Shown here piece after piece: positions 1 to 64,000 of a stretch of DNA of 64,000 bases. Source of the DNA: Phycisphaerae bacterium (GTDB lineage: Bacteria > Planctomycetota > Phycisphaerae > Sedimentisphaerales > Anaerobacaceae); the NCBI GenBank assembly GCA_021736645.1, contig JAIPFM010000131.1:1-64000 (forward strand), in the 5' to 3' direction. Position 1 is the first letter of the stretch; every line of letters begins with the position of its first letter. The position numbers and the translations under genes are program-made. The notes below the pieces were generated by a model. It had not been told where the DNA came from. It saw only the letters and a program-made list of their open reading frames with translations, and ran no database searches.

Positions 1-476
1 GATTTGCCGGTATCACAGGGACTGCGTCACGAACCAGTACCGCCTGGATCAAGACCACAGAAGCCAACCGCACCTTTGTGTCGTGGGGTCTCAATACTGT
101 CGGTAAAAAGTGGAGAATACGTCTGGATGCCACAGGCGGCCTGCGCATCGAGATCAACGGTGCCTATCACTATGGCAGGACGTATCTGGCCGACGATGAA
201 TGGCATCACACAGCCGTGGTGCTGGATGATGACGGCACACCGGATTGTTCGGAGACGCGGCTCTATGTGGACGGCCTGCCTGAAACCACGGCTGCAGTCA
301 CCAGCACGGCCATTGATACGGATTCAACCGGCGTGTTCAGAATCGGCATGGCCACCTACGACACCGTGGGCTTCATTGGCCTGATCGACGAGGTGCGTCT
401 CTATGATCGTGCCCTGTCTGACGGCGAGGTGCTGAGCCTGGCCGGCAGGACATCGCCGGTTGACAAGCCATTTTAA
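1..476 (+). CDS. LamG-domain secreted protein, C-terminal part only (5' end outside window)
   Basis: The frame is open from base 3 and stops with TAA at 474-476, so only about the last 157 residues are present. They form a LamG (concanavalin A-like jelly-roll) module ending in the typical signature GLIDEVRLYDRALSDGEV followed by a short tail. Such modules usually bind carbohydrate or act as surface adhesion domains, so this is probably the end of a large exported protein. The segment matches the end of the convergent gene at 774-3704 almost residue for residue, so the two are recent paralogues arranged tail to tail. The nature of the missing part is unknown; by analogy it could carry CBM96-like and discoidin modules. 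Confidence 0.85.
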   Translation, partial: FAGITGTASRTSTAWIKTTEANRTFVSWGLNTVGKKWRIRLDATGGLRIEINGAYHYGRTYLADDEWHHTAVVLDDDGTPDCSETRLYVDGLPETTAAVTSTAIDTDSTGVFRIGMATYDTVGFIGLIDEVRLYDRALSDGEVLSLAGRTSPVDKPF

Positions 477-773
477 TGGAGCTTACAAACCGTTCAGCGC
501 AGGCATTGAGAGTGGGATTCCTCAGTCCATGCTTGGTCTGCCTGGAATGTTTGGCATATTTGAAAAGATTCGCAGACAACTGCTTTCATTTGAGTGTCGT
601 GTCAATGTGCGCCCCGGCCATTGACAGCTTCGAAGAAGGGTGTCTTATGCCTTTCTGGACATTTAACGTGGGGGCAGAAAAGTCCCTTGCCTGAATTTTC
701 TTTCAAAGATGTCGCCCTCCATCCAGAGGGCCTGTCCTATGCTGTTACATGATAAACAGGGTCACCCTATCCA
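477..773. other. Intergenic gap between two convergent LamG genes
   Basis: About 300 bases lie between the two stop codons. I see no convincing gene. A short CCCTC/GAGGG hairpin near 715-731 could help terminate either gene, but it has no T-run. The flanking coding ends are inverted copies of each other, so this gap is the spacer of a large inverted repeat. Confidence 0.5.
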
Positions 774-3704
774 TCAAAACGGCTTGTCTACAGGCGTGGT
801 CCTGCCTGCCAGGCTCAGCACCTCGCCATCCGACAGGGCACGGTCATAGAGACGCACCTCGTCGATCAGGCCAATGAAGCCCACGGTGTCGTAGGTGGCC
901 ATGCCGATTCTAAACACGCCGGTTGGATCCGTATCGATCGCTGTACTCGTGACTGCAGCGGTGGTTTCCGGCAGGCCGTCCACATAGAGCAGTATTTCCG
1001 CAGCATTTGGCGTGCCGTCATCTTCCAGGACCACGGCTGTGTGATGCCATTCGTCGTCTGCCAGATACGTCTTGCCATAGTGGTAGGCGCCGTTGATCTC
1101 GGCACGCAGGCCGCCTGTGACATCCAGACGGATTCTCCACTTTCTGCCTGTCGTGTTCAGGCCCCAGGACACAAACGTCCGGTTGGCCTCTGTGGTCTTG
1201 ATCCAGGCGGTACTGGTACGAGACGCAGTCCCTGTCACTCCTGCAAATCCCGTGTCCACATAGCCGGTCTCGCTGAACAGCAGGGCAGAGCCCTGTATGC
1301 CGGTATCCCAGGTGGCATCCACGATGGTCCCGGTGTGTCCGTGGCCTGAACTGTCGGCCGTTGTCGACCCGCTGCCCTCGTCAAGACTCCACGCACCCAC
1401 CAGATTTAAGGTTCCTGGATCCACGGGCATGATCTTCTGGCCTGCTTGAGGATGCAAACGGATATCATCGATCAAGAGCATGCCTGACGCACCCGACCCC
1501 TCCACACCCATCGCGAGCTTGGTGACGTTCTGGAGGTTGGTGTTCACAGCCGTCAGGTCAATATTCCACGCCTGCCACACGGTCAAGGCCAGATTCGCGG
1601 GATCACCGTTGTACGTGACCTTGGTGTCGTTGATCTTGACATACAGCGCCCCAGTGTTGCCGACCTGACCTGCAAACGCGATAGACAGGGTCTTGACGCC
1701 GCCTGCAGTCCAGTCCTGGGGCACGGCAAATGTGCGCTCAGTCTCTGACGCGGTGCCGCCGATATTGCTGTAGTAGAACGGCATGGACTGACTGCTGCCG
1801 GCCATGGTATTGCCGGTTTCCATGATGGACCCGTCAAACTGAGGACTGCCCGGATTCCAGATGTCATGGCCGATGCCTGCCCCTGTGCCGTTGCCTCCAT
1901 AGGCCACAGTGAAGAACTCATCGGCTGAATAGCCGTAGCCGTCAAGCCACGTCTGGAACGGACGGTCCGGACTGAGGTTGCCGTAGCTCTCGAAATCCTC
2001 CACCACGAAGAATGTGGCTGTACTCAAACTCCACACAGGACCTTCCCACACGGACATGCTCTCTGCGTCGTTGACTTCATCCACGCGCCAGTAATAGGTC
2101 TCACCCAACTGGGCACCCAGCGAGTCAATTGCCACCTGGTTTGTACTGGCCTGGACAGAGGGGGCCGAGCCACTGGCTACGGCCTCGGCATCGGCACTCA
2201 TATAGATGGTGTGCTGATCGGCCTCGCGTCCAGCTCGCCATGTCACAACCGCATCAGGGAGCACGTCAGTCGAACCGGAGGTCGGGTTTGGTGTGCGTGC
2301 ATACACGGGAAGCCCGTAGAACCGGATTTCCGACACACCGTATTGCTTGAGCAGGCCGCCCCAGTTACTCAGAATATTGATTCTCACATACTTGGCCAGG
2401 GCCCGACCGAGGTCAATGGCCTGAGGCGCATCATAGGTGGGTTGACCAGGGGCTCGGGCGACTTGACTGGCTTGGGAAATGACCGTCCAATCCGCACCAT
2501 CGATAGAGCATTCAATGGTGACATCCTTGATGCCCCAGCCGACAAATCCTTCAGAGGTGCTGTTGGAATTCCAGACCAGCATCTTGTCCAGCTTCTGGAC
2601 CTGGTCGAACTCAACCATCAGCCAGGGAGACAAGTCCGTGGCTGCACTGAGCCACATGGCGTCGCTGTCCGAGGTGTGGGTGGTGCCGTCAAGACCGGAG
2701 CCATCCACGGTCAGGCTGGGTGGATTCACCTCTGCAGAACTCGACGCCGTGACATGGTTCACGTCCACGGGAATCATGATGGAATAGGGCTCCACCGTGA
2801 AATTCCAGATGTCACCCTTAAAGACCGTGTAATCCGGAGCGCCATTGACCTCATCCACTCGCCAGTAATACGTGGTGCCGAAGTCGAGTCGCGTAGTGGG
2901 CTCAAAGCTGTTGGCATCCTGGGGGATACCGCCCATGCCGTCATTCACATCTCGGAAGTTGTCGCTCAGGTAGACAATGTGCCCATTGACCGACGGTGCG
3001 AATTGTCCTGGTGTCCAGCCGAGAATGACATTCCATGGTATGTCTGTTGCTTCATTAGCGGGGCTGGGCCTAAAGGCCTGCGAGGCTGCTCTCACAGTCA
3101 ACGTGACAGGACTGTAGTTGGCGTGTTCTTTTGATGCGAATCCCAGGTTGTGAGACCCGTTCCCCGATGTCCTTCGAAACAACAGTGTCATCTGATTGTC
3201 AGTATCGTCGTTGATGAAGTCGGCGAGAGCGGGGTCACTGAATGTCACGATACCCCCGGCCGGTGTTTGGTCCACCAGGAAAGAGCCCAGATATGTCGCA
3301 TCAGCCGTGAAGTTGTGGTCTGAGAGACTATTTGCCGGGGCGTTGTTCCAGGTGATCTCACTCTCGACCCAGGTGTGATCCAGGGACTCCGCAAGGCCAT
3401 AGACCTCCACGGTAAAGACCTGCGGAGTGGTTCCTCCGCCGCCCTCGTTGTTTATGGTAACCGTTAATTCGAGCGAAGCATCCGCAATCCCACTGGCAAC
3501 CTCAAAGCGAATATAACCCTTGCGGTCCGTGGAGCCGCCGTTGGTGTTCTTGATGACGATGTTCCCCTCGGTTGAGTAGTTGTTGTCGGTATTGCCGGAA
3601 CCCCTGACATAGGTGTCAGCCGTTGGCCCGACCGCCTGTGCGTTATTCATCAGGCCCAGTACAGGTACAAGAATAGAAACCACAGAAATCAATGCTTTAA
3701 ACAT
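774..3704 (-). CDS. Large secreted multidomain protein: CBM96/DNRLRE-like, FN3-like, discoidin, LamG
   Basis: A 976-residue exported protein with an N-terminal signal peptide (hydrophobic residues 4-22, then NAQA). Residues about 25-205 resemble a CBM96/DNRLRE module (start PTADTYVRGSG, motif TWNNAPA). Two FN3-like stretches with YYWRVDEVNG and YYWRVDEVND flank a discoidin (F5/8 type C) domain at about 315-470. A region with QTWLDGYGYSADEFF follows, then a C-terminal LamG domain at about 815-970. The start is supported by GGAG about ten bases upstream of the ATG. No catalytic motif is visible, so a glycan-binding or cell-surface role is inferred. The middle is paralogous to the gene at 47583-50567, and the LamG end to the partial gene at the left edge. 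Confidence 0.85.
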   Translation of the reverse strand: MFKALISVVSILVPVLGLMNNAQAVGPTADTYVRGSGNTDNNYSTEGNIVIKNTNGGSTDRKGYIRFEVASGIADASLELTVTINNEGGGGTTPQVFTVEVYGLAESLDHTWVESEITWNNAPANSLSDHNFTADATYLGSFLVDQTPAGGIVTFSDPALADFINDDTDNQMTLLFRRTSGNGSHNLGFASKEHANYSPVTLTVRAASQAFRPSPANEATDIPWNVILGWTPGQFAPSVNGHIVYLSDNFRDVNDGMGGIPQDANSFEPTTRLDFGTTYYWRVDEVNGAPDYTVFKGDIWNFTVEPYSIMIPVDVNHVTASSSAEVNPPSLTVDGSGLDGTTHTSDSDAMWLSAATDLSPWLMVEFDQVQKLDKMLVWNSNSTSEGFVGWGIKDVTIECSIDGADWTVISQASQVARAPGQPTYDAPQAIDLGRALAKYVRINILSNWGGLLKQYGVSEIRFYGLPVYARTPNPTSGSTDVLPDAVVTWRAGREADQHTIYMSADAEAVASGSAPSVQASTNQVAIDSLGAQLGETYYWRVDEVNDAESMSVWEGPVWSLSTATFFVVEDFESYGNLSPDRPFQTWLDGYGYSADEFFTVAYGGNGTGAGIGHDIWNPGSPQFDGSIMETGNTMAGSSQSMPFYYSNIGGTASETERTFAVPQDWTAGGVKTLSIAFAGQVGNTGALYVKINDTKVTYNGDPANLALTVWQAWNIDLTAVNTNLQNVTKLAMGVEGSGASGMLLIDDIRLHPQAGQKIMPVDPGTLNLVGAWSLDEGSGSTTADSSGHGHTGTIVDATWDTGIQGSALLFSETGYVDTGFAGVTGTASRTSTAWIKTTEANRTFVSWGLNTTGRKWRIRLDVTGGLRAEINGAYHYGKTYLADDEWHHTAVVLEDDGTPNAAEILLYVDGLPETTAAVTSTAIDTDPTGVFRIGMATYDTVGFIGLIDEVRLYDRALSDGEVLSLAGRTTPVDKPF

Positions 3705-3973
3705 AACTCAGTTCTCCATACAAAAAGGTCTTTGTCTCTTCTCAGTACTCCTCATGTGACTGATACTTCATCCACTGGTCAACGGGCGTCTTCCACACAA
3801 AACCCTGCGGTCATGTGATGAGTATGATGGTCGATACCTCCTCCATGGGTCGCTGCCTATTCGTCTATCCGTGAGGCCTAATAAGGTTATTGCCAACCTG
3901 AATTATCATTACACGATACCATTTAAGGGGCGATTTCTCAATAAGTTATCTCGGATTTATACCATGGAGAATG

Positions 3974-4372
3974 CTAAAATCCATGTTTCACGAGACATCT
4001 GGATGTCGAGATGTTCCTTTGTGAAAGATTGGTCACAGCCTCGGCGAGTGGACGATCGACAATCTTTTTGACTTTGTTTTCCCATTCATTGATAACGCCG
4101 GCTGTTTCAGGATCGCTTTCCATGGAGGCGTTGATCTCTATCAGTTTGTATGAAAAATCCACGATGCAGTCTTTGTCCGTATCTACCGTGATATCGAGGC
4201 GGCCAATGTAATAACCATGGGATTCCCCTTGAGGATCTTCAGCCGAGACAGAAATTATACCCTGGTGGATGGGCCGGATCAAAGTGAAAACCGTGTCAGG
4301 ATCGCCATGAGGTGCTGGTGATGACTCAGGATTGATCCTCCGGATAGAGCTTGCAGGCCGTAAATATAAAAG
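3974..4372 (-). pseudogene. Remnant of a secreted 5'-nucleotidase/metallophosphatase-type gene
   Basis: The minus strand reads a stretch typical of the end of a bacterial calcineurin-like phosphoesterase/5'-nucleotidase catalytic domain: GYYIGRLDITVDTDK, then YKLIEINASMESDPE, then INEWENKVKKIVDRPLAEA. Nothing upstream encodes the expected metal-binding start of such an enzyme. Beyond about 4372 the frame is only the antisense shadow of the helicase gene, and the end at 3974 lacks the nucleotide-binding C-terminal domain. It is therefore best read as a truncated, decayed copy, possibly cut when the helicase segment arrived. The family call rests on motif memory and has not been checked by a search. 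Confidence 0.5.
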
Positions 4373-4451
4373 ATAATATGGCCAGCTTGTTACAAAAAGT
4401 CCTTCGAACCCCGTCTGAAATATAAGGTGTGTACCCGTTGAATATATCGAT

Positions 4452-6596
4452 ATGATGCTGCTCCACATAGAATCACTTTCGCGGGAAGTCACCAAATCCC
4501 AACTGTTGGGCTTCCTGAATTCGGTCCCGGGCATGGCAGGGCGGAGCGTGGGACGCATTGACCTGTGGGCCGGCAAGGCCGTGATCGACATCCCGGATGA
4601 TTGGCAGGTCCGCCTGGTCAAGGCCCTCGATGGCCGGACACTCGGGGGGCGTCGAGTGCGCGTCTGGGCAGAGAGCCCTGGAAGTGCCTCGGATAACGGT
4701 GACTCTCATTTTGAGCAATTGGCCAACCTGCTCGAATTGGAGCATCAGGAGGAAGCAAGGGAGGCGGTCGAGCGGGGCCGGAGACTGTCATACGCGGATG
4801 CCGAACGATCGGGAACCAGTTTGGTGGACCTGGTGATTGCAGACGAGGATACCGGTCTTGGAGGTCGGCACATACTGCAGCTCGCCAAATGCAAGCGCTC
4901 GCCATTGCCCTGGACACGTCTTGGCGTTGGCAGCCCCATCGTGCTCTCTCCTGATAAAGGCCAAGGGGCGGTTCAGTACAGAGGTGTGATTTGTCAACGT
5001 GCTGAAGGATTCCTGCGCGTGGCCCTGGGACACATGTCGGACGATCTGGCTGAGTATGAAACGTGGCGTCTGGACCTTTCCAGTGACGAAGTGGCCATGC
5101 AAAGGCAACAGGCCGCGCTGCAGCGTGTGCGCCTGGCCCAAGCGGAACGCCTGGCAGAGCTGCGTGACATTCTACTGGGCAAGCGCACACCGGAGTTCGA
5201 TCCTGAACAGGAGGAGCCTGTACTTGATGCCGGGCTCAATGAAACTCAACGCCAGGCTGTACGGTTCGCGTTGGCTGCCCGCGATGTGGCGCTGCTTCAC
5301 GGGCCGCCGGGCACTGGCAAGACAACGGCCGTCATAGAACTGATCCGCAGGGCGGTCCGCCGCGGTGACAAGGTCCTGGCCTGCGCACCCAGCAATCTGG
5401 CTGTGGACAACATCTTTGAACGCCTGCTGGACGCTGGTGAGCGAGTGGTTCGATTGGGTCATCCGGCCCGTGTGACGGCCGATCTTCGCGCTCACACGCT
5501 GGATCTGTTGGTGGAGGCGCATCCGGATGTCAAGCTGGCCCGCAAGCTGGTCAAGGAGGCCATGGGCAAGTTTCGGCAGGCAGGCCGCTATACCCGGGCC
5601 AAGCCTGTGCCTGGTTCGCGTCAGGAGATCCGGCAGGAGGCCAAGGATCTATTGGCCGATGCGCGGCGTTTGGAGGCGCAGGCCGTGGAGCATATTCTCG
5701 ATAACGCCGATGTGCTATGTGCGACCACAACCGCTCTGGGCAACGAGGTGTTGGGCAGGCGGCGATTCGATTTGGGTGTCATCGACGAGGCATGTCAGAG
5801 TACTGAGCCGGGGTGCTGGGTACCTGTGCTCAGATGTGACAAGGTGGTGCTGGCCGGCGACCATTGCCAGCTGCCTCCGACCGTGGTGAGCCGGGAGGCT
5901 GCTGCGGGGGGGCTTGGTGTGAGCCTGTTCGAGCGGCTGATGCTTCTTTTCAACGGTTCGATCGCCCGCCAACTGACTGTTCAGTACCGCATGCACCAGG
6001 CGATCATGGACTTTTCGTCACGAGAGTTTTATGAGGCCAGGCTGCAGGCTGACACGTCTGTGTGTGCGCATGTATTGGCCGATCTCCCAGGGGTGGGTGC
6101 CGGCTGCGCCACTGAGCGTCCCATTGAGTTCATTGACACGGCCGGCGCAAGCTTCGACGAAGAGGTGGAGCCCGATGGTGAGAGCCGCCTGAATCGGCAT
6201 GAAGCGGCGCTTGTGTGCTCCAAGGTGCAGGGGCTCCTGGACTGCGGCGTGGCAGCGTGCGACATCGCGGTCATCGCCACCTATGCTGCGCAGGTGCGGC
6301 TCCTTCGCGAGCAGTTGCCTGTGCCGGGCCTGGAGGTCGACAGTGTCGATGGCTTCCAGGGACGGGAGAAGGAAGCCGTGATCATCTCGCTTGTGCGATC
6401 CAATCCCCGGGCCGAGATCGGTTTCCTGCAGGATGTGCGTCGAATGAATGTGGCCATGACGCGTGCGCGCAGGAAATTGCTGCTGGTGGGCGACAGTGCG
6501 ACATTGTGCGCCCACCCGTTTTATCGCCGTATGATCGATTACTTCGACACACTCGGGGCCTACAGGACCGTCTGGGAAGAGGACGACACGGTCTGA
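4452..6596 (+). CDS. SF1B DNA/RNA helicase (IGHMBP2/UPF1-like) with N-terminal DbpA-type RNA-binding domain
   Basis: A 714-residue cytoplasmic ATP-dependent helicase. Residues about 3-75 look like the RRM-like DbpA RNA-binding domain (IGRIDLW-type strand written here as VGRIDLWAGKAVIDIP, ending RVRVW). The helicase core has Walker A GPPGTGKTT at 284-292, motif Ia CAPSNLAVDN, the DEAC box from D445 (IDEACQS), GDHCQLPPTV (motif III), QYRMH (motif IV), VDSVDGFQGREK (motif V) and VAMTRARRKLLLVGD (motif VI), so all ATPase motifs are intact. The family unwinds duplex DNA or RNA 5' to 3'; the head domain suggests a structured-RNA substrate, which is inference. No clear ribosome binding site precedes the tandem ATGATG start. 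Neighbours offer no functional link. Confidence 0.9.
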   Translation: MMLLHIESLSREVTKSQLLGFLNSVPGMAGRSVGRIDLWAGKAVIDIPDDWQVRLVKALDGRTLGGRRVRVWAESPGSASDNGDSHFEQLANLLELEHQEEAREAVERGRRLSYADAERSGTSLVDLVIADEDTGLGGRHILQLAKCKRSPLPWTRLGVGSPIVLSPDKGQGAVQYRGVICQRAEGFLRVALGHMSDDLAEYETWRLDLSSDEVAMQRQQAALQRVRLAQAERLAELRDILLGKRTPEFDPEQEEPVLDAGLNETQRQAVRFALAARDVALLHGPPGTGKTTAVIELIRRAVRRGDKVLACAPSNLAVDNIFERLLDAGERVVRLGHPARVTADLRAHTLDLLVEAHPDVKLARKLVKEAMGKFRQAGRYTRAKPVPGSRQEIRQEAKDLLADARRLEAQAVEHILDNADVLCATTTALGNEVLGRRRFDLGVIDEACQSTEPGCWVPVLRCDKVVLAGDHCQLPPTVVSREAAAGGLGVSLFERLMLLFNGSIARQLTVQYRMHQAIMDFSSREFYEARLQADTSVCAHVLADLPGVGAGCATERPIEFIDTAGASFDEEVEPDGESRLNRHEAALVCSKVQGLLDCGVAACDIAVIATYAAQVRLLREQLPVPGLEVDSVDGFQGREKEAVIISLVRSNPRAEIGFLQDVRRMNVAMTRARRKLLLVGDSATLCAHPFYRRMIDYFDTLGAYRTVWEEDDTV

Positions 6597-6837
6597 CCCA
6601 TGAGCACGGAGCATGGCGGTAAATCTGCGTCAAAGTGACGAATTCAGTCTAAAGTGAGAATCACATGTAACCTGCCCGCTGGAAAATGATACTACCTTCT
6701 TAATATAGTCTAGAGTCTTTCCTGGAGGTGCGAATCCTGGGGATTCCCGATGATATGAAGAAACTGGTGTGTTTTGCCAGGGCGTCTTAGACACAAATTT
6801 TCACTTTGATGGACAATCTCATGTTGAGGAGATGTCA

Positions 6838-9800
6838 ATGCTACGAAGAAAAATAGTCTTCTCGACAGTCGTCGCGGCTGCCTCTGCCTTGATCATCTGG
6901 CAGGTTGGCTTCGAAACACCCGGTTACAGTGGGGTCAGCGAGGCAAATGTTCCTCCGGCGAGCGAGACTCAAGACAGCTCACCCCAGGCGCCTTCCGCTC
7001 CGGTCGAGCGCGTCAAGCGCCCCAAGGCCAATGTACGGCCTCAAAAGAAGCAACCCAAGCTTTCCCCCGCCAGACAGCAGGCAGAGTTGGCCTCGGACGC
7101 GTCCGATCCCTTGCCGCTCGACACCTCTGTGGACCAGAATGAACCAATGGATCCGAACACACAGCTCGAAGCCATTAATCTGCAAAGCGTGGAGATGAAG
7201 TTCATTATCCCCAAAATCGCAGATTGGACTGGGAAAACCGTGATACCCGATGACGGGATTATGCGTCTGAAGATCTCGATTTACGCGCCCCGGATGCTGC
7301 CGCGGGCCAAGGCCCTGGAAAAAATCTATGGTGCCCTGCGCATGCAGGGCTATGTGGCTGAAGAGTCCGGTGAGACGGTCTACCTGAAACCCACGGGCAC
7401 TGCCAAACTGGGATTGGTGCCCACGGTTCTGCCCGGTCAAGCCCTTGCCAGTATTGAAAACAGAGAGCAGGTCGTGCAGAAGTTCTTCAAGCTCAACCAT
7501 TACAGCCCGGGCCAGATGGCCCAAATCATCCAACCCCTGGTCAGTGAGAACAGTCACGTCAGCGCGGATGAAAATGCCGGTACCCTGCTCGTCATAGACA
7601 CGGTGGCCACACTCATGCGCATCGAGGTGATCATTACCCAGTTTGACATTGTCCAGGGCACAGAAAGCGTGACCGAGATATTCGAAATCCGCCACCGTGA
7701 TCCCGAGAGCATTGTGGCGCTGCTGCACGTACTCCTGGCCAAGGGCCCGGCGCCCGAGGCCGCGGTCAGTACCAAGATGTCTCGGTCCACCGCCGTGGCC
7801 AGCAATCGGGCCAAGGGCAGGCCTGCCAAGCCTGGCAAGTCTGTCCCTGCAGCCACGGCCACCTCGGTGGTGGTGAGTCGAGGTACCCAAACCATGACAC
7901 TGCTGGCCGAACCGCGGTACAACTGGATCATTGCGCGGGCCTCTGAGGATGACCTGAAGATCATACGCCAGTGGATTGAACGGCTCGACAAGGCCGTACC
8001 CACGGTGATGGCCGAGGATTCCCTGGCCGACATAGAAAACAAGAACCAGATCGTTCAGCGGTTTATCAGGTTGAAGAGCTACAGCGCGAGCCAGATGGTC
8101 AATATCATCCACCCCCTCATGGGGGAATCGGGGTATGCCACTGCAGACGAAGATGCAGGCACACTCCTGCTGATCGATACCGTGGAAAACCTCATGCGTG
8201 TCGAGGCGATCATTGCCCACTTTGACGAGGTTGAGGCCGAAAACATCATTGTCCAGGTCTTTGAGATTCGTCACCGCGAGCCTGAGGAGATCGTGACATT
8301 ACTGCAGACTTTGTTCAGTGCCGAACAGACCTCAAAGACCCAGGCCAAAAAAGACACCAGGAGTCGGCTGCCCAGACAGAAGCCGTTGGCCAAGACAGGC
8401 AGCACCACCTATGTGGGGGGCAGCACCAGTGGAAAAACACTGACGCTCATTTCCGAACCCCGCCAGAAATGGATCATTGCCAAGGCCTCGGAAGAAGACC
8501 TCGAGCAGATTGCCCAGTGGATTCAGAGGCTCGACACGCCCATTCCCACCATTTTGGCGGGTGAGCCGCTCACAGGTGTGGAAAACAAGAACCTGGTCGT
8601 ACAACGGTTTGTGACCCTTCAAAACTACAGCGCCGGCAAAATGGCGGAGATACTCACCCCCATGATGAACGAATCAGGCTATGTGACCGGCGACGAAGCC
8701 ACGGGCACTCTGGTGATTGTCGATACCGTGGAAAACCTGCTCCGCATCGAGGAGGTCATCGTGCGATTCGATGTCCCGGAGTCAGAGCACACCAACACCC
8801 AGGTATTCGAGATTGTACATCGAGAACCGGATGAGATTATCCAACTGCTCGAATCGCTGGTCGATCACGCCGCCGGTCCAGGGAGTACGAACAAAGGCGG
8901 TTCGTCGAGGAGCACCCGGTACTCGAGCGGCCAGCGACCCTCGTCAGCAAACAACCGAAACAGGAGCGGGGGCGCCACATCCACGATCGTGGGCACCAGC
9001 GGTAAATCCGTGGTCCTGGTTCCGGACCCGAGACAGAAGCTGATTGTCGCCAAGGGTTCGGCTGCAGACCTTGAAGAGATCGACCAATGGATTCGAAGGC
9101 TCGACAGGGCTGTCGCGACTCTGCTCTCCACACAATCCCTGGCCGATATCGAGAACAAGAACCAGGTTGTTCAGAAGTGTATCAAGCTCGAGACCTTCAG
9201 CCCGAATCGGATGGCGGATATCATTTTGCCGCTCATGGGTGAATCGGGTTATCTCAGCGCAGATGAAATCACCGGTAATCTGCTGCTGATCGACACGGTG
9301 GAGAACCTCATGCGCATCGAAACCATCATTGCCCAATTCGATGTGCCGGAGGCAGAGGACACGATCACTGAAATACTCACCGTACGCAACGGCGATCCGT
9401 ACGAAATCGTCCAGTTGGTGCGCATGCTGCTCGGTGATGGCAACGGACGCACGCCTTCCGGCAACGGACGAAACACGAAATCGCCGCCCTCCACGTCACG
9501 GCGAACCACCGGCAGTTCGAATCTGTATCGCGGCAGTGCGGCGGTCACCGGTGCCAATTCGGTCCTGCTCGGCCCGAGCGATACCCAGGTGGTGCTGATC
9601 CCCGAACCCAAGCGGGGGTGGATCATCGCGCGTGCATCGGCCGAGGATATGCAGATGATTCGAGAGTGGATTGCCAAGCTCGATCTGCAGGACACGATGA
9701 AAAAAGAATACGAGACGGTCCCCATTACCTATGCCAATGTCCAGGAGGTGGCGGCCCATCTCAATGAGGCCCTGCAGAAGATGCCTGGAACGGAGCTCGA

Positions 9801-11706
9801 GACCAGCGTCCTGGTGCAGGCGCTCGATCAGGCCAGGCAGGTCGTGATCTTCGGACGCCAGGACCTGCGTGAGATGGTCAAGAAACTGATCGAGGAAATC
9901 GACGTACCGCCAGGGCAATTCCTGACCGAACACTTCAAGCTCGACTACGCGGATCCCGATCTCATCAAGAAGCACATCGACGACCTCTATGGCCTGGAAC
10001 GGGGGTTGAGCACGCAGCGTGCCAGCAGCAGCCGATCCGGCACAGGCCTGCCCACGGATTCAGTGAAGGTCATCTCGCATCTGTCTCTCAAGGAGGTGAC
10101 TGTCATTGCCTCGCCCGACACGATCGACAAGATCAGGCAGCAAATCAAGGGGTGGGACGTGCCCATCGATGTCAACGCGGTCAAGCCCAGAATCATCGAG
10201 CTCCACAATTCCGATACCGGCCAGATGGTGATCCTGCTCACCTCACTGTTCAGCAGAGAGGCTGCGAGCAGCCAGTTCTCCGCCTACGACTACCTCTTCG
10301 GCTTCGGTCATGAGGACAAAGAGAAGATCATCGGCCCCCTCTATGGGCAGCTCACCTTTGAGGAAGTACCGGGCACTAAGAAGATCATCGTCATCAGCAA
10401 CATTCCCGAGGCCTATGACGTGGTCGAAGATCTCATCCGAAAGCTGGATCAGGAGGAAATGGCCGAGGTGCCGAAGGTCATCAAGCTCAAGTACCGGGAT
10501 GCCGAAACACTCGCCATGCATTTGAACGCCATGTTCAATGAAACCGGGACCAGCGCCGGGATCCAGCTCTCTCAACGTGGGCTGCGCGACTACTCCATGG
10601 ACGAGACCCAGGACAATGCCGGCAACCCCAACAATCGCAGCACCACCGCAAACGGAAGCAACAACAACCAAGGCAATACCACCGAATACCGGCCCTGGTG
10701 GACCACGGGCCGGGAGGCCATCGGTGAAGGGGCCATCAGCAATGTGATCGGGCGCGCGCGTTTTATCCCGGACACCTACAGTCGATCCATCCTTGCCCTG
10801 GCCCCGCCGGAGTTCATGGAGAATATCGAGCAGATGATCAACGAGCTGGACACGCCGGGCAAGCAGGTCATGATCAAGGTCATCATCGTCCAGGTCGACC
10901 ACCGCAACATGACGTCCCTGGGCACACAATTTTCATCGGACAGCACCAGGTGGTCGACCGTGGACCACGAAAACGCAATCATCGCCCGCAATGCGCTCGG
11001 CCTGCTCGAACAGCACGGAGCCCTGGTATTCGGCGCAGGCAGCGATGCAGGCAGCCGTTCCGAAATCTCCGTGGGTGCCGACATCTCCGTGCTGCTCGAT
11101 TTTCTGGTCAAGGAGCTTGACGCCCAGATCCTCAATCAGCAGACGCTGTGGACCAAGGACAACGAGGAAGCCGAGTTCTTCAAGGGCCAGCGCGTCGGCT
11201 TCCAGACACGCGTGTCCATCTCCGATACGGGCGGGCGCGCGACCTCTGATTTCGCGTACGAAAAGGTCGGTATGATCCTGCGTACCCGGCCCAGCATCAC
11301 ACCGGAAATGAACGTGGACATGATCATCAATGTGGTCCTCTCGCAACTGACCTCCGAGATCATCAACAGCCAGCGCGTTCGGACCGAGATGGATACCACC
11401 ACCAACATGATCGTGGAGGACGGCCAGACACTGATGCTCGGGGGTATGCTCTTCCAGGAGGACAGCCAGACCCGGAGAAAGGTGCCGCTCCTGGGCGATC
11501 TGCCGCTGATCGGCGGCCTGTTCCGCCACAAAGAGAACGTCCTGGCCAACCACGAGTTGTTGATCTTTGTCACGCCGCATGTGGTGGATGGGAACGAAGG
11601 CACCTCGCCTGCGGCACTCGACGAAATCGAGCAGTCCAAGGCCCGCCTGCGCACCGTTCAGGAGGGACTGGAAAAGAATCGGTCTCAGTCACCCGATGGA
11701 GGATAG
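6838..11706 (+). CDS. Giant secretin (GspD/PilQ superfamily) with four tandem N-module repeats
   Basis: An outer-membrane secretin of about 1622 residues, more than twice the usual GspD length. The ATG at 6838 is preceded by GAGGAG at good spacing and gives a signal/anchor helix at residues about 8-24; in-frame upstream ATGs lack this. After a basic, Pro-rich spacer come four copies of a module (residues 203-395, 396-577, 578-767, 768-955), each with LADIENKNQVVQ-, MAxIIxPLMxESGY- and DTVENLMRIE-type motifs followed by a Ser/Arg/Gly-rich loop. Further diverged N-type domains follow, then a C-terminal secretin beta-barrel domain (about 1340-1590) with VPLLGDLPLIGGLF near 1549. It forms the multimeric gate of type II secretion or type IV pili. 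No other secretion gene lies nearby. Confidence 0.9.
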   Translation: MLRRKIVFSTVVAAASALIIWQVGFETPGYSGVSEANVPPASETQDSSPQAPSAPVERVKRPKANVRPQKKQPKLSPARQQAELASDASDPLPLDTSVDQNEPMDPNTQLEAINLQSVEMKFIIPKIADWTGKTVIPDDGIMRLKISIYAPRMLPRAKALEKIYGALRMQGYVAEESGETVYLKPTGTAKLGLVPTVLPGQALASIENREQVVQKFFKLNHYSPGQMAQIIQPLVSENSHVSADENAGTLLVIDTVATLMRIEVIITQFDIVQGTESVTEIFEIRHRDPESIVALLHVLLAKGPAPEAAVSTKMSRSTAVASNRAKGRPAKPGKSVPAATATSVVVSRGTQTMTLLAEPRYNWIIARASEDDLKIIRQWIERLDKAVPTVMAEDSLADIENKNQIVQRFIRLKSYSASQMVNIIHPLMGESGYATADEDAGTLLLIDTVENLMRVEAIIAHFDEVEAENIIVQVFEIRHREPEEIVTLLQTLFSAEQTSKTQAKKDTRSRLPRQKPLAKTGSTTYVGGSTSGKTLTLISEPRQKWIIAKASEEDLEQIAQWIQRLDTPIPTILAGEPLTGVENKNLVVQRFVTLQNYSAGKMAEILTPMMNESGYVTGDEATGTLVIVDTVENLLRIEEVIVRFDVPESEHTNTQVFEIVHREPDEIIQLLESLVDHAAGPGSTNKGGSSRSTRYSSGQRPSSANNRNRSGGATSTIVGTSGKSVVLVPDPRQKLIVAKGSAADLEEIDQWIRRLDRAVATLLSTQSLADIENKNQVVQKCIKLETFSPNRMADIILPLMGESGYLSADEITGNLLLIDTVENLMRIETIIAQFDVPEAEDTITEILTVRNGDPYEIVQLVRMLLGDGNGRTPSGNGRNTKSPPSTSRRTTGSSNLYRGSAAVTGANSVLLGPSDTQVVLIPEPKRGWIIARASAEDMQMIREWIAKLDLQDTMKKEYETVPITYANVQEVAAHLNEALQKMPGTELETSVLVQALDQARQVVIFGRQDLREMVKKLIEEIDVPPGQFLTEHFKLDYADPDLIKKHIDDLYGLERGLSTQRASSSRSGTGLPTDSVKVISHLSLKEVTVIASPDTIDKIRQQIKGWDVPIDVNAVKPRIIELHNSDTGQMVILLTSLFSREAASSQFSAYDYLFGFGHEDKEKIIGPLYGQLTFEEVPGTKKIIVISNIPEAYDVVEDLIRKLDQEEMAEVPKVIKLKYRDAETLAMHLNAMFNETGTSAGIQLSQRGLRDYSMDETQDNAGNPNNRSTTANGSNNNQGNTTEYRPWWTTGREAIGEGAISNVIGRARFIPDTYSRSILALAPPEFMENIEQMINELDTPGKQVMIKVIIVQVDHRNMTSLGTQFSSDSTRWSTVDHENAIIARNALGLLEQHGALVFGAGSDAGSRSEISVGADISVLLDFLVKELDAQILNQQTLWTKDNEEAEFFKGQRVGFQTRVSISDTGGRATSDFAYEKVGMILRTRPSITPEMNVDMIINVVLSQLTSEIINSQRVRTEMDTTTNMIVEDGQTLMLGGMLFQEDSQTRRKVPLLGDLPLIGGLFRHKENVLANHELLIFVTPHVVDGNEGTSPAALDEIEQSKARLRTVQEGLEKNRSQSPDGG
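7444..9702 (+). repeat. Four in-frame tandem repeats inside the secretin gene (about 546-579 bp each)
   Basis: Copies start at 7444, 8023, 8569 and 9139. Each encodes the same order of motifs: IENKNQ, YSxxQM, ESGYxxADE, GTLLLIDTVENLMR, FEIRHREPEEIV, a variable hydrophilic loop, and EPRxxWIIAxASEEDLxxIxQWIxRLD. The DNA is clearly diverged, so duplication is not very recent, but length and register are well kept. The variable loops are the least conserved part. Confidence 0.85.
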
Positions 11707-11823
11707 AAGGGGGAGGATAGGCGCCAGGAATCAACCAACCTTCTGTTTGCCGGACTATTTGTCTTTTGAACCATCCCATGCGAGTGAGAGAGTTGTGCGA
11801 AGCGATGGTTATGTTGGAGCGTC

Positions 11824-14337
<2,514 letters not shown>

Positions 14338-14346
14338 TTATTAACT

Positions 14347-14464
14347 GGACTTTTGCAAAGTCCAAGTGTTCAGTTTTCGGTAGGCAGTTTTCAGTGTAAA
14401 AAACGCGTTCTTCTGAAAACTGAACACTGAAAACTATATACTACAGGGCTTTTTGCAAAAGTCC
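14347..14464. repeat. Nested inverted-repeat element (MITE-like)
   Basis: Outer arms GGACTTTTGCAAA (14347-14359) and its exact complement (14452-14464) enclose inner arms AGTGTTCAGTTTTC (14365-14378) and GAAAACTGAACACT (14415-14428), with further overlapping palindromic words. It carries no gene. It sits in the divergent gap between the esterase and the sigma factor genes, just upstream of the esterase Shine-Dalgarno site. Confidence 0.7.
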
Positions 14465-14481
14465 TGTTATTAATCTATAAT
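14453..14481 (+). promoter_or_regulatory. Candidate sigma-70-type promoter for the ECF sigma gene
   Basis: TTGCAA at 14453-14458 and TATAAT at 14476-14481 are 17 bases apart and point toward the sigma factor gene. The -35 half lies inside the right arm of the inverted-repeat element, so the element may supply part of the promoter. The -35 matches the consensus at four of six positions, and Planctomycetota promoters are poorly defined, so this is tentative. Confidence 0.35.
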
Positions 14482-14612
14482 ACACCGCGCAGATGTGTCA
14501 AATGTGAGACAAAAAAACGGAAATCAGCAAGATTTTTCCATTTTTCATCTCTCAACTTCAGGTTTCTTGCGGTGAAATATTAAGAAAGTCTCTAAGATAG
14601 CATGGATCAGAC

Positions 14613-15146
14613 ATGGACCAGGATAAACACACTTTGGAGTTTCTGAAGCTCTTCGTACGCCATCAGCAGGAGATATACGCCTATATTCTCACACTGGTGC
14701 CCCACGTGCACGACGCGGACGATCTATTTCAGGAGGGGATCACCGTGATGTGGCGAAAGTTCGAGCAGTTCCAGTCCGGCACCAATTTTGCCGCGTGGGG
14801 CGTCCAAGTCATGCGGTATCAGATCCTCGATTACCGTCGCAACCAGGCGCGCAGCAAGCGAGTCCTGATGGAGGATTCCCTGTTTGAGATGTTGATGGAC
14901 CACCTGTCTACGACTCAAGACGACATGGCCGTGCGCATAGAGGCCCTGCGCAAGTGCCAGACGCAACTGGGCAGTCGGTCCAAACGGATTATCAAGATGC
15001 GCTACGAGCTGAACACGCCCGTGGAAAAGATTGCCTCTTGCCTGAAGATATCGCGACGTCACGTGTATCACATGCTCGGTCAGATCAACGGCGTGCTGCT
15101 TCGATGTATGCGCAGGACATTGGCGGAAGGGGGGCATCCGGTATGA
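14613..15146 (+). CDS. ECF-type RNA polymerase sigma factor (Rhodopirellula/Verrucomicrobium-type)
   Basis: A 177-residue sigma-70 family protein. Region 2 spans about 5-80, with DADDLFQEGITVMWRKFEQF (the usual DAEDLVQ-type helix) and FAAWGVQVMRYQILDYRR. Region 4 spans about 110-170, with the helix-turn-helix PVEKIASCLKISRRHVYHML. It recruits RNA polymerase to a small regulon. Its stop codon overlaps the start of the FecR-like gene (ATGA at 15143-15146), so the two are translationally coupled, as is usual for a sigma/anti-sigma pair. Twelve co-directional xylan-degradation genes begin 1.8 kb downstream and are its most likely targets. The ribosome binding site is weak. Confidence 0.9.
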   Translation: MDQDKHTLEFLKLFVRHQQEIYAYILTLVPHVHDADDLFQEGITVMWRKFEQFQSGTNFAAWGVQVMRYQILDYRRNQARSKRVLMEDSLFEMLMDHLSTTQDDMAVRIEALRKCQTQLGSRSKRIIKMRYELNTPVEKIASCLKISRRHVYHMLGQINGVLLRCMRRTLAEGGHPV

Positions 15147-16723
15147 GTAAACCGCCTTTTCCGGACCTGGATGAACTCCTGCAGCGTTTTTTGGACGATC
15201 AGATTCTGCCTGATGAGAGGATGCGTCTTGAGATGGCGATGCGTGACGACCTCTGCGTGCGTCAATACTATATGGACAGCATGTTGGCGAGTGCGGTGCT
15301 CCGACGTTCCAGTCAAGCCACAGGGGAACTGTCTGAATCGGATTTGATCCTTGCACTGGCGCGTGACGAAAGCCAGGGCGATTCCAAGCGTAAGGTACCA
15401 CGTCGCTGGATTGCGGCGATCCTGATCGTTGGCGTGTCGATACTGACGTCTCTGAGCGTATTTTGGCCTCGGGAGCCGGGCCCGGCGATTGGCACACTGA
15501 TCAGTACTTATAAGGCGCAATGGCGCAGACTCCATGTGCTTCCCGGCGACTCCCTGTACGCAGGTCGCTATGACCTGCGCGAGGGGGCAGCCAGGATGGA
15601 ACTGGACCAGGGCGTCAGCCTGTTTCTCGAGGCACCTTGCCAGGTTCAACTCGCACAGGGTGGCGAGGTGACCCTGAAAAGCGGCCGCCTTGCTGCTGTG
15701 GTCTCTTCCCAGGGAAAGGGCTTCCGGGTGCGAACCCCCACCGCCCTGATCACGGACATGGGCACGGAATTCGGCGTACTCTTACATCGCGATGGAAGCA
15801 CTGAAACCCATGTGCTTAAAGGTCGTGTCAATGTCGCACTCGATCCGAATAAAGCAGGGCAGTCGAAATCCCTGGATGTGCATGAGGGTCAGGCCGCAAA
15901 AGTGGATGCCTACGGACGGACCATTCAAGACGGGCTGACAGCGCGGAGAGATCTTTTCCTGCTCATGGTCCCGTCACCCGGTCAGCCCTCGGGTGCGCCG
16001 GACCGTGTGAATCTGGCAGATATCGTGGGTGGAGGTAATGGCCATGGCACAGGCGACTTGGATCGGGGCATTGACTTGGGCACCGGCCGAATGTTCAGGC
16101 AGCCGGCGACGGAAATTCAGCGGATTCGACGCAATGAATTCCAGGGCTCCGCAGAGTTCCGCGGCATTGACGGTGTATTTGTGCCCAATAGAGCACTGGG
16201 CCAGGTGGTCGTCAGCTCTACCGGCCTGCTCTTTGCACAGTGCCCGGAAACGCGCGGAAGCTACTATGGGGGCCCTGCCAACAGCGGTGAGTTTTATGAC
16301 CTTCTCACCAAACAGGCCTACAGGGTTCGACTCAACGGCGTCAGTTATGGCACATCCAGACATCCGGCCCTGAGTCTGCATGCCAATGCAGGTATCACCT
16401 TTGACCTGGACGAGATTCGTCAGGACCATCCGAATATAAAGTTGGATCGCTTTACTGCAGTGTGTGGAATTCCCAAAGACCTGCCTCACCCTCGATTCAG
16501 TCCTGCTGATGTCTGGGTGCTCCTGGACGGCGTCTTGAGCCTTCACCTGCGTTATCCCAGGGCAGGGAGTATTGCCGAGACAGTGGATGTGGCTATTCCA
16601 GCCCAGGCACGTTTTCTCACACTGGCCGCCACCTGCCCGGGGCGTGCGGACTATGCCTGGATCATCTTGGGTGATCCTTTCCTGGAATCGGCTGCACCCG
16701 TTCAGCAAGAGACAAGGCCCTGA
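15143..16723 (+). CDS. FecR-family membrane anti-sigma/sensor protein with NPCBM-like C-terminal domain
   Basis: The start overlaps the sigma gene stop as ATGA, giving 526 residues. The cytoplasmic head (1-85) has the DLDELLQRFLDDQILPDE pattern seen in planctomycete anti-sigma heads. One transmembrane helix lies at about 90-108. Beyond it are a FecR domain (about 140-250; VRTPTALITDMGTEFGVLL and HVLKGRVNV) and a C-terminal NPCBM-like beta-sandwich (about 380-520; ADVWVLLDG, then ADYAWIILGDPFLE). The likely role is to hold the sigma factor and release it on sensing a glycan or envelope signal; the NPCBM-like end could be the glycan sensor (inference). A 15-base perfect hairpin follows at 16751. 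Confidence 0.88.
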   Translation: MSKPPFPDLDELLQRFLDDQILPDERMRLEMAMRDDLCVRQYYMDSMLASAVLRRSSQATGELSESDLILALARDESQGDSKRKVPRRWIAAILIVGVSILTSLSVFWPREPGPAIGTLISTYKAQWRRLHVLPGDSLYAGRYDLREGAARMELDQGVSLFLEAPCQVQLAQGGEVTLKSGRLAAVVSSQGKGFRVRTPTALITDMGTEFGVLLHRDGSTETHVLKGRVNVALDPNKAGQSKSLDVHEGQAAKVDAYGRTIQDGLTARRDLFLLMVPSPGQPSGAPDRVNLADIVGGGNGHGTGDLDRGIDLGTGRMFRQPATEIQRIRRNEFQGSAEFRGIDGVFVPNRALGQVVVSSTGLLFAQCPETRGSYYGGPANSGEFYDLLTKQAYRVRLNGVSYGTSRHPALSLHANAGITFDLDEIRQDHPNIKLDRFTAVCGIPKDLPHPRFSPADVWVLLDGVLSLHLRYPRAGSIAETVDVAIPAQARFLTLAATCPGRADYAWIILGDPFLESAAPVQQETRP

Positions 16724-16750
16724 CAGGGCCGTGCCAGAGATAAACACAGC

Positions 16751-16765
16751 CCGGCCTCTGGCCGG
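16751..16765 (+). terminator. GC-rich hairpin after the sigma/FecR operon
   Basis: CCGGCC, a three-base loop and GGCCGG form a perfect stem 28 bases after the FecR stop codon. No T-run follows, so it could be a pause or weak terminator or simply a palindrome. Confidence 0.35.
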
Positions 16766-16780
16766 GGCCAATAACTATGG

Positions 16781-16865
16781 AACTACGAAACACGCGAAAA
16801 TACGCGAAAACAGCAAAGCTCAAGCGAGAGCCTTTTAGCGTGATTTTGCGTATTGCGTAGTTGTT
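16781..16865. repeat. Imperfect inverted repeat with 'GCGTATTTCGCGTGTTTCGTAGTT'-type arms
   Basis: The left arm (16781-16810: aactacgaaacacgcgaaaa and on) is an imperfect complement of the right arm (16833-16865, ending tattgcgtagttgtt). It contains no gene and sits between the sigma/FecR operon and the first glycosidase gene. Its compact palindromic form suggests a non-autonomous repeat element. Confidence 0.55.
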
Positions 16866-16951
16866 AGAGATATTTGCAGTCCAGACATTATCTGGAAGAT
16901 AATTTCAGTTGTTTGAAGTTAGCAGTACAGAATGAATAGGAAGGACCGATT

Positions 16952-18517
16952 ATGAAGACAGTCGATTGTGCCCACGCACCCGTGCACGACAGGTGTGTCA
17001 CCTTACTCAGTGTTTTCGCCGTTTTGATTTGGTTGGCACGGCCTGTTTTTGCGCTCGACGGTCAGGTTCAGATTCACGATCCGTCCACGATTGCTCAATG
17101 CGATGGCAAATTCTACACCTACGGCACTGGCGGTACGTGTCTGGTCTCAGAGGATGGCTGGACCTGGCAACGCGGCGTGACGCCTTCGCGTCGCGGCATG
17201 GCGCCGGACATGATCCAGCTTGGCGACCGCTACTACCAGTATATTTCGTCCAATCCCGGGGGACAGCCCCATTCCCAGATCATTCTGATTCACAGCAAGA
17301 GTCTCGACCCAAACTCGCCGGACTACGAATGGGTGGACGGCGGCTTGATTAATTCAACGGATGGCGAGGAGTTCTGCAACGGGATCGATCCAGGGCTCTT
17401 TCTCGATCCCACAGACGGGAAGTTGTGGATGACGTTTGGTTCCTATTTCGGCACGATCCGAGTGGTTGAACTGAATCCCAAGACCGGCCAACGTGTGGAT
17501 GACACGTTTACGGACATTGCAGTCAATTGTGAGGCCTCGACCATGGTGTATCACGAGGGCTGGTATTACCTATTGGCCACACACGGGTCCTGCTGTCGCG
17601 GCACGGATTCCGGCTACCATATTCGCGTGGGGCGCTCGAAAAAAGTCACGGGTCCCTTTGTCGACCATGAGGGTACGGCCATGATGCAGGGCGGTGGCAA
17701 GCTGGTCATCGGTTCCGGTGGTCGCGTGGTCGGTGCAGGCCATTTTGGCCTGATCCACGAGGGAGACGGTGTACAGAAGTTCTCCCTGCACTGGGAAGCA
17801 GACATGGACAGAGGCGGTGCCAGTGTACTCGACATTCGTGCGCTGCTGTGGAGAGACGGCTGGCCTGTGGCCGGCGAAAATTTCAGGCAGGGGACATATG
17901 AAATCGAGTCCGTGCGTACCGGCACAGCGATTGAACTGGCCGTGGAAGGTGTGCCGGTCGGCGGACGACGCGTTCGAGGAGGCTTCGGTGCAGCGCGCGG
18001 TGCGCGAGGCAGTACTCAGGGTCGAGATGGTGCTCGCAGTGCAACCCCTGCACGGGGTGGGGCGCGGGCCGGAGGACGTGGTATATTCGGCGGCACCGGC
18101 GGCGTGATTCCGGATCAGGATGTGGCGGAAGTTTCAGTGAACTGGCCTGAAGGCAGCGTGGACGTGCGCATGGGCAACTACATGTGCCAGGCACAACAGA
18201 AATGGACCGTGACACCTGTGGCCGATGCAGGAGGGACTCTTGGTTCGCCGTATTTCAAGGTCACCATTGCCGGTACGGACCGACCACTGGCAGTCACCGA
18301 GGGCGCGGAACTGGTCACTCTCCCGACATTCACCGGCGGGATCGAACAGCTCTGGCGTCTCGATCAACTTACGGATGGGACTTGGCGCATCATGCCCAAG
18401 ATTGCATCGGTCATCAAAGAGCCATTGGCCCTTTCTGCTGTGGGCAGTAGTTTCGCAACCCTGGCTCCATTCGATCCTGCCAGTGACAAACAACGCTGGC
18501 GCTTCAAGAGGCCCTGA
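16952..18517 (+). CDS. Secreted GH43 arabinanase/arabinofuranosidase-type enzyme with ricin-like tail
   Basis: A 521-residue exported protein; hydrophobic residues 17-33 end at VFA. AGGAAGGA lies just upstream of the ATG. The five-bladed GH43 propeller shows the catalytic trio D43 (HDPSTI), D146 (GIDPGLF) and E194 (NCEASTM), and a GHFGLIHEGDG loop as in arabinan endo-1,5-alpha-arabinanases. Residues 337-384 are a low-complexity Arg/Gly stretch. The C-terminal part (about 390-521) has QKW, QLWRL and QRWRF motifs of a ricin-type beta-trefoil, probably carbohydrate binding. It is the first gene of the co-directional xylan locus. Substrate could be arabinan or arabinosyl side chains of xylan. Confidence 0.88.
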   Translation: MKTVDCAHAPVHDRCVTLLSVFAVLIWLARPVFALDGQVQIHDPSTIAQCDGKFYTYGTGGTCLVSEDGWTWQRGVTPSRRGMAPDMIQLGDRYYQYISSNPGGQPHSQIILIHSKSLDPNSPDYEWVDGGLINSTDGEEFCNGIDPGLFLDPTDGKLWMTFGSYFGTIRVVELNPKTGQRVDDTFTDIAVNCEASTMVYHEGWYYLLATHGSCCRGTDSGYHIRVGRSKKVTGPFVDHEGTAMMQGGGKLVIGSGGRVVGAGHFGLIHEGDGVQKFSLHWEADMDRGGASVLDIRALLWRDGWPVAGENFRQGTYEIESVRTGTAIELAVEGVPVGGRRVRGGFGAARGARGSTQGRDGARSATPARGGARAGGRGIFGGTGGVIPDQDVAEVSVNWPEGSVDVRMGNYMCQAQQKWTVTPVADAGGTLGSPYFKVTIAGTDRPLAVTEGAELVTLPTFTGGIEQLWRLDQLTDGTWRIMPKIASVIKEPLALSAVGSSFATLAPFDPASDKQRWRFKRP

Positions 18518-18580
18518 TGATCAAACGGCGATCGGTCATTCATGATCATAAGTCAATACATATTGAAAAGGGATACCCCT

Positions 18581-19282
18581 ATGAATAAAGATAGTAATAG
18601 AAACGTATGGGCATTCGTCCTTCTATCATCTCCTGTATTCTTAATGATTGTCAGCGTCCCAAGCACTGCGCAATGCGACCCCATGCCCAAATTGGGGGTT
18701 CAAAACTCCGCACGCACGGTTCCGAACGCAGACGGTTTCATACAACGCTGGCTCATTCTCGAACCGATCAGGGCCGTGGGAGACACTCAAAACGCTGTCC
18801 AGACCACAGTCAAGGCCGAGCATTTTCCCAATGAACTCACCATGATCCCCAAACACGGCCAGAAGGTGACAACGGCCGACGGCTCGGAACTCACATGGCA
18901 TGCCGTGGATACGAACGAATACAATGTGAATCTGTATTACTTCGCACAGGCTGTAGGCACGAATTGCAACAATGCCCTGTTCTGGGCGGTGGTGGGTGTT
19001 GACTGCCCGGAAGACATGGCCAATGTTCGGTTGGCCATAGGGTCCAACTCTGCCTCGGTCTGGTGGGTCAACGGTCAGGAAGTCATCGGCATCTATGGCA
19101 ACCGGTGTACTGTGATTGACGACGGCGTTTCAAAACGGCTCACACTCAAGAAAGGACGAAATATCATACGCGGTGCCATCATCAACGCCAGCGGCGCTGC
19201 GGATTTTTGTGCCCGGTTCCTTGATGCCAAAGACAAACCGCTGAAGACATTCAACGTGAGTGTGGGTGATGTTGGAAAGTGA
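18581..19282 (+). CDS. Small secreted protein with carbohydrate-binding-like domain, function unknown
   Basis: About 233 residues from the ATG at 18581 (GAAAAGGG upstream), with a signal peptide ending near STAQC. The sequence is one compact beta-rich domain: WLILEPIRAVGD near the start, then WHAVDTNEYNVNLYYFAQ, SASVWWVNGQEV, DDGVSKRLTLKKGRNIIRGA and AADFCARFLD. I have the impression of similar modules attached to acetylxylan esterases and xylosidases in other gut or soil degraders, where the WWVNGQEV-like jelly-roll resembles accessory ligand-binding domains; this is memory, not a search result. There is no catalytic motif. Standing alone between GH43 and GH62 genes, it is probably an accessory factor for xylan binding. 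Confidence 0.65.
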   Translation: MNKDSNRNVWAFVLLSSPVFLMIVSVPSTAQCDPMPKLGVQNSARTVPNADGFIQRWLILEPIRAVGDTQNAVQTTVKAEHFPNELTMIPKHGQKVTTADGSELTWHAVDTNEYNVNLYYFAQAVGTNCNNALFWAVVGVDCPEDMANVRLAIGSNSASVWWVNGQEVIGIYGNRCTVIDDGVSKRLTLKKGRNIIRGAIINASGAADFCARFLDAKDKPLKTFNVSVGDVGK

Positions 19283-19321
19283 AACCACCAATAACTGAAC
19301 CTAATGGAAAGGAATTTTGAC

Positions 19322-20374
19322 ATGAATAAAGTTAATCTCGTATGGCTCACAGGCATGGTACTCATAGGTGTTAATGCCCTTGTTGTGTTCGCGGCTGAAC
19401 CACAATCTCAACCTGATGCAGCGTCCTTATTTCCCAAGCCTTTGACCTGGACGTCTTCCGGGATTCTGGTCAGTCCAATCTCAGACGACACGCACACCAT
19501 CGTGTCCGTCAAGGACCCAACCGTGGTCTTCTGGAACGGTCTGTGGCACATCTATGCGACTGCCTACTCGACGTCCGCCAGGACCTGGTCCATGGTGTAC
19601 CTGAACTTCAAGGACTGGTCTGAGGCCCCAAAGGCCAAGTTGACCTATATTGATGTCAATCCGGATTTAAAAGGGTATCATTGTGCGCCGCATCTGTTCT
19701 ATTTCACACCGCACAAGAAGTGGTACTTCATCTTCCAGTCGCAGCAGCCCCAGTACTGCACGTCCGACGACATTACCAAGCCGGAGACCTGGACCGCACC
19801 CAAGAATTTCTTTGAAGGACGTCGTACCCCGGGTATGCCGAGGCTACCGATCGATTACCATATCATCTGTGACGAAACACACGCGTATCTGTTCTTCACC
19901 GGTGATGACGGCCGTTTCTATCGCAGTCGGACCACCATCGAAGACTTCCCCAATGGCATGAGCGATCCAGAGATTGCCATTGAAGACAATCGAAACAATC
20001 TGTTCGAAGGCAGCATGACCTACAAGATCAAGGGCACCAACACCTATATGACGATGATTGAGGCCCTGAGCCCGGCACGGTATTACCGCGTCTGGATCTC
20101 CAATGATCTCAACGGCGAGTGGACACCTGTGCCAGGTGCAGACTCCTGGGAGTCGCCTTTCGCAGGGATCAACAATGTCACCTTTGAAGATGGCGCGGAG
20201 CCCTGGACCAGAGATATCAGCCATGGGGAATTGCTGCGTGTTAATTATGATGAAACACCGACCATTGACCTCAAGAGCCTGCGTTTTCTTTACCAGGGTC
20301 GTGATCCGAAAAGCGGCGGAAACTACAGCCTGCTGCCGTATCGACTCGGTTTGTTGACGTTGAATCACGATTAA
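19322..20374 (+). CDS. Secreted GH62 alpha-L-arabinofuranosidase
   Basis: About 350 residues from the ATG at 19322 (GGAAAGGA upstream), with a signal peptide ending at VFAAE. It is a single-domain five-bladed propeller of GH62: VKDPTVVFWNGLWHIYAT (base D65), YHCAPHLFYF, IDYHIICDETHAYLFF (D178), FPNGMSDPEIAIEDNRNNLFEGS (acid E229), WTRDISHGELLR, and the ending FLYQGRDPKSGGNYSLLPYR. The enzyme releases arabinose from singly substituted xylose units of arabinoxylan. Length is normal for a catalytic domain without a CBM. GH62 is best known from fungi and actinomycetes, so its presence here is of some interest. Confidence 0.92.
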   Translation: MNKVNLVWLTGMVLIGVNALVVFAAEPQSQPDAASLFPKPLTWTSSGILVSPISDDTHTIVSVKDPTVVFWNGLWHIYATAYSTSARTWSMVYLNFKDWSEAPKAKLTYIDVNPDLKGYHCAPHLFYFTPHKKWYFIFQSQQPQYCTSDDITKPETWTAPKNFFEGRRTPGMPRLPIDYHIICDETHAYLFFTGDDGRFYRSRTTIEDFPNGMSDPEIAIEDNRNNLFEGSMTYKIKGTNTYMTMIEALSPARYYRVWISNDLNGEWTPVPGADSWESPFAGINNVTFEDGAEPWTRDISHGELLRVNYDETPTIDLKSLRFLYQGRDPKSGGNYSLLPYRLGLLTLNHD

Positions 20375-20471
20375 GAGCAGGTGTAAGGGGTCAACATGCT
20401 CAGAGCCGCTGTCCGGTTTCGGGTCACATTTGATAGAGAAGTAATGCGTGACAGAGTATAGGAATAATGAC

Positions 20472-22874
20472 ATGAAGAAGTTTTCATTGCTGGTTCTTAC
20501 TGTGTTGGCCCATGCCGCGTTGGCTGCTGCCCAGGTGGCGGTGACACCGGAGCAACCGGCTTGGCTTTTCCCATTGAAAGACGTTCGCTTGCTGGAGAGT
20601 CCTTTTTCCAGGGCGGTCAAGATCAACCGTCAATATCTTCTGGCCCATGATCCCGACCGGCTTCTCGCGCCGTTTCGGCGTGAAGCGGGATTGGAGCCCA
20701 AGGCAAAGCCGTACGGCAACTGGGAGAGCAGCGGGCTCGACGGACACTCCGCAGGTCATTATCTTTCGGCGATTTCGCTGATGATCGCATCGGGTGCTGA
20801 TCCGGACGGCGAGTTCAATCGTCGGCTCGACACCATGCTCGAGGAACTGGCATTGTGTCAGACAGCCTATGGCGATGGGTACATGGGGGGTGTGCCGCGA
20901 AGTCGGCAACTTTGGGACAGGACGGCCTCAGGGGATCTCAATGCGATCCGCAGATACTGGGTGCCGTGGTACAATGTCCACAAGACGTTCGCCGGTTTGC
21001 GCGATGCCTATCAATTGGCGGGCAAGCAAAAGGCCCGCACTCTGCTCGTTGGACTGGGCGATTGGTGTCTCAAGGTGACCTCGGGCCTGACCGACGAGCA
21101 GATGCAGCGCATGATCGGTATGGAATACGGGGGCATGAATGAGGTGATGGCCGATGTGTATGCGATCACTGGTGAGGAAAAATATCGCCAGGCAGCCATT
21201 CGATTCAACCATCGCGCGGTGTTTGATCCGCTGGTCCGTCACGAGGACCGTCTGACCGGTCTGCATGCCAATACGCAGATTCCCAAGATTGTCGGCATGG
21301 AGCGGATCGCGGCGCTGACCGGGAACGCGGAAGAACATTCAGGTGCCGAGTTTTTCTGGCAAACAGTCACGCAACACCGTTGTGTGGCCTTCGGAGGCAA
21401 CAGTGTGTCCGAACACTTCAATGATCCCCAGGACTTCAGCGGTATGATCGAGCATCGGGAAGGCCCGGAGACCTGCAACACCTACAACATGCTCAGGCTC
21501 ACGGAGAAACTCTTCGCAGCCGAACCCAAGGCCGTGTACGCCGACTATTACGAGCGGGCCCTGTACAACCATATCCTGGCCTCCATCCATCCGACGCGTC
21601 CCGGGTATGTGTATTTCACGGCCATCCGCCCGGATCACTACCGGGTGTATTCCCAGCCTGAACACGCCTTCTGGTGCTGCGTGGGGACGGGCATGGAGAA
21701 TCCCGGACGCTATGGCGAGTTCATCTATGCCCGGGCCAAGCACGGGGTGTACGTGAATCTCTTCATTCCCTCCAAACTCTCGGTGCCTGATTATGGCATG
21801 GTGTTGACACAGGAGACCCAGTTCCCGGATAAGGCAAGTACAACGCTTCACCTGAAACTGGATGACCCGAAAACCTTCACACTGAAGATCCGCCACCCCG
21901 CCTGGGTGACAGCGGGTGATTTTGTGGTCAAGGTCAACGGGCAGTCTGTGGCTGTCGAATCGACTCCCTCTTCCTACGCCGCCATTCGCCGCGAGTGGAA
22001 GAATGGCGATACCGTTGACGTGGCCCTGCCCATGCACACAAGCGTGGAGCGTCTGCCCGACGGCTCCGATTGGGTGGCTATTCTGCAGGGTCCCATTGTA
22101 CTGGCCAAGCCGGACGGCACGGAAAACATGGACGGCCTGTTTGCCGATGACGGTCGCATGTCACACGTGGCCCATGGTCCCATGGTGCCACTCGACAGGG
22201 TCCCGGCGCTGCTGACCACGGAAGAGGCACTGCTCAGCCATGTCACTGCCGATCCCTCTGCCGGGCCGCTGCATTTTCGCATCAAGGATGTGATCGAACC
22301 GCTTGTGCCTGCGGGCTTGCCATTGATACCCTTCTTCAGGCTGCACGAACGGCGTTATCAGATGTACTGGGAACTCACAACCGCCGAACAGGTGGCTGCT
22401 CGCAAGGAGAGACTCGCAGCCCAAGAACGTGCGCGCGCAGCGCGCGAGGCTGCGACGATCGACTTTGTCGCCGTGGGCCTTCAGCAGCCCGAGGTGGAGC
22501 ACGAGCTCCAGGGCGAAGGCATGGCGTCGGGCGTTCACAATGGCCGCCGCTGGCGTCACGGCGCCGTCATTCAATACACGTTGGATTCGCAGGGTGCCAA
22601 GGCCGTGATTCTGGCTGTCACCTATTCCGGTGACGATCGGGGCCGGGAATTCGACATCCTGGTCAACGGCACTGTGATCGCCACGCAGAGGCTGACTGGC
22701 GAGCGCCCTGGCCACTTCATTGAGAAGCGGTATTCGATTCCTTCCGAGATCCTGCAAGCGCCTGGTAACGGTCGCCTCACGGTTCGGTTCGTCGCGAAAC
22801 GACAGCTTGCAGGCGGGCTTTTTGATGTGCGTCTGATCAAGCCGGGTACACCGGACATGCTTCCCTTTAAATAA
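20472..22874 (+). CDS. Secreted GH127 beta-L-arabinofuranosidase with C-terminal extension
   Basis: About 800 residues from the ATG at 20472, with a signal peptide ending near LAAAQ. The (alpha/alpha)6 core carries the zinc and nucleophile set of GH127: E333 and C335 in GPETCNTYNML, and C402-C403 in FWCCVGTGMEN, where the cysteine nucleophile resides. A two-part beta-sandwich follows (LKIRHPAWV...), then an Arg/Ala/Glu-rich linker (about 640-670) and a C-terminal jelly-roll of the DUF6805 kind. GH127 removes beta-L-arabinofuranose; here it would process unusual arabinose caps or arabinobiose-like side chains. GH146 is an alternative family for similar sequences. Located between GH62 and an esterase-GH43 fusion gene. 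Confidence 0.9.
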   Translation: MKKFSLLVLTVLAHAALAAAQVAVTPEQPAWLFPLKDVRLLESPFSRAVKINRQYLLAHDPDRLLAPFRREAGLEPKAKPYGNWESSGLDGHSAGHYLSAISLMIASGADPDGEFNRRLDTMLEELALCQTAYGDGYMGGVPRSRQLWDRTASGDLNAIRRYWVPWYNVHKTFAGLRDAYQLAGKQKARTLLVGLGDWCLKVTSGLTDEQMQRMIGMEYGGMNEVMADVYAITGEEKYRQAAIRFNHRAVFDPLVRHEDRLTGLHANTQIPKIVGMERIAALTGNAEEHSGAEFFWQTVTQHRCVAFGGNSVSEHFNDPQDFSGMIEHREGPETCNTYNMLRLTEKLFAAEPKAVYADYYERALYNHILASIHPTRPGYVYFTAIRPDHYRVYSQPEHAFWCCVGTGMENPGRYGEFIYARAKHGVYVNLFIPSKLSVPDYGMVLTQETQFPDKASTTLHLKLDDPKTFTLKIRHPAWVTAGDFVVKVNGQSVAVESTPSSYAAIRREWKNGDTVDVALPMHTSVERLPDGSDWVAILQGPIVLAKPDGTENMDGLFADDGRMSHVAHGPMVPLDRVPALLTTEEALLSHVTADPSAGPLHFRIKDVIEPLVPAGLPLIPFFRLHERRYQMYWELTTAEQVAARKERLAAQERARAAREAATIDFVAVGLQQPEVEHELQGEGMASGVHNGRRWRHGAVIQYTLDSQGAKAVILAVTYSGDDRGREFDILVNGTVIATQRLTGERPGHFIEKRYSIPSEILQAPGNGRLTVRFVAKRQLAGGLFDVRLIKPGTPDMLPFK

Positions 22875-22895
22875 TCCTGTATTGAGGTCAACACC

Positions 22896-25685
22896 ATGAA
22901 CACCATGAAATCCAATAAACTGAATGGCATGACTCTGCGTCTCTTATGTGGAATCATGTTTTCTCTCTGTTTCACCCGCTCACACTACGCCCAGGAAGCA
23001 TCCTTCACTGTCACGCTGGATCAGCCCATCCACGGCAAGGTCCAATTGAGTCCGGCCTTGCCCCCGGACAGTCAGTACCCTGGCGGCACAAAGGTGACGG
23101 TGACGGCCGCGCCGGATGCCGGCTATGCCTTTGATGCGGGGTACTATTCAGTCCCGGGACGCTGGGGCGCCATGTATTTTGAGTCCATGACCAATCCCTT
23201 TACCATCACCATCGACCGGGACCAGCATATCGGCGCATCCTTTATTGAGGCCAAAGCACTGAAGGGCTTCCGCGTGATTCAGGATGTGATCTATGCCCGG
23301 CCCGGGGTCAAGCCATTGAAGTACGATGTCTATACACCGGATGGGGCCAAGAAACTACCCTGCATTGTCATTATCCACGGCGGTGGGTGGTCTACCAATA
23401 CAGAGGATATCATGCGGGGCCTGGCCCGCGAACTCGTCAAGAGCAGTCAGTACGTGGTGTGCAGTATCGACTACCGCTGGCTCGGCACGCTGGATGGCGA
23501 TGACACGCCCAATACCATGGTAAACCTGATTGAAGACGTGTTCGGTGCCATCGCCCATATCCAGGAACATGCGCACGAATACGGTGCTGACCCCGGACGT
23601 CTGGCCGTCACAGGTGACAGTGCCGGCGGTCATCTGTCCGCTACGGCTGCCAATATGGTGACTCTGATTGGCACGGGAGGCGAAGGTGCCTTTGAGTATC
23701 GACCCACCTATATGCCCAGTGGAAAATCCGTACAACAGGTCCGACGTGCCATGACACAGGCCATTCAGGCCGCGGCCCCCAGTTATGGCGTGTTTGCCGG
23801 TGACCAGTTACGGCGATTTGTCAGGAACGTTCCCGAGGACTGGCTCAAGGCAATCGCGCCCATGGAGAACATTCCCAATGTGCAAGAACGGGCCGTGCCT
23901 CAGTTGTTACTGCGTGGCACTGCGGACATGCTTATAAGAAATGAACCCGTGCAAGCCTATGCCGATGCACTCAAAACAGCCGGGCAGACCGTATCGTATG
24001 TCCAGGTGGAAGGGGCCAATCATGCGTTCTTCGACTGGAAACCCGAGCCCAGGACCAAGGAAACCTTTCTCCAGTATGGTGTGCCCTATGCTGCGAAGAT
24101 GAAATCATTCTTCGCTGCCGTGTTCTATGCGGCCGAGCCAGCACGCAATCCCGTCATCTGGGCCGATGTGCCGGATGTGGCGGTGATTCGTGTGGGGGAC
24201 ACCTACTACATGAGCAGCACCACCATGCACATGAGTCCCGGCCTGCCCATCATGAAATCAAAGAACCTGGTCGATTGGAACATGGTCACCTATGCCTACG
24301 ATCGTCTGGTTGAGAACGATGCCATGAACCTGGAGAACGGTCGAAACTGTTATGGCCGTGGTTCCTGGGCCAGTAGTCTGCGTTTTCACAACGGGACCTA
24401 CTATGCGACCACGTTTTCCAGCACCAGCGGTCGGACCCACATCTGCACGACTAAGGACATCGAGAAGGGCGATTGGAATGCATCGTCTTTTTCGCCTTCC
24501 CTACATGATAGTACCCTGTTCTTTGACGACGACGGGCGTGTGTATATGGTCTATGGCGCCGGTAAGTTGACGCTTGTGGAATTGGAATCTGATCTTTCAG
24601 GCATCAAACCGGGGGGCGTGAATCAAGTCATCATTGAAAACATCAATCTGCTGTTTGGTGAAAATGAGGTTGGCGGCCTCAATGGCGAAGGGTCTCAACT
24701 ACTCAAGGTCAACGGCACCTACTACCTGATGAATATTGGATCCCCCAGAAGCCGCTGGTCACGTTCCGTTTTGATCAGCCGGGCTGACAAGATCACCGGG
24801 CCTTATGAAGGCCGGGTTGGGCTGGAGGACCAGGGCGTGGCTCAAGGCTGTCTGATCGATACGCCGGACGGACGATGGTACGCCATGCTGTTCCAGGACA
24901 ACGGCTCAGTGGGGCGCAGCCCCTGGCTCGTGCCGGTGACATGGGAAGACGGCTGGCCCGTATTCGGAATCGATGGCAAGGCACCGACCACCACCGATAT
25001 CGAAGACACACAGAAACTGCTGGATAGCAATATTGTGACGTCTGATGAATTCAATCGTAAACCGGGTGATCCGTTGCCTTTGGCCTGGCAATGGAATCAC
25101 AATCCCGATAACAGCACCTGGTCGATTGGTGAACGCGAAGGCTATCTTCGACTCGTCACGGGACGCGTTGACAAGGATGTTCTGTCTGCCAGAAACACAC
25201 TGACTCAGCGCACGTTCGGCCCGGTCTGCTCGGCGACCACGAAGGTCGATGTCACCCACATGAAAGACGGGGACTATGCTGGTATGATCGCTTTGCAGGC
25301 CAGATTCGGTGCTGTTTGCGTCAAGATGGAAAACGGCAGCAAGTCGATCGTGATGATGACTGTCGGTGCTCAGCAAAGAGGAGCCCGCGGTCGACGTAAC
25401 CAGGCCAGTCCACCGGTCGAGGTCGAGAGTGTGCCGCTGACACAGTCTATGGTGTATTTCAAGATCGACTGCGACTACCGCAAGCGTACGGATAAGTCTT
25501 ATTACTATTACAGCCTGGACGGCAAGACCTGGACAAAAATCGGTTCGGTTGTGCAGATGACTTATTCGATGCCGCACTTTATGGGCTATCGATTTGGTCT
25601 GTTTAACTATGCTACTGAAGCTTCGGGCGGCCATGTGGACTTTGACTACTATCGTGTCTCGGACGAGATTTCATCCGTGAACTGA
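22896..25685 (+). CDS. Secreted bifunctional esterase (BD-FAE-like) - GH43 xylosidase/arabinofuranosidase fusion
   Basis: A 929-residue exported protein with a signal peptide ending near HYAQ. Residues about 35-125 resemble a 'bacterial repeat' domain (GGTKVTVTAAPDAGYAF). An alpha/beta hydrolase of the BD-FAE type follows, with oxyanion motif HGGGW (H161) and nucleophile S242 in GDSAGGH, and a likely His in GANHAFF. From about 415 comes a GH43 propeller (ADVPDVAVIRVGDTYYM, base D427; HDSTLFFDDDG; LNGEGSQLLKVNGTYYL), and a C-terminal concanavalin-like domain (FGPVCSATTKVDVTHM...) typical of GH43 xylosidases. An Arg-rich loop at 826-836 (QQRGARGRRNQ) sits in it. One polypeptide could thus deacylate and cleave xylan chains. 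Confidence 0.9.
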   Translation: MNTMKSNKLNGMTLRLLCGIMFSLCFTRSHYAQEASFTVTLDQPIHGKVQLSPALPPDSQYPGGTKVTVTAAPDAGYAFDAGYYSVPGRWGAMYFESMTNPFTITIDRDQHIGASFIEAKALKGFRVIQDVIYARPGVKPLKYDVYTPDGAKKLPCIVIIHGGGWSTNTEDIMRGLARELVKSSQYVVCSIDYRWLGTLDGDDTPNTMVNLIEDVFGAIAHIQEHAHEYGADPGRLAVTGDSAGGHLSATAANMVTLIGTGGEGAFEYRPTYMPSGKSVQQVRRAMTQAIQAAAPSYGVFAGDQLRRFVRNVPEDWLKAIAPMENIPNVQERAVPQLLLRGTADMLIRNEPVQAYADALKTAGQTVSYVQVEGANHAFFDWKPEPRTKETFLQYGVPYAAKMKSFFAAVFYAAEPARNPVIWADVPDVAVIRVGDTYYMSSTTMHMSPGLPIMKSKNLVDWNMVTYAYDRLVENDAMNLENGRNCYGRGSWASSLRFHNGTYYATTFSSTSGRTHICTTKDIEKGDWNASSFSPSLHDSTLFFDDDGRVYMVYGAGKLTLVELESDLSGIKPGGVNQVIIENINLLFGENEVGGLNGEGSQLLKVNGTYYLMNIGSPRSRWSRSVLISRADKITGPYEGRVGLEDQGVAQGCLIDTPDGRWYAMLFQDNGSVGRSPWLVPVTWEDGWPVFGIDGKAPTTTDIEDTQKLLDSNIVTSDEFNRKPGDPLPLAWQWNHNPDNSTWSIGEREGYLRLVTGRVDKDVLSARNTLTQRTFGPVCSATTKVDVTHMKDGDYAGMIALQARFGAVCVKMENGSKSIVMMTVGAQQRGARGRRNQASPPVEVESVPLTQSMVYFKIDCDYRKRTDKSYYYYSLDGKTWTKIGSVVQMTYSMPHFMGYRFGLFNYATEASGGHVDFDYYRVSDEISSVN

Positions 25686-25721
25686 CAGACAACAGGAAAT
25701 CCATCCTTAAGGTAAATAACC

Positions 25722-27767
25722 ATGAAAAAGTATACTGTCTTGTTAGCCTTGCTTCTTTGTACGGGTTATGCTGCGGCCACAAAACATGACGTGCATCAAA
25801 CCGCTGGTAATCCGTACCTGCCGTTGTGGGAACATTTGCCCGACGGTGAGCCGCGTGTTTTTGAAGATCCCGACAATCCGGGGAAGTATCGTATCTACAT
25901 CATTGGGTCTCACGATGTGACTGTTCGAGGGTATTGCGGGCCGGACATCAGAGCCTGGTCTGCCCCGGTTGAGGATTTGTCCAGTTGGCGTGATGAAGGC
26001 CCGATTTTTACCTACCAGGTAGGTAACCAGTGGGATACGATGTTTGCACCGGATCTGGTTGAGGTAAAAAGAAAAGATGGCAAAAAGGAATACTATCTGT
26101 ACCCACACAGTCGCGGTCGCAACAGAGAAGCCATGGTCGCCAGGGGGGATCGTCCCGACGGTCCCTTTACCCCGATCAATATGACCGAGGACGGCACGAG
26201 AACCGTACCTGGCAGTACCATGGGATTCGATCCGGCGGTCTTTGTCGAATACATCACGGATCGAAACGATCCTGATTACGAGATCGGTTTCAGGGCCTAC
26301 GGATACTGGGGATTCCAGCGGTCGCTGGCCGGTCAGTTGGACCAGAACACGTTGTACTCTATCCGACCCGGTACCGAGGTCATCGATCGTTTCATTCCTG
26401 CCAGTCGACGATACGGAGTCTTGAGAGACCCGGAAGGAACCCGGTATCCTCATGTGTATCCGGATCAGGATCTGGGTACGTTTAACTTTTTTGAAGCCGC
26501 GTCCATTCGAAAAGTCGGCAATAAGTACCTTTGGGTTTACAGCGGATATTCCGGCCCTGATTATGGATTGGGCAGCACCAATTCGGCGTTGCGTTATGCC
26601 TATGGCGATTCCCCGCTGGGGCCCTGGAAGAGCGGTGGCGTGCTGGTGGACTCACGTGCGGTTGTACCCAATCAGGATGGCACCAGACTGCAAACCTCTT
26701 ATGCGGGACACAATACGCATGGCAGTGTCGAGTTGATCAATGGCCAGTATTACGCCTTCTACCATAGGGCACCCAGAGGATTCGGTAACGCTCGTCAGCC
26801 CATGGTGGCACCTGTTAAGATTACATGGGATGAAAAACCCGTATCAGAGGGCGGCAGAATTACCATTAGAGGATACAATCCCTATGCCGAAGATCAACTC
26901 TGGACGGCTAAAGACAGCCAGGGACAGGAGTATACCGGAGCCGAAGTCACGTCGGAAGGGTTCCACATCTACGGACTGGATCCATACCGATATTACTCGG
27001 CGGGATATGCATGTTACCTATCCAACCCGCAAAGCCAGCAGGATTCGTGGGACATATGGGATAACAGCATGCCTGTTACCAATGTTCAAAATGGTCATAT
27101 CATTGGCTACAAGTATTTTGGTTTTGGCGGGCTTGACACGGGCACGAAGGGTTTGAAAGCCTTTGAAGGAACCCGGCCCGGCAACAACACAGTATTCAAT
27201 CTCTTTTTGACGCCTAAAACAACTCAGGCATTCAAGATCAACGTGTGGCTGGACGGACCCTGGGACAATGACACGTGGCATGGCAAACAAATCGGTGCAA
27301 TCGAGGTGCCTACTAATGCTGCCCATGAACCCACGAAATATACCATCGATGTCAGTTCGTTTGTGGACCATCTGGGAGAAAAACACGCTCTGTTCCTGGT
27401 TGCAGACGGTCCCGAATCCGAACGCCTGTTCGATTTGATCGGGCTTGGCTTCAGCTCGAAGACAAAGTCTATCGCTCGTCCGGTTCCGCCGACTGTGAGT
27501 ATTCAAGTCAACGGAGACGCGATCGAACTGCCAGACACACCCGTGAGATTCACACGGACCAATGGCATAACCGGAGTCGATCTTTACGAAGCGACGCACA
27601 CCCTGCCTGCCGATTCTGCCGACATCCCACAGGTATCCGCATCGGCAAGCGACCGAACAGTACAAGTCACTGTGACACAGGCTGACACGATAGACGGTAG
27701 TGCTTCTGTGACATTCGATTATAACGGCGTCGTGAAAACGTATCGTGTGGTGTTTGATGTGGAATAA
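25722..27767 (+). CDS. Secreted GH43-like glycosidase with C-terminal beta-sandwich domains
   Basis: A 681-residue protein with a signal peptide ending at GYAAA (AAGG upstream of the ATG). The N-terminal half looks like a GH43-type propeller: GEPRVFEDPDNPGKYRIYIIGSHD, WDTMFAPDLVEV, ALRYAYGDSPLGPWKSGG and TSYAGHNTHGSVELINGQYYAFYHR. After about 385 there are a CBM6-like module (GYKYFGFGGLDTG..., FNLFLTPKTTQAFKINVWLDGP) and a short C-terminal Ig-like stretch. The assumed acid in the family motif is not clear to me, so activity is uncertain. Its position inside the xylan locus suggests arabinofuranosidase or xylosidase action. Confidence 0.8.
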   Translation: MKKYTVLLALLLCTGYAAATKHDVHQTAGNPYLPLWEHLPDGEPRVFEDPDNPGKYRIYIIGSHDVTVRGYCGPDIRAWSAPVEDLSSWRDEGPIFTYQVGNQWDTMFAPDLVEVKRKDGKKEYYLYPHSRGRNREAMVARGDRPDGPFTPINMTEDGTRTVPGSTMGFDPAVFVEYITDRNDPDYEIGFRAYGYWGFQRSLAGQLDQNTLYSIRPGTEVIDRFIPASRRYGVLRDPEGTRYPHVYPDQDLGTFNFFEAASIRKVGNKYLWVYSGYSGPDYGLGSTNSALRYAYGDSPLGPWKSGGVLVDSRAVVPNQDGTRLQTSYAGHNTHGSVELINGQYYAFYHRAPRGFGNARQPMVAPVKITWDEKPVSEGGRITIRGYNPYAEDQLWTAKDSQGQEYTGAEVTSEGFHIYGLDPYRYYSAGYACYLSNPQSQQDSWDIWDNSMPVTNVQNGHIIGYKYFGFGGLDTGTKGLKAFEGTRPGNNTVFNLFLTPKTTQAFKINVWLDGPWDNDTWHGKQIGAIEVPTNAAHEPTKYTIDVSSFVDHLGEKHALFLVADGPESERLFDLIGLGFSSKTKSIARPVPPTVSIQVNGDAIELPDTPVRFTRTNGITGVDLYEATHTLPADSADIPQVSASASDRTVQVTVTQADTIDGSASVTFDYNGVVKTYRVVFDVE

Positions 27768-27787
27768 CACTTTGAAAGGAGCCTCAA

Positions 27788-28906
27788 ATGTCCTCAACGA
27801 TCCCAAGTCGTAATCGTCGTGAGTTTCTGAAGACCGGATTGGCCGCTGGAGCGGCGGCATTGTTTGCAGGACGCCTGGCCGGCGCGGCTGCAGCCGATGC
27901 CGGGCCCGGGATGCCCGCATTGCCGCAGGCGCCTGCGGTCGCAGGTGTGTCACCCAGCAAAGTTGCACTGACCCATGGCGACAATCGCACGGACAATATC
28001 TTTCGGGCTTTAAGATCCTTGGAAAAGGAGATTGCCCGGTCCATTGGTCACCGGCGCGTGATCATCAAGCCCAACAACGTGTCCGCCACAAACCAACTCG
28101 CTTCCACGCATGTCGATGCTTTGACCGGTATACTGGAGTTCCTCAAATCCATCGGCAAGCTCGACAACGCCATCATTGCCGAATCTGCCTTGCGTCCCAC
28201 CATGCAGGGTTTCCAGAATTTTGGCTACACGGCAGTGGCTGACAAGTACAACGTCAAATTGGTGGATCTGGACCAGGAGAAGTACCACACGATCATGGCC
28301 TTTAATCAAACCGATGCGAAGACGCATCCAGTGCGAGTATCGAGTATGCTGACCAACCAGGCCGACAACTTCATCATTTCCGCCTGTATGCTCAAGACGC
28401 ACGATCGGGCCGTGGCCACCCTGTCCATCAAGAACATTGTCGTAGGCGCGCCGCTTAAGCTGCCATCGTCCAATACGGAACGGAGAGGACGAGGCTTTGG
28501 CATGTCCTCCGACAAGCCCATCATACACGGCGGGGGGGCACACGGCATCAACATCAATCTGGCCATGCTGGCCCCGTTGCTTCACCCCTCACTCTCTGTG
28601 ATTGACGGCTTTGAGGGTATGGAAGGCAACGGCCCCATCGGAGGCACGCGCGTGGACCATCGCGTCTGCGTGGTCAGTACCGATTACCTGGCTGCGGACA
28701 CGGTCGGCGCCAGACTCATGGGTATTGACCCTGGGGATATCGGGTACCTGTCTTATCTGGCCGCCGCCAAGGTGGGTGAGTCGGACCTGACCAAGATGGA
28801 AATCCTCGGCGAACCGGTCGCGACGCTGGCCAAGAAGTATCAGCTTGGACGTTCGATACAACAACAGCTCCAGTGGAAGGAAGCGGCGCAAGTGACTGCC
28901 TCCTAG
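27788..28906 (+). CDS. Tat-exported DUF362 protein
   Basis: A 372-residue protein with a twin-arginine signal (NRREFLKTGLAAGAAALFAG) and GAAAGGAGCC just upstream of the start. The rest is a DUF362 domain: RRVIIKPNNV, FIISACMLKTHDRAVATLSIKNIVVG, HGININLAMLAPLLHPSLSVIDGFEGMEGNGP and ADTVGARLMG. No ferredoxin-type cysteine clusters are present. The biochemical role of DUF362 is not established; members often precede or carry iron-sulphur domains. It is embedded between glycosidase genes with short gaps, so co-expression with the xylan enzymes is likely. Tat export implies that it folds, perhaps with a cofactor, before export. Confidence 0.88.
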   Translation: MSSTIPSRNRREFLKTGLAAGAAALFAGRLAGAAAADAGPGMPALPQAPAVAGVSPSKVALTHGDNRTDNIFRALRSLEKEIARSIGHRRVIIKPNNVSATNQLASTHVDALTGILEFLKSIGKLDNAIIAESALRPTMQGFQNFGYTAVADKYNVKLVDLDQEKYHTIMAFNQTDAKTHPVRVSSMLTNQADNFIISACMLKTHDRAVATLSIKNIVVGAPLKLPSSNTERRGRGFGMSSDKPIIHGGGAHGININLAMLAPLLHPSLSVIDGFEGMEGNGPIGGTRVDHRVCVVSTDYLAADTVGARLMGIDPGDIGYLSYLAAAKVGESDLTKMEILGEPVATLAKKYQLGRSIQQQLQWKEAAQVTAS

Positions 28907-28970
28907 CGGCCTTTTTCTGGTGCTGCCCTTGAGCCAAAGCCCTTCCCATTGATGATTAGAAGGTATTGTT

Positions 28971-31697
28971 ATGAAGACAAAATGGACGTTACTCTTGTTG
29001 ACCGTGTCAGTGGCCCTCTCCATGGAGGCTGTTGCCGAACCGGATCCGAATTTCTATGTGTTTCTGTGTTTTGGCCAGTCCAACATGGACGGGGCCGGAC
29101 GCATCGAAGCACAGGACAAGACCGTGGACGAACGCTTTCAGGTCCTGGCCGCCATGGACATGCCGAATCTGGCCAGACAGAAGGGGCAGTGGTATCCAGC
29201 CATCCCTCCGTTGTGTCGCGACACAGGCGGTCTGGGCCCTGCAGATTATTTCGGCCGGACCCTGGTGGCCAACCTGCCGGACCCTATTCGAGTCGGGGTC
29301 ATCAATGTCGCAGTGCCAGGCTGTAAGATCGAACTGTTCGAAAAGGACACCTTCCGGACCTATGCGGCCACGGCGCCCGATTGGATGGCCAATTTTATCA
29401 AGGGATACGACGGCAATCCGTATCAGTGTCTGGTGGACATGGCCAAACTGGCGCAAAAAGATGGCGTGATCAAGGGCATTCTGCTGCACCAGGGAGAGTC
29501 GAACCCGAACGACCTCGCATGGACAGAGAAGGTGAAGGGGGTGTATGACAACTTGATCAAGGACCTGCATCTCAAGGCCGAGGACGTTCCTCTCCTGGCA
29601 GGGGAAACCGTAAACGCGGATCAACAGGGCGTGTGCGCGGGCATGAACAAGTTCATCGCAGAACTGCCCAAGACACTGCCCACTGCCCATGTGATTTCGT
29701 CGGCCGGCTGTGCGCACAAAGGCGATCGTCTGCACTTCAGTTCTGCGGGTTACCGAGAGTTTGGCAAGCGATATGCAGAGACCATGCTCTCCTTGCTCGG
29801 CACCAAGACCATCGGTTCGGTGGCCCTGACCGTGCATACCGATCAGACCACCAAGACGATCAGCACCGGGATCTACGGCCAGTTTCTCGAACACATTTTC
29901 CATTCCGTGCACGGCGGGCTCTGGGGCGACCAGATTCTCAACGGCACACTGGAAGTGAGTCCCCCCAGACGGAGGAGACGCAGCAGTACGACGGGGCCGA
30001 GTACCGTGCCGCAGGCCGCCGCACCGCGGAACTGGGTGTTCATGGGTGATGTCAACAGCCTGTCCATGGACCGTGACAATCCCTTCAATGCGGAGGTTTC
30101 GGTGCGCATCACGCCCCAGGTCAACGGCGATGCAACGGGCGCGTCTGGCATTCGTCAGGACAATATCGCCCTCGTGCAGGGGGAACACTACAGCTTGTCG
30201 CTTTATGCACGCGGCAGTGACCATGTCATCGTGACATTCAAGGACGGCGACACACCCGTCTTTACGCAGACCTTGACCGGGTTGACAGCACAGTGGCAAA
30301 AGTTTACGGTCGAGTTTGGCGTGCCTCGCTCTGTGGACGCGGCGTCATTGACGATCGGCTCGACACTCTCGGGGCCAGTCAACATTGACCAGATCTCCCT
30401 GTTCTCCGATTCGGCCCTCGCCACCGGCGGGTATCGCCCTGACCTGTATAAGGCTGTGGCCGACCTCCAGCCCGCGTCCATTCGCTGGCCCGGCGGGAGC
30501 TTTGCCAATCGATACGTCTGGCAGAACGCCATTGGTCCGCGAGAAAAACGTCTGCCGCACCCTGTCGAACAGTGGGGCGATCGTGACACCTATCAATTCG
30601 GTACCGATGAATTCATCCAGTTCTGTGACAGGGTGGGCGCCGAGCCCATTCTGGTGCTGAACACGGCTCGGGGTGTGGAAGATGCCCTCAACTGGCTGGA
30701 ATACTGCATGGGTGATGTCACCACAGAGTACGGCAAGCAGCGGGCCGCCAACGGTCACCCTGAGCCGTACCAACTCAAGACGCTCGAGATCGACAACGAA
30801 CCCTGGCTCATGATGGACTATGACAGGTACCTGGATATTGTCAAGCGGTTCTGTCCGGCCATACGGGCCAAGTATCCTGACCTCAAACTCTCCGTGGCCG
30901 GCAGCTACGGCTACGACACCGGCCCGGGTGAGGGCAACCAGGAGGCCAACCGCAACTGGGACCCGCGCATCATCGAACAGGCGGGCACGCTTTTCGATAT
31001 CCTGTCGCCGCACTACTACAATGGGATTTACTTTGCGGCCGATCATGAGAATGATCCCTACAACTACGAGGCGTTCCTCAAGGGGCGCGGCGAGATCATC
31101 CGGGCTTCCGCCAATCCTGATATGAAGATCTACGTGTCTGAATGGAACCTCACCAAGGGAGAGTGGGGCAACGACTGGCGTGTCGGCCTCTATGCTGGCG
31201 GTATTCTCAATGCCTTCGAGCGTCAGGGCGATATCGTGACCATGTCCTGCCCTGCTTTGTTCTTGCGAAAGCAGGGCGTCACGAATTCATGGGACAACGC
31301 CCTGATCAACTTCGATCCCACCACCTGGTTTCCGGCTGGCAACTATGTGGTCATGAAGCTCTGGCGCGAGGCGTTCGGGCCCAATCTCCTGGCAGTGGAT
31401 GGACCGGACCGTCCACTCAATTTTGTGGCCGTGCGTTCCGCGGACAAACAGACCGTGTTTTTCAAGGTGGTCAACCCGACCCAATCGACAGTGGCAGCTG
31501 CCGTGCGATTCGATGGTGATCTGATGCCCGGCAACGCCACCCTGAAACTGATTGCCCCTGGCGGTGAAACCGTTAAGAACTCCCTGGAGGCACCCGACAA
31601 CATCAAGGTCGTGGCCGCCACCGCCACTGTAAAAGGGCAGACTGTGCAATTCACGATGCCCCCGCTCTCAGCCGGCGTGGTGCGTGTTACACCGTGA
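28971..31697 (+). CDS. Secreted CE6-like acetyl esterase - GH51 alpha-L-arabinofuranosidase fusion
   Basis: A 908-residue exported protein with a signal peptide ending near AVAEP. Residues about 25-275 are an SGNH-type sialate-O-acetylesterase/CE6 domain: S37 in FGQSNMDG, HQGESN, and D252/H255 in DRLHFSS. From about 285 a GH51 enzyme follows, starting GIYGQFLEHIFHSVHGGLWGDQI, with a long beta-sandwich insertion, acid/base E610 in EIDNEPW and nucleophile E724 in YVSEWNL, and a C-terminal beta-sandwich. Five arginines in a row (R333-R337) sit in a loop soon after the GH51 start. CE6 removes acetyl groups from xylan and GH51 removes arabinose, so the fusion pairs two debranching steps. The gene reads through to within three bases of the next. 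Confidence 0.92.
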   Translation: MKTKWTLLLLTVSVALSMEAVAEPDPNFYVFLCFGQSNMDGAGRIEAQDKTVDERFQVLAAMDMPNLARQKGQWYPAIPPLCRDTGGLGPADYFGRTLVANLPDPIRVGVINVAVPGCKIELFEKDTFRTYAATAPDWMANFIKGYDGNPYQCLVDMAKLAQKDGVIKGILLHQGESNPNDLAWTEKVKGVYDNLIKDLHLKAEDVPLLAGETVNADQQGVCAGMNKFIAELPKTLPTAHVISSAGCAHKGDRLHFSSAGYREFGKRYAETMLSLLGTKTIGSVALTVHTDQTTKTISTGIYGQFLEHIFHSVHGGLWGDQILNGTLEVSPPRRRRRSSTTGPSTVPQAAAPRNWVFMGDVNSLSMDRDNPFNAEVSVRITPQVNGDATGASGIRQDNIALVQGEHYSLSLYARGSDHVIVTFKDGDTPVFTQTLTGLTAQWQKFTVEFGVPRSVDAASLTIGSTLSGPVNIDQISLFSDSALATGGYRPDLYKAVADLQPASIRWPGGSFANRYVWQNAIGPREKRLPHPVEQWGDRDTYQFGTDEFIQFCDRVGAEPILVLNTARGVEDALNWLEYCMGDVTTEYGKQRAANGHPEPYQLKTLEIDNEPWLMMDYDRYLDIVKRFCPAIRAKYPDLKLSVAGSYGYDTGPGEGNQEANRNWDPRIIEQAGTLFDILSPHYYNGIYFAADHENDPYNYEAFLKGRGEIIRASANPDMKIYVSEWNLTKGEWGNDWRVGLYAGGILNAFERQGDIVTMSCPALFLRKQGVTNSWDNALINFDPTTWFPAGNYVVMKLWREAFGPNLLAVDGPDRPLNFVAVRSADKQTVFFKVVNPTQSTVAAAVRFDGDLMPGNATLKLIAPGGETVKNSLEAPDNIKVVAATATVKGQTVQFTMPPLSAGVVRVTP

Positions 31698-31738
31698 CGT
31701 CACACCAGAGACGGGTTGTATCAGAAAGGAATACCGTG

Positions 31739-33862
31739 ATGAGATTATCTCGAAGAGAGTTTATGGCAGCGGGCATGGCAGGGGCCGCCGGGCTTTGTGT
31801 CGGCAGTCAGGCAGCCGAATTGTCCCGACCCTTGCCGGATGAAGACGGCTACAAACTGTGGCTGCGATATGCGCGGCCAGGTGACGTCATCCAAACCTAT
31901 CGCAAGGTCGTGCAGCACATTCGCGTGGACGGGGTTTCGGCCACCTGTCGGATTATTCTCAGCGAGTTCGATTCGGCTGCCAAAGCCATGCTGGGCAGAG
32001 CAATTCCATTGAGCATGAACGATGTAGCGGAGGGCACCCTCCTTATCGGCACACCAGGGAATTCGGCGCAGATTCGCGAGTTGCACTGGGCCACTGATTT
32101 GGGGGCTGTGGGTGACGAGGGGTATATCATTCGCTCGGCGCGCATTGAAAACAAGCCGGTGACTGTGATTGCCGCCAACAGTGACATCGGGTCGCTGTAT
32201 GGGTGTTTTCATTTCCTGCGCCTGATGCAGACTGCCCAGCCGATCGATGCGCTCAACATCATAGAACGTCCTGCACTTCAACTTCGGTTGATGAACCACT
32301 GGGACAATCTCAATGGAACCATTGAACGCGGTTACGCGGGGCGTTCCCTGTGGCAATGGAACGATCTGCCGGACACACTGAGTCCTCGCTACGCCGACTA
32401 CGCACGTGCCTGTGCGTCCATCGGCATCAACGGCGCAGTGGTCAACAATGTCAATGCCGACCCTCGTGTGCTTTCACCGGAGTGGCTCCGCAAAGTCGCG
32501 GCCCTGGCAGACGTGTGGCGACCCTATGGTGTGCACATGTACCTGAGTGTCAACTTTGCCTCACCGGTACGCCTGGGTGGGCTTGCGACAGCCGATCCGC
32601 TGGATCAGGGTGTGATGGATTGGTGGAAGGCCAAGGCAGATGAAATCTATGGCCTCATCCCTGATTTCGGCGGATTCCTGGTCAAGGCGAACTCCGAGGG
32701 ACAGCCCGGACCGAAGACCTATGGACGCACACATGCCGAGGGGGCCAATATGCTGGCCGACGCGCTGGCCCCGCACAAGGGCAATGTCATGTGGCGGGCC
32801 TTTGTGTATGATGAAGACATTGACCCGGATCGCGCCAAGCGCGCCTACATCGAGTTCACACGCCTGGACGGGCAGTTCCGCCCGAATGTCGCCATCCAGG
32901 TCAAGAACGGCCCCATTGATTTTCAGCCGCGCGAGCCATTTCATCCGCTGTTCGGCGGCATGAAGCACACGCCTGTCATCGCCGAAATCCAGGCCACGCA
33001 GGAGTATCTTGGCCAGGCCAAACATCTCGTGTACCTCGGCACGATGTGGAAGGAATTCCTGGATTCGGACACACACGCCAAAGGCGCCGGTTCGACTGTG
33101 GCCCATGTGTTGGCAGGCAAGGTCCATCCCAGCCACATCACAGGCATGGTGTCCGTGACGAATCCCGGCCTGGACACCAACTGGTGCGGCCATCATTTCT
33201 CGCAATCGAACTGGTATGCGTTCGGACGACTCGCGTGGAATCCGGCGTTGTCGGCCCGGGAGATTGCCGACGAATGGGCGCGCATGACCTTCACCAACAA
33301 TGACATGACGCGAGCCATCATCCGCATCATGATGATGGACTCTCGAGAGACCTTTGTGAACTACACCATGCCCCTGGGCCTGCACCACCTGATCGGCGGC
33401 AATCACTACGCGCCCATGCCCTGGAACAGTCGTGCACCGCGAGCCGACTGGACTGCCACGTACTATCACCAGGCGTCTGAAGACGGCATCGGCTTTGACC
33501 GAACCAGGCGCGGCGACCGTGCTGTGGAGCAGTACTTCCCACCGGTCTGTGACCGGTTCGATGACATCGCGCAATGCCCGGAAGTGTATCTGCTCTGGTT
33601 CCATCGTTGTGCCTGGGACTATCGGATGAAGTCGGGCAAGACGTTGTGGGACGCCCTGTGCGAGACATATCAGCAGGGGGCCAAGCAGGCCGCTGTCCTT
33701 CAGAAAACTTGGCAATTTCTGGCTGGTCAGGTCGATGCACGTCGACACGCAGAAGTGGCAGACCGTCTGGTCATTCAAGTTGCAGATGCGGCCAAATGGC
33801 GAGACCAGATTTTGGAATACTTCGGACAATTCAGCAAGCGTCCAAGGCCGGGTGCAAGCTGA
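31739..33862 (+). CDS. Tat-exported GH67 alpha-glucuronidase
   Basis: About 707 residues from the ATG at 31739 (GAAAGGA upstream; an earlier in-frame ATG would overlap the previous gene and hide the signal). A Tat signal is evident: LSRREFMAAGMAGAAGLCVG. The GH67 catalytic set is intact: E320 in NSEGQPGP, D394 in KNGPIDFQPREP, and E422 in TQEYLGQ, with family-like spacings. The enzyme removes (4-O-methyl)glucuronic acid from the ends of glucuronoxylan oligosaccharides. GH67 acts on oligomers released by GH10, and a GH10 gene lies directly downstream. Export by Tat rather than cytoplasmic location is noteworthy. Confidence 0.93.
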   Translation: MRLSRREFMAAGMAGAAGLCVGSQAAELSRPLPDEDGYKLWLRYARPGDVIQTYRKVVQHIRVDGVSATCRIILSEFDSAAKAMLGRAIPLSMNDVAEGTLLIGTPGNSAQIRELHWATDLGAVGDEGYIIRSARIENKPVTVIAANSDIGSLYGCFHFLRLMQTAQPIDALNIIERPALQLRLMNHWDNLNGTIERGYAGRSLWQWNDLPDTLSPRYADYARACASIGINGAVVNNVNADPRVLSPEWLRKVAALADVWRPYGVHMYLSVNFASPVRLGGLATADPLDQGVMDWWKAKADEIYGLIPDFGGFLVKANSEGQPGPKTYGRTHAEGANMLADALAPHKGNVMWRAFVYDEDIDPDRAKRAYIEFTRLDGQFRPNVAIQVKNGPIDFQPREPFHPLFGGMKHTPVIAEIQATQEYLGQAKHLVYLGTMWKEFLDSDTHAKGAGSTVAHVLAGKVHPSHITGMVSVTNPGLDTNWCGHHFSQSNWYAFGRLAWNPALSAREIADEWARMTFTNNDMTRAIIRIMMMDSRETFVNYTMPLGLHHLIGGNHYAPMPWNSRAPRADWTATYYHQASEDGIGFDRTRRGDRAVEQYFPPVCDRFDDIAQCPEVYLLWFHRCAWDYRMKSGKTLWDALCETYQQGAKQAAVLQKTWQFLAGQVDARRHAEVADRLVIQVADAAKWRDQILEYFGQFSKRPRPGAS

Positions 33863-33959
33863 CGAAGTCCTTCAACTGTAGGGAAACCAGAATATCATGT
33901 GGGCCTGCTCAGCGGCAGGCTGGAAAGCATTTGAAAACATCTATAGGAAGGAACATTTG

Positions 33960-35147
33960 ATGAACAGACATATGAGACTGAGCTTGATCGTGTGCGTGGT
34001 CGTGGCTGGCACTGGTTACGGCCAGAACGACACGGACACTGCGTCCTCAATGACACTTAAAGGTGCGTATGCCGGAAAATTTCTGATAGGTGCGGCAGGC
34101 GATCTGCGGGGGTATTCCGAAGCCGAGTTGGCGAATATCAAAACACAATACAATATCCTCACTCCGGAAAACTGCATGAAGCCCCAGCCGATCCATCCCT
34201 CGAAGGATCAGTACAACTGGGCGACCTCCGATGCGCTGGTCCAGTGGTGCCAGGACAATGGGGTCAAGGTGTGGGGGCATACCCTGGGTTGGCATGCGCA
34301 AACACCCAGCTGGCTCCTGTATGCACCACCTTCGGAAACGGAAGGCACGGCTGAGTCGGAAGCCCCGCAGGCAGAGGCCGGGAATCGTCGCGGCGGTCGC
34401 GGTGGATTTGGCCAAAGGAGAATGGGTCCACCATTGTCACGGGAAGTCGCCATGAACAACCTGAAAAATCATATCATGACCGTGGTTGGACGTTACAAAG
34501 GACGTATCACCGGGTGGGATGTGTTCAATGAATCGATTGCAGACGGCGGTGACGGGTCGACGGAAAATCTGCGGAGTAACAGTTGGTATCAGGTGGTGGG
34601 GCCGGACGTCCTGACGATGGCTTTCAAGTGGGCACACGAGGCCGACCCGAGCGCCCAACTGTACTACAACGACTACAATATCGAACAGGGTGCCGTGGAG
34701 AACAAAGGCAAGCACGCCAGTTCCATGATCTTACTCAAGCGTCTCATCGCAGAGGGCGTGCCCATTCACGGTGTGGGTATCCAGGGGCACTGGCACCTGG
34801 ACACCAACCTGGCCGACGTGGAAAAGGCGATCACCAACTATGCGTCCCTTGGGTTGAAGGTCGCTATCACTGAGTTGGACGTAACCGCCACCGGCCGTAA
34901 CAGCGGTGCATTCGGTGTGAGTCGCGGCAACACAACCATCCCCGCAGAGAACTACCAGAAACAGGCCAAGGTGTACAAGGGATTGTTCGAAATCTTCAAA
35001 CGTCACTCGGATGTCATTGACCGCGTGACTTTTTGGGGTATCAGCGATCGACGGTCGTGGCGTCGGGGTCAGGACGCGCTGTTGTTTGACGGCGAGCTGC
35101 AGCCAAAGCCGGCATTCAAGGCCGTCATTGACGCAGCCTCAGACTAG
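33960..35147 (+). CDS. Secreted GH10 endo-beta-1,4-xylanase with Arg/Gly-rich loop
   Basis: About 395 residues from the ATG at 33960, preceded by AGGAAGGA. The signal peptide ends near GYGQN. The GH10 TIM barrel shows WHAQTPSWL, acid/base E191 in DVFNES and nucleophile E305 in AITELDV, and WGISDRRSW near the end. It hydrolyses internal bonds of the xylan backbone. Residues about 121-157 form an extra acidic then Arg/Gly-rich loop (GNRRGGRGGFGQRR) in the place where most GH10 enzymes have only a short loop before SREVAMNNLKNHI. The catalytic core is otherwise standard. A 200-base gap with nested inverted repeats separates it from the transporter gene. Confidence 0.94.
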   Translation: MNRHMRLSLIVCVVVAGTGYGQNDTDTASSMTLKGAYAGKFLIGAAGDLRGYSEAELANIKTQYNILTPENCMKPQPIHPSKDQYNWATSDALVQWCQDNGVKVWGHTLGWHAQTPSWLLYAPPSETEGTAESEAPQAEAGNRRGGRGGFGQRRMGPPLSREVAMNNLKNHIMTVVGRYKGRITGWDVFNESIADGGDGSTENLRSNSWYQVVGPDVLTMAFKWAHEADPSAQLYYNDYNIEQGAVENKGKHASSMILLKRLIAEGVPIHGVGIQGHWHLDTNLADVEKAITNYASLGLKVAITELDVTATGRNSGAFGVSRGNTTIPAENYQKQAKVYKGLFEIFKRHSDVIDRVTFWGISDRRSWRRGQDALLFDGELQPKPAFKAVIDAASD

Positions 35148-35183
35148 CGACGCATTTCACAAAAACAGCGACCATGGTTCTGT

Positions 35184-35297
35184 CGTGCTCGTGCTCAGCG
35201 AGTGAAATGAGCGGTGCTCGTAATCGCGATCGTTTTTTTATGTTTTCGATTACGAGCACGAGCACCAGTCACCTGCGGTGACCTGAGCACGAGCACG
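35184..35297. repeat. Nested inverted-repeat element with CGTGCTCGTGCTC arms
   Basis: Outer arms CGTGCTCGTGCTCAG (35184-35198) and its exact complement (35283-35297) enclose inner arms GTGCTCGTAATCG (35214-35226) and CGATTACGAGCAC (35247-35259), plus a small perfect hairpin GTCACC-TGC-GGTGAC (35268-35282). It lies between the xylanase and symporter genes. It codes for nothing. It could be a mobile non-autonomous repeat, and as RNA it would fold strongly and might damp read-through into the transporter gene. Confidence 0.75.
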
Positions 35298-35360
35298 ATG
35301 AGTCGTATGAGTTGTGAAATAGTGTACTAGAATGTGCTTCCATTTTAAGGAGTTGCATCC

Positions 35361-36779
35361 ATGAACTCATCGACGTTACAGTCTTCCGCTGGAAGTGACC
35401 GCCTCAAGGCACGCGAATACCTGGGCTACGCCCTGGGTGACACGGCCTCGAACTTCTTTTTCCAGACCTTCAACATCTTTCTCACCTATTACTATGTGGA
35501 TGTCTGGGGCATCCCGGCCACAGCGCTGTTGTGGATGTTCCCCATTGTTCGCCTCTTCGATGCCGTGAATGATCCAGTCATGGGCCTGATCGCAGACCGA
35601 ACGAATACGCGGTGGGGGAAATTTCGTCCCTATATCTTCTGGGGTGCCATCCCTTACGGTATCTGCGGCTATCTGATGTTTGCCGGCCCGGACTTCGGCC
35701 CGACCGGCAAGCTCGTTTACGCCTACATCACCTATTCGTTAATGTTGATAAGTTACACAGTGATCAATGTACCCTACTCATCACTCCTGGGGGTGCTCAG
35801 TCCGTCGTCTCGCACGCGTACCCAGGCATCAAGCTACCGCTTCGTGGGCGCGTTTGCCGGCGGATTTCTGATATCGCTCTTTGTCCGTCCTCTCGTGAAG
35901 TCTCTCGGCGTCAATAACGAAATGCGAGGCTTTCAATGGACCATGGCCATCTTTGCGGTTGCGTCGGTGACTCTGTTCTGGATTACATTTGTGACGACCA
36001 AAGAGCGTGTGAAGCCGCCAGCCGGGCAAAGAACCAATGTTCGTGAGGAATTGGGTGAACTGTTTCGGAACTGGCCCTGGATCATGCTGCTGATTGCGTC
36101 GATCCTGTCCACGACATTCATTGCCCTGAGATCTGGCAGTACAATCTTTTATTTCAAGTACGTGGTGGGCGACGACAAGATTCCGGTTTTTCTTGGGCTC
36201 GATCGAACCACGGTCTTCCTTTCCACGGGCATGCTGGCACAGATTGCCGGCACCGTGTTGTTGAGCTTCCTCGCCAGGCGTTTGGACAAGAAAGTCGCAG
36301 CCGCCGGGCTGTGCGCAGTCACAGGTCTGTCCTTCCTGGCATTCTACTTTTTGCCCAAGGATCAGTTCGGCCTGCTTCTCGTGGTCAATACGCTCGGTTA
36401 CCTCTGCATGGGGCCGACTTCGGCACTGACCTGGGCACTTTACGGTGATGTGGCCGATTACGGCGAATGGAAATTCGGACGCCGATCCACGGGGTTGATT
36501 TTTTCGGCCTCGCTGTTCTCGATCAAGACCGGCATCATGGTCGGTGGTTTTCTTCTGCCATTGTTCCTGGCTCGTTTCGACTATGTGAAAGACGCTGTGC
36601 AAACCCCCAGGGCCTTGCTCGGGATCACGCTGGCCTTCTCCATTGTGCCCGGAATCATTGCGCTGCTCAAGGCCGGTGCACTGATGATTTATCCGCTCAG
36701 CCAGAAACGTGTCGATGAGGTCGAACGGGAACTGGCTTCCCGTCGAGCGCTCGCATCTCCGGAAAAGGAGCCATCATGA
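35361..36779 (+). CDS. GPH-family (MFS) sugar:cation symporter, probable xylo-oligosaccharide or pentoside importer
   Basis: A 472-residue inner-membrane protein with about twelve hydrophobic helices. Typical glycoside-pentoside-hexuronide family motifs: YALGDTASNFFFQTFNIFLTYYYVDVWG at the start, NDPVMGLIADRTNTRWGKFRPY (family hallmark loop), VINVPYSSLLGVLSP and SALTWALYGDVADYGEWKFGRRSTGL. AAGGAG lies nine bases before the ATG. The stop codon overlaps the start of the cytoplasmic GH43 gene by four bases (ATGA), so uptake and intracellular hydrolysis are translationally coupled. The likely cargo is xylobiose, xylo-oligosaccharides or a related pentoside. It is the only transporter in the xylan locus. 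Confidence 0.93.
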   Translation: MNSSTLQSSAGSDRLKAREYLGYALGDTASNFFFQTFNIFLTYYYVDVWGIPATALLWMFPIVRLFDAVNDPVMGLIADRTNTRWGKFRPYIFWGAIPYGICGYLMFAGPDFGPTGKLVYAYITYSLMLISYTVINVPYSSLLGVLSPSSRTRTQASSYRFVGAFAGGFLISLFVRPLVKSLGVNNEMRGFQWTMAIFAVASVTLFWITFVTTKERVKPPAGQRTNVREELGELFRNWPWIMLLIASILSTTFIALRSGSTIFYFKYVVGDDKIPVFLGLDRTTVFLSTGMLAQIAGTVLLSFLARRLDKKVAAAGLCAVTGLSFLAFYFLPKDQFGLLLVVNTLGYLCMGPTSALTWALYGDVADYGEWKFGRRSTGLIFSASLFSIKTGIMVGGFLLPLFLARFDYVKDAVQTPRALLGITLAFSIVPGIIALLKAGALMIYPLSQKRVDEVERELASRRALASPEKEPS

Positions 36780-38428
36780 CGATTCGCAATCCCATACTCA
36801 CAGGCTTCAATCCCGACCCGTCCATTGTGCGTGTAGGCGACGATTACTACATTGCCACCTCGACCTTCGAGTGGTTTCCGGGCGTGCAGATTCATCATTC
36901 GCGTGACCTCGTCCACTGGCGATTGCTGGCGCGACCTCTGAATCGTGCCAGCCAGCTCAACCTGCTGGGCGATCCCGATTCGTGCGGTATCTGGGCCCCG
37001 TGCCTGAGTTATGCAGAGGGTCTGTTTTGGCTGATCTATACGGACGTCAAACGCTATGGCCGTACTACGGTGGGTGGCGCAAGCGGCGCTTCGTTGCGTG
37101 ACTTCCACAACACTCTCGTCACCAGCGAACGCATTGACGGGCACTGGTCTGATCCGATTCCCATCAACAGCAGCGGTTTCGATCCGTCACTGTTCCATGA
37201 CGACGATGGGCGCCAGTACTTCCTGAACATGCTGTGGGACCATCGGCCCGGACATATTCGATTCGCGGGCATTGTGTTGCAGGAGTATTCACACAAAGAA
37301 CGTAAACTGATCGGTGAACGCGTGAACATCTTCAAGGGTACGCCACTTGGCTTCACCGAGGCACCGCATCTTTACAAACGCGACGGCTGGTATTATCTCA
37401 TCACGGCCGAAGGCGGTACAGGCTGGGGACACGCCGTGACCATGGCCCGTTCGCGGACCATCGCCGGGCCGTACGAACTGCACCCGGACCAGCACATTCT
37501 CAGTGCACGCCATCGCCCGGACGTGACATTGCAGCGTGCCGGTCATGCCGATATCGTCGAGACCCAGAACGGGGACACCTACATGGTCTATCTGTGCGCC
37601 AGGCCCCTGCGCAATCGCGGGCGCTGTACGCTCGGTCGGGAAACGGCCATTCAAAAAATGATCTGGGGTAAGGACGGCTGGCTGCGCACCCTGGACGGAC
37701 AGGGCATTCCCTCACTCGACACACCGGCCCCTGATCTGCCTGAACACCCGTTTCCTGCGAAGCCGGCGCGTGAGGACTTCAACGCCCCGGAACTGCCCCT
37801 GGATTTCCAGTGGCTGCGCACCCCGTGGCCTGACGAGATCTTCAGCCTCAAGGCCCGTCCGGGATACCTGCGTTTGTTTGGGCGTGACACGATCGGGAGC
37901 GCGTTCAAGCAATCCCTCGTGGCCCGGCGTCTGCAGGCGCACTGCATCAGTGCAGCCACGGTCATGGAGTTTGAACCTGAACATTTCCAGCAGAGCGCAG
38001 GCCTCGTCTGCTACTACAACAGCTCAAAGTTCCATTACCTTTATCTTTCTCATGACGAAACCCACGGCAAACATCTGTGTGTGATGTCCTGTCTGCCCGA
38101 CTCGACACAGGCCGACGCCTTCACGCCTCCGATTGTCATTCCCGCAGGCAAGCCCGTGCATCTGCGTGTGGAGATCGACTACGAGCGACTCCTTTTCGCG
38201 TATCGCGTGGAAGGCCAGGACGATGAGTGGCAGTGGCTTGCGCAGCAGTTCGACGCGAGTATTCTGTCCGACGAGGCCACGGCTCCCGGCCAGGCGAGTT
38301 TTACCGGTGCATTCGCGGGCATGGCCTGTCAGGATCAGGCCGGTACCGCGAGACCCGCAGATTTTGATTATTTTGAATACCGTGAGAGAAGTTATTGTCT
38401 GAAACCGTTTGATGGTTCATTGGGATAG
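36776..38428 (+). CDS. Cytoplasmic GH43 beta-xylosidase
   Basis: A 550-residue protein without any signal peptide, starting ATG within the stop of the symporter gene. The N-terminal GH43 propeller shows base D14 (FNPDPSIVRVGDDYYIATSTFEWFPG), D136 (GFDPSLFHDDDG) and acid E195 (GFTEAPHLYKRDGWYYL). The C-terminal beta-sandwich (about 320-540) begins with LRLFGRDTIGSAF and ends with DYFEYRE, as in the XynB-like xylosidase group of GH43. It should cleave imported xylobiose or short xylo-oligosaccharides to xylose. Lack of export signal plus coupling to the symporter makes it the intracellular end of the pathway. Last gene of the co-directional run. Confidence 0.93.
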   Translation: MTIRNPILTGFNPDPSIVRVGDDYYIATSTFEWFPGVQIHHSRDLVHWRLLARPLNRASQLNLLGDPDSCGIWAPCLSYAEGLFWLIYTDVKRYGRTTVGGASGASLRDFHNTLVTSERIDGHWSDPIPINSSGFDPSLFHDDDGRQYFLNMLWDHRPGHIRFAGIVLQEYSHKERKLIGERVNIFKGTPLGFTEAPHLYKRDGWYYLITAEGGTGWGHAVTMARSRTIAGPYELHPDQHILSARHRPDVTLQRAGHADIVETQNGDTYMVYLCARPLRNRGRCTLGRETAIQKMIWGKDGWLRTLDGQGIPSLDTPAPDLPEHPFPAKPAREDFNAPELPLDFQWLRTPWPDEIFSLKARPGYLRLFGRDTIGSAFKQSLVARRLQAHCISAATVMEFEPEHFQQSAGLVCYYNSSKFHYLYLSHDETHGKHLCVMSCLPDSTQADAFTPPIVIPAGKPVHLRVEIDYERLLFAYRVEGQDDEWQWLAQQFDASILSDEATAPGQASFTGAFAGMACQDQAGTARPADFDYFEYRERSYCLKPFDGSLG

Positions 38429-38570
38429 CACATGTCTGTACCATTAAATGGAGGGAGTGCCGTGCCGGGTCTTCCACACTGCGGGGTGTGCTGATTCCAG
38501 TCACACACAGGTAAAAGGCACAGTTGATTTGTCAATCCGAAACATTTGAATCGAGCATCCGTGCCACTGT

Positions 38571-41297
38571 TCAACGAATTTGTATTTCAAAGGTGTTGGC
38601 TGTGATTGCCTGGAGATCGATCCAAATAATTAAACTGTAGGTGCCGTCCGTATCGATCACCACACCTTGTCGGAAGTTCGGCCCAGAGGGGCGTGCCTCG
38701 CCATTGATGTTAAGACGAGCCTGCGATGCGGCGCTGCCCCAGTGCTTGATCACAAAAGAGGGATTGTAAATCGGACTCTGGGCAGAGGCGTCAATCTGAA
38801 ATGTCATGGTCTGATCGGCTGCCTGCAGGTGATACGCCCGATCCGGACGGCTGTACCCATACGCGATGGCACCAGACACATGGCTCATGGGTGGTGCTTG
38901 CAGCCACGACCTGGCCAGTGTCACCAAGGCTACAGGGTCGAGGTTCGTCATGCCCTCGAGCATGAGTTTTTCCTCAAATGGCGCATCACCCGTCTGCTTG
39001 GCATACGTTTGCGGATGGGCTCGAATCAACGAGCTGTGCATCGCCCGATCCGTAAAACTGGCGGGTCGGCCCACGCTGTCCGAAAGCGAGATCGGCCAGT
39101 GGTTCCAGGCGGGAAACTTGGAAAACCACGTGAATACGCCGGCGTCGCCGTAATGCGCGTTGCCGTTGGTGTTGTCTGAAATGTCGACAGGGTCATACTG
39201 TCCCTTCATGTTGACACGATGTATGTTCTTCCCGCCGGAGAAATCCACGCGAACCGTTCGATCCCAGTTGTGGTCAAACACATGACCCTCCAGGTCAATC
39301 AAGGTGAGAAACGGTTCGGTTTCCATGACATCATCGGGGCGCACGCCGGGCGGCAGCGTGGGCCAGCCCGTGTGCCATTCATGGGCCCCTTTGAACTCGT
39401 GCCAGCACCGCATGCGTTTGGCTGCGATGCCGTCGGGCGTGATGGTCCAGTACCAGTCACACCATTCACCCCAGCCGGTGTCGGGATTGAATCTGGCGAT
39501 CACGTGCTGAGTGTTGATTAGCGGGTAGCGCCAATGCACCACGATTCGGGCGGGGCTCTTTTCGATGATTCTGACGTGATTGTAATAACTCTGTTGATCC
39601 GCCATGGGCTCCTGTCCGCCGTTGTCCCATGTTTCATTGAACTCGTTGGTGTACCACTGATTCAGTTCATTGGTGAGATGCGGGATGTAACTCATGCCTC
39701 GCCAGAACACGAATCGCGTGGGCAATTGGTCGAATCCGACCACCACATCAGGGTGCTCGCTCACGCGAAATACGTTGTCCCAGGCCTCGTGGTAATCCAG
39801 CTTCAGATAGGCTGCATCAAACCGGCCGTGGGTGCCTTCAGTGGGGAACACGCGGGCCTGCATGTCCGGCGCGTCCACGATTGCCTTTCCGGGATAGACG
39901 TTGTCATATGACCTGGCGAGCTGCCTGGCACTCAGTGCCGCGCTGTAAATCTTCACTTCGTCGATCAACCCATCAAAGGAATAGGATGTGGCGTTTTTTT
40001 TGTAGTTGTCAACCGGGATCCGATCCATGCCCTTGCCAATTTGAATTGTGTCACCCGGGATCTGGATATCGGCCTGGGGGACCAGTTTGGAGGCTGCCAG
40101 TTGCCCATCGATGTACAGGCACATGCGTCCTGCGGCCTTGTCGTACGTGCCTGCCAGGTGATACCAGCGATACAATTTCAGATTGCCCGCATAGGGCGGT
40201 TCACCTGTGATACCGACTTCCAGCCAGGTGTCACCGATTTTGGCCTTGAAGCCAGGGTAGCCGTGACCGTCAATGCCCAGAAAGTAACCGTCGTCGTCCC
40301 CTTGCTGTACCAGGGGTGCCCAGTTCCAGGGATAGGCCCCTATGGCCGTCCAGGCTTCCAGGGTCAAGGCCGAGGTGATGGTCGGCGCCTTGTCAGCAGG
40401 CAGACCGACCCGGCTGAAATAGCCGTCAAACTGCAGGGCTGTCCCTGACACGCCTTGCTTCCACAGGCCCTTGTGACCCGCGATGGTGGCAGATGAACCG
40501 CTGACGCTTTCCATGGCCGTGTCACCCTGGGCTTCATCGAACTTCCACCAGGCCACGGGCTGAACGCCCCCTTGCTGTTTGATCGGATTGCCGCTGACCG
40601 CTTCAGCGGATGGTGAGGAAACCGGTTCGGTCGTTCGGAGGTCTTCAATGCCGCTGGCCGTCAGAGTGAATGTTTGCGTGATATGGCGGAGCGGATCGTT
40701 CCAGTCATCGATGTTCGGTGTGCCTTGTCGGATGGTGCGAATCACCTTGCCGTCCGGTGAGATCGTAAAGTACTCATCCACAAACTTCGTGGCATCCATG
40801 CCTGTCTTCGGATTCGTGCCGCCAAACTCGGGCAGATAGCGCCAGTGGATCAACACCTTGGATGGTGTATTGTCAATGATTCGCACATGGGAAAAGGTAT
40901 TGACCCGATCCGGCATCATGGCGTCCCCATCGCCTTTGCGGACCGTCACCTGGGGCACGTAGACCGTACGGGTCCCTTCCCAGCAGGGCAGATAGCTGGA
41001 CCCTCGCCAAAACACCAGACGACCCCCTGCACCGGAGACCTGCACGACCACGTCGGCGTACGCGTCGGTCCTCGAAAAGGTTTCAAAAGGACGACCTGAC
41101 ATGATCTTGGTGTAATAAGCGCCAAACTCGACTTGGGCTTTGTGTTGTGTCTCAGATTGTGACGTTGAAACAGGCGGCTGGGCCAGGGCCGGTGCCTGGG
41201 GGGCGCGACTCCATGGTGCCGCATGGAGTGCGGCCACGAGTGCGATCGCAGGCATCCAAACACGGGTGAAATGTGTTGTGTTTTTGTTGATCATCAT
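38571..41297 (-). CDS. Secreted protein: unfamiliar duplicated domain split by a LamG module (paralogue A)
   Basis: A 908-residue exported protein; hydrophobic residues 14-28 form a signal peptide and a Pro/Gln-rich segment follows. A first copy of an unfamiliar domain (about 55-220) contains FGAYYTKI, LVFWRGSSYLP, VRIIDNTPSKVLIHWRYLPEFGG and FVDEYFTISPDGKVIR. A LamG domain follows (about 245-450; WWKFDEAQGD, GLIDEVKIYSAALSARQ). The second part (about 485-905) repeats the pattern: FVFWRGMSYIP, EFNETWDNGGQEPM, VRIIEKSPARIVVHWRYP, WTITPDGIAAKRM. I recognise neither half as a known enzyme. The closest relative here is the gene at 60640-63306. It runs convergent to the xylan locus. Confidence 0.75.
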   Translation of the reverse strand: MMINKNTTHFTRVWMPAIALVAALHAAPWSRAPQAPALAQPPVSTSQSETQHKAQVEFGAYYTKIMSGRPFETFSRTDAYADVVVQVSGAGGRLVFWRGSSYLPCWEGTRTVYVPQVTVRKGDGDAMMPDRVNTFSHVRIIDNTPSKVLIHWRYLPEFGGTNPKTGMDATKFVDEYFTISPDGKVIRTIRQGTPNIDDWNDPLRHITQTFTLTASGIEDLRTTEPVSSPSAEAVSGNPIKQQGGVQPVAWWKFDEAQGDTAMESVSGSSATIAGHKGLWKQGVSGTALQFDGYFSRVGLPADKAPTITSALTLEAWTAIGAYPWNWAPLVQQGDDDGYFLGIDGHGYPGFKAKIGDTWLEVGITGEPPYAGNLKLYRWYHLAGTYDKAAGRMCLYIDGQLAASKLVPQADIQIPGDTIQIGKGMDRIPVDNYKKNATSYSFDGLIDEVKIYSAALSARQLARSYDNVYPGKAIVDAPDMQARVFPTEGTHGRFDAAYLKLDYHEAWDNVFRVSEHPDVVVGFDQLPTRFVFWRGMSYIPHLTNELNQWYTNEFNETWDNGGQEPMADQQSYYNHVRIIEKSPARIVVHWRYPLINTQHVIARFNPDTGWGEWCDWYWTITPDGIAAKRMRCWHEFKGAHEWHTGWPTLPPGVRPDDVMETEPFLTLIDLEGHVFDHNWDRTVRVDFSGGKNIHRVNMKGQYDPVDISDNTNGNAHYGDAGVFTWFSKFPAWNHWPISLSDSVGRPASFTDRAMHSSLIRAHPQTYAKQTGDAPFEEKLMLEGMTNLDPVALVTLARSWLQAPPMSHVSGAIAYGYSRPDRAYHLQAADQTMTFQIDASAQSPIYNPSFVIKHWGSAASQARLNINGEARPSGPNFRQGVVIDTDGTYSLIIWIDLQAITANTFEIQIR

Positions 41298-41615
41298 GTT
41301 GCATCCGGCGGATGCTGGTCGATAGTATGGTCAATCACTGTGAATCCAGTGCGAGGAAAACGAGTGTCAGGGAGACAAAGGCCTGTTTCATTGTGGGCTC
41401 CTTTTAATCGGGTGGCTGAGAAACCATACGAACATAGAAAATAACAAATTACGCGGATCATTGACACTCTTTTTTTACCTTTGCCCAGCGACACCCCATC
41501 ATTGTCCTGCTGGGCGTTCGGCCCTGGGGATGCTTTCACCTTGATCTGCCCTGATGCAGGGCTTATACTCATCTCATGGTTGAACAATCAAATTCCCTAT
41601 CCGTAGAAGTCCGTC

Positions 41616-43832
41616 ATGGCGGTCACAGCAGGGCGGTCAATTTTTGGCGGTCTCTCAGTACTCCTGCTTTTATCTGGATGCGCAATGCCGGCGCAACCCA
41701 CTCTAACACCAGTTCATCCGGGGATCAGCCTTATGAAACAGTTTCTGATCATTCAACTCGTGATTCTCGCAGGTCACATGAGCGTTGCCTGTGCCCAGTC
41801 CCAGGTACATCCAGACCAGCCGTTCCTCCAGGATTCCTGCCGGAAGATTCCCCTGGCCGCGGAACTGCTTGGGACTCAGCTCCGGAAGGTGCGGTGCGAT
41901 CGTAACGGCCGGATTCTCGTGCTCTCGGACAGGGGCCTGCTGCAGATTCATGAAGGTCGGCTCAAGCCGGACAAACTGTTCAGGCCTCTCATGGATATGG
42001 ACATCAAGGACATGACCGTTCATCAGGGTCAATTTGTCTACCTGACGGACACGTGCGTCCTGAGCAATGCCTGGGCGGGGCGCCTGCTGTCCAGGCACCA
42101 GGTATCACAGCCGCGGCATGTGGCCATGGGAGAGGGCATGGATTTCAGGGTGGCCGGCCGTGAGATCCGGCAGCTGAGTTTTGATGTGGAGCGCAAGCGA
42201 TTTTTGACGCTGCAGCAGGGGACGCTGCAGTCCAGCACGCCGGAGGGACACCCGGCGGCAGCCTTCCACCATGAAGACCTGACCTGTTTTGAGCTGACAC
42301 CTGGTGGCGACATCCTGATCGGGACGTCCCACGGATATCTTCGTGTGGATGCCAATGCCCTTGGTCTGACATCGAGTCCTGTGATTGATCTGCCCTGTTC
42401 GGATATTCGCTGTATCAAGACCATGGGTTCCAAAACCTGGTTCGGCACGGCGCAAGGTGCGGTCGCCTTGAAGCTCGACAGCACGCTGGATTATTATGCG
42501 TCACAGAGGTGGCTCTGTGATGACCAGGTGATTGACATCGCGCCCGGGCCAGGCGACTCGGTCTTGATACTCACGCAGACAGGCCTGAACATCCTCCACT
42601 TTGAGACCATGACGCTGGCTCAAAAGGCCGCTCATTTTGACAGGCTCACCAGACAGCGACATATTCGGTACGGATTCAACAGTGCTTTTGTCATGGATGA
42701 ACCGGGAGATCTGTCCACCGGCACCCTCATCGACCAGGACAACGATGGGTTGTGGACCGCCATGTATCTGGCAGGTGAACTGTTCCGCTATGGCGTGACC
42801 CGGTCGGAAGAGGCCCTGCAAAACTGTTACGAATCATTCGAAGCCATGGAACGGCTGATCGACATCACCCCCATGGAAGGGTTTCCCGCGAGATCGTTCG
42901 ACCGGACCGGATACCCTGTGGCCGATGTGTCCCGGTGGCAGCAGAGCGATGATACGTATTGGGTGTGGAAGGCCACCACCAGCAGTGACGAGATTGTGGG
43001 ACACTTTTTTGCGTATGCGATCTTTGCCGACATCGCGCCTGACGCAGAAGGGCATGACCGGGCCGTTGCCTTGATAGATGCGATAATGGGCCATATTGTG
43101 ACGAACAACTGGTACCTGATTGACTTTGATGGCAAGCCCACACGCTGGGGAAAGTGGCACCCTGACTACGTCAATAAATTTCCGCGCCAAGTGGGCGATC
43201 GGCGACTGAACTCCGTTGAAATCATTGCGTTTCTGCAGACCGCTTATCATTTTACCCATAAGGAGAGTTATCGAGAGAAGGCATTTGAATTGTTGACCGA
43301 TCACGGTTACCTGGAGAACATCATGACACCCATCAGTGAGATCGGCCATGTGCCTGGCATTAATTTAACGTCAGACTGGAATCATTCTGATGATGAACTG
43401 GCCTTTCTGAGCTACTGGCTGCTGTATCGATACGCGTTCAATGAGGCGCTGCAGGCACAGTACCGTGACACCATTGAGGGCCACTGGTCCATCGAACGTC
43501 CTGAGAAGAATCCCCTGTGGAACTTCATCTACGCCAGCACTGAGCCCGAGGCATTCGATATCCATGAGTCGGTCTGGAGCCTCCAGGAGTTCCCCCTGGA
43601 TACGATCAGTTGGACCGTGCGAAACAGTCATCGCAAGGATCTGCGGTTCCTCCCGGCCAATTTTCGCGAGCAGACCACGCAGAGCGTCCTGCCTCCAGAT
43701 GAACGACCCATGAGTAAATACAACGGCAATGCATTTCAACTGGATGGCGGTCAGGGAGGTCGACGTGAGTTCAGCGGTGACATTTATCTGTTGCCTTACT
43801 GGATGGGACGCTATCTCGGGATCATTCAGTAA
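41616..43832 (+). CDS. Lipoprotein-like propeller plus helical toroid domain protein
   Basis: A 738-residue protein. From 41616 the N-terminus is a lipoprotein signal with lipobox LSGCA (C22). An internal ATG at 41733 (with GGGGAT upstream) begins another signal-like stretch, MKQFLIIQLVILAGHMSVAC, so the true start is uncertain. Residues about 60-330 have short repeated strands like two-component-regulator propeller blades (GDILIGTSHGYLRVD, KTWFGTAQGAVALKL). Residues about 350-735 are mostly helical with DNDGLWTAMYLAGELFRYGVT, ATTSSDEIVGHFFAYAIF, DGKPTRWGKWHPDYVN and SDWNHSDDELAFLSYWLL, resembling an alpha/alpha toroid, perhaps a glycosidase or lyase fold. No family is assigned. It is a surface or periplasmic protein. 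Confidence 0.7.
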   Translation: MAVTAGRSIFGGLSVLLLLSGCAMPAQPTLTPVHPGISLMKQFLIIQLVILAGHMSVACAQSQVHPDQPFLQDSCRKIPLAAELLGTQLRKVRCDRNGRILVLSDRGLLQIHEGRLKPDKLFRPLMDMDIKDMTVHQGQFVYLTDTCVLSNAWAGRLLSRHQVSQPRHVAMGEGMDFRVAGREIRQLSFDVERKRFLTLQQGTLQSSTPEGHPAAAFHHEDLTCFELTPGGDILIGTSHGYLRVDANALGLTSSPVIDLPCSDIRCIKTMGSKTWFGTAQGAVALKLDSTLDYYASQRWLCDDQVIDIAPGPGDSVLILTQTGLNILHFETMTLAQKAAHFDRLTRQRHIRYGFNSAFVMDEPGDLSTGTLIDQDNDGLWTAMYLAGELFRYGVTRSEEALQNCYESFEAMERLIDITPMEGFPARSFDRTGYPVADVSRWQQSDDTYWVWKATTSSDEIVGHFFAYAIFADIAPDAEGHDRAVALIDAIMGHIVTNNWYLIDFDGKPTRWGKWHPDYVNKFPRQVGDRRLNSVEIIAFLQTAYHFTHKESYREKAFELLTDHGYLENIMTPISEIGHVPGINLTSDWNHSDDELAFLSYWLLYRYAFNEALQAQYRDTIEGHWSIERPEKNPLWNFIYASTEPEAFDIHESVWSLQEFPLDTISWTVRNSHRKDLRFLPANFREQTTQSVLPPDERPMSKYNGNAFQLDGGQGGRREFSGDIYLLPYWMGRYLGIIQ

Positions 43833-44200
43833 TGGGCGAGACCCTACAGTGCGATGGCTGCGAGTGATTCAAATGTTTAAAGAAAAGTGACAATTTTTTG
43901 AGCCGCAATGACTGCCTCGTGTGGAGAAAAAGACATGGAAACGACAGACAAGAACCAATCCGGAGGTTTGATATTCGGCCTTATCCTTCTCTTCTGTCCG
44001 GGGGTCACACGCCCGCTCACATGGGTGCCTTCTGTATCACACGCCGCCGAGCTTCGCCTCTGGGATCTTCATTGCATGGGTGGACCTGGCATGCTTATAA
44101 TGCAATTGATTGAAGAGGTATAATTGAGACAGGCATGGAGTCCTGTCCAACCACCGGATACCTGTGAAAACAAATTGATCCTCAATGAAGGAGGACTATT
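43833..44200. other. Intergenic gap with one doubtful small ORF
   Basis: This 370-base stretch separates the lipoprotein and PQQ genes. The only coding candidate is the 62-codon ORF listed separately. GGAGG at about 44191 is the ribosome binding site of the next gene. No clear terminator is visible. Confidence 0.5.
43935..44123 (+). CDS. Possible small protein of 62 residues, doubtful
   Basis: ATG at 43935 follows GGAGAAAAAG at acceptable spacing. The product has a hydrophobic segment (GGLIFGLILLFCPGV, about residues 9-23) and ends LWDLHCMGGPGMLIMQLIEEV. It could be a membrane or exported peptide, or a truncated leftover. There is no recognisable family, and chance is a fair alternative at this length. 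Confidence 0.25.
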   Translation: METTDKNQSGGLIFGLILLFCPGVTRPLTWVPSVSHAAELRLWDLHCMGGPGMLIMQLIEEV

Positions 44201-45802
44201 ATGTTGACTCGATGCACAAAACGCCATTGGCTGCGAATTTTTTCAGTGACCCTGGTAGCTCCGTTGAGCCTCCTTCACGCTGCGGATTGGCCTCAGTGGG
44301 GAGGCACGGCATCCAAGAACATGGTGTCGCAGGAGAAGAACTTGCCAGAGACATTTGAGCCGGGAGTCAAGGGCACACAGGGCGAAGGCGTGCTTCTCGC
44401 CACGACCAGGAATGTGAAATGGGCCGCCCGGACCGGAGATTTCTCCTGCAGTACACCCGCCGTGGCCGGCGGCAAGGTCTTTGTTGGCGGGCTGATCAAT
44501 AAACAGGGTGTGATGAACTGTTTCGAGGAGGCCACAGGCAGGCTGCTCTGGCAATGGATCGAGCCGTGCCGCTCGGATTTGAAGGAGGATGCCATGAACT
44601 TTCGGCACTTCCCCAAGTCATTGGGTGTGTGCTCCACGCCAGCGGTCGAAGGTGACCGGCTCTACTTTGTGGATCACAACTGCAAGGTGGTGTGTCTCAG
44701 CGTTGATGGGGAATCGCCGGTGTCGGGCGAGGCCGTGGGCCAAGCCAGAGTGATTTGGACATTTGATATGTACGCAGACAAGGCGGTGGGCGCCCGGCCG
44801 TCGGACGCGTGCAACGGTTCACCGCTGATCGACGGCGACTTGCTTTACGTGACCACCTCCAACGGTGTGGACCGTATCATTGATGTGCCCATAAAAGAAG
44901 ATGCTGCACGCCGGTGTTTCGCGCCTGACGCACCCACACTCATCGTGCTCGACAAACGGACCGGCCGATTTCTGGCCAGGGACACTGCGCCGACGGCGGC
45001 CAATATGCTGCACGGCCAGTGGTCGTCGCCGTCCATGGGCACAGTCCAGGGACGCAAGCTCGTGTTTCTGGGCGGGGGCGACGGCAACTGCTACGCATTC
45101 GAGGCGCTGACCGGCGTGCCCAAGCATCCTGTGACCCTGAAGACCGCCTGGTGGGTTGACTGCAATCCGCAAGACTACCGTGCCTTCGGCGGCATGGATA
45201 TAATTGAACATTACACGCTGGGGGACAAGCGGCGCAGGGACACCATTAACAAACCCAACGACGGCTCGTTCATAGGCATGAGCGAGATCATTGCCACGCC
45301 AGTGTTCTACAAGAACCGAGTGTATGTGGCCATCGGGCGTGACCCCGATCATGGACGCGGGCGCGGCATGCTGCTGTGCCTGGATGCCGACCAGGCGGGT
45401 GACAGCACCAACACGGGCAAAATATGGACCTACCAGGGTCTCGACCGAACGCTCTCGACCGTGTCCATTGCCGACGGTATCCTGTACATTGCGGATGTCG
45501 CCGGACGCCTGCACTGTCTCGATGCTGACAGCGGCGAATTGTACTGGGTTTACGAGTCCGACAGTCGGACGATCGCCTCAACCTTTGTGGCGGACGGGAA
45601 GATCTACCTGCCCACGGAAAAGCATCTGCACATCCTGGCGACTGGCAGGGACATGAAACGCCTGAGTCAGATCCGTCTGGGCACACGCGCGTGGGTGACT
45701 CCCGTGGCTGCCAATGAAACACTATACATCGCCTCCAGAAACTACCTGTACGCGGTAAATCAGCAGGGGGCTTCGCAGGGGCAGCCCGGGGCGCCTCGCT
45801 GA
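44201..45802 (+). CDS. Secreted PQQ-like beta-propeller protein
   Basis: A 533-residue protein with a Sec signal peptide ending at LLHAA and an AAGGAGGA site upstream. The mature part starts DWPQWGGTASKNMVS, a form common in planctomycete PQQ-repeat proteins. Repeated blade motifs follow: FSCSTPAVAGGKVFVGG, SLGVCSTPAVEGDRLYFVDH, GSPLIDGDLLYVTTSNGV, TPVFYKNRVYVAIG, LYIADVAGRLHCLDADSGELYWVYE and ASTFVADGKIYLPTEK. Residues needed to bind PQQ or to act as a dehydrogenase are not evident, so a BamB-like scaffold or binding role is equally likely. It runs convergent to the GH26-like gene. Confidence 0.88.
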   Translation: MLTRCTKRHWLRIFSVTLVAPLSLLHAADWPQWGGTASKNMVSQEKNLPETFEPGVKGTQGEGVLLATTRNVKWAARTGDFSCSTPAVAGGKVFVGGLINKQGVMNCFEEATGRLLWQWIEPCRSDLKEDAMNFRHFPKSLGVCSTPAVEGDRLYFVDHNCKVVCLSVDGESPVSGEAVGQARVIWTFDMYADKAVGARPSDACNGSPLIDGDLLYVTTSNGVDRIIDVPIKEDAARRCFAPDAPTLIVLDKRTGRFLARDTAPTAANMLHGQWSSPSMGTVQGRKLVFLGGGDGNCYAFEALTGVPKHPVTLKTAWWVDCNPQDYRAFGGMDIIEHYTLGDKRRRDTINKPNDGSFIGMSEIIATPVFYKNRVYVAIGRDPDHGRGRGMLLCLDADQAGDSTNTGKIWTYQGLDRTLSTVSIADGILYIADVAGRLHCLDADSGELYWVYESDSRTIASTFVADGKIYLPTEKHLHILATGRDMKRLSQIRLGTRAWVTPVAANETLYIASRNYLYAVNQQGASQGQPGAPR

Positions 45803-45964
45803 GGTGTGAGGGGGAGACGCTGAACCGGGAACTGGACGTTGGGCGGGGCGCTGCGATTAGATGTTGAAGTCTCCCGGGGATCCCGGGGAGGATGTCAGGC
45901 GGGCGGTGAGAAAATGGAGCCTTGCAGCCGGAAGGCGCCGAGGGACAGCCAGAAGCCAGTTGCG

Positions 45965-46948
45965 TCAGTCCAGGGTAATGATCTTGGGACATGCCATGAG
46001 CTCAGGGCCATGGTCATTGCCAATGACATTGTAGTGGCCATTGTCACTCCAGAAGACAAAGCCGGCGAGCTCGGGATAGCTTCTTTCGAGTTTTTCAATG
46101 ACATCCATGCAGTTTGTCCGGGGATCCGAAGCGCCGCGGATACCCAGTTCCGACCACCAGATCACCTTGCCTGCGTGCCGTTTTTTTTCAACGGCCCACT
46201 CATACTCTGAGAAATTCAACCCGGTGCCGTAGGCCGATTTGCCCAGGATGTCCACATAGGCATCCCCTGGGTAGTATTTGGCCAGGGCCCCGTGATTGGC
46301 AGTGGTGTGATAGGCCCAGATGAGGTTGTCCAGGTGCTTGGTGTTTTTGAAGTAATCATGAACCAGGCGGTAGAGTTTTATAATGCTTTCGCTTCCCTGC
46401 TTGGCATGCCACTTGTTTCTGTCATCGCTCTCCACGAATGGCGTATACACGATGGGGATGCCCTGATCCTTCAGCCATTGCAGATTGGCGGCCATTCGGT
46501 CCATCTGACCATAGAAGTGACGCTTCACCGGGTTGTCACCCTCCGAAAATATGGGGGCGAAGTCAACCGGGCTGTTCCATGATTTTCCTGAAGGATTGGC
46601 ATAAAAGGAGAATACGCCGACGATCATGCCGCGATCCCACATTTCCTTGACTCCGTTGTTCCACGCTGAATCCGGAAAGGGGTTGTCATCGAAATCATAC
46701 GTGACACATCCGTATCTGGGCATTTTACCCGTATGATCATACACCTTCTTGAGCCAGTTGGTGGCATGATCCATGTCCGGATCTTCATTGTGCACCCAGG
46801 TCGCCATCTGCCCGAAGACATAGGATCCATTGCCCAGGCCTCTCAGATAGCCGAATACCTGCTCCGCAGGCGATGTGCGTTCACGGCCTGATCCGCACAT
46901 GGGGTACAGTGTGAGAAGAAAAAGTAATATCACTCTCTGCCTGTTCAT
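45965..46948 (-). CDS. Secreted GH26-like glycosidase (beta-mannanase/xylanase family)
   Basis: A 327-residue exported protein; hydrophobic residues 6-17, then CGSG, so lipidation is possible. The TIM-barrel pattern of GH26 is visible: NGSYVFGQMATW near the start, RYGCVTYDFDDN, VGVFSFYANPSG, PIVYTPFVESDD with putative acid/base E173, and KVIWWSELGIRG with putative nucleophile E267, followed by FVFWSDN. The usual RPFHE motif is changed to TPFVE, so assignment to the family is good but substrate is open (mannan, or beta-1,3-xylan). It is not near any other mannan gene. Confidence 0.78.
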   Translation of the reverse strand: MNRQRVILLFLLTLYPMCGSGRERTSPAEQVFGYLRGLGNGSYVFGQMATWVHNEDPDMDHATNWLKKVYDHTGKMPRYGCVTYDFDDNPFPDSAWNNGVKEMWDRGMIVGVFSFYANPSGKSWNSPVDFAPIFSEGDNPVKRHFYGQMDRMAANLQWLKDQGIPIVYTPFVESDDRNKWHAKQGSESIIKLYRLVHDYFKNTKHLDNLIWAYHTTANHGALAKYYPGDAYVDILGKSAYGTGLNFSEYEWAVEKKRHAGKVIWWSELGIRGASDPRTNCMDVIEKLERSYPELAGFVFWSDNGHYNVIGNDHGPELMACPKIITLD

Positions 46949-47582
46949 GTTGTGTCATTCCTTGCCAAAGAATTGCCCGCTATCGGGCCGATGATGGACT
47001 TTAAAGGCAAAGCCTAGCACAGGAAACCTGAAAGTGCAAGTATCATCCGGCACGGTGTCTGGTGTCTGGAATAGGGCAGGGGCAGTCCCTGGATTGTGTT
47101 CGAGAGGAGAGGCGATGTGTCGGCGAGATGAAGCAAGAACTCTCTACCAGCCAACATGCGGAGTGACGGTTGGCCGTTTGATCGTGAGACCAAAGGGGGA
47201 AACCTGAAGTGTGGACATTTCCGGCGAGTCCTATATAAACCGGATGTTTTGGCATAATACTATGGAAACTCCAGGTCTCGCATACTCGGCCCGTTAAAAC
47301 CTGACGCGTGAGCGGGGGTGTCTCAATTTTCTTGTACAAAACAAGGGAGAATATGGGACGTTATAAAAAAACGAAGAGATAAGGAAGGACTCATGTGATG
47401 AATGACTGAAAAAGAGGAGAAATATGGAATAAAATCCTCAATAGCCCGATGTGCAATAGATGGTATCAATTATTAGGCTGGCTATGAAAGACATGAAACA
47501 ACACACTGTCGCAGGTCTTTGGCAGACTTTGCGGATCAATGGTCATCAACACCTTTTGCCTTATATGAAGAGGAGTCTCGTT
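46949..47582. other. Long non-coding gap upstream of the LamG/discoidin gene
   Basis: About 630 bases lie between the divergent GH26-like and LamG genes. The gap should hold both promoters. I see no tRNA, no convincing gene and no clear repeat. Open frames across it begin without ribosome binding sites and look like chance. A purine-rich stretch at about 47330-47430 precedes the LamG gene. Confidence 0.5.
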
Positions 47583-50567
47583 ATGCAGCGCATGAATGTA
47601 AACTTGTGGTTGGGTCTGGCAGTCATCGTGGGTGTGCTTGGCAGTATGCCTCAGCAGGCAAACGCGGGTGGTATCGATGTGGCCGAGGAACTCCTGGTCG
47701 ATTTACGTGCAGAAGACCTCAGACCCGGTCCAGTCAGTGAATGGCCCAATCGCGGCTCGCTGGGCGGTGTGTTTACGGCATTTGGCACCCCCACCGTGGT
47801 GGACGTCGGTGGGTGGGAGAGTGTGTCCCTTGACGGCAGCAGCTACTTTGAGGGACCCCGCAGTGTGCCGGGCATTGAAGGCGGCGGCACACGAACCATC
47901 GAGATCTGGGTGTACAAGATGGCGCCGGTAAACGCTGAGCAGACCATGGTGTCCTGGGCACATCGCGGTGGTCCTGATGGCACGAACCTCGGTTTTAATT
48001 TTGCGGACAATCCATCCTGGGGCGCTGTGGGCCACTGGGGCGGCCCGGACATGGGCTGGGGTGGCGATCATGCCCCGACACCGGCTGTGGAGACCTGGTG
48101 GCATCTGGCCTACACCTACGATGGCGCGACCACGCGACTCTACGTCAATGGAGATCCTGCAGGTGAGGAAAACATGACGTTGAATACCCATGCCGGCGGG
48201 ATCATCCGTGTGGGGTCTCAGGGGGACAACACAGGCGAGAATGCAAATACTGCCATGAACTTCATTGGCGGGATCGCTCAAGTCCGTATCCATGATGGTG
48301 TGCTGACTCCGGAGCAGGTCAAGAAGAACGCTCAAATTCGCATTCAATCCAATGAAGCGGCTTCCAGCCCCAATCCCGAAGACGGTGACACCGACATACC
48401 GCGAGATCGCGTCTTGACGTGGGAATCCGGCGAGACGGCTGTCACGCATCACGTGTACCTGGGCACGAGTTTTGAAGATGTCAACAGTGCCACAGTGCCC
48501 ACGGTTTCAGATGTGGATGTCAATTCGTTTGATCCCGGCCGTCTGGATTTTGACCAGACCTATTTCTGGCGCGTGGATGAAGTGAATGGCACACCGGACA
48601 GGACCGTGTTTACAGGGGATATCTGGAGTTTCACGGTGGAGCCCTATGCCATCATGATTCCTGTGGACGTCAACAAGGCCACTGCATCATCTTCCAATGC
48701 AGAGAACACACCGGACATGACCGTGAATGGCTCCGGTCTCGAAGGCAGCGCACATTCGGAAAACAGTGAGGCCATGTGGCTCAGTGTCCCGGGGGATTTA
48801 TCTCCCTGGCTGATGTTTGAATTTGCCGATCTCCAGAAACTCGATCAGATGCTGATCTGGAACTCCAACAGCAAATCTGAAGTCTTCATTGGCTGGGGCG
48901 TCAAGGACGTGGACATCGAGTTCTCTGTCGATGGCGTGTCGTGGACAGGTCTTGCAGAATCCACGCAGATCAGCCGAGCCCCGGGTCAGCCCGGGTATGA
49001 TACGCCTCAGGCGATCGATCTCGGTTTGACGCTGGCCAAATATGTCAGACTGACCATCCTGAGCAACTGGGGCGGTTTTCTCAAGCAGTACGGTGTGTCC
49101 GAAGTCCAGTTCTACGGTCTGCCGGTGTATGCACGCGAGGCAAATCCTGCGTCCGGTTCAGCGAATGTCCTGCCGGATGCGTCGGTCGCCTGGCGTGCAG
49201 GGCGTGAAGCCGATCAGCATACCGTCTACCTGAGTACAGATGCGAATGCCGTGGTCGAGGGGTCGGCCGCCTCTGTCTCATCCCTGACAAACCATGTGGC
49301 CCTTGATTCCCTGGGTGTTCAGCTGGGTGAGACCTATTACTGGCGTGTGGATGAGGTCAATGAGGCGCAGGCCCCGTCCGTGTGGCAAGGTGACCTGTGG
49401 CACTTCTCAACCGTGCCTTACGTGACAGTCGATGATTTTGAGCGTTACGGCAATTACAGTCCGGATCGTCCGTTCCAGACCTGGCTCGATGGTTTCGGCT
49501 ATTCCGCGGATGAGTACTTCCCCGTGACCTATCCCGGCAATGGCACCGGGTCCGGCGTGGGGCATGATATCTGGAGCCCGGGCAGTGCCTACTTTGACGG
49601 CGATATCATGGAAACCGCCAGAACCATGGCGGGCAGTGACCAGTCCATGCCGTTCTACTACAGCAATACCGGCGGCGGGGCATCGCAGATTGACCGACTC
49701 TTTGCAGCATCCCAGGACTGGACAAGCGGCGGTGCCCAGATCCTGTCCATCGGGGTTCTGGGGCAGGCTGACAACACCGGGACACTGTATGCCAAGATCA
49801 ACAATGTCAAGACCCTGTTCGATGGGGATATCACGCTAAACATCTGGCAGCCCTGGCACGTGGACCTGGCCTCTCTGGGCATCAACCTGAGCAATGTCAC
49901 CACCTTGAGCCTGGGTGTGGACGGTAGCGGGGCGTCCGGGATGGTCTTGATTGATGAGATTGGTCTGTATCGGGCAGCCCCCGAGCCTGCACCCACCGTG
50001 TCTCTGGTCAATGACTTCGACTCACTGGCAGTGGGGTCGAGCATGCACGGTGTGCCCGGCTGGGAAGGCTGGTTCGGAGACGCCCAATGGGGCGCCAGGA
50101 TCACGAACACTGTGGCGTACAGCGGGGCCAACGCCCTGGAAATTGTGGGGACCCGCGATGACGTGGTGCCTCACTGGCCGCGTGTGGAGTCCGGTCTGTA
50201 TGTGGCGAGTGTGATGCAGTACGTACCATCCTCAACGGATGGGTCCATGTACTTTGGTCCCCTGAGTTCCTACGGGGCGACCTGGGATGATACAGCCTGG
50301 CTGGGCACGCTGTTGAGCAACTGTACGAGTGGATTCGTGTATGTCAATGAGCTGGACGCAGGGACCCGCACGGAAACGCCTCTGCTCCGGGATCAATGGG
50401 TGCAGTTGAAGATCGTCATGAACTTCGATGCGGATACCTGTGATTTCTACTATGGTGACGTGCTGCTCGGCACGCTGGCATGTCCCAGTGCCATGGGCTT
50501 TGACATCTGGCCGGATGACGATGTGGATGTCATCTACTATGACGACTTCAGTTTCGAATCTATGTAA
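47583..50567 (+). CDS. Large secreted LamG / FN3-like / discoidin protein
   Basis: About 994 residues from the ATG at 47583, which has GAGGAG seven bases upstream; the signal peptide ends at QANAGG. Upstream in-frame ATGs would bury it. A LamG domain (about 55-245; RTIEIWVYKM, WWHLAYTYDGATTRLYVNG, GGIAQVRIHDGVLT) is followed by FN3-like modules with FWRVDEVNG and YYWRVDEVNE around a discoidin domain (about 350-515; MWLSVPGDLSPWLMFEFADLQ). Then comes a QTWLDGFGYSADEYF region and a C-terminal concanavalin-like domain (about 795-990; NDFDSLAVGSSMHGVPGW). No catalytic residues are evident. The middle is closely similar to the gene at 774-3704, while both ends differ. Confidence 0.87.
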   Translation: MQRMNVNLWLGLAVIVGVLGSMPQQANAGGIDVAEELLVDLRAEDLRPGPVSEWPNRGSLGGVFTAFGTPTVVDVGGWESVSLDGSSYFEGPRSVPGIEGGGTRTIEIWVYKMAPVNAEQTMVSWAHRGGPDGTNLGFNFADNPSWGAVGHWGGPDMGWGGDHAPTPAVETWWHLAYTYDGATTRLYVNGDPAGEENMTLNTHAGGIIRVGSQGDNTGENANTAMNFIGGIAQVRIHDGVLTPEQVKKNAQIRIQSNEAASSPNPEDGDTDIPRDRVLTWESGETAVTHHVYLGTSFEDVNSATVPTVSDVDVNSFDPGRLDFDQTYFWRVDEVNGTPDRTVFTGDIWSFTVEPYAIMIPVDVNKATASSSNAENTPDMTVNGSGLEGSAHSENSEAMWLSVPGDLSPWLMFEFADLQKLDQMLIWNSNSKSEVFIGWGVKDVDIEFSVDGVSWTGLAESTQISRAPGQPGYDTPQAIDLGLTLAKYVRLTILSNWGGFLKQYGVSEVQFYGLPVYAREANPASGSANVLPDASVAWRAGREADQHTVYLSTDANAVVEGSAASVSSLTNHVALDSLGVQLGETYYWRVDEVNEAQAPSVWQGDLWHFSTVPYVTVDDFERYGNYSPDRPFQTWLDGFGYSADEYFPVTYPGNGTGSGVGHDIWSPGSAYFDGDIMETARTMAGSDQSMPFYYSNTGGGASQIDRLFAASQDWTSGGAQILSIGVLGQADNTGTLYAKINNVKTLFDGDITLNIWQPWHVDLASLGINLSNVTTLSLGVDGSGASGMVLIDEIGLYRAAPEPAPTVSLVNDFDSLAVGSSMHGVPGWEGWFGDAQWGARITNTVAYSGANALEIVGTRDDVVPHWPRVESGLYVASVMQYVPSSTDGSMYFGPLSSYGATWDDTAWLGTLLSNCTSGFVYVNELDAGTRTETPLLRDQWVQLKIVMNFDADTCDFYYGDVLLGTLACPSAMGFDIWPDDDVDVIYYDDFSFESM

Positions 50568-50579
50568 CAGATCACTGAT

Positions 50580-50612
50580 GGGCTTGGGGACGTATGACGC
50601 GTCCTCAAGCCC
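50580..50612 (+). terminator. Strong hairpin after the LamG/discoidin gene
   Basis: GGGCTTGGGGACG and CGTCCTCAAGCCC pair over 13 positions with one G-T wobble and a seven-base loop, 13 bases after the stop codon. No T-run follows, so it may be a terminator or mRNA 3'-end protector. Confidence 0.55.
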
Positions 50613-50851
50613 TGTACCCAGACAATCCCTCACTTTGACCTGCAAACGCTGTCCCAAACAGATGGCCCTGACCATGAATCTCTGTGTACGTTCAGTCGGT
50701 CGGCCAGGAAAGGGCCGGAGGATTCCAACCCACGCATGCCCTCTTAAACCTTGAAATTGACAAGGTGTTGTTGTTATGATACGGTCTTCATAGACGTCTG
50801 CCAGGCCAGGTCGATGGTGACGAACATTCATTCAGTTTTGTAGAGACCCTG

Positions 50852-53800
50852 ATGATGAAGACAGCCGTTGTAGCGATGATACTATGTCTGAGTGGCGGGG
50901 CAGTGCAGGCTCAGGGACGATTGGCATTTAAAGGGGCAGAGCTGAATGCCGTCTCCATGGCTATCAAGGATTTGAAATCGACCTATCCCGGCACCTATGA
51001 CACGGAGGGGGCGTTTTCAGAGAGCATCGACAGGATTGCGAAGATGCCGTTGGGACAGACGCGGGACGCAGCCCTGGAGAGGTTGCAGCGTCAGGCCCTG
51101 TTGAGCAATCCGCTTCTTGGTTTCGGCCGTCTGTTGCTGGTGCGCCGCAAGAGTCAGGGCGAAGAGGGGTTCCCGGCGAACTGGCAGGGCAACGAAAAGC
51201 TGAGACGCACGGGATACACGAACGATATCGCCATGCTTTCGCTGGACGATCCCAAGAACGAACTCAGAACGGTTTACCGTCCAGGCGGGGGACAGTTCGT
51301 GGGCGATTTGGACCTGCATTTCGACGGTACAAGGCTGTTGTTTTCCATGCCCGGAGAAAACGGGCGATGGCAGGTTCATGAGTTGACGATCGATCCTGAC
51401 CGGATGGCCAGAGGCGGCGATCGGGTGCCTGCGGAGCTGGCACTGATACCGGATAACGATGTGGACAATTATGACGCCTGCTATCTGCCGGACGGCAATA
51501 TTCTCTTTACCTCCACAGCGACATTTACAGGCGTGCCCTGCGTGCAGGGGGATTCCTATGTGGCCAATATCTACAGACTCGACGTGGCCACAGGCAGCAT
51601 TCGAAGGCTGACCTTTGACCAGGACCACAACTGGAATCCGACTGTGCTGAACAACGGGCGTGTCATGTACCTGCGCTGGGAATACTCCGATCTGCCGCAC
51701 TTTGTGGCACGCATCCTGTTTCACATGAATCCGGACGGCACCAATCAATCGGAGTATTACGGCAGCGGTTCCTATTGGCCGAATTCATTCTTTTACCCGC
51801 GTGCGATTCCGGATCATCCGACTCAGGTCGTGGGTATTGTCACAGGGCATCACGGGGTCAAGCGCGCCGGGGAACTGGTGATTCTGGATCCGGCCCTGGG
51901 ACGTCACGAGGCAGACGGCGTGGTGCAGCGCATCCCGGGGTACGGGAAAAAGGTGGAGCCCCTGATTGTCGATCAACTGGTGGATGACAGCTGGCCCAAG
52001 TTTCTGCATCCCTATCCCTTGAGCTCCAAGTACTTCCTGGTCTCTGCCAAGCTGACCCAGGCGGCCCCCTGGAGCCTCTATCTGGTGGACGTTTTCGACA
52101 ATATGCTGCTGTTGAAAACCGAGGCAGGATTTGACCTGCTGGAACCCACCCCCCTCAAGAAAAGCAAGGTCCCGCCTGCCATACCCAGCCAGGTGGACAC
52201 CACCAGGAAATACGCGACCGTGTACATGGAAGACATCTACAAGGGCCCTGGACTCTCCGGCGTGCCGCGGGGCACGGTGAAGACCCTGCGTCTGATCACG
52301 TATCACTTTTCCTACCGGAACATGGGCGGCCAGCAGGACCCGATCGGTGTGGACGGGCCCTGGGATGTGAAGTGTGTGCTGGGCACGGTGCCCGTGCACA
52401 CGGACGGGTCGGCCATGTTCGAGGTGCCTGCCAACCTGCCTATCGCGTTCCAGCCGCTGGATGAAGAGGGCAAGGCCATTCAGTTGATGCGAAGCTGGAG
52501 CACGGCCATGCCCGGAGAGACGGTATCCTGTGTGGGCTGTCATGAAAAACAGAGCGGTGCCCCGGTCGTGACACAGACGATTGCTTCACGCATGATCCCC
52601 TCGCAGATTACGCCCTGGTACGGTGAGGTGCGGGGGTTTTCATTCAAGCGGGAGATCGAACCCCTTGTGGACAAATACTGTGCCGAGTGTCACGACAACC
52701 CGGACACGACTGAAGGAACATCCACGGCCCCGGCCATGGCTGATGCGTACATGTTTCTGCGCCGTGTGATTCGCACGCCCACCATGGAACCGGATATGCA
52801 CGTGTGCGAACCCTACGAATTCCATGCGGACACCACGGAACTGGTGCGCATGCTGCAAACCGGGCACCATGATGTCAAGCTCGATCCGGAGGCCTGGGAT
52901 CGACTCATCACCTGGATCGACCTCAATACACCGTTTCACGGGAGCTGGACGGAAAATGTGGGGCGCGAAAGGATGCGTGATCTCGTGGAACGTCGGCGTG
53001 ACCTGATGCAGCGATATGCAGGGATCAACGGCATCACCGAGGACCCCGATGCCCTGGCTGCGGAAAAGCCGCCCGAGCAGCAGGCCGAGCAGATGAAGGC
53101 GGTCGCGGATCGGGTGTGGGTCGCACAAGACCAGATCAGGATGGTCACGCTCGACTCCGCAGTACTGCGTCCGAGCACGCGCATCATCGAGGTGGGCTAC
53201 GGTGTCGAACTCCCCATGGTGCGCATTGAGGCCGGCGAGTTTCTCAAGGGTGAGCAGCATGTCCGGATCCATGAGCCGTTCTGGATGGCTGCGCATGAGA
53301 CCAGCAACCGACTGTATGCCCTGTTCGATGCGGATCACGACAGCCGGCTGGAACCTGGAGATTACCTTCACTTTGACCCGGTCAAGAGGGGGTATCCATT
53401 GAACGAGCCGGATCAGCCCGTGGTCAAGGTGTCGTGGGAAAGGGCCGTACAGTTTTGTGCGTGGCTCAGTGACAGGACAGGGCTGACTGTGACCCTGCCG
53501 ACCGAAGCCCAGTGGGAATGGGCCTGCAGAGCCGGTTCGAGCGGGACGTTCTGGTACGACGATATGGACCAGGGATTCACACAGTACGACAACCTGGCAG
53601 ACGCACAGTTAACGAACAATACCCGGTACGAAGGCAAGCGGTGGCAATGGCGGCCCGGCATCATGACCGAGGACGATGGGTATCGGGTGTCTTCGCCAGT
53701 GGGATCGTTCAAGCCGAACCCGTGGGGGCTTTATGACATGCACGGCAATGTGGCGGAATGGACGAGTTCCGTGTATCGGTCCGGTGTGCGCATGAAGCCC

Positions 53801-53971
53801 ACATTAAGGGTCGTTCGCGGCGGGTCGTGGGCGGACCGTCCCAAGTGGGCGGGCGCCAGTGTTCGCTGGGGGTACAGAGAATTTCAGAAGGTCTACAACG
53901 TGGGATTCCGGATCATTGTCACAGACGAGCAGAAAAAGTACACGGTAGATAAAGTGTCACCCGCACCCTGA
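50852..53971 (+). CDS. Exported dihaem HzsA-like protein fused to an FGE-sulfatase (SUMF1-like) domain
   Basis: A 1039-residue protein with a signal peptide ending near VQAQ. Residues about 80-540 resemble the propeller of hydrazine-synthase-alpha-like proteins (ILFTSTATFTGVPC, RRLTFDQDHNWNPTVLNNGRVMYLRWEY, FFYPRAIPDHPTQ, VTGHHGVKRAGELVILD, YHFSYRNMGG). Two c-type haem motifs follow: C560-VG-CH and C610-AE-CH. From about 785 a formylglycine-generating-enzyme-like domain begins (MVRIEAGEFLKG, VSWERAVQFCAWLSDRTG, LPTEAQWEWACRAG, NVAEWTSS, VVRGGSW, NVGFRI). The usual catalytic cysteine pair is not apparent, so this end is probably a binding fold. The protein likely handles redox in the periplasm. 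Anammox chemistry is not implied. Confidence 0.85.
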   Translation: MMKTAVVAMILCLSGGAVQAQGRLAFKGAELNAVSMAIKDLKSTYPGTYDTEGAFSESIDRIAKMPLGQTRDAALERLQRQALLSNPLLGFGRLLLVRRKSQGEEGFPANWQGNEKLRRTGYTNDIAMLSLDDPKNELRTVYRPGGGQFVGDLDLHFDGTRLLFSMPGENGRWQVHELTIDPDRMARGGDRVPAELALIPDNDVDNYDACYLPDGNILFTSTATFTGVPCVQGDSYVANIYRLDVATGSIRRLTFDQDHNWNPTVLNNGRVMYLRWEYSDLPHFVARILFHMNPDGTNQSEYYGSGSYWPNSFFYPRAIPDHPTQVVGIVTGHHGVKRAGELVILDPALGRHEADGVVQRIPGYGKKVEPLIVDQLVDDSWPKFLHPYPLSSKYFLVSAKLTQAAPWSLYLVDVFDNMLLLKTEAGFDLLEPTPLKKSKVPPAIPSQVDTTRKYATVYMEDIYKGPGLSGVPRGTVKTLRLITYHFSYRNMGGQQDPIGVDGPWDVKCVLGTVPVHTDGSAMFEVPANLPIAFQPLDEEGKAIQLMRSWSTAMPGETVSCVGCHEKQSGAPVVTQTIASRMIPSQITPWYGEVRGFSFKREIEPLVDKYCAECHDNPDTTEGTSTAPAMADAYMFLRRVIRTPTMEPDMHVCEPYEFHADTTELVRMLQTGHHDVKLDPEAWDRLITWIDLNTPFHGSWTENVGRERMRDLVERRRDLMQRYAGINGITEDPDALAAEKPPEQQAEQMKAVADRVWVAQDQIRMVTLDSAVLRPSTRIIEVGYGVELPMVRIEAGEFLKGEQHVRIHEPFWMAAHETSNRLYALFDADHDSRLEPGDYLHFDPVKRGYPLNEPDQPVVKVSWERAVQFCAWLSDRTGLTVTLPTEAQWEWACRAGSSGTFWYDDMDQGFTQYDNLADAQLTNNTRYEGKRWQWRPGIMTEDDGYRVSSPVGSFKPNPWGLYDMHGNVAEWTSSVYRSGVRMKPTLRVVRGGSWADRPKWAGASVRWGYREFQKVYNVGFRIIVTDEQKKYTVDKVSPAP

Positions 53972-54012
53972 AACGAAACAAACGCTTGCGCGTACTGAAA
54001 CCTGGAGGTCCT

Positions 54013-56496
54013 ATGCAAAACACAGTGAGAACATACCTGGTCACGCTAACAGCCCTGATCGCCTTGTCCCTTGTCTCGCAGGCGCAGGATATCGTGGTCT
54101 TTCAGGAGGCCCTCTACTCGGGATCTATTGGGTCACAGGGATCGCAGCGTTCTGCGGTATTTACAGATCCCATCCTGGCCCGCTATGCGGCCGGAACCCT
54201 GACTGCGCCTCAGGCCGGGGAGGTCTCGGGTGAGACGGCGCGGGGCCAGACCGTGCGCTGGAAACGCCTTGAGGCCGATGCCTCCGGTGCCTTTACAGAC
54301 CGGAGCCTGCGCAGCGGCACCCTCTACCTGACCTGTGATTCGGAGTCGGACCGGATTGCGGTGCTTCAGACCAACGGCAATTCCGAGATACTTGTCAATG
54401 GCACGCCCAGAGCCGGAGACAACTACAGCAAGGGATGGATCATGCTGCCCGTCCAGTTAAAACAGGGCAAGAACGAATTCTGGCTCAAGATCGGGCGGGG
54501 CGGTCGGAAAACCCTGAACCTCTCTTCACCGCCCAAGCCGGTCTTTCTCACGGGTGTGGATATGACGGTGCCGGATTTGCTGACCCATGAAATCAATGAC
54601 AAGCTGGCAGCGATTCGTATCGTCAATGCCACAGAGCACACACTGGACGGGCTGACCCTTCGATCCACCGTGGCAGGCACGATTCGCAACACACGCCTGT
54701 CCGGACCCATCACGCCCCTGACATCGCGCAAGGTCCCCTACACACTGCACGATGGGGCCTTCGGCGCTGGACCTCAGGCCGTGCAGGTAGAGCTGTATCA
54801 GGGTGACAGGTTGCTTGACGAAATCGATTTTACCATTCAGGTCAAGGAACCTTCTCAGCCTTACAAGCGAACGTTTGTCTCGGAGATCGACGGGAGCCTG
54901 CAGTACTACGGGGTGCGTCAGGGCCAGGCGGAACCCGGGAAGAGGCCGGCCATGTTCCTGTCCACGCATGGCGCAGGCGTCGAGGGGATCGGTCAGGCGG
55001 CTGCCTATCAGCCCAAGACATGGGGACATGTAATTGCGCCGACCAATCGTCGGGAATTTGGATTTGACTGGGAGGACTGGGGACGTCTCGATGCCCTGGA
55101 GGCGCTGGCCCACGCAGAGGCGCTGTACGGCACGGACCCGGTACGCACGTACCTGACCGGCCATTCCATGGGCGGTCACGGCGCCTGGTATCTGGGGGCC
55201 ACGTATCCGGATCGATGGGCAGCCATTGCACCCATGGCCGGCTGGCGTTCCTTCTTTTCCTATGTGGGTATCGACGAATTTGCCGCACAGAAACCCATGG
55301 CCGCCATGTTCAACCGGGCCGCCAATCCAAGCCGCACTGAGGCCCTGCTGAGAAACTACGCGCAGCACGGTGTCTTTATTGAACATGGTGACAACGACCA
55401 GACTGTGCCTGTACGCGAGGCACGCACCATGCGAGAACTCCTGGGCGCCTTTCATCCGGACATGGCGTATTACGAGCAGCCGGGCGGCGGGCACTGGTAC
55501 GGCGTGGATCATCAGCGGGTCTTCGACTTTTTGAAATGGCACCAGAAAAAGGCGGTCCAGGACGTGCCCGTGCTGGAATTCAGGAGCGTGAGTCCCGGGG
55601 TCTCCGCGACCAGCGCCTACATCACACTCTATCAGCAGGAAAGGCCGTATGACTTTTGCGGTGTCGTGGCCAGGCAGGCCGTCAGGTCGCGACAGAGACA
55701 ATCGAACAACATCAACGAGCGAAACATCAGCGTGACCACGGACAATCTCGCGGTCTTCAAGATCGACCTGACTCACTTCAAGGACCTGCAGGGTCTGGCC
55801 CTGGAGGTCGATGGTCAGGCCATTGACAATCTGCCATGGCCCCAGCGCAATGAGGTGTGGCTCAAACGTGAGGGCACGTCATGGCGCGTCATCCCCGAAG
55901 CCCCGGGGCCGGAGCAAAAGAATCCGGTGCGCTATGGAGGGTTCAAGGATGCGTTTCGTCACCGCATGATCTTTGTGTATGCCACGGGCGGCACGCCCGA
56001 GGAGAATGCCTGGTCCTATGACAAGGCCCGGTTCGATGCGGAGACATTCTACTATCGCGGCAACGGGGCCGTGGACATCCTGCCGGATCATGCCTTTGCT
56101 GCGGCGGCTTTTCCGGATCGTTCTGTGATCCTGTTCGGCAATGCCTCGACCAATCTCGCATGGCCCGGGCTCCTGGGCGACTGCCCGGTCCAGATCAGGC
56201 GCGGCGTGCTGGACGCGGGGGGGCGGCGCCTGACAGGCGACGGCTGGGGTGTCACCATGGTGCGGCCCAGACCGGATAGTGACATTGCATCCGTGGGTGT
56301 GGTGGCCGGCACCGGTCTGCCGGGCATGCGTGCAGTCACACCCAACCGTTACTTTGTGGCGGGCACCGGATTCCCTGACCTGATGATCGTGTCTCCGGAC
56401 ATGTTCACCTGGGGTGTGGACGGCGTGAAGGCCGCCGGCTACTTCGGCAATGACTGGACCCTTGAGCACGGGTCCGTGGTCTGGTCAGAGGATTGA
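54013..56496 (+). CDS. Secreted alpha/beta hydrolase (prolyl-oligopeptidase/esterase type)
   Basis: About 827 residues from the ATG at 54013 (GGAGG six bases upstream), with a signal peptide ending near SQAQD. N-terminal beta-rich domains (about 25-300) include a small sugar-binding-like module (SEILVNGTPRAGDNYSKGW). The hydrolase domain (about 300-520) shows TGHSMGGHGAW with the nucleophile serine, EHGDNDQTVP with the likely acid, and GGGHWYGVDH with the likely histidine. A further C-terminal region (to 827) with FVYATGGTPEENAWSYDKARFDAE is common in such planctomycete hydrolases. It may be an esterase or a peptidase; sequence alone does not decide. It follows the HzsA-like gene by 41 bases, so the two may be co-transcribed. 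Confidence 0.83.
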   Translation: MQNTVRTYLVTLTALIALSLVSQAQDIVVFQEALYSGSIGSQGSQRSAVFTDPILARYAAGTLTAPQAGEVSGETARGQTVRWKRLEADASGAFTDRSLRSGTLYLTCDSESDRIAVLQTNGNSEILVNGTPRAGDNYSKGWIMLPVQLKQGKNEFWLKIGRGGRKTLNLSSPPKPVFLTGVDMTVPDLLTHEINDKLAAIRIVNATEHTLDGLTLRSTVAGTIRNTRLSGPITPLTSRKVPYTLHDGAFGAGPQAVQVELYQGDRLLDEIDFTIQVKEPSQPYKRTFVSEIDGSLQYYGVRQGQAEPGKRPAMFLSTHGAGVEGIGQAAAYQPKTWGHVIAPTNRREFGFDWEDWGRLDALEALAHAEALYGTDPVRTYLTGHSMGGHGAWYLGATYPDRWAAIAPMAGWRSFFSYVGIDEFAAQKPMAAMFNRAANPSRTEALLRNYAQHGVFIEHGDNDQTVPVREARTMRELLGAFHPDMAYYEQPGGGHWYGVDHQRVFDFLKWHQKKAVQDVPVLEFRSVSPGVSATSAYITLYQQERPYDFCGVVARQAVRSRQRQSNNINERNISVTTDNLAVFKIDLTHFKDLQGLALEVDGQAIDNLPWPQRNEVWLKREGTSWRVIPEAPGPEQKNPVRYGGFKDAFRHRMIFVYATGGTPEENAWSYDKARFDAETFYYRGNGAVDILPDHAFAAAAFPDRSVILFGNASTNLAWPGLLGDCPVQIRRGVLDAGGRRLTGDGWGVTMVRPRPDSDIASVGVVAGTGLPGMRAVTPNRYFVAGTGFPDLMIVSPDMFTWGVDGVKAAGYFGNDWTLEHGSVVWSED

Positions 56497-56792
56497 CCGA
56501 GGTGTCTTTGTGCCGTGTGTGTGCAGCCTGGCAGCCCTGGTGGTCGCTTTCCAGTATCCCATCACCCAGAAAATCCATTCGGCCATTCGCAGCCAGATCG
56601 ACAATCGACTTTCAGGTCGCCCCATGCTTGATCCGCTTGATCCTGATGCAGCGCTGAGTGACTGATCTGTGTTCATTGATACGCAGGCCCTAAGTTGAGT
56701 TTCACAGGGATCTTCCGAGGGTTTCCCTTCGCGCCTTGACCACAAGGGTTTCGATCAGATTCGGGCCGACGAATACCTTTTCACATGTCATC

Positions 56793-58184
56793 TCAGAGTT
56801 GTTTGCCGTTCAGAACGCCTGTATTGCTCTCGAGCATCTCAACAATCTCGTCAATGTCTTTGTCCGAGAGTGGCTTTCGGTTTGCCTTGGGAACGAAATG
56901 GTCATGCATCAGACGAACCACTTCTTTTAAATCACTCGTCGAGCCATGGTGCAGGTAGGGAAAGGTCAGCGCAATATTGCGAAGCGTGGGCACTTTTTGT
57001 TTGTAACGATGCGCCTCATCATTTGTGGCATTAAAACGTCCTAAGTCAGGCTCTTTTGGCGTTCTCTTTCTAGAGGAAAAAAAGGCGTCCGGATGAATAG
57101 GCTTTTCGAAGGTCAGACCGCCCATGGCCTTGCCCGCGTGGCAGGTGGCACAGCTGTGTGACTGGAACAACGCATAGCCATGTTGAGCTGCAGGACTGAG
57201 GGCTGTGGAATCCCCCTTCAGGTAGCGATCCAACTTGCTGTCAGGTGTAATGAGGGTCTTTTCAAACTCAGCAATGGCATCTTTGATGTTCTCTGCCTCC
57301 CACGGGCTGCCGCCATACGCGGCCTTGTATTCGGCTGTCAAGGCCTCATCCAAAGCCAACTTTCCGGTGATCTGTTCCCAGGACGAATCCATCTCGATCG
57401 GGTTCAATGGGGGTCCTCCGGCCTGATCGGCCAGGTCCTCGGCACGCCCATCCCAGAATTGAAGCACATTGAAGACCGCATTGAAACAGGTTGGCGCGTT
57501 AATTCCGCCGAGTTGCCCGCGCACGCCTGTGGAAAACTGGGCGTTGTCTGTGCCGCCCTTGGCCAAATCGTGGCAACTGGAGCAGGAGATGGTATTGTCA
57601 CCCGAGAGGCGGACATCGTGAAAGAGCTTTTGACCCAATTCGACTTTTGCCTGCACAACAGGCAATGCTGCCGGCAGTGGCTGGACTGCATCATTGGCAT
57701 GGGCTGCATCTGCCAACCCCGTGGCAAAATGCCTGGCTCGTACCTCTCGTACCCAGGCCAGCACAGCTTCATTCTCTTTCGCAGTGAGTGACCCATTCCA
57801 ATGCAAGGCCATAAAATTAGAAGGAGGCATGGTGTTCAGACGAATCGCCTGTTCCAGTTTTGCCATTTGTATCTCATCGAGTCCCTTATTCTCGAACAGT
57901 TCGGTAAAATCTGCCATCGCAGTACCACCCTCAATATCCTTGGCAATCACGCCGGAGGCAATGGGCCATTTGGCGTAGTATGGCAAGGAGGGATTGTCAG
58001 CGTGGCACATCAAACACTTGTTGGCGATAATCATCTTGGCCGTTTCCATGGCCGGCGTTTCCGCTTGGATCGCCTCGAATTCAGGGGTTGCCGGCAATGT
58101 GTAAAAAAGATTGATCACGGGAATTGCCAGCAGCAAGACGCCGGCAAGCATACACGCAATAATTATCAATGGTTTCTTTTTCAT
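56793..58184 (-). CDS. Tri-haem cytochrome c peroxidase/MauG-family protein
   Basis: A 463-residue protein anchored or exported by an N-terminal helix (residues 5-27) and preceded by AGGAGACACT. An N-terminal haem-binding domain has C57-LM-CH61. The di-haem peroxidase domain has C201-SS-CH205 (ISCSSCHDLAKGG) and C345-AT-CH349 (HSCATCHAGKAMGG), with the typical GGINAPTCFNAVFN, FWDGRAEDLADQAGGPPLNPIEM and TPTLRN-like VPTLRNIALTFPYLHHG motifs. The family reduces peroxide in the periplasm or carries out MauG-type oxidations. The extra N-terminal haem makes three haems in one chain. It is convergent to the alpha/beta hydrolase gene. Confidence 0.92.
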   Translation of the reverse strand: MKKKPLIIIACMLAGVLLLAIPVINLFYTLPATPEFEAIQAETPAMETAKMIIANKCLMCHADNPSLPYYAKWPIASGVIAKDIEGGTAMADFTELFENKGLDEIQMAKLEQAIRLNTMPPSNFMALHWNGSLTAKENEAVLAWVREVRARHFATGLADAAHANDAVQPLPAALPVVQAKVELGQKLFHDVRLSGDNTISCSSCHDLAKGGTDNAQFSTGVRGQLGGINAPTCFNAVFNVLQFWDGRAEDLADQAGGPPLNPIEMDSSWEQITGKLALDEALTAEYKAAYGGSPWEAENIKDAIAEFEKTLITPDSKLDRYLKGDSTALSPAAQHGYALFQSHSCATCHAGKAMGGLTFEKPIHPDAFFSSRKRTPKEPDLGRFNATNDEAHRYKQKVPTLRNIALTFPYLHHGSTSDLKEVVRLMHDHFVPKANRKPLSDKDIDEIVEMLESNTGVLNGKQL

Positions 58185-58576
58185 AGTGTCTCCTGAATAG
58201 TCATACGGCGAAAAAATCCACTTTTGAAGATATACAGTAATGGAATCTCCTTGTTTGTCAAGTCTTTACCAATTCGGTGAAAAGACCGAGGCGTGAACTG
58301 GCCACGGTCTTTCCAGAACCATGCGTCCAACCCCGGGGTGGAGTCTCAATACAACACGGTTATAAGCAGAGCAGCACTACGAGCACGCAAAAAAGCAACT
58401 TTTTGCCATATTCCGGACTCCTGGTCGTGCGCCTCATTCAACTTTCAACCGTACCGTACTTGATTCACGTGGTTCAACAGCAGAACTTTACATGGTGACT
58501 GTCTCGGGGTCCAGACCCAATAGCGTTTCTCAATGTGAGGCTGTTTGGTAGGTTTTTGAGGGCCGGGGCGATGACA
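58185..58576. other. Intergenic gap between peroxidase and fucosidase genes
   Basis: About 390 bases without a convincing gene. A small hairpin, GCAAAAA (58387-58393) and TTTTTGC (58400-58406), is the only structure seen; its right arm is T-rich and could act as a terminator for minus- or plus-strand transcripts. The peroxidase promoter should lie at its left end. Confidence 0.45.
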
Positions 58577-60388
58577 CTATTTTGCAGGAAAAACCTGGAA
58601 CTCCCAGAGTGTCGGCGCGAAGGTGGCTTCGAGGATGTGGAGCCGGATGTGACGGGCGTTCACAGGTTTGAAGGTTGCCTGGTGGCTTAGGCCGGCCTTG
58701 CCGCCGACATGGGCCACGGACCATGACGGGTCTTGTTCACCTTTGTATTCCAGTTGGTACCTGGTAATTCTTGGCTGCAGTTCGGCAATGCGCAGTGACC
58801 CGATGGCGATGTCTTTTTGCAGATCGACTTCCAGCCAGCATTCGCGGATGTCATCGGAGGTCGCCCATCGCGTGTCCATATCGTCATCAACGGCCTTGTC
58901 TCCGCCGTACACGGTGCCGGCCGGATGTACGTTTGAGGCCTTGACTGGATGGTGCGCCAGAACCGAACCGGAGCCTTCAGACTTGGATCGAGGATTGTAA
59001 AACACACCCACGTGCGCGATGGCGGGACAAGCCCTGGCCTGGTCAACAATCAGTTTAATCCGGTCGGCTTCAACTGCCGGGAATTGCAGCAGATTTTTGT
59101 GCCCGATCACAGTGCCCTGAGCCACAGTCTGCCAGATCCTGCTGACACGAGCCTCCACATGGTAGCGCTGCACGCGCTCACCCAGCCTGATCTGTTCCTG
59201 TACGCTGATCACATTGAGTGTTCGAGGGGCTCCCAGGTCGATTTCCAGCCAGGCTGTGCGTGTGTCGTCATTCGTGGACCAATAGGAGTCCAGGTTGCCG
59301 TCCACGACCTGCATTGGGCCAAATTGATCATCTCCGCCGCGCACCTCGCTTGCGTACGCAGCCTTGCCTGAGGCAAAATCGACCTTGAATATATCATCCA
59401 GTGCGGTGCGAAATTCGCGGAGGCGCTTTACATCTGCATCGGCGAACAATCCTCGCTGGTCCGGCGGCACATTGAGCAGCAGCACGCTGTTGCGTCCAAC
59501 CGACTTGAAATAGATGTCCAGCAAATGATCCACGGACTTGACGCCCTGGTCCTGCGAGGCATGATAAAACCACCCGGGGCGGATCGACACGTCGCATTCG
59601 GCTGGATACCAGACCTGACCGGTTGACCCAACGTGTCGCTCTTGGCTGGCGTTCTGGACGCTCGATTCACCAGGGCGCGCCACCCCCGATTCGTTGCCGA
59701 CCCAGCGGATGTCCGGCCCGCAGATCGCGATCACCGTTTTGTCATAGTGGCCATACAGGGTGTCATAATACGCCATCCAGTCATAGACTTGCTTTTTCCC
59801 GTTTGGACCTTCGCCGCACGCGCCGTCGAACCAGAACTCATCGATGGGGCCGTATGTGGTCGAAATCTCCGATAATTGGTCGGTGAAATGTTTGTTGTAC
59901 CGGGGAGAATCACCGTAGCCGGGATGGTTCCGGTCCCAGGGTGAAAGATAGATGCCGGTCTTCATACCCTGGGCGTGACATGCGTCTATGAATTCCCGGA
60001 CAACATCGCCCTGGCCGTTTTTCCACGCACTGTTTTTAACGGAGTGCTCGGTATAGGCGCTCGGCCAGAGGCAAAAGCCGTCGTGATGCTTGGCAGTCAG
60101 GATCATCAGTTTAAAACCTGCGGCCTTGGCTTCCCGCACCCACTGGTTCGCATCCAGGTCAGCCGGGTTAAACAGTGTTGGATCTTCCTTTCCATCCCCC
60201 CATTCGCGGTCAGTAAACGTGTTGATCCCAAAATGCAGAAATAGGGTCATTTCCATGCGCTGCCAGGCGAGCTGCTGAGTCGAAGGCACCGGCTGTACCG
60301 GTTGAGGCGGTTCCACACCAAAAGCCGCGGTCAAACTCGTAAGACCCGTCAGTATCCCAAGAATCCATTTTAAAAACATGTGATGCAT
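58577..60388 (-). CDS. Secreted GH29 alpha-L-fucosidase with discoidin-like C-terminal domains
   Basis: About 603 residues from the ATG at 60388 (AAGGA eight bases upstream; the ATG at 60397 touches that site and is less likely). A signal peptide ends near AAFG. The GH29 barrel shows MTLFLHFGINTFTDREWG, ILTAKHHDGFCLWPS, GIYLSPWDRNHPGYGDSPRYN and nucleophile D188 in EFWFDGACG, then LLLNVPPDQRG. Residues about 330-460 and 480-603 form two discoidin-like modules (DDTRTAWLEIDLGAPRTLNVI; SDDIRECWLEVDLQKDIAIGSLRIAE). It releases fucose from glycans. Its GH29 subgroup and true target are not clear. It has a divergent 250-base gap to the next gene. Confidence 0.9.
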   Translation of the reverse strand: MHHMFLKWILGILTGLTSLTAAFGVEPPQPVQPVPSTQQLAWQRMEMTLFLHFGINTFTDREWGDGKEDPTLFNPADLDANQWVREAKAAGFKLMILTAKHHDGFCLWPSAYTEHSVKNSAWKNGQGDVVREFIDACHAQGMKTGIYLSPWDRNHPGYGDSPRYNKHFTDQLSEISTTYGPIDEFWFDGACGEGPNGKKQVYDWMAYYDTLYGHYDKTVIAICGPDIRWVGNESGVARPGESSVQNASQERHVGSTGQVWYPAECDVSIRPGWFYHASQDQGVKSVDHLLDIYFKSVGRNSVLLLNVPPDQRGLFADADVKRLREFRTALDDIFKVDFASGKAAYASEVRGGDDQFGPMQVVDGNLDSYWSTNDDTRTAWLEIDLGAPRTLNVISVQEQIRLGERVQRYHVEARVSRIWQTVAQGTVIGHKNLLQFPAVEADRIKLIVDQARACPAIAHVGVFYNPRSKSEGSGSVLAHHPVKASNVHPAGTVYGGDKAVDDDMDTRWATSDDIRECWLEVDLQKDIAIGSLRIAELQPRITRYQLEYKGEQDPSWSVAHVGGKAGLSHQATFKPVNARHIRLHILEATFAPTLWEFQVFPAK

Positions 60389-60639
60389 GATCTTCATCCT
60401 TTTCGTTTCAATAGCTCCATGCCTGCGCTAACAAGCACAACAAAGTCAACTTTGACATACATTGATTATAAGCCCGGAATGCACGCAAATCAAGAAGGCA
60501 ACGGCCCGGCATCCGGCAGCCCCGTCAGGAAGAAGACCGTATCGGGGCAATGCCGCTTCCAGCCGGAGTGCCCCTTGACAGAGAACATCCCGATCAGTAC
60601 GATGAGCCTGGATAAGGTTTCTAGAAAGATGTGGGGATC

Positions 60640-63306
60640 ATGATGAAACCAATGATGATTCTACTGATCGTGACAGCCGTGTCTGTCCATGCGGCCGAGT
60701 TTGGCGCCTACTACACCAAGATCGATTCCGGCGAAGCGTTTGAGGCATTCTCCCGCACGGGGCCTGAAGCGGACATTGTGGTTCGCGGCATCGGGGAGGA
60801 GAACGGTCGTTTCGTTTTCTGGCGCGGCTCGAGCTACCTGCCGTATTTTGAGGTCAAGGGCAAAATGTGGTTTGTGCCCGAGCTGACCGAACGCCAGGGA
60901 GACGGCACGAAAAAGAGACCCGACAGGGTGAACACCTACTCGGTGGCCCGCATCATCGAGAACTCGCCGGAGAAAGCGGTTATCCACTGGCGCTACCTTC
61001 CGAAGTTCGAAGGCCGTAACCCGCACTACAATCGGACCAATCTCGACGATCAACGCGCCGGCCATCCTGAGATCGATCCCGCGTACTATGTGGAGACCAC
61101 GAGGTTTGTCGACGAATACTTCACGATAACACCAAGTGGCAGCATCACCCGGTCTTTCAAATCAGGGACGGACACCTATGATGTCTGGCTCGATCCGAAA
61201 AATGTCACGGTGCAGACACTCCAACTCACGAGTCGCGGAATCAAGGCAGTTGACATGCGCCCGCCTGGAAGATCCGAACCAGGCGTCCCTGTCCGAGGCA
61301 ACCGGATCACAGGCAAGACCATTGTGACACCTGTCAAATGGTGGAAGTTCGACGAGGGGGTTGGCAATGTCACGACCGAGTCGGTGGGTGGCGACTCCTG
61401 TGCAGTGCAGGGCCATCGGAGCTACTGGAAGCAGGGCGTTTCCGGCGCGGCCCTGGCGTTTGACGGCTATACCAGTGTGGTCAGCCTGACGTCGGCCAAG
61501 GGGCCTGCCATCACCAAGGCAGTCACGATTGAGGGATGGGTGGCGATTGGTGCCTATCCGTGGAACTGGACGCCGGTGATCCAGCAGGGCCACGAGGAGA
61601 GTTATTATCTCGGTATTGGTCCCCATGGCCACGTGGCGATGTGCGTCAAGGTGGCTGATCAGGTTACGCGCGTGGAAAGCGAGACGCGCCTGGATCGCAA
61701 GCGGTGGTACCACGTGGCCGGTGTGTACGATGCGGCCACGGGCACGGTGCGCGTGTTCATCGATGGCGCGGTCTGCGGCGAGCTCAACGCCGGACGCGGC
61801 AGTATTGCGCGGAGCAGCAGCCCGATCCAGATTGGCAAGGGCAAAAAGATGTCCCAGTCGGACCCGGTCCGGGCCAATACCTTTGTCGCCGCATTCTCCT
61901 TTGATGGACTGATCGATGAAGTTCGCCTGTACGACGAGGCCCTGATGCCCGAACAAATAACCGCCTCGTACGAGGCATTCCAACTGCCCGAAGCCACTCG
62001 CATGGCGCCGGACCTCGACAAACGTGTACTGCCGGCAGGGCTCAAGACAGGAACGTTTGGTGCCTACTACACACATCTGAATTTTTACGACACCTGGGAA
62101 GGCATGTTCCGCTTCAGCGAGCATCCGGATGTGGTTGTCGAGTTCGACAAGCAGCCCACGAGTTTTGTGTTTTGGCGCGGCGTTGGATTTATCACCATGA
62201 TGGTGAACGAACAAGGTGAGTGGTACAGCAACGAGTTCAATGAAACGTGGGGCCGTTCGGGCGGTAAGGGCTGCCAGGAACCGATGTCCGACAAGGAGGC
62301 CTTCTCCAATCACGCAAAAATCCTGGAGAACACCCCCGCTCGTACAGTGGTGCTCTGGCGATTCCCGCTCGTCGATGTCTTCCACACGATTGCGAACTAC
62401 GACGAGGACACCGGGTGGGGTGATTGGAGCGATTGGGTTTACACGATTTACCCGGATGGTGTGGCTGCGAAGACCATGCGCCTTTGGTCCAGCGGCCCGA
62501 TCAACCATGAATGGCAGGAAGGTATGGTCATCACCGGGCCCGACCAGCATCCGGAACAGGTCGTGGAAACCGAGCCGGCGCTTATCCTGGCAACGCTTGC
62601 CGGAGAAACCCGGGACTATTCGTGGAAACAGGGCCCGCCCCGTGGTGTCAATTACCGCGATGCCAAGATCCACGTGGTCAACTTCAAGGGCGAATACGAC
62701 CCCTTCACGATCGGAGATTTCAAGAGTGGCAATGTGTATTCGGGCGAAGTCACTGACTACTCGGTATTTCCTTCCTGGAATCACTGGCCCGTGGCGCAAA
62801 TGCCTTCCGACGGCCGCTACGCCAAGCACCCCGACCGCACAGCGCACAGTTCGTTGACCCATGTCACTCCCCCGGTTTACAGTGCCCAAGACGGGAAGCG
62901 GCCTTTCCAAGAGAGACTCTTCCTGGAAGGTATGAGCAACAAACCTCCTGCGGAACTGGTCACACTCGCACGCTCGTGGCTGCAGGCACCACCGATCAAG
63001 GCACGCCAGGGCTGCACGGCCATGGCGTACAATCAGGCAAAACGAGAATACCCGCTGGTGGCCGCAGCACCCGTGATGTCGGTTGCCATCGAGGCGTCTC
63101 AGGAGCAGCCTCTGGTGAATGTCTGCTTCACTGTCAAACACTGGGGAACGGGCGGCCCTGCCAGCGTTCTGGTGAATGGCAACACGCCCGAAGAGGTCCG
63201 GCAAGGCACATTTGTGGACACCGACGGCACTCGCACCATGGTTATCTGGATCGAGCTTGCAGCCTCCTCACGCACTGAGTTCACGATCAACGGGGCCAAG
63301 CTCTAA
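60640..63306 (+). CDS. Secreted protein: unfamiliar duplicated domain split by a LamG module (paralogue B)
   Basis: About 888 residues from the ATG at 60640 (GGGG just upstream; GTG at 60631 is an alternative). The signal peptide ends at VHAAE. The plan is the same as in the gene at 38571-41297: first half (about 15-215) with FGAYYTKIDSG, FVFWRGSSYLP, VIHWRYLPKFEG and DEYFTITPSGSI; a LamG domain (about 232-450) with WWKFDEGVGN and GLIDEVRLYDEALMP; second half (about 468-885) with FGAYYTHLNFYDTWEGMFRFSEHPD, FVFWRGVGFI, EFNETWGRSGG, VVLWRFPL, YPDGVAAKTMRLW and TLARSWLQAPP. The halves share the FWRG and HWRY-type motifs. No known enzyme family is recognised. Downstream is a convergent glycosidase-like gene. 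Confidence 0.77.
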   Translation: MMKPMMILLIVTAVSVHAAEFGAYYTKIDSGEAFEAFSRTGPEADIVVRGIGEENGRFVFWRGSSYLPYFEVKGKMWFVPELTERQGDGTKKRPDRVNTYSVARIIENSPEKAVIHWRYLPKFEGRNPHYNRTNLDDQRAGHPEIDPAYYVETTRFVDEYFTITPSGSITRSFKSGTDTYDVWLDPKNVTVQTLQLTSRGIKAVDMRPPGRSEPGVPVRGNRITGKTIVTPVKWWKFDEGVGNVTTESVGGDSCAVQGHRSYWKQGVSGAALAFDGYTSVVSLTSAKGPAITKAVTIEGWVAIGAYPWNWTPVIQQGHEESYYLGIGPHGHVAMCVKVADQVTRVESETRLDRKRWYHVAGVYDAATGTVRVFIDGAVCGELNAGRGSIARSSSPIQIGKGKKMSQSDPVRANTFVAAFSFDGLIDEVRLYDEALMPEQITASYEAFQLPEATRMAPDLDKRVLPAGLKTGTFGAYYTHLNFYDTWEGMFRFSEHPDVVVEFDKQPTSFVFWRGVGFITMMVNEQGEWYSNEFNETWGRSGGKGCQEPMSDKEAFSNHAKILENTPARTVVLWRFPLVDVFHTIANYDEDTGWGDWSDWVYTIYPDGVAAKTMRLWSSGPINHEWQEGMVITGPDQHPEQVVETEPALILATLAGETRDYSWKQGPPRGVNYRDAKIHVVNFKGEYDPFTIGDFKSGNVYSGEVTDYSVFPSWNHWPVAQMPSDGRYAKHPDRTAHSSLTHVTPPVYSAQDGKRPFQERLFLEGMSNKPPAELVTLARSWLQAPPIKARQGCTAMAYNQAKREYPLVAAAPVMSVAIEASQEQPLVNVCFTVKHWGTGGPASVLVNGNTPEEVRQGTFVDTDGTRTMVIWIELAASSRTEFTINGAKL

Positions 63307-63350
63307 TACAAAGCGGGTCCATTCGCTCGCTGGCAAGAAAACGAAGCAAG

Positions 63351-64000
63351 TCACTCGATCACAAACCATGTCATACCTGCGGGCTTGATGGTCATGGTCA
63401 ACTCAATGCTGTACTCCCTGTCAATCTGATAGGGTTTGGCATTGACGCCCTCGTGAGAAACACGCGCCGCATGCTTGAGCCCTGTATAATACAGAGGCAC
63501 CTTTTGCGTGGTTTCAACGGTCTCAGGTCTGGGATTGAAAAAAACGGCGAGACCCTTTTCTTCCAACTCAGGATTGACATGCAGCATGCCGTCGATATGC
63601 CTGCCGTCCGGGCGTCTGATGTGCACGATATCGGAATCGAGAATCCCGCGATACGTCTTGTAGAAATCCACCCATTTCTTGACGACCTGCCTGGTCTCCT
63701 GGGTATCATAAATCCTGGGTCCGCGGTAACAGGATTGGACACCGCAGGCAAAGTTCAACGCCAGATGATACTCATAAAAATCCAGGTGCTCGCACAGGGG
63801 CTCGAGGGTGGCTGTGCCGTCGCCGCCCTGATAGGCGACCAGTGGCAGCATCATCCATCCCATGCTGGGCGGATGTTTTGACGTGCCGTCATAGATGTGA
63901 TCGCGCGCGAGAATGACCTGCTCCTCACGCGGCAGCGACCAGTTGTCTTCCTTATAAGGCATCATGATTTTGCTGGAGCCGGACAGGAAATACCAGTCCG
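63351..64000 (-). CDS. Glycosidase-like protein, C-terminal part (5' end outside window)
   Basis: The frame is open from the right edge to the stop at 63351, about 216 residues. It includes SMGWMMLPLVAYQGGDG, LNFACGVQSCYRGPRIYD, KKWVDFYKTYRGILDSDIVHIRRPDGRHIDGMLHVNP, KGLAVFFNPRP and PLYYTG. The order, a barrel end followed by a small beta-sandwich with AVFFNPRP-like strands, resembles the close of retaining glycosidases of clan GH-D or related families. The catalytic part may lie outside the window, so no family is assigned. Confidence 0.6.
   Translation of the reverse strand, partial: DWYFLSGSSKIMMPYKEDNWSLPREEQVILARDHIYDGTSKHPPSMGWMMLPLVAYQGGDGTATLEPLCEHLDFYEYHLALNFACGVQSCYRGPRIYDTQETRQVVKKWVDFYKTYRGILDSDIVHIRRPDGRHIDGMLHVNPELEEKGLAVFFNPRPETVETTQKVPLYYTGLKHAARVSHEGVNAKPYQIDREYSIELTMTIKPAGMTWFVIE

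Follow-up and report, generated by a model that had tools for sequence, protein, structure and literature searches.

The uninterrupted reading frame at positions 6838-11706 of the window (the whole stretch of 64,000 nucleotides that was analysed, part of the 70.7-kb contig C131 of a Phycisphaerae draft genome) encodes a protein of 1622 aa which, judged by its sequence, is a GspD-type outer-membrane secretin with a strongly lengthened N-terminal part. We consider it fairly probable that it represents a second GspD whose periplasmic tube consists of about 13 rings and which serves an inner-membrane platform encoded at an unlinked site.

Domain make-up of the expanded GspD

The frame starts with an ATG at 6838, immediately preceded by a GAGGAG ribosome-binding-like motif, and ends with a stop codon at 11706. 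Length and coordinates had been given exactly in an earlier sequence-only reading of this DNA. The NCBIfam model for GspD (TIGR02517) matches the full length of the protein with 531.3 bits at a cut-off of 351.35. The models for PilQ (TIGR02515, 208.8 at a cut-off of 284.35) and SctC (TIGR02516, 116.3 at 238.45) remain below their thresholds. Pfam detects 12 Secretin_N stretches (1.6e-97), a C-terminal Secretin gate (PF00263, aa 1424-1584, 130.8 bits, 4.9e-38) and a GspD N0 domain (aa 113-181), for which PF21305 reaches 27.1 at a cut-off of 27.0 in the whole protein and 33.7 (3.2e-08) on the N0 fragment alone. Nine of the 12 N domains were submitted singly and all nine match Secretin_N, with C2 and C3 below the curated cut-off and the other seven above it. 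Because twelve Secretin_N domains are present instead of the three (N1-N3) of a typical GspD, the protein is to be regarded as a variant of GspD. Linkage with GspE/F/G and GspC/L/M, which likewise characterises GspD, is absent on contig C131 but present for the copy on contig C199 of the same genome and for the homologues of relatives.

The domain order is anchor - N0 - (A-B) x 4 - C1 - C2 - C3 - C4 - gate (Table 1). N0 is the GspC-contacting domain in known type II secretion systems (T2SS). The four copies of 182-193 residues noticed in the first reading are located at aa 213-405, 406-587, 588-777 and 778-965. Each turns out to be a pair of N domains, namely a compact one (A) and one carrying an insert of 38-49 aa (B), and the further diverged N-type domains seen ahead of the gate correspond to C1-C4.

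Table 1. Positions of the features discussed (window coordinates unless a locus is named).
Feature	Position	Strand	Basis or remark
Expanded GspD-type secretin, 1622 aa	6838-11706	+	Pfam; TIGR02517
N-terminal hydrophobic signal/anchor, aa 1-26, without lipobox cysteine	6838-6915	+	Translation
N0 domain, aa 108-190	7159-7407	+	PF21305 on fragment; own HMM
Module 1, domain A	7474-7674	+	
Module 1, domain B, basic disordered insert	7675-8019	+	
Module 2, domain A	8053-8253	+	Beta-alpha-beta-beta-alpha in model
Module 2, domain B, basic insert	8254-8565	+	
Module 3, domain A	8599-8799	+	
Module 3, domain B, basic insert	8800-9135	+	
Module 4, domain A	9169-9369	+	
Module 4, domain B, basic insert	9370-9726	+	
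N domain C1	9727-9948	+	PF03958 3.2e-10
N domain C2, diverged	9952-10179	+	PF03958 4.9e-04, alone below cut-off; conserved in relatives
N domain C3, diverged	10180-10416	+	PF03958 5.3e-05, alone below cut-off; conserved in relatives
N domain C4, canonical N3 position, long Asn/Ser-rich insert	10429-10773	+	PF03958 3.8e-09
Secretin gate/barrel region (Pfam Secretin core 11107-11589)	10774-11637	+	PF00263 4.9e-38
Upstream neighbour, SMUBP2/UPF1-like helicase	4452-6596	+	
Downstream neighbour, double esterase plus malectin	11824-14316	-	
Arabinoxylan-type set: GH43, GH62, GH127, GH67, GH10, esterases, MFS_2 transporter	16952-38428	+	
TPR protein loci	L194:12844-13761; L242:5923-6792; L243:3996-4904; L240:15170-15892; L285:11291-12010		
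Compact ATPase cluster loci	L240:2180-9771 (G349); L284:1-3645 (G000, C109); L285; L287-L291		
Split GspD genes, genus g19	L087:7861-9702 and 9744-12104; L314:4092-5921 and 5931-8318		
f24 secretins, 3,285-5,086 aa, 31-52 N-type domains, one gate each	L295:1628-16129 (G117:C18); L308:1153-15720; L309:1308-16565	- (L295)	
Further f24 secretins of the same set	L310:7151-17071; L315:5582-16570; L316; L317		

Pairwise identity among the four modules amounts to 39-47% in amino acids, 52-59% in nucleotides and 35-45% at third codon positions. Owing to this divergence both chance and a duplication during assembly are excluded as the origin of the repeat.

The fold was evaluated in silico using AlphaFold models, all of them single chains. 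The model of modules 2-3 (38 sequences) has a mean pLDDT of 81 and shows beta-alpha-beta-beta-alpha in every N domain, with loops of low confidence in the B domains. A Foldseek search with this model returned exclusively secretins as top PDB matches. By VIA-align the N domains of XcpQ superimpose with Z 12.7 over 142 residues (rmsd 3.4), and an N domain of V. cholerae GspD fits a single A domain with 1.2 A over 60 residues. The tandem units are thus predicted to adopt the KH-like secretin N-domain fold, and the reservation, raised beforehand, that they might not be folded in this way was not borne out. The C-terminal half including the gate was modelled weakly (pLDDT 66.5) and left out of the fold searches.

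B-domain inserts across the family (n=120) have a median length of 49 aa and a net charge of +4, 98% being net positive, and are rich in Ser (24%), Gly (18%) and Arg (11%). They are placed centrally within the N fold, at a site that presumably corresponds to the loop and constriction region of PulD N3. In PulD, N3 carries an unresolved loop and a constriction (PMC6882859). The basic loops might form a brush in the channel lumen.

N-domain number among relatives

In relatives the gene for a GspD of this family normally closes an E-F-G-H-I-J-K-L-M-C-D operon, and complete members share, with few exceptions, the layout N0-(AB)n-C1-C2-C3-C4-gate (about a hundred loci, including some genes fetched twice). 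Named records in the family are metagenome-assembled genomes labelled Planctomycetota, Phycisphaerae or Sedimentisphaerales. Most relatives have n=1 (1050-1150 aa, N0 plus six N domains) and about a dozen n=2 (1240-1434 aa). The first reading had measured the protein against secretins of 500-800 residues; its giant size stands, but the 1050-1150 aa of its own clade are the fitting yardstick. In a tree of the common part (77 sequences) two-module proteins have at least two origins outside the clade of the window protein, and by this phylogeny lengthening of the GspD N part is a repeated event in relatives. Two genomes of genus g19 have a two-module GspD split into adjacent genes at about the same site in module 2, such that one reading frame encodes the N-terminal stack and the other the gate.

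The closest relatives of the window protein belong to genus g44. A six-module protein of 2093 aa in genome G294 is its sister (SH-aLRT 100), with 67% identity over the shared part. Further members have four modules (G349 and G350) or six (G354), while fragmentary ones in G351, G352 and G353 show three or more. All eight genomes carrying the expanded form also encode an ordinary GspD of the same family, and where the context is readable the expanded gene never lies within an ordinary T2SS operon. In a tree of the modules, those at the first position in g44 group with module 1 of the window protein and those at the last position with its module 4 (supports 85-92). This pairing across genera implies that the four-module layout probably predates the split between the window lineage and g44. 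The same tree suggests that the six-module proteins were made by copying the second module (supports 85-100). No synteny around the expanded gene was found between the window and g44.

In G294, G354, G353 and G349 a gene for a TPR protein adjoins the expanded gene on its 3' side, and a homologue follows a compact ATPase cluster in G284, where an expanded GspD was not found. These TPR proteins have one N-terminal hydrophobic segment without an obvious lipobox. TPR lipoproteins serve as pilotins of some secretins; for this context see also the work on TadD (PMC10499894). It is possible that the TPR protein acts as an assembly factor.

A search across Planctomycetota revealed still larger GspDs in f24, a sister family within the same class. 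There a related GspD is matched in 84 of 181 genomes, many of the matches lying in single reading frames of about 3,100-5,100 aa (up to 5,088). In one protein of 4,834 aa Pfam finds 35 Secretin_N stretches on 3,924 aa, and our own HMM 52 N-type domains at a spacing of ~78 aa; its coding region contains no DNA tandem repeats of module size. Other f24 proteins have 31-52 N-type domains, including one from a single-contig genome. Their genes are located 3' of GspK/L-like genes and 5' of a gene for a small conserved protein whose N-terminus resembles that of a lipoprotein. Like the window protein, they show a tandem expansion of N domains before a GspD-like gate, and they belong to a T2SS-type operon. 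Unlike it, they do not display the two-domain A-B signature, and their gate is only ~34% identical to that of the window protein. Amplification of N domains hence appears as a repeated theme in the class, of which the window protein is a milder form.

The survey also returned proteins of 2,345-2,677 aa in which a BlaR1-type M56 peptidase is fused to secretin parts. These comprise N domains and gate at L311:848-8020 (-), the gate with carboxypeptidase-regulatory-like domains at L313:2228-9262 (+), and N domains without gate at L312:6773-14803 (+).

Genomic context and competing readings

Profile searches of contig C131 detected no PF00437 ATPase, no T2SSG domain and no second secretin, and apart from the GspD itself the contig yielded no gene for secretion. 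The flanking genes are mostly polysaccharide-active, in line with the enzyme-rich neighbourhood described at the outset, and C131 carries further polysaccharide genes beyond the arabinoxylan-type set, whose enzymes are possible substrates of the expanded GspD. Also in the window, positions 50852-53971 encode a 1039-aa protein that combines a hydrazine synthase alpha middle domain with a formylglycine-generating-enzyme-like domain. The orthologue of the upstream helicase in a genome of the same genus (G002, contig C4) is 79% identical and is not followed by a GspD, which means that the window gene was either gained here or lost or moved there.

The window genome is a draft of 234 contigs (5.88 Mb, 88% complete, 4.2% contamination) with 10 secretins, 16 PF00437 matches of T2SS type and four GspG matches. 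Contig C199 contains a T2SS operon with GspE, F, four prepilin-type genes, K, L-, M- and C-like proteins (L, M and C assigned by operon position and weak profiles) and a GspD of 1065 aa that has a single A-B module and shares 52% identity with the window protein. Contig C109 carries a compact ATPase/GspF cluster, separate from this operon. The label orphan, given in the sequence-only reading, therefore holds locally but not genome-wide. A further cluster on contig C47 (GspE, F, pseudopilins and GspK, no secretin before the contig end) was considered as a lost partner and rejected because its E, F, J and K proteins are only distantly related to those of the operons that carry this GspD family. 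Another secretin of the same genome (L032:8204-12064, minus strand, 1286 aa) has a carboxypeptidase-regulatory-like domain; ahead of its gate Pfam detects no N domains.

Compact clusters with a short ATPase lacking the MshEN domain (E'), one or two GspF and prepilin-like genes occur in 45 of 89 genomes of the family (counted by ATPase) and, where readable, have no secretin of their own. The expanded GspD could thus serve this compact machine instead of the T2SS of C199, a reading we regard as rather unlikely though not negligible. It is favoured by the linkage in G349, where E', GspF and three prepilin-like genes are followed by the four-module GspD only 41 bases after the last prepilin-like gene, and by the TPR protein shared between the expanded loci and the E' cluster of G284; an E' orthologue with 62% identity resides on C109. 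However, most of the genomes with E' do not have an expanded GspD, and E' was not found in four of the eight genomes which do (G294, G350, G352 and G353, all drafts). An obligatory partnership is rejected for these reasons. Contig C109 itself ends inside the cluster, so that the gene downstream lies beyond the contig end. As platform of the expanded GspD both C199 and C109 come into question, the data favouring neither.

The regular presence of an ordinary GspD next to the expanded one, together with the missing T2SS neighbours in the window, G294 and G354, would also fit a spare or chimeric GspD with no channel of its own, forming mixed rings with the ordinary protein or acting as envelope tether or scaffold via its N part. 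We judge this improbable, as the gate is complete and conserved, the proteins of the window and G294 have remained similar over their shared part, and the four-module layout has been retained over a long divergence, unlike what is expected of a decaying spare copy. Least of all do we believe in an artefact of the draft assembly. Number of contigs, contamination estimate and the GC content of C131 (0.567 versus 0.50-0.55 in other sampled contigs) might point in this direction. Misassembly of a repeat is nevertheless refuted by the nucleotide divergence of the copies, as the first reading had demanded to be checked, and sister proteins with four and six modules exist in other assemblies. Origin from a contaminant contig is not supported either: the tetranucleotide profile of C131 correlates with the contigs of its own genome (mean 0.89), and the helicase next to the secretin gene has its close counterpart in the same genus.

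A proposed long tube for a wide periplasm

The preferred reading, a lengthened GspD on an unlinked platform, starts from tandem duplication of the two-domain A-B unit, which would have turned the usual N0 plus six N domains of the clade into N0 plus twelve. By homology to GspD, whose outer-membrane channel has 12-15 subunits, the expected complex of about 15 copies would consist of an outer-membrane gate and a tube of ~13 stacked rings, ~45-60 nm long, ending in N0 and docking onto the inner-membrane platform encoded elsewhere; the length estimate assumes ~3-4 nm per ring plus ~10 nm for the gate. The basic Ser/Gly/Arg-rich loops, one in each B domain, would sit along the inner wall of the tube or around it. 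Kept beside the operon-linked GspD, the expanded form would allow a T2SS-type machine to cross an enlarged planctomycete periplasm and to export folded enzymes. Reach across this compartment is, by analogy, the most likely role of the expanded GspD.

Among known systems PulD, XcpQ and EpsD are closest, sharing the best NCBIfam model and providing the best PDB matches. PulD measures 20 nm with four N rings, N0-N3 (PMC6882859), whereas the window protein has 12 instead of three N domains after N0. It moreover differs from T2SS GspDs by its four tandem two-domain modules with basic B inserts and by its position outside any T2SS operon. The operon-linked GspDs of its own class are direct homologues with the same domain order and the same B inserts but only one or two A-B modules, and they end a full T2SS operon. 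PilQ of Thermus thermophilus (N0-N5) has six rings and a length of 350 A (35 nm) and is believed to bridge the greater part of a wide periplasm (PMC5745081), which by analogy makes it plausible here that each copy forms a ring and that the channel reaches across such a compartment. Both proteins share a lengthened N part, seen in the window protein as sequence from which ~13 rings would follow; Thermus PilQ, in contrast, belongs to a pilus and DNA-uptake machine, and the window protein scores below the PilQ model. Our literature search returned no account of a planctomycete GspD with many N domains, which is not proof of novelty.

The planctomycete periplasm can be greatly enlarged (PMC5394234). 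In P. limnophila the inner membrane lies near the outer one at the crater-shaped structures (PMC5394234), so that a long tube is not obviously needed at those sites. Against our preferred reading also stands the lack of a linked platform within the window, and if the GspD of C199 is enough for secretion, the second copy is not accounted for by its length alone.

Beyond this single gene we propose, as a tentative idea, that in this class of Planctomycetota the number of secretin N domains is an evolvable ruler by which duplication fits the T2SS tube to an enlarged periplasm, with ~7, 9, 13 and 17 rings in the family of the window genome, 30-50 in f24, and a cationic brush of loops from the B rings. 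Four N rings are present in T2SS secretins of solved structure, and six in the longest secretin characterised in the literature searched. A naturally occurring set in which a single conserved gate is preceded by 7, 9, 13, 17 or as many as ~53 N-type domains, corresponding in f24 to tubes of more than 100 nm if the domains are stacked as rings, would make envelope spanning, and the relation of ring number to periplasm width, directly testable. It also hints at a route by which planctomycetes with an enlarged periplasm could secrete folded enzymes for polysaccharide breakdown.
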